In this document: positions 1-24,783 of the stretch, piece by piece | How the letters are laid out: the number at the start of each line of letters is the position of its first letter | Numbering within the stretch: the stretch's first letter is position 1 | IMG/VR virus record: IMGVR_UViG_3300044631_000150 | Coordinates: 1-24,783 of that record | Reading direction: 5' to 3' (one strand) | Origin: a virus | DNA: 24,783 nt | Made by a program: the position numbers and the translations under genes | The notes under the pieces: model-generated | What the model was told of the DNA's origin: nothing | The model's database searches: none | What the model saw: only the letters and a program-made list of their open reading frames with translations

Positions 1-305
1 CCAGAAAGGCCAACAGTAGCCGTTACGTTGGTAAAGGTACCCGCAGCAGGCGTGGTTCCACCAATAACGGTGTTGTTGATGGTTCCGCCCGTCTGAGCCA
101 CACCAGCGACAGTACCACCAGTAATAGCAGCAGCGTTGGCTTCTTGGTTACCCAAGGAACCCACCAGCTTGACAACAGCGGCGCTACTGTCCTTGGTATA
201 AAGTTTCTTGTCAGTTACGTTGACAGCCAACTCGCCCTGCTGCAATGAACCCGCAGAAGGTACAGAAGAGGCTGTGCTACTGTTCTTGGTGATTATCGTT
301 GCCAT
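1..305 (-). CDS. Fibre-like virion protein, N-terminal part only
   Basis: Only the first 101 codons are in the window; the gene runs off the left edge. The start is ATG at 305-303, directly after the stop of the upstream SGNH protein, with a GGAG site about six bases before it. The protein opens MATIITKNSSTASSVPSAGS, then has a short acceptor-like stretch (ELAVNVTDKKLYTKDSS) and Gly/Thr/Ala/Asn-rich low-complexity sequence (GGTVAG, GGTINNTVIGG). This opening, with a GELAVN...DKKLY segment, is common at the start of phage tail-fibre or tail-spike proteins that attach to the virion. The position at the end of the structural block agrees. The receptor-binding part lies outside the window, so specificity cannot be judged. 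Confidence 0.7.
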   Translation of the reverse strand, partial: MATIITKNSSTASSVPSAGSLQQGELAVNVTDKKLYTKDSSAAVVKLVGSLGNQEANAAAITGGTVAGVAQTGGTINNTVIGGTTPAAGTFTNVTATVGLS

Positions 306-3300
306 TTAAGCTCCGTATTTATTTTCGTACCATTGTTGTAACGGGCCTGCTACGTTTCTTGGATATGCAGGCATATAGGCATTGTAGTATCTTTGAATTG
401 CAGCATAGTAGTCCGGGCCAAACTGCGGAGTAGTGCTTCCAAGCATCGTGTCTGAAGGAGGAATGCTACCGATATTAGTCCCACCGCCCATCATACCTGT
501 TCCTGCTGTTCCTGTTCCCAACAAAGTCAATAATTTTAATAAATCGTTTGTTGAAACAAGAGGCTTTGTAGGCTCCGCAACTTTAACCTCAGGAATAGGA
601 ACTTCAAACTTGGGAGGCAGCACCGGAGGAGGAGTTAATATCGGAGTAAACTCATCTTCCACTATTGGTTTTGACTGGACAGTAACCTGCTGCGCCGGTG
701 GAGGAACCACTGTAGGAATCAGACTACCAACCACTTCACGAGGAACCACAGGTGTTTGTTCTGTTGTACCAGTAACAGCAACACTCTGAGAAGGTACTAA
801 ACTACCAATAACACTACCAATAACCGAGGGAGCCTCTGGAGTAGGTGCCAAAGGAGAACTGGTTACGGGAACTGTCTGAGTTGGTACAATCGAGCCTATT
901 GCTGCGCCAACTGTTGTAGGAACTTCTGGTTGTGTAGCAATTGTTTGTCCTGTAACGGGTACTGTTTGCGTCGGTACCAAACTTCCAATAACGCTTCCAA
1001 CTGTTTCTGGTACAGCAGGAGTAGTGGCCATTGTCTGCCCCGTAACCGGAACTGTCTGAACAATATTCGACAACAAACCGCCAACAGCAGCACCGGCAGG
1101 AGCAGAAATTTGTGTTTCCGCCGGAAGTGTTGTTGATTGGACGGGAACTGTTTGCATTGTATCCGACAACAAGCCACCAGTGGCTGCACCAACAGTCTCA
1201 GGAGTGGTTTGAGGACTGATAGTTTGGCCTGCAACAGTTACCTGCTGTCCAGTAGCTGCTGAAATCAAAGCAGCAGCAACTTCTGGAGCAACCTGTTGAA
1301 CAGGAGCTTGTCCAGTTACTTGTACTTGCTGCGTAGCACCTGCAACGCTAACGGGTTGTCCAACAAGACTAGACAACACAGCACTGGCTATGTCTGCTGT
1401 AATGTCTTGTGCAGCGGTAGTAGTCTGTACTTGAACCTGTTGAGCAGGAGCCTGTGCTTGAACGGCTTGAGATGGCGTGATTGCACCGACAACCGCAGCA
1501 GGAGCTGTTACATCAGATTGAGCCGGGGCCGTGGTGGTTTGTACCTGAACCGTTTGGCTTGGGGTTAGTCCTGCCCCAATCGCGGCAGCCGGGGCTGTTG
1601 CTTGCACCTGCGCCGGAGTGGTTGCTCCTTGAACCGTAACGCTTTGAGTGTCCGAAAGAAGGTTCGGTGAGGTCGATTGAGCAGCCGATCCCAACAAACC
1701 TCCAGAAATAGCACCAGCCGCAGAAGGGGCGGCAGTCGCTAACAGACTGGCAGGGTTGGCCCCACCTGTGATCGTAACCATATTAGGAAGACCAGAAGAA
1801 GCCGCGCCAGCTCCACCGACAGAGATGCCAGCGAAATCAGTTGCAATCTGTCTTGCCGTAGCACCAGCCAATGCATCGCCAGCGATCTGTGATGCAGTAA
1901 CAGCCCCGACACCCTGCTCAACCAGAGCGTTCACAATATTAGCTTGAGAGGCTCCAGCACCAGCAAGATCAACAGCAGTATTCGCAGCGGTCTGCGCGGC
2001 AGTTGGGAATAAGGTTTCTATACCAAAAGCGGTCAAGCCACCAAGAGCAGCCGACTTTAGCGCAGACTCTAGATCGCCTGTAACTCCATAAGAAGTAAGT
2101 CCCGCCCCGGTAGCAGCCGCAACAGGCGCACTCAAAAGACCAGCACCAGCAGGGCCAAGAATGCCCCCAATGCCAGCAGCTAATCCAGCCTGAAGCAGTC
2201 GAGTTGCGTTAGATGTTTTGCCGAAGTCGGCGTTGTAGTATTGGGGAACGATCTCTTCCCCTGTCGCGGAATACAGGCCGAGAGTCGCGCCAATCCCACC
2301 AGGATTCATGCGGGTATATTCAATCGACCCGTCAGGATTGAAGCTGTAAACCTCATTACCTCTAACAATCGGATACGCTGCCCCGATTTCGTACGCAGAC
2401 CTAATGTTTGCAGCATCTTCAGGCGTAACTAGCGATTGCAGATCAAGCCTGTTTGCTTGGGGCATCGGCTCACTTATGATTGCAGCACCTTGTGGTGTCT
2501 GCATAGTGGCTTGTTGCTCAATAGCTGCCGGAGTTGTGTTTCTTACATCCGCAGCAATCCTCTTTAGAGCATTCCAGTCCTGGTCGCTCTCTGCCCTAGC
2601 AGCGGTGCGAATCTGTGCGTCTGTGTAGCCTTGAGAGATAAAATCGTTGTATAGCCGACCCTTCTCTTCGTTTGACAGCGAATCAACATTCGGAGGAAGC
2701 TGTGGAACACGAGCCTCTGCAATCACATTCTTAGCAGCAATGTCCTCAGAGATAGCATCTGCCATCTTCTTGCCGAAGTCTGCGTTAGTGTGAACCCCGT
2801 CCAGAAGATCACCAGTGCCAGCAGAGGTTGCTTGACGAACATCAGTAAAAGAAAGGCCGTTAGACTCTGCCAGTTGTCTTAGTCCGTCATTAATCTGGTT
2901 TGCGCGCTGTTCTGCGGCAGGATCAATGTATCCAGCAATATTTCCAGTTTTGGAGTTCTGAGCGCCATACAACTCAGACACGCCCACAATAATCGGTGTT
3001 ACGCCGTTCGCCCTAGCAATGTCCACCATCTGCTGAACACTTTGCAAGGTGATGGCCGGGTCTTGATTTTTAATAGCATCAGCAGCGCCGTAACGGATAA
3101 TTGCGTACTGCGGCCTGTTTTGTTCGATGTAAGACTGGAAAGCACCAAACTTAGCGCCACCAGCAAGAGCCTCGTTAGATGTTTCTCCGCCAGTCGCAAG
3201 GTTCTGAACCTGAATCCCGAGGTTGTTTGCAATTACATCAGCGACTGAACTTCCGTACTTAGTATCTGGTGTTCCGTCTGGATTATATCCAACATACTCA

Positions 3301-3419
3301 CTCATTGAGTCACCAAACAGCACAGCCTGTGGAACTAAAGATTGTGTGCTTTCGCCAAAAGGAAACAAAGAATCGGCGTTAAATTCTAATTCGTCTTCAG
3401 TCATTAAACGAGTTGCCAT
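306..3419 (-). CDS. Large virion protein with N-terminal SGNH/GDSL hydrolase domain and repeat stalk
   Basis: 1037 aa. Residues about 30-230 form an SGNH/GDSL hydrolase domain. Block I is VLFGDS with nucleophile Ser38, block II is the glycine in LATGGE (about 77), and block V is DGVH with Asp207 and His210. Block III reads RYGAAD, so the usual Asn of G-x-N-D is Ala112 or Ala113. Families of this fold deacetylate or de-esterify carbohydrates, and in a virion they may act on host surface polysaccharide. Residues about 340-560 include Gly/Ala-rich hydrophobic stretches (for example AAGIGGILGPAGAGLLSAP). A Thr/Val/Pro/Gln-rich stalk with 30-residue repeats follows, and then a Tyr-rich tail ending YENKYGA. 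An AAGGA site precedes the ATG, and the start overlaps the upstream stop (TAATG). It is probably a tail fibre or appendage protein. Catalytic activity is an inference. Confidence 0.8.
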   Translation of the reverse strand: MATRLMTEDELEFNADSLFPFGESTQSLVPQAVLFGDSMSEYVGYNPDGTPDTKYGSSVADVIANNLGIQVQNLATGGETSNEALAGGAKFGAFQSYIEQNRPQYAIIRYGAADAIKNQDPAITLQSVQQMVDIARANGVTPIIVGVSELYGAQNSKTGNIAGYIDPAAEQRANQINDGLRQLAESNGLSFTDVRQATSAGTGDLLDGVHTNADFGKKMADAISEDIAAKNVIAEARVPQLPPNVDSLSNEEKGRLYNDFISQGYTDAQIRTAARAESDQDWNALKRIAADVRNTTPAAIEQQATMQTPQGAAIISEPMPQANRLDLQSLVTPEDAANIRSAYEIGAAYPIVRGNEVYSFNPDGSIEYTRMNPGGIGATLGLYSATGEEIVPQYYNADFGKTSNATRLLQAGLAAGIGGILGPAGAGLLSAPVAAATGAGLTSYGVTGDLESALKSAALGGLTAFGIETLFPTAAQTAANTAVDLAGAGASQANIVNALVEQGVGAVTASQIAGDALAGATARQIATDFAGISVGGAGAASSGLPNMVTITGGANPASLLATAAPSAAGAISGGLLGSAAQSTSPNLLSDTQSVTVQGATTPAQVQATAPAAAIGAGLTPSQTVQVQTTTAPAQSDVTAPAAVVGAITPSQAVQAQAPAQQVQVQTTTAAQDITADIASAVLSSLVGQPVSVAGATQQVQVTGQAPVQQVAPEVAAALISAATGQQVTVAGQTISPQTTPETVGAATGGLLSDTMQTVPVQSTTLPAETQISAPAGAAVGGLLSNIVQTVPVTGQTMATTPAVPETVGSVIGSLVPTQTVPVTGQTIATQPEVPTTVGAAIGSIVPTQTVPVTSSPLAPTPEAPSVIGSVIGSLVPSQSVAVTGTTEQTPVVPREVVGSLIPTVVPPPAQQVTVQSKPIVEDEFTPILTPPPVLPPKFEVPIPEVKVAEPTKPLVSTNDLLKLLTLLGTGTAGTGMMGGGTNIGSIPPSDTMLGSTTPQFGPDYYAAIQRYYNAYMPAYPRNVAGPLQQWYENKYGA
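711..1247 (-). repeat. 30-residue (90-bp) tandem repeats in the stalk of the SGNH protein
   Basis: Three 30-codon units run on the minus strand from 1058 to 789. Each has the pattern QTVPVT..., a short Thr/Pro linker, and then VGS.IGSLVPT. A 26-codon fourth unit covers 788-711. Two looser units of 32 and 31 codons lie upstream, at 1154-1059 and 1247-1155. Conservation is greatest in the QTVPVTGQT core. This looks like a beta-rich or elongated stalk of variable length. Copy number could change by recombination between units. Confidence 0.75.
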
Positions 3420-3748
3420 TATGCTTTCCTTATGACTTCAAAAGTGTTGATCGTGCTCATGCTTGAGGCTGATTCCGACTCTACTCTAATTTCATCGCCT
3501 TCTTCTAAGACAATATAAGCACCTTCGTTAAACTTAAGGAACTGTGTTGGGCTTAGAAGGTAACCGTCTAATACTTTAATCTCTACATTGGTGCTCTTGT
3601 CGTACCAGAACACATCAATGGTTTTGTTGTTGCCCGTGTGGTTCACTATATAACACAAGTTCCACAGAGCATAATAACCCGTAGGAACAGTGTAAACAGT
3701 GGTCTTTGTCGCGGCTGTTAGGTTGTTACCTACGGATACTTGTCTCAT
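3419..3748 (-). CDS. Small beta-rich virion-associated protein (unknown)
   Basis: 109 aa, beginning MRQVSVGNNLTAATKTTVYT. The sequence alternates short hydrophobic and polar segments (TVYTVPTGYYALWNLCYIV, AYIVLEEGDEIRVES), as expected of a beta sandwich, with no catalytic motif. Similar small proteins in podovirus structural blocks are decoration, head-fibre or neck components, but I cannot assign one. It is translationally coupled at both ends: its ATG overlaps the upstream stop (ATGA) and its TAA overlaps the ATG of the SGNH protein (TAATG). That suggests the three products are made together. Confidence 0.75.
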   Translation of the reverse strand: MRQVSVGNNLTAATKTTVYTVPTGYYALWNLCYIVNHTGNNKTIDVFWYDKSTNVEIKVLDGYLLSPTQFLKFNEGAYIVLEEGDEIRVESESASSMSTINTFEVIRKA

Positions 3749-3912
3749 TCTTCGTCTTTCTTAGCAGGACGACCACGCTTAGGCGCAGATTCTTCTTCTT
3801 TGACTTCTTCTTCGTCTACTTTAACATAGTCAGGATGCGTCAGCATTGCCTTGATGTCGTGCTCAAACTCAAACGAATAGATAGAACCGGAATATTTGCA
3901 CATGAATTTCAT
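3745..3912 (-). CDS. 55-aa acidic protein with AT-hook-like tail
   Basis: Starts MKFMCKYSGSIYSFEFEHDI with GGAG seven bases before the ATG. It contains an HDIKAMLTHPDY segment, an acidic run (VDEEEVKEEE), and a basic PKRGRPAKK tail. GRP flanked by basic residues is the AT-hook core, a minor-groove DNA-binding element, though here it may simply be a basic tail. The stop overlaps the next start by four bases (ATGA). It lies just after the capsid gene's terminator, so its mRNA depends on read-through or on a promoter I cannot see. Function unknown. Confidence 0.7.
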   Translation of the reverse strand: MKFMCKYSGSIYSFEFEHDIKAMLTHPDYVKVDEEEVKEEESAPKRGRPAKKDEE

Positions 3913-3928
3913 TCAATTCTCCAATGAC

Positions 3929-3960
3929 AAAAAGGGAAGACCCCCGTAGGAGTCCTCCCT
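3929..3960 (-). terminator. Rho-independent terminator after the capsid gene
   Basis: Read on the minus strand, AGGGAGGAC pairs with GTCTTCCCT (one G-U pair) across a loop of about ten bases and runs into TTTTT. It begins about ten bases after the capsid stop and ends just before the 55-aa gene. It probably reduces rather than abolishes transcription into the downstream fibre genes, a common way to make capsid mRNA dominate. Confidence 0.75.
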
Positions 3961-3970
3961 AGTTGTTTAC

Positions 3971-4894
3971 TTAGGCCGGAACAGCCAGAGCAACAGCAGC
4001 GCCGTCGCGCAGTTCGTCGCAGCCAAACAGAACGTCAGCCGTGAACAGCGTACCGAGGTACTCTTGCTTGTACTGGGTCTGGGTACGAACACCCATCTGC
4101 TCAACCAGAACAGCGAAGTCCTTGTGAGCCAGCAAGCAGATCCGGGTAGCCGTAGAGCCAGAGGTCGTGTCAGCATTAGAGGTCACGAACACGGGGATGC
4201 CGTACACGTTGCCGATTTCGCCGTTACGGATGGTGTTGTTACCGCCTTGCTCGCCCACGAAAGCCTGCTCGGTGAAACGAGCAATGCCCATCAGGGTGTT
4301 ACGGGTAGACGGGGGAACGATCAGGAAACGACCGTCCATCGGCACATCCTGGTCGTCAAGACGCTGGATCGAACGACGGATAGCGGCGTCGGTCAGAGCG
4401 CCAGAACCCGTGTTAGCACCGGCGTTGTAAGCCGTCGTGCCGTCAGCACCAGAGAAAGCACCGCTGTAAGCAGCCGTACCGCCACCGCCTTGAACCTTGC
4501 GGCCCAGACGGATCAGGGTCGTGTCCACTTGACGGCCCAGAGCGTAGCCAGCATCGTCCGTGTAGAACTGACGCAGCGACGACAGGGCTTGGGCTTCCAC
4601 GATGTCTTCGATCAGACGCGAGTATTCCCAGTGTTGGTCGATAGCAACCGTCTTCTCGCCTTCGGTAGCGGCGATCAGGGTCACTTGGCTGCCAGCGGCC
4701 TTGGCCGAAGCATCACCACGGGTGGGGGCGGGAATGTGAACGGTGTCACCCTTCTTGCCCTTGAAGTTCATCTTCTTGATGAGGTTAGCGGCAACAAGAG
4801 ACTTCTTGTAAGCAGCAACGATCTCATCACTCCATACCTCCGGAATGAAGGTAGCAGCGGTGGTAACGGTAACGTTATTAGTACCTAAAGGCAT
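3971..4894 (-). CDS. Major capsid protein
   Basis: 307 aa, starting MPLGTNNVTVTTAATFIPEV after an AGGAG site six bases upstream. The N-terminal ATFIPEVWSDEIVAAYKKSLV segment and the following KGKKGDTVHIPAPTRG are typical of HK97-fold capsid proteins of the T7-like/podovirus group. So are the ALSSLRQFYTDDAGYALGRQVD helix and the VYGIPVFVTSN strand. It follows the scaffold gene directly and is followed by a strong terminator, the usual arrangement for the most abundant virion protein. Length and order fit capsid. The assignment rests on recognised motifs and position, not on an alignment. Confidence 0.9.
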   Translation of the reverse strand: MPLGTNNVTVTTAATFIPEVWSDEIVAAYKKSLVAANLIKKMNFKGKKGDTVHIPAPTRGDASAKAAGSQVTLIAATEGEKTVAIDQHWEYSRLIEDIVEAQALSSLRQFYTDDAGYALGRQVDTTLIRLGRKVQGGGGTAAYSGAFSGADGTTAYNAGANTGSGALTDAAIRRSIQRLDDQDVPMDGRFLIVPPSTRNTLMGIARFTEQAFVGEQGGNNTIRNGEIGNVYGIPVFVTSNADTTSGSTATRICLLAHKDFAVLVEQMGVRTQTQYKQEYLGTLFTADVLFGCDELRDGAAVALAVPA

Positions 4895-4917
4895 TTGATT
4901 CTCCTAAAACAAGTTAT

Positions 4918-5685
4918 TTATTTAACCCGCCCTTCAGAGTACGCAGCCATGATTTCAGGTTGTAAGGCTTCGTAACGGGCAGGGTCTGTCATGCGTAGCC
5001 GGATAAGGTCGGCACGGCGATAAACTTTCTTAGAAGACTCCCCGGTTCCACTTACATCCACAGCAGCGGCTTTCATCTCGGTCTGTCGAACTTCCTTAGC
5101 AGCCGTAACCGCTTCGTTAGTACGAGTGCCTTTGATAGCCTTGAAGGTAGAAATCAACTCATCAGCAGCGTTAAAGTCGTACTGTGCATCAGCCAGTGCG
5201 TACATGTTCACGCGCATCGGAGAAGATTTAACCCACGCTGCAAACTCAGGGTCTTGAACCACATTAGCAAAGTCCGGATGCTTCTTAGCCAGTGCTGCTT
5301 GCGTCTGTAATTGACGCATTTGCGTAGCAGCTTGCTTGGCAGCTAAAACATCAGGATGACTTGCTACAGCCTTTTGAACGGCTAACTTGGGGTCTTCAAA
5401 AAAGTCTAATTCGTTTTCTACTTCTGGAGGCTTCTCTTTCTTCTGAGAGAGTTGTTGCTTCAGTAGCTCATCAGCTAATCGTCGAACCTCACCAACCTCC
5501 TGTGCCTGACGACCAATGAGCTTTTCAGCCTCTTGGTGCATCGTCACAATCTCCTCAAGACTCTTACCCTTGTACTTATCGGGAATCTTGGGAGCTTCTG
5601 GTGCAGCGGCTGCTTGAGCCTGCTGTTGTTCAACTGCCTCTAATTCGCTTTGCTGAGACATGTCTTCATTTTCAATAAGAGCCAT
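4918..5685 (-). CDS. Capsid scaffolding / assembly protein
   Basis: 255 aa, very rich in Gln, Glu, Ala and Lys, and mostly predicted helical. After an acidic Gln/Ala-rich N-terminus it has the block KIPDKYKGKSLEEIVTMHQE (about 33-52) and coiled-coil heptads (AEKLIGRQAQEVGEVRRLAD). This layout is frequent in phage scaffolds. The C-terminus is basic (YRRADLIRLRMTDPARYEAL), as expected for a capsid-binding helix-turn-helix. It sits immediately before the capsid gene with a 23-base gap. It would guide prohead assembly and leave before packaging. The reading GGAAAGGTTAGGT precedes the ATG. Confidence 0.87.
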   Translation of the reverse strand: MALIENEDMSQQSELEAVEQQQAQAAAAPEAPKIPDKYKGKSLEEIVTMHQEAEKLIGRQAQEVGEVRRLADELLKQQLSQKKEKPPEVENELDFFEDPKLAVQKAVASHPDVLAAKQAATQMRQLQTQAALAKKHPDFANVVQDPEFAAWVKSSPMRVNMYALADAQYDFNAADELISTFKAIKGTRTNEAVTAAKEVRQTEMKAAAVDVSGTGESSKKVYRRADLIRLRMTDPARYEALQPEIMAAYSEGRVK

Positions 5686-5736
5686 ACCTAACCTTTCCTG
5701 CCCATACGGGTTCTAGGATAATCTAATGCAAGCGGG

Positions 5737-5979
5737 TTATTCGCCGTGAGAGGCGGCCTTCTTGCGTTCTTGTTGCTGTTTCTCCACCCTCACACGCTCC
5801 CATCGGCTGTAAGCACCAGGGAAAGCCCCGGTAATGCCTTCTAGGTTCACGCGAGGGGCAGAAACAACGCGAGTAGCGGTAGTGTCACAGTGGATGCACT
5901 TCACGCTACGGATACCATCGTCAATCAGTTTCTCAAACGAGTGCCCGTTTTCACAGACGAATTCAAACATTCGTTTCAT
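5737..5979 (-). CDS. FmdB-type zinc-ribbon protein
   Basis: 80 aa. It starts MKRMFEFVCENGHSFEKLID, where Cys9 and His13 make the first knuckle, and continues VKCIHCDTTATRVVSAP, where Cys27 and Cys30 make the second. This is the N-terminal layout of FmdB-family (Zn_ribbon_8) proteins, which are common and uncharacterised in phage structural blocks. The rest is a basic, Gln/Lys-rich tail (EKQQQERKKAASHGE). It is coupled to the upstream gene by a four-base ATGA overlap and precedes the scaffold gene. Its role in assembly or regulation is unknown. Confidence 0.8.
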   Translation of the reverse strand: MKRMFEFVCENGHSFEKLIDDGIRSVKCIHCDTTATRVVSAPRVNLEGITGAFPGAYSRWERVRVEKQQQERKKAASHGE

Positions 5980-6212
5980 TCTTCTTCCTCCAACTGCTTA
6001 AAGACTTCCTCGCAGGTTTGCTTGCGTCGTAAGATTAGTTCAAGAATGTCCAACTGGCCTTTCCGGAAGTAAAGGTCTTGTGTGTCCGTTACCAGTGATA
6101 AATCGTTGATGCTATCTTTTAATCGTTGCAAGTCTTCTACTAAGTCAGTCCATCCGGGTTGGATGAAGAGAGTAAACTGATTCTCGTAATACTGTTGTAA
6201 GGATTGTTCCAT
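5976..6212 (-). CDS. Small helical protein, unknown
   Basis: 78 aa, MEQSLQQYYENQFTLFIQPG..., with a long amphipathic helical C-terminus (DTQDLYFRKGQLDILELILR) ending in an acidic QLEEEE. The segment FRKGQLDILELIL followed by a helix recurs in small phage proteins near the portal gene, but no function is established. It is the first gene after the internal promoter at 6243-6271; an AGGA site lies seven bases before its ATG. It heads the portal-downstream transcript that carries zinc ribbon, scaffold and capsid. Confidence 0.78.
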   Translation of the reverse strand: MEQSLQQYYENQFTLFIQPGWTDLVEDLQRLKDSINDLSLVTDTQDLYFRKGQLDILELILRRKQTCEEVFKQLEEEE

Positions 6213-6242
6213 GAAGGAGTCCTATAAAGTTCATAATAGTAT

Positions 6243-6271
6243 ATTATACCAAACTTTTACACTTTTGTCAA
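6243..6271 (-). promoter_or_regulatory. Consensus sigma70 promoter for the capsid operon
   Basis: On the minus strand TTGACA (6271-6266) is followed by exactly 17 bases and then TATAAT (6248-6243). Both hexamers match the bacterial housekeeping consensus perfectly. Transcription would start near 6236, giving a leader of about 24 bases before the 78-aa gene. It lies in the only gap in this part of the block, straight after the portal stop, and would boost zinc ribbon, scaffold and capsid expression using host RNA polymerase. It shares an ACTTGACAAA upstream half and a TATAATA...ACTAT downstream half with the promoter at 10581-10609. Confidence 0.88.
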
Positions 6272-6278
6272 GTACTTT

Positions 6279-8261
6279 TTACTGTTTTCTTGACATTTGT
6301 GCTAAAGCAATGCGTTCGTTGCTGTCAATGTCCTTCTCTTTGAGCGCAATCTCGGCTAATTTCACCCGACGGGCAAAGTCAGCAGACTCGTCGTTCTCAT
6401 TAAGGTTGTTAGACAGGGCAGCGATGAGCTTGGCTTGAGCCAGTTGCGGCGTAACTTGAGCTTCAACAGCGGCCTTCTGAGCCTCTGCCTGCTCCCGTGC
6501 TGCCTTAGCCTGGGATTCCTGCAACTGAGCCTGCACCAGAGCCATCTGAGCCTGTTGCTGCTGCATTGCAGCCTCTTGAGCCTGCGGATTGGGCTGAGAC
6601 ATCTGCTCCAGAGCCGCCAGAAGGTCACCACGGTTGCTCAGACTGCTGTTCTGGAGGATTCCACGCAGAATCAGAGGCAGAACAGGCGTATCCGGGCCTA
6701 AAGTCTGCAACAGGGCAATCATTTGCTGCTGTTCAAACTCACGGGCAAGGATGCCAAGCGAAGCAGTTGGTACAAACGTCATATCCACCGTCGGATAACG
6801 GTCAGGATCGAACTGCATGTAGCGGAAAGCAGCCTTGTTGATGAACGGAATCATGAAATCTTCTTGGAAGTTCGTCAGCGTACGCTTGTACTTCTTGATA
6901 ATTCCAGCCATCGCCATGCTCATACCGCCTGCGCCAGCGTCACGGGGCACATTGGAGGGCATTCCTGCGCTGTCAACGGTTCCAGTGGCCTGTAACAGCA
7001 TCCGCTCAAAGTTCTGAGCCGCATTCACGGCATTGCCGTCGGTTTGACCGAACTTGAACGGGAACAGAATCTCGCCAGGGTTGCCGTTGGTGAGGATAGC
7101 CTTACCGGGTTTAACCTCAAACTTGGCTCCACGAGGCAGGCGCGTAGCGTCCATCGCAATCATGGGTGCCGTTGTAAGGGCCAGAGAGTCCATATGGGCG
7201 CGTAATTGCCCATCAATGGCTTTCTGCATGTTGTAAGCCTTTTCAACCGTGCCACGGCCCCAGAAACGGCCAGGAACGGTGTCATCTTGGTAAGCCACCA
7301 CAGGCCGATCCTTCATCATGTAAGGATTTTCTTCGGCTTTGAGCAGCATACTGTCGTTGGCAATCACGACAATGGCTTCAACTAGGTTGGCATACTTGTC
7401 ACCGACAGAGTTTTCAGGGAAAATCTCTTCGTATTCTTCCTCTTCGTTTTGAGACAGGTACTCTTTGGGAACCAAACCGTAGTATGTGACCAGCTTTACC
7501 TTGTCGTCTTGGAACTGTTTCGGGTCTTGAGTAGGCTCAAGCTCCTGATCTTCGTATCCGGTAGTGATGTCTACCTTCTTGTAGATACCGTTTTCGATAC
7601 CTTCAACGATCTTGTGGACAGAGACATACTTCTCAATGGCCACACCGAGGGCTTCTTCGATGCTTTCAGCGTTCGGATCAATCAGGAAGTTCTTAGGATT
7701 GACCGGCTTGAGCTTGATAGCTACACGCTCTTGCTCTTGAACGCCGATAGCAGCCGCATCCGTGACACCGGGAATGGCCTGAGTAGCAGGAATGTACTCC
7801 ATCTCGGACTTGACCACGATTTCACCGATGCCGGTGCCGTAGATTTCTGCCATCAATTCGATGTGATCGACAGACTTCTTGATCTTGTCCTTCTTGAAGT
7901 CCTCCATCAACTGCTTGCGAAGGGCTTCAATGTCCAGCGGGGAGCCGTCAACATCACGAACATCATCCTCGATGTCGAAGAAGTCTCCGTTACCGAAGAT
8001 AGCCTCTACAATCTCAGCGTGACGAGTCTCTACCGCTTGTTGGGTGGCTGGACTGATGATGCGAGAGCGTTCCGAATCACGAGTGCGATCATTTGAATCC
8101 CACTGCCCACGAAAGATACGCTCATACTCAAGCCAAGAATCTAGGTAGTTGGCATCACGATGGTCACGCCACCGCATGATATGGTCGGTAATCCAAGCCG
8201 TGAGTTCTTTCTCGTTCTCTGTCGGCTCCTCAAACTCTTCCTTCTTGTTATCGTATTCCAT
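6279..8261 (-). CDS. Portal (head-tail connector) protein
   Basis: 660 aa from the ATG at 8261, MEYDNKKEEFEEPTENEKEL. This start forms a TGATG overlap with the upstream stop and has AAGGA nine bases ahead, so I prefer it to an in-frame TTG at 8285. The N-terminal pattern is typical of podovirus portals: DHIMRWRDHRDANYLDSWLE, then FRGQW and SRIISPATQQAVETRHAEI. The middle contains a wing/stem-like region with PRDAGAGGMSMAMAGI. The last 110 residues are a Gln/Ala-rich coiled coil (MQQQQAQMALVQAQLQESQA). It would form the dodecameric DNA entry channel and terminase dock. Gene order terminase-portal-scaffold-capsid supports the call. Confidence 0.87.
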   Translation of the reverse strand: MEYDNKKEEFEEPTENEKELTAWITDHIMRWRDHRDANYLDSWLEYERIFRGQWDSNDRTRDSERSRIISPATQQAVETRHAEIVEAIFGNGDFFDIEDDVRDVDGSPLDIEALRKQLMEDFKKDKIKKSVDHIELMAEIYGTGIGEIVVKSEMEYIPATQAIPGVTDAAAIGVQEQERVAIKLKPVNPKNFLIDPNAESIEEALGVAIEKYVSVHKIVEGIENGIYKKVDITTGYEDQELEPTQDPKQFQDDKVKLVTYYGLVPKEYLSQNEEEEYEEIFPENSVGDKYANLVEAIVVIANDSMLLKAEENPYMMKDRPVVAYQDDTVPGRFWGRGTVEKAYNMQKAIDGQLRAHMDSLALTTAPMIAMDATRLPRGAKFEVKPGKAILTNGNPGEILFPFKFGQTDGNAVNAAQNFERMLLQATGTVDSAGMPSNVPRDAGAGGMSMAMAGIIKKYKRTLTNFQEDFMIPFINKAAFRYMQFDPDRYPTVDMTFVPTASLGILAREFEQQQMIALLQTLGPDTPVLPLILRGILQNSSLSNRGDLLAALEQMSQPNPQAQEAAMQQQQAQMALVQAQLQESQAKAAREQAEAQKAAVEAQVTPQLAQAKLIAALSNNLNENDESADFARRVKLAEIALKEKDIDSNERIALAQMSRKQ

Positions 8262-8524
8262 CACCACTTTTCCTTGTTGGCCCAATAAGCCGCAGACATC
8301 TTGCCTTTGGCGATGTTAGCAGCGTGTCGAGCTTTGAAAGCCTCATTGCGTTTAGAGCCTTCAGGAGAACCAGTAACTCCCTGCTGCCCAAAACGAATTG
8401 TTTTAACCTTGTCTCCTTCCTTGGCCACAACAACGTGGCTCTTGGTAGGATGGTCTGGCGTGCGCTTAGGCTTGTTATAGCCACTCACGCCTGCACGGGT
8501 AAGCCGGGAGTCCTTGGTAGCCAT
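8261..8524 (-). CDS. Small conserved phage protein of the packaging block, unknown
   Basis: 87 aa, MATKDSRLTRAGVSGYNKPK..., strongly basic. Blocks SRLTRAGVSGYNKPKRTP, VVVAKEGDKVKTIRFGQQG and KARHAANIAKGKMSAAYWAN recur almost unchanged in many aquatic phages beside portal or terminase genes. I recall this family as a domain of unknown function. The high basic charge suggests nucleic-acid contact or a virion role, which is inference. Both ends are coupled: the start overlaps the upstream stop (TAATG) and the stop overlaps the portal start (TGATG). Confidence 0.82.
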   Translation of the reverse strand: MATKDSRLTRAGVSGYNKPKRTPDHPTKSHVVVAKEGDKVKTIRFGQQGVTGSPEGSKRNEAFKARHAANIAKGKMSAAYWANKEKW

Positions 8525-8631
8525 TACTTAGCCTTAGCTAAACACTTTCCGGCTTTCTTGCACTTGGCCGGAGTAGGACAACCAGGACAGGGCTTAAACT
8601 CTTTCATGGGGATCATTTTCTTAGTAGCCAT
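8524..8631 (-). CDS. 35-aa four-cysteine mini-protein
   Basis: Reads MATKKMIPMKEFKPCPGCPT and ends AKCKKAGKCLAKAK. Four cysteines lie in the order CPGC, then CKKAGKC, inside a very basic sequence; this spacing could bind one zinc. The start at 8631 lies 11 bases inside the upstream gene, and the TAA overlaps the next ATG (TAATG). The coupling to conserved neighbours on both sides makes a real gene likely despite its size. Function unknown. Confidence 0.65.
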   Translation of the reverse strand: MATKKMIPMKEFKPCPGCPTPAKCKKAGKCLAKAK

Positions 8632-8782
8632 TTTTCTTACCTTTCTTAGCGGTCTTAGCCGCATCCTTGAAGTCTTTAGCCGTGGGAGCACCCTTGGCTC
8701 CAACCTTACGCATCTTCTCGCCGCTACCGGCTTCAATGCGTTTACGCTTTGCGTTGATGTTTGCGTACAGTCCAGGTTTCAT
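8621..8782 (-). CDS. 53-aa basic conserved phage protein
   Basis: MKPGLYANINAKRKRIEAGS, then GEKMRKVGAKGAPTAKDFKD and a Lys/Ala-rich end. The block GLYANI-AKRKRI-AGSGEKMRK-G-KGAPTA is a familiar small protein of aquatic podoviruses and cyanophages found in structural regions. Its function is not established; it is often noted as a putative virion component. Its ATG overlaps the terminase stop (TAATG). Its last 11 bases overlap the next mini-gene. Confidence 0.75.
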   Translation of the reverse strand: MKPGLYANINAKRKRIEAGSGEKMRKVGAKGAPTAKDFKDAAKTAKKGKKNGY

Positions 8783-10041
8783 TAGTACCCCGCTATTTTG
8801 TCAAGGATAATGTATTCGTCTTCTTCGTAGTCCTGTTGGTAGGACACGACAGCTAATTGGTCAATGTAAGACAAAGCATCCACCAGATCGTCGTGTACGC
8901 CGTTGGTGGGGAACATCATCAACTGATCCTTCAGTTCGTCCCAATCTTCGTCTTCATTAAAAGTGACACGACCGTGTTCCATGCGCCCTTGCAGCGCCCA
9001 AATAACACGATCAGTTTTCTTTTTGTTGCCGTGAGTAAGGTCTTGAATGTGTGCATAGATGTTGTTCTTTCTCATCAAGTCGTTGAGATAAGGCAATACA
9101 GCGTTCTTAAGCGCACCACGCTCAATACCAACAGCAATAGGCTCGTAGTCTCTGACAGTCTTCAGGATATTTACGGCAGTCTCTCGTATATCCCACCGAC
9201 CATGAACAACTTTGTGTACGAACCAATCACCGTCATCTGTCACCTTTACGATAGCAATTGCAGATTCATCCAGCTTTTTCTTGGCAGCACTTGCGTTCTT
9301 TGCTACATCCTCAAATCCTGCCAAGTCAATAGCCACGACATAAGAACCATACTGAGGTTCTTTTCCAGTCTTGAACCATTGTTCCTTGAAGACATCAGCA
9401 CCAGCGGTATCAAACGAAGACAAGTACTCTTGCTTGAAAGCAAAGGAGCTTAGTGTTCGCTTGGCTGCCTCAATTTCCTTTGGGTCAATCGTTTCGTTGT
9501 CTTGGGTGGTAAAGTGCCAAGACTTCCACTCTTCGTCCTCACCGGACTGTCCGAGTTGGAAGACATCGTAGAACCAGTTACGCCCAGACGGAGTGGAAAT
9601 AAACAATGCTCGACCCTTGCGATCCGACAAAGCAGCACGAAGGATTTTCTCCCACACATCCTGCTTAATGAAGGCGCACTCGTCAAGCACCAGATAAGTC
9701 AAAGACACACCACGAAGGCTGTCAGGATTGTCAGCACCACGAACAAGAATCTTACGACCATTGAGAAGCGTAATCTCAAGGTTGTTCACGTGGCTGGACT
9801 TGATGACAGGCCTACCGAGGTCATGCAACAGTTCCCAGATAATCGATCTAGCTTGACCCATCGTAGGGGCCACATACATCACGCTAGAGCCTTCAGGGCA
9901 GTTTAAAGCCTCTATGAGCAGCGTAACCGCAGACAGTCGGGATTTACCACATCGACGGCCAGCAGCCACGATCTTGAAGCGAGTATTGTCGGTGAAGACA
10001 GTCTTTTGCCAGTTCAGTAGTTGAAAGTTTAAGGCTGTCAT
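8782..10041 (-). CDS. terL: Terminase large subunit (packaging ATPase-nuclease)
   Basis: 419 aa. The N-terminal ATPase has an atypical Walker A, AAGRRCGKS (Lys33, Ser34), Walker B YLVLDE (Asp119, Glu120) and coupling motif FISTPSG (147-152). The C-terminal RNase-H-like nuclease has Asp238 in VVAIDLAG, Glu306 in VGIERG and Asp383/Asp384 in VHDDLVDALSY. All expected catalytic residues are present. The protein pumps DNA into proheads at the portal and cuts concatemers. At 419 aa it is shorter than T7 gp19 (about 586 aa). It overlaps the upstream gene by four bases (ATGA), matching a TerS-TerL pair. Confidence 0.95.
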   Translation of the reverse strand: MTALNFQLLNWQKTVFTDNTRFKIVAAGRRCGKSRLSAVTLLIEALNCPEGSSVMYVAPTMGQARSIIWELLHDLGRPVIKSSHVNNLEITLLNGRKILVRGADNPDSLRGVSLTYLVLDECAFIKQDVWEKILRAALSDRKGRALFISTPSGRNWFYDVFQLGQSGEDEEWKSWHFTTQDNETIDPKEIEAAKRTLSSFAFKQEYLSSFDTAGADVFKEQWFKTGKEPQYGSYVVAIDLAGFEDVAKNASAAKKKLDESAIAIVKVTDDGDWFVHKVVHGRWDIRETAVNILKTVRDYEPIAVGIERGALKNAVLPYLNDLMRKNNIYAHIQDLTHGNKKKTDRVIWALQGRMEHGRVTFNEDEDWDELKDQLMMFPTNGVHDDLVDALSYIDQLAVVSYQQDYEEDEYIILDKIAGY

Positions 10042-10400
10042 ACGTCAATCACTTCATCGGACGTAGACACCTTGGGATCATTAAGACCAGAGATGTTGAT
10101 GCTAATAGACGGCATTTGACCAGCTTGCTTGCTTTGATCGAAAGCAGACACGGGGACAATTCTATCGACAATCAGCTTCCAAGCAGCAGCTTGGTGTGCA
10201 TGTTCATCGTTAAGGGCAGCTTCGTATATTTTCTCTAAGACCTTAGCACTCTTAGGACTGTTCAACATCCTAAGCTTATAGTCATTGATAATGGCTGCAT
10301 CACCTGGGGGACGACCACGTTTACCTAAAGTTCGTGACTTTGTTTCGACAAGGTCAGATTTAGACGGTCTTCCGATCTTATTGCCTGTTGGCTTGGTCAT
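10038..10400 (-). CDS. terS: Putative terminase small subunit (DNA recognition)
   Basis: 120 aa, first gene of the minus-strand block. It has two GRP/RGRPPG AT-hook-like elements (KIGRPSK, GKRGRPPGD) near the N-terminus. A helical region follows (INDYKLRMLNSPKSAKVLEK) with AAWKLIVDRIVPVSAF, a pattern seen in small terminase or packaging-initiation proteins encoded just before terL. The ATGA overlap with terL supports a paired product. No lone domain proves the function, so the call depends largely on position. AAGGA lies about nine bases before the ATG. Confidence 0.7.
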   Translation of the reverse strand: MTKPTGNKIGRPSKSDLVETKSRTLGKRGRPPGDAAIINDYKLRMLNSPKSAKVLEKIYEAALNDEHAHQAAAWKLIVDRIVPVSAFDQSKQAGQMPSISINISGLNDPKVSTSDEVIDV

Positions 10401-10432
10401 GTGTCTTTATCCTTTAAGGAGACAATCCTACA

Positions 10433-10513
10433 TATAAGTACTTATAAAGTAAACTTATAATAATAATTATTAATAGTTAATATTATAAGTACTTATAATG
10501 TATTACTTATAAT
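10433..10513. repeat. AT-rich palindrome cluster built on ATTATAAGT / ACTTATAAT
   Basis: TATAAGTACTTATA is a perfect 14-bp palindrome at 10433-10446. ATTATAAGTACTTATAAT is a perfect 18-bp palindrome at 10482-10499. Further ACTTATAAT half-sites lie at 10453-10461 and 10505-10513. ACTTATAATA (10453-10462) and TATTATAAGT (10481-10490) form a wider inverted repeat. The same half-sites recur at 13205-13238. It lies in the 5' leader of the packaging operon. Binding sites for a regulator, or a replication origin, are possible. Confidence 0.8.
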
Positions 10514-10522
10514 ATTTAACAT

Positions 10523-10549
10523 CTATGTCTTCTATGGCTTCTATGTCTA
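10523..10549. repeat. Three 9-bp tandem repeats in the late leader
   Basis: CTATGTCTT, CTATGGCTT and CTATGTCTA follow one another without a gap. They lie about 25-50 bases downstream of the predicted start of the minus-strand transcript, between its promoter and the palindromes. Their role is unknown. Confidence 0.65.
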
Positions 10550-10580
10550 TAGAGTCCTTCTTTGCTTACATCATAGTACT

Positions 10581-10609
10581 ATTATAACACAACTTTGTCT
10601 GTTTGTCAA
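10581..10609 (-). promoter_or_regulatory. Consensus sigma70 promoter for the packaging/structural block
   Basis: On the minus strand TTGACA (10609-10604), a 17-base spacer and TATAAT (10586-10581) match the housekeeping consensus perfectly. The predicted start near 10574 leaves a leader of about 174 bases before the small terminase gene. This leader contains the 9-bp repeats and AT-rich palindromes, which could modulate it. Flanking sequence resembles the promoter at 6243-6271 (ACTTGACAAA upstream; ACTAT downstream of the -10). Confidence 0.88.
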
Positions 10610-10699
10610 GTCTTTTCTTGTCTTTTTGTTAAAATTCTTTCATTTGCTCCCTCTAACGTCTCCCTTCCAGGGTGTCCGTGTTCCGTCATCGTCTCTTTT

Positions 10700-10764
10700 G
10701 ACTCTGTCCCCATTTTTCTAACGCTGACAATCACTTACAGTGTCTTACATGACGACTCTGTCCC
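10700..10764. repeat. Paired 11-bp direct repeat GACTCTGTCCC
   Basis: Identical copies sit at 10700-10710 and 10754-10764, 54 bp apart (close to five helical turns). They lie roughly 100-165 bp upstream of the sigma54-type element at 10863, a normal distance for activator sites, and 90-180 bp upstream of the minus-strand promoter. They may be regulator sites; nothing identifies the protein. Confidence 0.55.
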
Positions 10765-10862
10765 TTATTTCTTTAGGTCTATTTTTACTCTTTTGTGAAC
10801 GCTAGAGGCTCCACCAAAATAAACTCATAGAGCCTGACCCCTCCCCCGGTACCTTCATAGGC

Positions 10863-10878
10863 TGGCACGGATCTTGCA
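10863..10878 (+). promoter_or_regulatory. Sigma54 (RpoN) -24/-12 promoter element for the early block
   Basis: CTGGCACGGATCTTGCAT contains TGGCACG (10863-10869), four bases, and TTGCA (10874-10878). This matches the sigma54 consensus TGGCACG-N4-TTGCW at every specified base, with GG and GC exactly 12 bp apart. Transcription would start about 12 bases past the GC, near 10889, giving a leader of about 280 bases before the first early gene. It points at the plus-strand genes, for which I find no good sigma70 promoter in this region. Sigma54 polymerase needs an ATP-driven activator, so nearby repeats may be its sites. Confidence 0.65.
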
Positions 10879-10885
10879 TGGTCTT

Positions 10886-10915
10886 GTCAGCGTACTGATC
10901 GTCAGTGTACTGATG
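10886..10915. repeat. 15-bp tandem direct repeat at the predicted early start site
   Basis: GTCAGCGTACTGATC (10886-10900) is followed directly by GTCAGTGTACTGATG (10901-10915), 13 of 15 identical. The pair spans the start site predicted for the sigma54-type promoter, a good place for a repressor, or for recognition of the leader RNA. Confidence 0.6.
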
Positions 10916-10998
10916 AAGTCTATTGAGAATGCGTTTGCATTAGCAGGACGTGAGAGGCGATGGAGGTGCCTCCAGCGTCCTATAGCGTCACCATCAGC

Positions 10999-11036
10999 GC
11001 ACCAATCAAGTGCATTTCTGTGCACCAATCTTGTGC
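10999..11036. promoter_or_regulatory. Two GCAC-N7-GTGC dyads resembling NtrC enhancer sites
   Basis: GCACCAATCAAGTGC (10999-11013) and GCACCAATCTTGTGC (11022-11036) are 23 bp apart and lie in a longer repeat that shares the flanking ATT. Enteric NtrC sites upstream of glnA have the same GCAC-N7-GTGC form and a very similar left half (GCACCAA). Here they lie about 110-150 bp downstream of the predicted start at 10889, so if they act as enhancers it is from inside the transcribed leader. As RNA each could also make a small 4-5 bp hairpin. Confidence 0.5.
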
Positions 11037-11045
11037 ATTATTATC

Positions 11046-11132
11046 AGGGTAAACCCTATAAGGGTAATCTCTATGCCAATAGAATCAAGCACTTACAAGA
11101 ACTGGCACGATTCTATTATGCATATAGGGTAA
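11046..11132 (+). promoter_or_regulatory. Foldable leader before the first early gene with competing AGGGT/ACCCT pairings
   Basis: ACCCTATA (11053-11060) is fully complementary to TATAGGGT (11123-11130). Nested inside, AATAGAATC (11078-11086) is complementary to GATTCTATT (11109-11117). The same ACCCT can instead pair with AGGGT at 11061-11065 to make a tight local hairpin. AGGGTAA occurs three times (11046, 11061, 11126). Mutually exclusive folds 40 bases before a ribosome site suggest a regulatory leader. No known riboswitch class is recognised. Confidence 0.45.
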
Positions 11133-11170
11133 GAGCACACGATTTTGTGAGCACTTAACAGGAGCGCAAG

Positions 11171-11374
11171 ATGATCCAGCGTGACACCCTCATAAAGATG
11201 ATCAACGACAACGCCACAGTCTATGTGGTCAACAATGAACTGTTTAGTACCCGCGCAGCGGCCCTTAAAGCCCTCAGGAGCGCCGATCAGGTCGCGGACA
11301 TACTAGGCACGCCACGCGCCACAATCGAAGCCCACAAGGCCTATAAATTCACCAGCATCGTCAACACACTGTAA
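11171..11374 (+). CDS. Small early protein, unknown
   Basis: 67 aa, MIQRDTLIKMINDNATVYVV..., starting after an AGGAG site with a seven-base spacer. It is the first gene of the plus-strand block. The sequence is short, mixed alpha/beta, with TRAAALKALRSADQVADILG and the segment GTPRATIEAHKAY, but no motif I recognise. Early position suggests a host-takeover or regulatory role, which is inference only. Confidence 0.7.
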   Translation: MIQRDTLIKMINDNATVYVVNNELFSTRAAALKALRSADQVADILGTPRATIEAHKAYKFTSIVNTL

Positions 11375-11390
11375 ACACCAGGAGCACACC

Positions 11391-11597
11391 ATGAAGATCG
11401 CCAACCTCACACCACGCGAATTCGCCCATGAGATCGCCCTTGATTGGATTCGCAACGCATTCCACGGAACTACCAACGACCTCGGGAGTCTGACCGATGC
11501 AGAGCGTGACGCAGTGCAGAAAGCACTGGTTAAGCTGCACGACCACATCCTGACACGTTCAGGCCTTGACGGTCTGCCACTGTCTCAGCGAGTGTAA
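11391..11597 (+). CDS. Small early protein, unknown
   Basis: 68 aa, MKIANLTPREFAHEIALDWI..., preceded by AGGAG with a six-base spacer and 16 bases after the previous stop. It is predicted almost entirely helical (SLTDAERDAVQKALVKLHDH) with no catalytic motif. It is co-transcribed with the gene before it. Function unknown. Confidence 0.7.
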   Translation: MKIANLTPREFAHEIALDWIRNAFHGTTNDLGSLTDAERDAVQKALVKLHDHILTRSGLDGLPLSQRV

Positions 11598-11654
11598 GCA
11601 AGACGTAAGACAACACAGACACAATCCGTACATCATCAACCTACAGAGGACAAC

Positions 11655-12302
11655 ATGGCAATCCGTATCAGTGTGACATCCAAACTTGACGGAATTCGTT
11701 CGTGGTCACTGCAAGCCCTGGACACTTGCCCTGGTTCCCTTGCGTCTCCTGGCGTACTAGTTGACGCATGCAAGGGATGCTACGCTACCACGGGCAACTA
11801 CAGGTACCCGAATGTCAAAGCGCCACGGATTGAGAATCGGGAAGATTGGCAGCGCCTAGAGTGGGTTGACGATATGGTCAAGGCCCTAGACTCTGACAGA
11901 TATTTCCGATGGTTTGATTCGGGTGACATGTACACGCTAGGGCTTGCCGAAAAGATTCTAGAGGTTATGAAGCGCACGCCGTGGGTCAAGCATTGGCTAC
12001 CGACTCGCATGCATAAATTCCCTAAATTTCAAATGGTTTTGTCTGAGATGCAAGCGCTGCCCAATGTCATGGTTCGATTTTCTTCGGACAGTGTCACGGG
12101 TGATTTCATCCCTGGCTTGCATGGTTCCGTTATCGTGCCCGATGCTAACACCCTGCCTGATGGTGTTACACTCTGTCGCGCCTATGAGAATGCTGGCAAG
12201 TGTTCCGGCTGTCGCGCATGCTATGATAAGACAGTGGACGTTATCGCGTACCCTGCCCACGGTGTCAAAATGGCCAAAGTCATTAAGATTGTGAAAGGTT
12301 AA
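11655..12302 (+). CDS. gp88-like cysteine-rich protein, putative Fe-S protein
   Basis: 215 aa. It has an N-terminal cysteine set, Cys25, Cys39 and Cys42 (DTCPGS...VDACKGCYA). Blocks FRWFDSGDMY (84-93), VKHWLPTRM (111-119) and VMVRFSSDSV (138-147) follow. A C-terminal cluster, CRAYENAGKCSGCRACY (Cys174, 183, 186, 189), ends the conserved part. This order matches the phage gp88 family first named in mycobacteriophages and recalls the radical-SAM-like Gp37/Gp68 proteins. Seven conserved cysteines suggest one or two iron-sulfur or zinc centres. No substrate is known. AGAGGA precedes the ATG, after a 57-base gap from the previous gene. It is the largest gene of the early cluster. Confidence 0.75.
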   Translation: MAIRISVTSKLDGIRSWSLQALDTCPGSLASPGVLVDACKGCYATTGNYRYPNVKAPRIENREDWQRLEWVDDMVKALDSDRYFRWFDSGDMYTLGLAEKILEVMKRTPWVKHWLPTRMHKFPKFQMVLSEMQALPNVMVRFSSDSVTGDFIPGLHGSVIVPDANTLPDGVTLCRAYENAGKCSGCRACYDKTVDVIAYPAHGVKMAKVIKIVKG

Positions 12303-12305
12303 ACC

Positions 12306-12404
12306 ATGCAAAAGTCAACTGTCTTCGGGTCAACTATCGTTGACGCTATCGCCCTGGTGATTGTCTTCGCTGGGTTGGGTGTCTTGCTTGCTGGAGGGTT
12401 CTAA
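12306..12404 (+). CDS. 32-aa single-pass membrane peptide
   Basis: MQKSTVFGSTIVDAIALVIV followed by FAGLGVLLAGGF. About 20 consecutive hydrophobic residues (IVDAIALVIVFAGLGVLLAG) form one membrane segment. The ATG lies three bases after the gp88-like stop (GAAAGGTTAAACC gives a usable ribosome site), and the stop abuts the next ATG. The tight spacing supports translation. Function unknown; a small inner-membrane modulator is possible. Confidence 0.6.
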   Translation: MQKSTVFGSTIVDAIALVIVFAGLGVLLAGGF

Positions 12405-12554
12405 ATGTATGCTGTTGTTTTTAAGTCAACTGGCATTGTTGCATACCGCAACAGTGACCGTACACAATGTAAACTGTGGGCATTGTGGAATGATCACCCT
12501 GACGCCAATGGTGAGCCGATGGGACTGTTTCACATTGTGAAAATGAAAGGCTAA
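12405..12554 (+). CDS. 49-aa early protein, unknown
   Basis: MYAVVFKSTGIVAYRNSDRT then QCKLWALWNDHPDANGEPMG and a beta-like end. Its ATG abuts the TAA of the membrane peptide, and GGAGG lies nine bases upstream. The pattern (short beta strands, conserved-looking Trp and Cys) suggests a small folded domain. No family recognised. The next gene begins two bases after its stop. Confidence 0.6.
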   Translation: MYAVVFKSTGIVAYRNSDRTQCKLWALWNDHPDANGEPMGLFHIVKMKG

Positions 12555-12555
12555 C

Positions 12556-12741
12556 ATGGAGTTCATCTATTCTGTCGGCACCTTCGACAAGGTGGTGCAC
12601 GTTTGGCTAGTCCACAATCCTGGCTTTTATGAGCTAGAACTAATAGACTATGACACTGGAGAAACCCTACAATCCCGAACATTCGAGGGCTTGGAAGAGG
12701 ATGCAATTGAGGAGTCTAGACAATGGCTAAGAACAATCTAG
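12556..12741 (+). CDS. Small acidic early protein, unknown
   Basis: 61 aa, MEFIYSVGTFDKVVHVWLVH..., with alternating beta-type segments, then DYDTGETLQSRTFEGLEEDA and a helical end. It starts one base after the preceding stop, with AAAGG in range of the ATG, and ends 19 bases inside the next gene. Acidic composition is common among phage DNA mimics and inhibitors, but nothing specific supports that here. Confidence 0.65.
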   Translation: MEFIYSVGTFDKVVHVWLVHNPGFYELELIDYDTGETLQSRTFEGLEEDAIEESRQWLRTI

Positions 12742-12938
12742 GCAAGGAAGGGGTCAGGAAAGCCCTTAAAAGGCCCGTAGAGGCGCTATCGTGGGTCGGG
12801 GAATACCAAGGTAGCCTGAAGCGTTGTTCATTGCTTAAACACTGGCCTTTTCCGACCTTCAAAGGTCAACCGCTGGAACCAGTTAAGCATCCAAGACAAC
12901 CTAGGGTAAACCCTAAGTGGTCAGATGCACTGTTGTAA
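12723..12938 (+). CDS. Small basic early protein, unknown
   Basis: 71 aa, MAKNNLGKEGVRKALKRPVE..., rich in Lys, Arg and Pro, opposite in charge to its acidic upstream neighbour, which it overlaps by 19 bases. GAGGAG lies eight bases before the ATG and decides the start. The 3' end of the gene contains the 13-bp AGGGTAAACCCTA shared with the early leader. A nucleic-acid or acidic-partner contact is plausible from charge alone. Confidence 0.6.
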   Translation: MAKNNLGKEGVRKALKRPVEALSWVGEYQGSLKRCSLLKHWPFPTFKGQPLEPVKHPRQPRVNPKWSDALL

Positions 12939-12963
12939 ATAAACAACACTTGAAAGGATTAAC

Positions 12964-13203
12964 ATGCGCTGTCAGTGCTGCAATAAGAACCTGAACGATT
13001 ATGAGTCAACCCGCAAGCATGCCCTCACAGGGGCTTACCTTGACCTGTGCAATGGGTGTTTCGCTGAGGTGTCCACAATGGCCGATGTGCCTGTCACGAC
13101 AAGGGAAGACCTTGCGAACTGTGTGGACATCGAAGAACCTGTTGACACGGACGAAGTTGTAGTCTATAATGATCTGTATAGGGAAGACAACATAAAAGAC
13201 TAA
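12964..13203 (+). CDS. Small zinc-finger-like protein
   Basis: 79 aa. It opens MRCQCCNKNLNDYESTRKHA and continues LDLCNGCF, so the pairs CxxC (Cys3-Cys6, with a further Cys5) and CNGC (Cys29-Cys32) are about 23 residues apart, a treble-clef or zinc-ribbon arrangement. The remainder is acidic (EEPVDTDEVVVYNDLYREDN). Similar RCxCCxxxLxxxES.RKH openings are common in small early proteins of podoviruses with no known role. GAAAGGATT precedes the ATG. It is the last gene before the second palindrome region. Confidence 0.72.
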   Translation: MRCQCCNKNLNDYESTRKHALTGAYLDLCNGCFAEVSTMADVPVTTREDLANCVDIEEPVDTDEVVVYNDLYREDNIKD

Positions 13204-13204
13204 T

Positions 13205-13238
13205 ATTATAAGTAGACTATTAATAGTAGACTTATAAT
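13205..13238. repeat. Second copy of the ATTATAAGT / ACTTATAAT palindrome
   Basis: ATTATAAGT (13205-13213), a central ACTATTAATAGT palindrome (13216-13227) and ACTTATAAT (13230-13238) are arranged symmetrically with AG spacers. The symmetric core ATAAGT...ACTTAT spans 13208-13235. It shares TATTAATAGT and ACTTATAATGTA with the cluster at 10433-10513. It lies in the 73-base gap before the 13277 gene. TATAAT at 13233-13238 could serve as a -10, but no good -35 is placed for it. Confidence 0.75.
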
Positions 13239-13276
13239 GTAAAATAACCTTTAATGTTAACTTTTAAGAGGACATC

Positions 13277-13471
13277 ATGCACATTGATGACGATCTGAGC
13301 ACCCTGGAAGGGGAATATCTGAGGTCTCTAGGTGACAATCAAGCATTCCAGGAAGAATGCTACTACTTTGGTACTGTCCATGCCATTGTCGACTTGATGC
13401 GTCTTTATGGGTTTGATGTCGTGATGAAAGACATAAACCGTGTGATGTCTGAGTGGGACGATGATCGATGA
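13277..13471 (+). CDS. Small acidic helical protein, unknown
   Basis: 64 aa, MHIDDDLSTLEGEYLRSLGD..., acidic, with a helical HAIVDLMRLYGFDVVMKDIN segment and a WDDDR end. AAGAGGAC before the ATG is a clear ribosome site. It is the first gene after the palindrome region, so it may head a separate transcript. Function unknown. Confidence 0.68.
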   Translation: MHIDDDLSTLEGEYLRSLGDNQAFQEECYYFGTVHAIVDLMRLYGFDVVMKDINRVMSEWDDDR

Positions 13472-13703
13472 TCGTCTTATTGTCAACTGTTCTTGTGGTG
13501 GTCTTATCATGTCTGATCGAAAAGTAATCAAGATTCAAGTCAAAGGCTGTTCCGATGGTCTGTTTTGGTACAGTCAACACATCGGTGAGCAGTTCGATGT
13601 GGTGTGGTTTGACCCTGATGAGGCTGTCTTTTGGGTTCGTGAGCGTGACCAATACAGCGCACGCAACTGGATCGCTTGCAGGGATGCGGAGGTGATACAA
13701 TGA
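13461..13703 (+). CDS. Small beta-rich protein, unknown
   Basis: 80 aa from 13461. An in-frame ATG at 13509 (MSDRKVIKIQVKGCSDGLFW) would give 64 aa and is a credible alternative start; neither has a strong ribosome site. The conserved-looking part, KVIKIQVKGCSDGLFWYSQH and FDVVWFDPDEAVFWVRERDQ, suggests a small beta barrel of the type seen in unknown phage early proteins. It overlaps the previous gene by 11 bases if the longer start is used, and the next by four (ATGA). Confidence 0.62.
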   Translation: MIDDRLIVNCSCGGLIMSDRKVIKIQVKGCSDGLFWYSQHIGEQFDVVWFDPDEAVFWVRERDQYSARNWIACRDAEVIQ

Positions 13704-13843
13704 GTGCATGGCTGATCGCTGTAACGGGCTTGATCTACCTCGGCGTAGCCCTGGAGCAGCTATACAAAGGCAATACGCCTATGTTTGTCTGTTACATTGG
13801 CTACGCATTCGCTAACATTGGACTCTATAGGATGGCATCGTGA
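13700..13843 (+). CDS. 47-aa two-helix membrane protein
   Basis: MSAWLIAVTGLIYLGVALEQ, LYKGNTP, then a second hydrophobic stretch (MFVCYIGYAFANIGLYRM). There are two likely membrane segments with a short basic/polar loop. The ATGA overlap with the preceding stop, the GGAGG site seven bases ahead, and a GTGA overlap with the next start support translation. Small two-helix proteins of this pattern recur in phage early regions. No function known. Confidence 0.68.
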   Translation: MSAWLIAVTGLIYLGVALEQLYKGNTPMFVCYIGYAFANIGLYRMAS

Positions 13844-14040
13844 CTTTTATCTTTGAAACCTACATGGGCGACTGTTTGGTGACGGTTGAGGCTAAGATTC
13901 ACCGGAACTACCGAGCCTCTATCCTGTCTCTGGCCATTGACGACAAGGAATTTCCTGTGGACAGCCTGAACGCCAAGGCACTGCAACGCCTGGAAGACGA
14001 AGCAGACGAGAAAGCAGCAGAGGTGCAGAATGAATATTAA
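13840..14040 (+). CDS. Small early protein with GTG start, unknown
   Basis: 66 aa. The GTG at 13840 overlaps the preceding TGA, with AGGAT upstream. The N-terminal half is beta-like (MTFIFETYMGDCLVTVEAKI). The C-terminal half is an acidic helix (LNAKALQRLEDEADEKAAEV). Function unknown. The last 11 bases overlap the next gene. Confidence 0.62.
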   Translation: MTFIFETYMGDCLVTVEAKIHRNYRASILSLAIDDKEFPVDSLNAKALQRLEDEADEKAAEVQNEY

Positions 14041-14185
14041 AATGCTCATCAAGGCACGCAAGCTGTGGAATAACCCTGACGCCAGCGTGGAATTAAACCG
14101 TGCAAACATGCGAAAATGGGTGAAATCTGTTAGAATGTTGGGTTCTAATTGGCTTTTGGCTGTTCCTGTGGAGAAGAAATCTTGA
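14030..14185 (+). CDS. 51-aa basic early protein, unknown
   Basis: MNIKMLIKARKLWNNPDASV, then ELNRANMRKWVKSVRMLGSN and WLLAVPVEKKS. Strongly basic with regular Trp. It starts 11 bases inside the previous gene after a GAGG site, and its TGA overlaps the TTG start of the primase-helicase. It is coupled to replication gene translation by position. Function unknown. Confidence 0.6.
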   Translation: MNIKMLIKARKLWNNPDASVELNRANMRKWVKSVRMLGSNWLLAVPVEKKS

Positions 14186-15765
14186 CAGAATCTAAGTTCG
14201 TGAAGCATGTTGCCTGTGAGTCCTGCGGCAGTTCAGACGCGAATGCTCTGTACGATGACGGGCACACTCACTGCTTCGCTTGTAACACTACGAGGGTAAG
14301 CGTGGAAGACACTCAACAAGCACCGAAACCGCCCAAGGCTAAGAGCCTGAGCGTTAGCGGCACTGTCAGGGGCATCCCTGAGCGTGGTATCAATCGACAA
14401 ACCTGTGAAAAGTTCGGAGTCCTGCAAGATGATTCAAACCATTATTACCCGTATCTTGACAATGATTCTGCCATCGTCGCTTACAAGGTCAGGAATGTAG
14501 AAGAGAAGAAGTTCTCCATCCGTGGAGACTTCCAGCAGGCTAAGTTGTTTGGTCAAAACCTGTTCCATCAAGGGGGTAAGTATGTTACTTTGGTCGAAGG
14601 CGAACTGGATGCCCTTGCTGCTTACCAACTTACCGGGAGTCAGTGGCCTGTTGTGTCTATCCGTAACGGTGCTAACGCAGCCCTGAAGGACTGTAAGACA
14701 CAGTTTGAGTGGCTGGACAGTTTCGAGAACATTGTAATCTGCTTTGATGCTGATGAGCCTGGACGCAAGGCAGCCAAAGAAGTGGCTGAGTTGTTTGGGC
14801 CTAAAGCGAAGATCGTAAAACATCTGTCGGGGTTCAAAGATGCTTGTGACTACCTCATTGCTGGCGCGACTAAGGAATTTGTTTCAGAGTGGTGGAAAGC
14901 AGAAGTCTATGTACCGGACGGTATCGTTAACTCGGCTGATTTGTGGGACTCTGTTAGCACTCCCGAGCAGCCTGCTAAGGCGCATTACCCGTGGAAAGGA
15001 CTGAACAAGCTGCTGTATGGCATCCGTGACGCTGAACTGATTACCGTCACAGCCGGGTCAGGCTTGGGTAAGAGTCAGTTCCTGCGGGAAATCCTGTACG
15101 GTCTGCTGAAGACCACGGACTGGAAGATCGGAGCTATGTTCCTGGAAGAGTCTGTACGCAAGACAGCACGAAGCATCATGTCAGTACACGCTAACAAGAT
15201 GCTGCACTTGCCAGATACTCCAGTGACCGGCGAAGAACTGAAGGATGCCTTCGATGCGACTCTGGGAACTGGTAGGGTGTTCCTGTTCGACCACTTCGGA
15301 TCGCTGGAGATTGAGAATGTGCTCAACCGTATCCGGTATATGGCCAAGGCTTTGGACTGTAAGGTTGTGTTCCTGGATCACATCAGTATCGTGGTGTCAG
15401 GGCAGGACTTAGGAGACGAGCGTAAGGCCATTGACAACCTGATGACTAAGCTACGGACACTGGTACAGGAACTTGGGATTACGCTATTCTGTGTGTCTCA
15501 CCTTCGCAGGCCCACGGGCAATGCAGGACACGAGGATGGACAGGCAGTGTCGTTGTCTCAGTTACGGGGATCAGGGGCCATCGCTCAGTTGTCGGATGCA
15601 GTGATTACACTGGAGCGCAACAGCATGGCAGAGGATCACAATGACAGGCACACGACAAAGGTTTCGGTGGCCAAGAACAGGTACAATGGCTACACCGGCC
15701 CTGCGTGTCACTTGTTGTTTGACACTTACACAGGCAGAATGCTTGAGGTTGAGGAAACATTATGA
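14182..15765 (+). CDS. Primase-helicase (T7 gp4-like)
   Basis: 527 aa from a TTG at 14182, chosen because GGAG lies eight bases ahead and it overlaps the preceding stop; a TTG at 14149 is open but has no such site. The N-terminal zinc finger has Cys12, Cys15, Cys31 and Cys34 (CESC...GHTHCFAC), as in T7 gp4A. The TOPRIM primase core has VEGELDAL (Glu139) and FDADEPG (Asp189, Asp191). The DnaB-type helicase domain has Walker A GSGLGKS (292-298), Walker B VVFLDH (Asp399) and a C-terminal GSGAIAQLSDAVI arginine-finger region. It would unwind the fork and make primers, working with the polymerase encoded next. Length is close to T7's 566. Confidence 0.93.
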   Translation: MTESKFVKHVACESCGSSDANALYDDGHTHCFACNTTRVSVEDTQQAPKPPKAKSLSVSGTVRGIPERGINRQTCEKFGVLQDDSNHYYPYLDNDSAIVAYKVRNVEEKKFSIRGDFQQAKLFGQNLFHQGGKYVTLVEGELDALAAYQLTGSQWPVVSIRNGANAALKDCKTQFEWLDSFENIVICFDADEPGRKAAKEVAELFGPKAKIVKHLSGFKDACDYLIAGATKEFVSEWWKAEVYVPDGIVNSADLWDSVSTPEQPAKAHYPWKGLNKLLYGIRDAELITVTAGSGLGKSQFLREILYGLLKTTDWKIGAMFLEESVRKTARSIMSVHANKMLHLPDTPVTGEELKDAFDATLGTGRVFLFDHFGSLEIENVLNRIRYMAKALDCKVVFLDHISIVVSGQDLGDERKAIDNLMTKLRTLVQELGITLFCVSHLRRPTGNAGHEDGQAVSLSQLRGSGAIAQLSDAVITLERNSMAEDHNDRHTTKVSVAKNRYNGYTGPACHLLFDTYTGRMLEVEETL

Positions 15766-15944
15766 TGGACATAGAATCACTCGTGGCTCGGGTGTGGGAA
15801 CTGGAGGGGAAGTATGACGAGCTACTAAGGAATCACCAGAGTCTAATCCACGAGTATGAAGAACTGAAAGCCAGATATGAAAAGGCTAGTGCTGGACATC
15901 GAAACATCGACGGATCACCGTACGATTCACTTGGTAATCACTAA
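15762..15944 (+). CDS. Short coiled-coil protein between helicase and polymerase
   Basis: 60 aa, MMDIESLVARVWELEGKYDE... with heptads through ARYEKA. The start overlaps the helicase stop (ATGA), which implies coupled translation, and the gene fills a 111-base interval that would otherwise be empty. Its last 68 bases overlap the polymerase in another frame. A similar short coiled coil recurs in phages at this spot, but I know no function. The C-terminal 22 residues are constrained by the polymerase and may matter little. Confidence 0.6.
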   Translation: MMDIESLVARVWELEGKYDELLRNHQSLIHEYEELKARYEKASAGHRNIDGSPYDSLGNH

Positions 15945-17592
15945 AGACATTGACAGTAAAGAGATAAAGACATGGAAGGAAGCCGCGACCCTCGGGGCGT
16001 ATTTAAAGGACGCTACGTTAATAATCGGCCAAAACATTCTGGCGTTCGATGCACCGATCCTAAATCGTACTTGGCAGACGAGGATTCGTTTGAGCCAATG
16101 CTACGATACTCTAATAGTGTCAAGGCTGCTCGATCCGAGTCGAGAGCAAGGACACAGCCTGGAGGCATGGGGGAAGACACTCGGGAAGGAAAAGATTGAC
16201 TACGCTACACGCTGGGAAGAACTTGCTGGACGGCAGCAGGCTTACAAGGGTGAATGCTTTGACAATCCTTTCCCTGACCTTCTGGTGGAATACTGTACGG
16301 CAGACGTAGAAGTCACTGAGCTGCTGTACCGTAGGCTGACAGAGGAAGTCACCCGCAAGGAGTTCAGTCAAGAGTCTGTTGACCTTGAGCACAAGGTTGC
16401 AGCCATCATTGCGGAGCAGGAACGAAATGGTTTCAAGTTGGATCAAGAGTACGCAACCCTGCTACTTGTTGACATCAAGGGAAGAATGGCAGAAGTATAT
16501 GAGTCAATGCAGCAGCGATGGCCATCCTACGAAGTCCCAAGAGTCAGCGAAAAGACAGGAAAGCAACTCAAGCCGTTGTTGGTTACTTTCAACCCAGGAT
16601 CACGCAAGCAGATCGGAGAAAAGCTGATTGAGCTTGGGTGGAAGCCAGAGAAGTTCACCGAGACAGGACAGCCGATGGTTGACGAATCTATCCTGTCGAA
16701 GATCGAACTTCCAGAGGCTAAACTGATTGCTGAGTACCTGATGCTACAGAAACGTGTGGCTCAAATTGAGTCTTGGATGGAGGCTGTAGGCTCTGACGGC
16801 AGGGTGCATGGTAGGGTTATCACCAACGGCGCTGTAACAGGCCGGATGACACATCAAAGCCCTAACATGGCACAGATTCCCAACGCAGGGTCTGTCTATG
16901 GGCCTGAGTGCCGTCAGTGCTGGACTGTGGAGACTGGGAATGTCTTGGTTGGCTGTGACGCATCAGGGCTAGAGCTTCGGATGTTGGCACACTACATGAA
17001 GGATGACGATTATGTCAAGACGGTTGTGGAAGGGTCTTCCAAGGACGGAACTGATGTCCACACGAAGAATCAAAAAGCAGCAGGACTACAGACACGGGAT
17101 CAAGCAAAGACGTTCATCTACGCTTTCCTCTACGGGGCAGGGCCATCGAAGATTGGTTCTATCGTTGGTGGGTCGGCAAAGGACGGTGAAAGACTTACGA
17201 GTTCCTTCCTTAATGCGACTCCCGCACTCAAGGCTCTACGAGATAAGGTATCCAAGTATGCAGGCAAGGGCTTTGTACCGGGGCTTGATGGTCGTAAGAT
17301 TTGGGTTCGCTCCGAGCATGCAGCACTTAACAGCCTTCTCCAGGGTGCCGGAGCGATTGTGATGAAGAAGGCACTGTGCTTGTTCTATGACAAGATCAAG
17401 AAGAACAAGTGGCCAGTGAAGCTAGTTGCCAATGTCCACGATGAGTTTCAGTTTGAGTGTCACGCCAGTGTTGCCGACGAAGCAGGCAAGGCTGCACGGC
17501 TGAGCATTGTGGAAGCAGGACAACATTTTAAGTTACGATGTCCATTGGACGGGGAGTACAAGATTGGCAAGAATTGGAAAGAAACCCATTGA
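15877..17592 (+). CDS. Family A DNA polymerase with 3'-5' exonuclease
   Basis: 571 aa. The exonuclease motifs are Exo I LDIETS (Asp7, Glu9), Exo II IGQNILAFDAP (Asp58) and Exo III YCTADVEVT (Asp143). The polymerase motif A is DASGLELR (Asp361), motif B is RDQAKTFIYAFLYG (Arg407, Lys411, Tyr419) and motif C is HDEF (Asp522). All are intact, so a proofreading replicase is expected. It is about 130 aa shorter than T7 gp5 (704). The stretch ahead of VTFNPGSR, where T7 carries its thioredoxin-binding insertion, is only about 25 residues. Processivity must come from something else. An in-frame gene overlap upstream makes the ATG at 15877 the best start. Confidence 0.95.
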   Translation: MKRLVLDIETSTDHRTIHLVITKDIDSKEIKTWKEAATLGAYLKDATLIIGQNILAFDAPILNRTWQTRIRLSQCYDTLIVSRLLDPSREQGHSLEAWGKTLGKEKIDYATRWEELAGRQQAYKGECFDNPFPDLLVEYCTADVEVTELLYRRLTEEVTRKEFSQESVDLEHKVAAIIAEQERNGFKLDQEYATLLLVDIKGRMAEVYESMQQRWPSYEVPRVSEKTGKQLKPLLVTFNPGSRKQIGEKLIELGWKPEKFTETGQPMVDESILSKIELPEAKLIAEYLMLQKRVAQIESWMEAVGSDGRVHGRVITNGAVTGRMTHQSPNMAQIPNAGSVYGPECRQCWTVETGNVLVGCDASGLELRMLAHYMKDDDYVKTVVEGSSKDGTDVHTKNQKAAGLQTRDQAKTFIYAFLYGAGPSKIGSIVGGSAKDGERLTSSFLNATPALKALRDKVSKYAGKGFVPGLDGRKIWVRSEHAALNSLLQGAGAIVMKKALCLFYDKIKKNKWPVKLVANVHDEFQFECHASVADEAGKAARLSIVEAGQHFKLRCPLDGEYKIGKNWKETH

Positions 17593-17764
17593 TAGTTCTC
17601 CGGCTGGCATCGTAATCATTCAAGCAGATGAGGAAGGCTTCGATCTGAAGATTTCTCAGAACATGAACTACGATGATGCAAAGCATTTGCTCATGGAAGC
17701 CCTGCACATCATAAGGGCTTATGAAGAAAATGGTTGCATTCCGGACAATATGACGCTACAATAG
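17564..17764 (+). CDS. Small protein after the polymerase, unknown
   Basis: 66 aa from a TTG at 17564 with GGGGAG seven bases upstream; the frame is open further back but no better start exists. It overlaps the polymerase 3' end by 29 bases. It contains IVIIQADEEGFDLKIS, then a helix, YDDAKHLLMEALHIIRAYEE. This pattern of a beta hairpin followed by DDA..LL..A occurs in small phage proteins of unknown role. Confidence 0.62.
   Translation: MARIGKKPIDSSPAGIVIIQADEEGFDLKISQNMNYDDAKHLLMEALHIIRAYEENGCIPDNMTLQ
17734..17762 (+). promoter_or_regulatory. Possible weak promoter before the tRNA
   Basis: TTGCAT (17734-17739), 17 bases and TACAAT (17757-17762). The -10 is five of six, while the -35 matches only its first three bases. 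It would start near 17769, just before the tRNA at 17775. It lies within the end of the previous coding region. Weak evidence. Confidence 0.25.
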
Positions 17765-17774
17765 TAGCTCTCTC

Positions 17775-17859
17775 GCGGCTGTGGTGGAATCGGTAGACAC
17801 AGGAGACTTAAAATCTCCCGGCTTACGCTGTGTGGGTTCGAGTCCCGCCAGCCGCACCA
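17775..17859 (+). tRNA. tRNA-Leu(UAA)
   Basis: The seven-bp acceptor stem GCGGCTG/CAGCCGC is followed by discriminator A and an encoded CCA. The anticodon arm GGAGA-CTTAAAA-TCTCC places UAA at 34-36. A variable arm of four pairs (CGGC-TTAC-GCTG) marks a class II leucine tRNA. The T arm is GTGGG-TTCGAGT-CCCGC. It sits between two protein genes in the replication block and should be processed out of the polycistronic RNA. It reads UUA and, by wobble, UUG codons. It is complete and looks functional. Confidence 0.95.
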
Positions 17860-17883
17860 TTGTAAAACTGAAAGGAAGATGAA

Positions 17884-18309
17884 ATGAGTAGTGATAACAA
17901 GCCTGTTCGCGTTGCTGGTGAGCTTTTCTGGGCCAACTGGATGGCAGAGTTCAACACCAAGTTCAACGAAGACAACACGAAGTACGAATGCACTCTCGGT
18001 ATGCTGTCTGACAAGGCTTGCGAAGCCCTGGAGGAGTTGGGCATCAAGATCAAGAACAAGGACACGATGGGCAAGTTCATCGTTGGTAAGTCCAAGTTCG
18101 TGTTTGAGCCTGTGGACGAAGACGGTAACCCCGTGGACATCAAGAAGATCGGTAACGGCACCAAGGTTGTTGCCCTGGTGACTTCGTACCGTCACAAGAT
18201 GTCTGCCAAGTTCGGCTCTGCTCCGAGCATCCAGAAGCTGATCGTAACTGAACTGAAGACCTACAATCCTGAAGGCGCAGTCAAGGAAGAAACGGAAGAT
18301 GTCCTCTAA
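17884..18309 (+). CDS. Single-stranded DNA-binding protein (T7 gp2.5-type)
   Basis: 141 aa, MSSDNKPVRVAGELFWANWM.... Blocks GELFWANWMAEFNTKFNED, KYECTLGML and KFVFEPVDEDGNPV match phage SSBs of the OB-fold group. The tail EETEDVL is acidic, as in T7 gp2.5, where it contacts the polymerase and helicase. It is placed after the tRNA with GAAAGGAAGATGAA before the ATG, and overlaps the exonuclease gene by 11 bases. It would coat exposed template strands and promote annealing. The exact family is inferred from motifs and context. Confidence 0.82.
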   Translation: MSSDNKPVRVAGELFWANWMAEFNTKFNEDNTKYECTLGMLSDKACEALEELGIKIKNKDTMGKFIVGKSKFVFEPVDEDGNPVDIKKIGNGTKVVALVTSYRHKMSAKFGSAPSIQKLIVTELKTYNPEGAVKEETEDVL

Positions 18310-19024
18310 TCCTAGTATCGCTCTCGTGGATGCTGATGTGATGGTTTATCGCATCGGCTTCGCGTCAGAGAATGACTCCGAGAGCATTGCTAGGGCTAGG
18401 CTTGTCGAGTGGTTCACTGACATTGTATACATCGACTTGAAGTGCGAGGATTACAAGGCGTGGATCACCGGCAAGTCTAACTACAGATACGACATTGCCA
18501 AGACTGTTCCGTACAAGGGCAACCGCAAGGACATGAAGAAGCCCAAGCATTACGAGTATCTTCGTGATGTCTTGGTCAAGCGTTTGGGTGCAATCGTGAC
18601 TGATGGCGAGGAGGCTGACGATGCTGTCGGTATCGCATCCACGGAGAACCCTAGTGCTTGGATCGTCCATGTGGATAAAGACTTGGATCAACTTCCAGGG
18701 CTTCATTACAATCCTGTCAAATGCGAGAAGTACACGGTCACTGAGTTTGAAGGGCTACGGAACTTCTACAAGCAGATGCTGACAGGAGACAGAACAGACA
18801 ATATTGAGGGCATTCACGGTATCGGGCCAGTAAAGGCCACCAAGATACTTAGTGAATGTAAAACTGAACAAGAACTGTATGAGGCTGTATGGAAGACGTA
18901 TCAGAAACACGAACTGTCGCTAGAAAGACTGACAGAAAACGGGCAACTGCTGTGGTTGCGAAGGACGCCGGATCAAATGTGGTTGCCTCCTTCAACCTCG
19001 CAGGATGCCAGTGGACAGTCTTAA
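18299..19024 (+). CDS. 5'-3' exonuclease (T7 gp6/FEN-like)
   Basis: 241 aa. DADVMVYR (Asp11, Asp13), EEADDAVG (Glu105, Asp107, Asp108), VDKDLDQLPG (Asp126, Asp128) and GDRTDNIEGIHGIG (Asp164, Asp167) supply the metal ligands of the flap-nuclease family. The last also begins the helix-3-turn-helix DNA-binding element (170-184). It would remove primers and resect ends for recombination or host DNA degradation. The gene overlaps the SSB gene, and its own 3' end overlaps the HExxH gene. The end ENGQLLWLRRTPDQMWLPP fits the family's C-terminus. Confidence 0.92.
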   Translation: MSSNPSIALVDADVMVYRIGFASENDSESIARARLVEWFTDIVYIDLKCEDYKAWITGKSNYRYDIAKTVPYKGNRKDMKKPKHYEYLRDVLVKRLGAIVTDGEEADDAVGIASTENPSAWIVHVDKDLDQLPGLHYNPVKCEKYTVTEFEGLRNFYKQMLTGDRTDNIEGIHGIGPVKATKILSECKTEQELYEAVWKTYQKHELSLERLTENGQLLWLRRTPDQMWLPPSTSQDASGQS

Positions 19025-19245
19025 GCGTAGCGCACATGACTGAGATGGGCCTGTGTGACCCGGAAACGCACACGATCAAGATTCGTGCATCGTTGCCGGA
19101 GCAGGCTCAGGAGGCTACCTTTTACCATGAACTTGTCCATGCAGTGCTGTTTACAATGGGTAAGACAAACCATGATGAGGAGTTTGTTGACACTTTTGGT
19201 GGTTTGCTTCATCAGTATTCTAGGACAATGAATGAAACCAAGTAG
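18979..19245 (+). CDS. Small HExxH metallopeptidase-like protein
   Basis: 89 aa if it starts at the GTG at 18979. An ATG at 18889 (118 aa, overlapping the exonuclease by 136 bases) and an ATG at 19036 (70 aa) are alternatives. The segment FNLAGCQWTVLSV and GLCDPETHTIKI looks conserved, so a start before 19000 is favoured. FYHELVHAVLFTMG holds HELVH, the zinc-binding motif of gluzincin-type minimal peptidases. HDEEFVDTFGGLLHQY downstream could give the third ligand. Such small phage proteins are usually unannotated; a peptidase role is inference. Confidence 0.7.
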   Translation: MVASFNLAGCQWTVLSVAHMTEMGLCDPETHTIKIRASLPEQAQEATFYHELVHAVLFTMGKTNHDEEFVDTFGGLLHQYSRTMNETK

Positions 19246-19576
19246 CGCAAAGAACAAAGGCAGGCTGTTGCAGCAGTGGACTGCTAAGAAGATGCTGGAG
19301 TATGCGCCTACGCTGGAGCCTGACGATGTTGTAAGCACTAGCATGGGTGCAGGCGGCGCTGATATCAAACTGTCTCCTGCTGCTCGGAAGATTTACCCGT
19401 TCCAGATCGAATGTAAGTCTCATGCAAAGATTGCTGTGTACGACTTTTACCGTCAAGCAGCCACGCACGGGACTTACGAGCCTCTGGTGGTCATCAAACA
19501 GAATCAGTGCAAGCCGCTGGTGATCGTAGACGCTGATTACTTCTTTAAGGTGTACAATGAAAATCGAAATCCCTGA
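19232..19576 (+). CDS. PD-(D/E)xK junction-resolvase-like endonuclease
   Basis: 114 aa. After NKGRLLQQWTAKKMLEYAP it has STSMGAGGADIKLSPAARK with Asp44, then PFQIECKSHAKIAVYDFYRQ with Glu60 and Lys62. The spacing D-x15-E-x-K and the preceding G-x-D are the core of archaeal Holliday-junction resolvases and related VRR/HJR nucleases. It occupies the place of T7 endonuclease I, which debranches replicating DNA. A general endonuclease is the alternative. It overlaps its neighbours at both ends (14 and 20 bases). Confidence 0.78.
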   Translation: MKPSSAKNKGRLLQQWTAKKMLEYAPTLEPDDVVSTSMGAGGADIKLSPAARKIYPFQIECKSHAKIAVYDFYRQAATHGTYEPLVVIKQNQCKPLVIVDADYFFKVYNENRNP

Positions 19577-19781
19577 CGAAGCACTGGATGAGTTCCTTGT
19601 CCAGTCATTGAAAGACGGTCTGGCTACTGTATCTTACTTCTCTGGCGGTCATCCTGAAGACATTGCTCAGAACTTTCGGTTGAAGGGTGCTTTTATCACT
19701 CTGTTGGAATACTACATGTGTCATACGGACTTCATTGAGTTCATTAAGGAAGAGTACCGTGGAAGTAACGCAGATTCGTGA
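19557..19781 (+). CDS. Small acidic phage protein, unknown
   Basis: 74 aa, MKIEIPDEALDEFLVQSLKD.... Openings of the form MKIEIPDEALD..LV..LK recur in many phage proteins of this size with no known role. It is helical and acidic, and its start is 20 bases within the endonuclease gene. It overlaps the following gene by 23 bases. Function unknown. Confidence 0.7.
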   Translation: MKIEIPDEALDEFLVQSLKDGLATVSYFSGGHPEDIAQNFRLKGAFITLLEYYMCHTDFIEFIKEEYRGSNADS

Positions 19782-19992
19782 GAACCCGGACGGGAGTGCA
19801 GACTTTAGCTTTGAGTTGACTGCCTTGGAAAAAGAGGCATTGATTCGCTTCGCTATCATGGAAGCAATCAAGAATGGAATTAAGGAAGGAATGAAATATG
19901 CCGTCCGTGAAGACAGTGTGGAAGACGCCGGAGGCGGAGAAGCTGATAGCGTACATGGCTCGGGTATCGAACCCAGCGAATCAGGCAAATGA
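19759..19992 (+). CDS. 77-aa protein with a tail overprinted on thyX
   Basis: Starts at GTG 19759 with AAGGA seven bases ahead, MEVTQIRENPDGSADFSFEL. The N-terminal TQIRENPDGSADFSFELTAL is a beta hairpin. The helix EKEALIRFAIMEAIKNGIKE follows, a common small phage protein pattern. The C-terminal third (EDAGGGEADSVHGSGIEPSE) overlaps thyX by 95 bases and is low-complexity, so it is probably tolerated rather than selected. Function unknown. Confidence 0.62.
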   Translation: MEVTQIRENPDGSADFSFELTALEKEALIRFAIMEAIKNGIKEGMKYAVREDSVEDAGGGEADSVHGSGIEPSESGK

Positions 19993-20530
19993 GAAGTATG
20001 TTCCTCTAATCAAGTACCTGATAAAGCACAAGCACTGGAGTCCCTTCGAGATGGTTAATGTTTGCATGGAGATAGAATGCACACGAGACATCGCAAGGCA
20101 GATTCTGAGGCATCGTAGCTTCTCCTTCCAGGAGTTCAGTCAGCGGTACGCAGTGGCAGACGGCTATGCCTATTCTGAGCCACGGCTACAGGATGAAAAG
20201 AACAGACAGAACAGTCTGCCCGTAGAAGATCGGGAGATGATCCGGTTCTGGGAAGAGCAGCAGTCCAATGTACTCAAGGCTGCTAAGGCGGCGTATGAGA
20301 ACGCACTGAATGTAGGAATAGCTAAGGAAGTTGCTCGGAAGGTCTTGCCAGAGGGCTTGACAACGAGCAAGATGTACATGAATGGAACACTAAGGAGTTG
20401 GCTCCACTATATCCAGATCAGGACTGGAGTGGAGACTCAGAAGGAACACCGTGAGATTGCGCTCCTGTGTGAGCAGGAACTGTGGCGTGATTTCCCTAAC
20501 GTAATGGAGGCTTTGGTAGAAAATGAATGA
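19898..20530 (+). CDS. thyX: Flavin-dependent thymidylate synthase ThyX
   Basis: 210 aa. The ThyX signature RHRxxSxxExSxR is present as RHRSFSFQEFSQR (71-83). Also typical are HWSPFE for the N-terminal helix and the C-terminal LRSWLHYIQIRTGVETQKEH with the conserved Arg. The enzyme makes dTMP from dUMP using FAD, NADPH and methylene-tetrahydrofolate. Together with the reductase downstream it would raise dTTP for phage replication. A full-length, intact gene; it overlaps the previous ORF by 95 bases and the next by eight. Confidence 0.96.
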   Translation: MPSVKTVWKTPEAEKLIAYMARVSNPANQANEKYVPLIKYLIKHKHWSPFEMVNVCMEIECTRDIARQILRHRSFSFQEFSQRYAVADGYAYSEPRLQDEKNRQNSLPVEDREMIRFWEEQQSNVLKAAKAAYENALNVGIAKEVARKVLPEGLTTSKMYMNGTLRSWLHYIQIRTGVETQKEHREIALLCEQELWRDFPNVMEALVENE

Positions 20531-20741
20531 TGATTTTGAGACTTTTAAGTTCACCTATATTGACGATGGTCGCCGCATCAGCTATGAATGCTCTGAGAAC
20601 ATCGCATATTGGCCGGATGTTATGCAGAAGTTCTTAGACTTTATGGGTTCTGTCTACGGGTACGACATCCGTAAGAACATCACAATCAACGAACCTACTG
20701 GTTTCAAAGACTTCCCTAGCGATGAAGATACTACTACTTGA
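20523..20741 (+). CDS. 72-aa acidic protein, unknown
   Basis: MNDDFETFKFTYIDDGRRIS..., followed by YECSENIAYWPDVMQKFLDF and GYDIRKNITINEP. The block IAYWPDVMQKFLDFMGSVYGYD looks like a small fold seen in other phages after thyX, but I have no functional assignment. The start overlaps the thyX stop region by eight bases, and the gene overlaps the exonuclease by 20. Confidence 0.65.
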   Translation: MNDDFETFKFTYIDDGRRISYECSENIAYWPDVMQKFLDFMGSVYGYDIRKNITINEPTGFKDFPSDEDTTT

Positions 20742-21462
20742 CATCGAAACTGCACCGAACACAGCCTATGTCTGGGGACTCTTCAAGCAAAACATCAGCA
20801 TCAGTCAGATCGTGGACTCTAGCGCAATGCTGTGCTGGGCTGCTAAGTGGCTGGATCAAGAAGATGTCATGTTCAGCAGCATTATGGGTGGACGCAAGAA
20901 AATGCTACAACGCATCCACAAGCTGCTGGATGAGGCTGACGCAGTAGTCCACTACAATGGTTCTAGGTTTGACATTCCTACGCTCAACAAGGAGTTCCTG
21001 GAGGCAGGGATGTCACCTCCTAGTCCATATGCCCAGATTGACCTTCTGAAGACGGCACGACAGCAGTTCCGGTTCCCGAGCAACAAGTTGGACTATGTTG
21101 GTCGTGCTCTAGGACTGGGGCAGAAGGTGTCTCACGAAGGCTTTGAGTTGTGGATCAAGTGCATGAACAAGGACAAGGATGCCTGGACTCGTATGCAGGC
21201 GTACAATGTCCAAGATGTTTTGTTGCTTGAGAAGGTGTACAAGCGGTTCCTGCCTTGGATCAAGAACCATCCTAATCGCGGTGTTCACATGGACACTGAC
21301 CATGTTTGTCCTACTTGTGGGAGTCACAATGTCCAAAAGCGAGGTTATAATCACACGAAAGCAGGTCGATACCAGCGGTATCAGTGCCGAGACTGTGCAA
21401 CTTGGTCAGCAGCTAAGGGAACAATTAGTGAGTCGAGGGATACTCTCAGACATATCGTGTAA
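20722..21462 (+). CDS. Stand-alone DEDD exonuclease with C-terminal zinc ribbon
   Basis: 246 aa. LDIETA (Asp7, Glu9), VHYNGSRFDIPTL (Asp84) and YNVQDVLLLEKVY (Tyr161, Asp165) are Exo I-III of the RNase-H-like 3'-5' exonuclease family. That makes this a second proofreading-type nuclease besides the one in the polymerase. The C-terminus adds CPTCG (Cys196, Cys199) and CRDC (Cys222, Cys225) around a basic KRGYNHTKAGRYQRY, a zinc ribbon like those of transposases, probably for DNA or RNA binding. It likely trims DNA ends in replication or recombination. Confidence 0.87.
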   Translation: MKILLLDIETAPNTAYVWGLFKQNISISQIVDSSAMLCWAAKWLDQEDVMFSSIMGGRKKMLQRIHKLLDEADAVVHYNGSRFDIPTLNKEFLEAGMSPPSPYAQIDLLKTARQQFRFPSNKLDYVGRALGLGQKVSHEGFELWIKCMNKDKDAWTRMQAYNVQDVLLLEKVYKRFLPWIKNHPNRGVHMDTDHVCPTCGSHNVQKRGYNHTKAGRYQRYQCRDCATWSAAKGTISESRDTLRHIV

Positions 21463-21805
21463 GACCTGCTTCTATGGGCCTGTCAAGCAAACCATGCACC
21501 GTATCTGCGACACCTGCTTCACGCTAAAGGGTACGCAGTACGAGAACTGGGTTGACAAGAACATATACGCTGAGACAACTAAGGAAGAAGAACAGAATAT
21601 GGATGCTATTAGCAAGCCAGTTCATTACAACTACAGCACGGTGCAGCCTATCGATGCTATTGAGGCTTGGAAGCTGAATTTCAGGCTCTCCAATGTCATC
21701 AAGTATGTGGCTCGACACCGACAAAAGAATGGCCTAGAGGACTTGAAGAAAGCCCTCTGGTATCTCCAGCGGGAGATTGATAAGTATGACCCTGACATTC
21801 AATGA
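21428..21805 (+). CDS. DUF3310 protein with N-terminal zinc finger
   Basis: 125 aa from a GTG at 21428, chosen because AAGGGA stands seven bases ahead; the frame is open further upstream but lies inside the exonuclease gene. CKTC and CDTC, 16 residues apart, make a four-cysteine finger near the N-terminus. The C-terminal domain (HYNYSTVQPIDAIEAWKLNF, then NVIKYVARHRQKNGLEDLKK and ALWYLQREID) is DUF3310, a phage family related to the T7 gp1.7 nucleotide kinase. A role in nucleotide handling would fit its place before the reductase. The finger fusion is less usual. Confidence 0.78.
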   Translation: MSRGILSDISCKTCFYGPVKQTMHRICDTCFTLKGTQYENWVDKNIYAETTKEEEQNMDAISKPVHYNYSTVQPIDAIEAWKLNFRLSNVIKYVARHRQKNGLEDLKKALWYLQREIDKYDPDIQ

Positions 21806-21938
21806 TTTGAAGGATCGTCTGAAGGCTCTGGATGAAGTAACGCTTCTGGAGCTTTTAGACCTGAAGAGCGAAGACATCGTAGATCGGTTTGAAGACCTGA
21901 TCGAAGATAAACAAGAACAACTAGAGAAGGAATTTTAA
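21786..21938 (+). CDS. 50-aa acidic helical protein, unknown
   Basis: MTLTFNDLKDRLKALDEVTL, then LELLDLKSEDIVDRFEDLIE and DKQEQLEKEF. Almost entirely helical and acidic. Sequences of the form FNDLKDRLK.LDE..LLELL.L.SEDIV.RFED recur as small phage proteins near nucleotide metabolism genes. It overlaps the DUF3310 gene by 20 bases and the reductase start by one (TAATG). Function unknown. Confidence 0.75.
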   Translation: MTLTFNDLKDRLKALDEVTLLELLDLKSEDIVDRFEDLIEDKQEQLEKEF

Positions 21939-23833
21939 TGACCCCGTACCAAACCTACATTGCCAAGTCCAGGTATTCCCGTTACCTTGACGACAAAGGC
22001 CGCCGTGAGCACTGGCCTGAGACAGTCAATCGTTACTTTGACTTCATGGAAGGACACCTGAGGAAGAAACACAACTACCTCTTGCCTACTGAGCTTCGCA
22101 AGGAACTGCAAGATGCTGTGACGAACCTTGAGGTTGTGCCGTCCATGCGTGCGATTATGACCGCAGGCGATGCCTTGGATCGTCAGAATGTGGCCGGATA
22201 CAACTGCTCGTACCTGCCCGTTGATGATCCTAAGGCATTCGATGAGGCAATGTATATCCTGCTCTGTGGTACAGGGGTAGGCTTTAGCGTAGAGGAAAAG
22301 TATGTCAATCGTCTGCCAGAAGTTCCAGATCATTTGTTTGACTCTAACACTGTGGTGGTCGTCAAGGACTCTAAGGAAGGCTGGGCAAAGGCTCTGCGAC
22401 AGATTATTGCCCTCCTGTATGCCGGAGAAGTACCTAAGTGGGATGTATCCGCCGTACGTCCTGCTGGGGCACGCCTTAAGACCTTTGGTGGTCGAGCAAG
22501 TGGCCCGGAACCGTTGGTGGAGTTGTTCCGCTACACTGTCGCTAAATTCAAGGCAGCCGCTGGTCGTAAACTTAACTCGCTGGAATGCCATGATATTCTG
22601 TGCAAGATCGGGGAAGTCGTTGTGGTTGGAGGGGTACGCCGGTCTGCGATGATTAGTCTGTCTGACCTGAGCGATGACCGAATGGCTCACGCTAAGGCAG
22701 GAAACTGGTGGGAAGGAAACGCACAGCGTGCATTGGCTAACAACTCGGCAGTCTACACGACCAAGCCCTCTGTTGGTCAGTTCATGCGCGAATGGTCTGC
22801 TATTTATGAATCACACTCTGGTGAACGAGGTATCTTCAATCGGTATGCTAGTCAAGCTCAGGCGGCTCGTAATGGCCGTCGCGACCCAAATCAGGAATGG
22901 GGAACGAATCCCTGTAGTGAAATTATTCTACGCCCTTATCAGTTCTGTAATCTTAGTTCTGTCATTGTGCGGCCTAGCGATGATTACGGTTCTCTTGAGC
23001 GTAAAGTGCGTCTTGCAACTATCCTGGGAACTTGGCAGTCAACACTTACGAACTTCCCGTATCTTCGCAAGATTTGGCAAAACAACACCGAAGAGGAACG
23101 ACTGCTAGGCGTGTCAATGACGGGTATCCTAGATAACTCGTTGCTGAACAACCCTGACGATCCTCGTCTACCTGACCTTTTGGAGAAGTTGAAAACTCAT
23201 GCTGTTCACACTAATGCTGTTATGGCTGACGCTATCGGTATCAACCGGAGTGTTGCTATCACAGCTATCAAACCTGAGGGTACAGTCTCCCAGCTCACGG
23301 GCACTGCTAGTGGTATTCATCCTCAACACGCTAAGTATTATATTCGTCGGGTTCGTTCTGATAACAAAGACCCTCTCACTGACTTCCTGAAGTCTCAAGG
23401 GTTCCCGTCAGAGCCTGACTTCTATAAGTCTGACAGCACGACAGTGTTCAGCTTCCCTGTGGCTGTGGCTGACGGTGCTGTGCTGCGTGAGGACTTGGAT
23501 GCTATCAAGCACCTGCGTCTGTGGCTGCTGTATCAGGAACACTACTGTGAGCACAAGCCTTCTGTGACCATCTCTGTCAAGGAGCAAGAGTGGCCTAAGG
23601 TTGGTGCTTGGGTGTGGGACAACTTTGACAAGATCACTGGCGTGTCTTTCCTGCCGATGGACGGAGGAACCTATCGACAGGCACCGTATGAGGAGATCGA
23701 CAGTGCGGAGTACGAACGCCTAAAGGCTGCAATGCCTGCGGGGATTGACTGGGATGCTTTCATTGAAAGGACTGACAATGTAGAAGGAGCACAGACTTTG
23801 GCCTGCACGGCTGGAGCCTGCGAACTACCGTGA
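21938..23833 (+). CDS. nrdJ: Monomeric class II (B12-dependent) ribonucleoside-triphosphate reductase
   Basis: 631 aa. NPCSEI (Asn324, Cys326, Glu328) holds the thiyl radical Cys and its Glu. Cys90 (YNCSY) and Cys337 (FCNLSS) are the redox pair, and Cys623/Cys628 near the end (LACTAGACELP) are the shuttle pair. CGTGVGFSVEE and the overall layout match Lactobacillus-type RTPR, which needs adenosylcobalamin and no NrdB subunit; no nrdB is nearby. It makes dNTPs for the phage with or without oxygen. Shorter than the bacterial enzyme (about 739 aa), as is usual in phages. GAGAAGGAATTTTA precedes the ATG. Confidence 0.93.
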   Translation: MTPYQTYIAKSRYSRYLDDKGRREHWPETVNRYFDFMEGHLRKKHNYLLPTELRKELQDAVTNLEVVPSMRAIMTAGDALDRQNVAGYNCSYLPVDDPKAFDEAMYILLCGTGVGFSVEEKYVNRLPEVPDHLFDSNTVVVVKDSKEGWAKALRQIIALLYAGEVPKWDVSAVRPAGARLKTFGGRASGPEPLVELFRYTVAKFKAAAGRKLNSLECHDILCKIGEVVVVGGVRRSAMISLSDLSDDRMAHAKAGNWWEGNAQRALANNSAVYTTKPSVGQFMREWSAIYESHSGERGIFNRYASQAQAARNGRRDPNQEWGTNPCSEIILRPYQFCNLSSVIVRPSDDYGSLERKVRLATILGTWQSTLTNFPYLRKIWQNNTEEERLLGVSMTGILDNSLLNNPDDPRLPDLLEKLKTHAVHTNAVMADAIGINRSVAITAIKPEGTVSQLTGTASGIHPQHAKYYIRRVRSDNKDPLTDFLKSQGFPSEPDFYKSDSTTVFSFPVAVADGAVLREDLDAIKHLRLWLLYQEHYCEHKPSVTISVKEQEWPKVGAWVWDNFDKITGVSFLPMDGGTYRQAPYEEIDSAEYERLKAAMPAGIDWDAFIERTDNVEGAQTLACTAGACELP

Positions 23834-24003
23834 ACTTCATCCTACAGTTCAGGCTCGGTATCGGCTTCGACATCGAGCACAATGAGATCAACCGGTACTG
23901 TATGTTAGACGAGGAAGGCAAAGAAGAAGTTGTTTGCTTTGTTGGCCTAATCATAAAGATACCGTTCATTGAAATCCTGATCGGAGATTTCTTCACGGAA
24001 TAA
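23830..24003 (+). CDS. 57-aa protein closing the plus-strand block, unknown
   Basis: Starts at GTG 23830, overlapping the reductase stop (GTGA): MNFILQFRLGIGFDIEHNEI. It ends with a hydrophobic stretch (VCFVGLIIKIPFIEILIGDF) that could be membrane-associated. Its stop is followed at once by the terminator hairpin. No family recognised; small proteins with FxLGIGFDIE are seen in other phages. Confidence 0.62.
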   Translation: MNFILQFRLGIGFDIEHNEINRYCMLDEEGKEEVVCFVGLIIKIPFIEILIGDFFTE

Positions 24004-24050
24004 AAAAAAGCCCCTGCAAGGTTCCTATAAAGGTTCCTTGACAGGGGCTT
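24001..24050 (-). terminator. Terminator hairpin between convergent genes
   Basis: AAGCCCCTG (24008-24016) pairs perfectly with CAGGGGCTT (24042-24050), and inside it CAAGG pairs with CCTTG. On the minus strand the stem is followed by eight T (24009-24002), a strong rho-independent terminator for the endolysin transcript. On the plus strand it is followed by AATTATTTC, a weaker stop for the replication operon. It probably keeps the converging transcripts apart. Confidence 0.88.
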
Positions 24051-24052
24051 AA

Positions 24053-24520
24053 TTATTTCAACAGCAGGCTTTCTGCCTGTCTCCTTCTAGTCAATCCTCT
24101 GAGCACTCTACCGGCTGCTTTGTCCCACTTGAGACACTCCAGCGCAGCCTCTTCCCAGTTCTTCTCGTTGATCCTCTTCCTGAAGGTACTGATACGAAGG
24201 TTACCCAGTCCACAGTTGTAGGCCCATGACAGCACAGCAGCCTGTCGCCTGGGTGGCTCGTCCTTCAGACCGGGGCAGAGCTTCATCACACCCACATAGA
24301 AGTACTCCATGTGCTCGTCTAAGCCCTTCTCACACTGTTCCATAGTCCAGATTGTGTCTGGATTGATGTCAGGGCCAGTAGAGCCATAGCCGATAGTCCA
24401 CGGGTGTCCGCCTGTGCCCGGATCAGGATACGCTTTGACCCTACCGTCAGGCAGAACCTTAGCGCATCCTTCAAAGGGCTTGACTAGAACATTCTTACAT
24501 AGTTCAATTGCGGGGTTCAC
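24053..24520 (-). CDS. Endolysin, GH24 lysozyme
   Basis: 155 aa from a GTG at 24520; GGAG lies 11 bases ahead. A TTG at 24541 is in frame but lacks a site. FEGC carries the catalytic Glu17, and YPDPGTGGHPWTIGYGST the second acid region with Asp33 and Thr42, as in T4/P22-type lysozymes. The helix PRRQAAVLSWAYNCG and the end GRVLRGLTRRRQAESLLL are typical of the family. It would cut peptidoglycan glycosidic bonds at lysis. There is no clear signal sequence, so release would need the adjacent holin. The gene overlaps the end of the holin gene. Confidence 0.9.
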   Translation of the reverse strand: MNPAIELCKNVLVKPFEGCAKVLPDGRVKAYPDPGTGGHPWTIGYGSTGPDINPDTIWTMEQCEKGLDEHMEYFYVGVMKLCPGLKDEPPRRQAAVLSWAYNCGLGNLRISTFRKRINEKNWEEAALECLKWDKAAGRVLRGLTRRRQAESLLLK

Positions 24521-24783
24521 GTTTCTCAATGCTCCGACCAAGGAACCAGAACGTCAGAATCATCATCAGCATACTGAAGTCATCAGCAGTCCAGATTTCT
24601 TGCATGACCTGGATAGCGGGTAAACCACTATTGACAGCATACATGATGGTGACGATCTTGACAGCCGTATACAGACCGAAGAGCAACCAAGTGATACCGG
24701 GACGAACCAGAGCAGAGATAGAAGCAACCCACTTGTAAGCCTTCTTGTCGGCTTCGGCTTGCTGCTTGAATGCTTCTCCGATA
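24504..24783 (-). CDS. Holin with three membrane segments (partial)
   Basis: The 5' part lies beyond the right edge; 92 codons plus a stop are visible. An amphipathic, charged stretch (EAFKQQAEADKKAYKWVASI) leads into hydrophobic segments ALVRPGITWLLFGLYTAVKI and VTIMYAVNSGLPAIQV, a polar stretch, then FSMLMMILTFWFLGRSIEKR. This matches the three-helix holins named for gene-transfer-agent release. It would open the inner membrane so that the lysozyme encoded next can reach peptidoglycan. The stop overlaps the endolysin start region by 17 bases, a normal holin-endolysin pair. Confidence 0.78.
   Translation of the reverse strand, partial: IGEAFKQQAEADKKAYKWVASISALVRPGITWLLFGLYTAVKIVTIMYAVNSGLPAIQVMQEIWTADDFSMLMMILTFWFLGRSIEKREPRN

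Follow-up and report, generated by a model that had tools for sequence, protein, structure and literature searches.

Promoters read by RpoN (sigma54) and activated from NtrC enhancers, such as E. coli glnAp2, carry the core TGGCAYR-N4-TTGCW with fixed spacing. Without an activator driven by ATP, a sigma54 promoter stays silent, so that a phage relying on one cedes a step of its infection to a host stress signal. The phage sites analysed here have the same core and spacing, and they resemble glnAp2-type systems in their 17-bp TGCACCAnnnTGGTGCA boxes, which lie 100-200 bp upstream and often form pairs about 30 bp apart. Unlike those systems, the phage sites belong to the control region of apparently lytic phages and stand before replication genes, and they are sometimes reversed, inverted or arrayed. 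Furthermore, their binding and activation are predicted only.

Links between phage genes and host nutrient regulators have been described elsewhere. T4-like cyanophages carry NtcA sites and promoters predicted to be driven by this host global nitrogen regulator (PMC3037559). However, NtcA is an unrelated CRP-type cyanobacterial regulator that works with other sigma factors, whereas the present phages imply RpoN and NtrC of a non-cyanobacterial host. In cyanophage S-PM2d, PhoBR-controlled genes are backed by transcriptome and binding experiments (PMC10976474). That case resembles the one proposed here in that phage genes come under a host two-component nutrient-stress system, but it concerns phosphate rather than nitrogen and does not involve sigma54, and the present evidence is comparative only. 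A phage connection to sigma54 also exists in Pectobacterium phage Q19, where it consists of a putative phage-encoded sigma54-like protein, recognized by a weak HHpred hit (PMC7693777), and not of a promoter using host sigma54. A phage promoter using RpoN or NtrC was not found in the literature searched, whose coverage left out most subscription journals.

A sigma54-type element in a phage control region

The window, by which we mean the whole stretch of DNA analysed, comprises 24,783 bases of an IMG/VR virus record and is a fragment. Its leftward genes include those for capsid, portal and terminase, and its rightward genes encode GP88-like, primase-helicase, family A DNA polymerase, exonuclease, RusA, ThyX and ribonucleotide reductase proteins. 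A non-coding control region of 770 bp (10401-11170) separates the leftward terS-like and terL genes from the rightward replication operon (Table 1). We call this operon early from its gene content alone; the timing is inferred, and there are no transcript data. Apart from the polymerase gene, a separate gene at 20722-21462 matches a DNA polymerase exonuclease subunit family. A tRNA-Leu (TAA) gene is located at 17775-17859, and some relatives (L166, L168, L175) have one too.

Table 1. Positions of genes and putative control elements in the window
Feature	Positions	Strand	Remarks
Terminase large subunit (terL)	8782..10041	-	Leftward gene
terS-like small gene, directly upstream of terL	10038..10400	-	Position only, no family match
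Perfect sigma70-type promoter, TTGACA-17-TATAAT with TG extension	10581..10609	-	Towards terminase side
Conserved TTTTGTGAACGCTAGAGGCTCCACCAAAA, left arm of distant inverted pair	10791..10819	+	Close relatives; recognisable in distant ones
Conserved ACCCCTCCCCC, just upstream of P1	10837..10847	+	Invariant across alignment of 10 close relatives
P1, sigma54-type -24/-12 element TGGCACG-GATC-TTGCA, TGGCACGGATCTTGCA	10863..10878	+	Exact match; no changes at consensus positions among relatives
TGGAGGTGCCTCCAGCGTC, inverted partner of 10791-10819	10961..10979	-	Seen in sequence and relatives
NtrC-like box 1, CGCACCAATCAAGTGCA	10998..11014		3 mismatches to TGCACCAnnnTGGTGCA
NtrC-like box 2, TGCACCAATCTTGTGCA	11021..11037		1 mismatch, best in window
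IHF consensus AATCAAGCACTTA	11083..11095	+	Only one in window
P4, TGGCACG-ATTCTATTA-TGCATATA = TGGCACGATTCTATTATGCATATA	11103..11126	+	Second conserved promoter-like element
First rightward ORF, 67 aa	11171..11374	+	SD-like AGGAG upstream
GP88-like gene	11655..12302	+	PF17338, phrog_1392
DNA primase/helicase	14149..15765	+	phrog_239
Family A DNA polymerase	15877..17592	+	Rightward operon
Ribonucleotide reductase	21938..23833	+	Rightward operon

A sequence-only reading of the window had proposed that TGGCACG-N4-TTGCA in the main control region is a sigma54 promoter. The element is present as described: TGGCACG-GATC-TTGC is exact at 10863-10877 on the plus strand and is followed by A. This element, termed P1, lies in the gap before the rightward replication operon, where it had been placed, and is the sole exact match in the whole window. 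Its GG (-24) and GC (-12) are exactly 10 bp apart within TGGCAYR-N4-TTGCW, which is the spacing required. The chance expectation of about 0.003 given in the same reading is correct for a fixed 12-mer. The degenerate consensus [CTA]TGGCAYR-N4-NTGCW yields 1.0 match per strand in 340 kb of simulated control regions, which scales to about 0.15 matches for a whole window and 0.005 for the 770-bp gap. The assertion that the operon has no obvious sigma70 promoter proved only partly right, in that a second promoter-like element, CTTACA-16-TATTAT (9/12, chance level), adjoins a consensus IHF site at 11083-11126, nearer the first gene. It thus lies between P1 and the first ORF, which are separated by about 290 nt.

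An inverted pair (10791-10819 and 10961-10979) around AGGCTCC is conserved across the whole group and brackets P1 in the window. Its left arm can be recognised in distant relatives, including those without forward sigma54 sites.

Conservation, spacing and position of the element among relatives

Ten close relatives could be aligned across P1; the window is nearly identical to three of them. All ten carry the element at the same place and in the same orientation, as CTGGCAYGGWTCTTGCATGG or near it, and the sequence around it differs in large part. Inside P1, some have T for C at the Y position and others have altered bases in the N4 spacer, and every such substitution falls at a position that is free in the sigma54 consensus. 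Conservation in close relatives had been named beforehand as a check on the promoter reading, and P1 passes it with the fixed consensus positions invariant. Extra copies, P2 and P3, occur about 95-150 bp downstream, the second in most of the 10 relatives and the third in some. The window and L088 lack P2 and P3, and another module occupies that place.

The spacing of the element is strict. Among 142 control regions, TGGCAYR-Nk-TTGCW occurs at k=4 in 35 forward and 5 reverse copies, and only once in total at eleven other spacings. A larger set of 184 de-duplicated control regions (340 kb) contains TGGCAY-N6-TGCW 59 times forward and 20 times reverse, with 0-12 matches per strand at other gaps; the count of 12 at another gap is the P4 element. 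Matches to the full pattern number 78 in these control regions (about 1.0 per strand expected) versus 5 in the remaining 994 kb of the same contigs. The corresponding densities, 0.229/kb and 0.005/kb, differ about 46-fold. Furthermore, the bases that the search left free agree with the RpoN consensus: C or T precedes TGG in 95%, and the seventh position is a purine in 100% of forward sites. Exactly one intergenic site, located in this control region, is present in 7 of 11 long genomes or fragments (counting the window).

Position relative to genes was also informative. Twenty-nine of the 59 forward sites end 36-57 nt ahead of the SD-preceded start codon of the first ORF, compared with a median of 348 nt for random positions in the same regions. 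Half of the forward copies in relatives thus stand where a promoter would be expected before a gene start; the reversed ones are at odds with such a position. The site is missing from about two thirds of the 184 control regions, and its presence switches at least 17 times along a 90-row terL tree. It has therefore been gained or lost often, with one spacing shared by many lineages.

NtrC boxes, P4 and the route of activation

NtrC boxes were called in the control regions by allowing at most two mismatches to the 17-bp consensus taken from PMC8743547. The 184 regions contain 37 boxes versus 1.2 in simulated sequence (about 31-fold), and the rest of the contigs contain 5. The arrangement TGCAC-N7-GTGCA occurs 17 times in the control regions, and other gaps 0-3 times. 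When measured from box centre to -12, 28 of 33 distances fall from -117 to -208, with clusters near -122, -151/-157 and -187. To judge from sequence, these distances and this spacing are as expected of enhancers in a subset of the relatives. A box is present in 25 of 63 regions with the site versus 4 of 121 without it (Fisher 4e-10, uncorrected for relatedness). A tree-based independent-pairs test of site against box had too few pairs to reach significance.

Viral contigs were also scanned using only TGGTGCA-N90-120-TGGCAYG-N4-TTGCW, which combines a half-box, a gap and the -24/-12 element and includes no protein information. The scan returned at least 80 loci. Among the matches listed, 28 loci encode relatives of the window's proteins, and full boxes with at most two mismatches are present in 15 of these 28 versus 7 of the 54 others; a gap of 99 recurs in at least 11 loci among these matches. 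The arrangement extends to distant relatives, as in L451, whose terL is 53% identical and which carries a perfect box, TGCACCACGATGGTGCA. Perfect NtrC boxes (TGCACCACTTTGGTGCA) also lie 109 bp before a sigma54-type site in L429 (9100-9235) and L464. These are viral contigs without a match to the window proteins searched, and they may represent another phage group or host DNA.

Overall, the proposal of a sigma54 promoter is supported by spacing, location, orientation, start-codon distance and linkage to NtrC boxes, in the absence of transcript data. The accompanying guess of a nitrogen activator fares differently in the two settings: upstream NtrC boxes favour it in relatives, and the layout at P1 of the window does not. 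There, the upstream arrangement is absent; the two NtrC-like boxes lie about 130-150 bp downstream of P1, and they precede the IHF site and P4. NtrC enhancers can act at a distance and from downstream, and control of P1 by NtrC is therefore possible, but the case for it is weaker than in those relatives whose boxes lie upstream. The activation route of the window's P1 copy remains unsettled.

P4 shares the sigma54-like -24 sequence TGGCACG, yet it has four extra bases before TGC. It was rejected as a sigma54 promoter because its GG-to-GC spacing is 14 rather than 10, and this mixture of features leaves its sigma class unclassifiable. P4 recurs in many relatives together with an IHF consensus at a fixed offset of -33 (or -46, inverted), and an NtrC-like box lies at exactly -87 of P4 in the window, L005 and L088. 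The rightward operon of the window phage may have two promoters, P1 and P4. The P4 form, TGGCAYG-WTTCTNNYA-TG(C/A)TATA, is found in the window, L005, L018, L088, L097, L106, L113, L115, L124 and L126. An IHF site placed between NtrC box and sigma54 site was considered as a general pattern, and the idea was dropped since only a few such cases were found.

Some copies of the site have other arrangements. It is reversed in L018, L044, L047, L063, L094 and others, several times between DnaA boxes, and most reversed sites have no gene start within 500 nt. In L044, L047, L063 and L094, the reversed sigma54-type site lies among DnaA boxes (TTATCCACA) in what is probably a replication origin. Across control regions there are 149 DnaA boxes versus 9 elsewhere, with none in the window's own control region. 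In L474 (3608-3945), six forward and two reverse sigma54-type sites precede the rightward genes, mostly 34-37 bp apart, with distances between forward sites of 34-76 bp. An overlapping inverted pair of such sites (TGGCATGATTCTTGCATAGCAAAGACTGTGCCA), 18 bp apart with the -12 ends facing, is present in L415, L434, L461, L465 and L478. Reversed sites, inverted pairs and arrays are not explained by single promoters. A further role of the element in a replication origin is therefore possible, as is its recognition by an unknown protein.

These arrangements leave room for readings other than a promoter. The element could be recognised by some phage or host protein other than RpoN, as an iteron or operator in an origin, its likeness to sigma54 sites being fortuitous. 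Tandem arrays of about 35 bp in L474, inverted pairs and DnaA-embedded copies do resemble origin or operator architecture, and DnaA boxes are concentrated in the same regions. However, the variable and fixed positions match the RpoN consensus in detail, forward copies are at promoter distance from start codons and NtrC boxes are at enhancer distance, and we regard this explanation as unlikely. It also seems improbable that the sites bind RpoN holoenzyme chiefly for origin transcription that primes replication, or as a decoy for host polymerase. Such a role would suit the arrays, the inverted pairs, the nearby DnaA boxes, the remoteness of reversed copies from any gene start they could serve and the separation of P1 from the first ORF in the window. 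It would not account for the half of the forward copies that lie within 36-57 nt of the first start codon, nor for most forward copies reading into the replication operon.

A further alternative concerns the window alone, where the rightward operon may be driven mainly by P4, assisted by IHF and of uncertain sigma class, with P1 auxiliary or vestigial. P4 is nearer the first ORF, it recurs with the IHF consensus at a fixed offset and with the box at -87 in three genomes, and the window and L088 are without P2 and P3. Nevertheless, P1 is conserved in the same genomes, the P4 hexamers are no better than chance and the TGGCACG-to-TGC spacing is unfit for sigma54. We therefore treat P4 as the main promoter only as a tentative possibility that deserves some weight. 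That P1 is a chance match can be dismissed almost entirely: a short motif can arise by chance in one window, but the gap specificity, the enrichment in control regions and the conservation across relatives contradict it.

Host machinery and a possible link to nitrogen

A T7-type single-subunit RNA polymerase (PF00940) was found neither in the window fragment nor in the related records searched, although the T7 positive control was detected. Likewise, the sigma54 activator domain (PF00158) gave no match over the cut-off in 30 records, and the controls were detected. With neither a phage-encoded sigma54 activator nor a T7-type polymerase found in the relatives searched, the host polymerase, RpoN and activator should act.

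The identity of this host is uncertain. The window's terL protein alone had no match in GTDB genomes. The contigs matched by a terL alignment belong to two MAGs, one beta-proteobacterial (68%) and one from Sphingobacteriales (54%), and both bins encode RpoN. These matches are too weak to name a host, and host rpoN and ntrC have not been demonstrated. The nearest capsid proteins, those of Pf-WMP3 and A-4L, suggested a cyanobacterial host, which is unlikely because cyanobacteria are not known to encode RpoN.

The reading that we favour, and consider probable, is that P1 is a sigma54 (RpoN) -24/-12 promoter that uses the host regulatory code, such that the rightward operon would be transcribed best under nitrogen shortage. 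Specifically, host RNA polymerase with RpoN would bind P1 and form a closed complex. This would then be melted by a host AAA+ activator, for which phosphorylated NtrC, bound at its boxes and looping the DNA, is the likeliest candidate. Transcription of the operon (primase-helicase, DNA polymerase, exonuclease, RusA, ThyX and RNR) would consequently be strongest in a nitrogen-short host. In the window, P1 would be the distal promoter, and NtrC would act on it from the downstream boxes, or on P4. RpoN binding, NtrC as the activator, the nitrogen response and the early timing are inferences made without transcript, binding or mutant data. What comparison of genomes does show is that the site exists and is conserved, that its spacing is strict, that it is confined to the control region, that in many relatives it has a promoter-like position before the first gene, and that in a subset NtrC boxes lie at enhancer distance.

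A family of uncultured aquatic phages carries host-type sigma54 sites before its replication genes, often with NtrC boxes at a suitable distance, and to judge from sequence alone its gene expression may be tied to host nitrogen status. A broader proposal has evenly balanced prospects in our estimate. It holds that a large lytic phage family places its replication operon under the host RpoN/NtrC circuit with enhancer, IHF and tandem -24/-12 elements, and that infection proceeds, or is faster, under nitrogen starvation. If this is true, the tandem and inverted arrays in part of the family would represent a layout of sigma54 sites that bacteria are not known to have. If the link is confirmed, it would be a proteobacterial-type counterpart of the cyanophage NtcA and PhoB links, with a different sigma factor and activator. 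Nitrogen status would then set infection kinetics in a widespread aquatic phage group, which would bear on how nutrient limitation shapes virus production.
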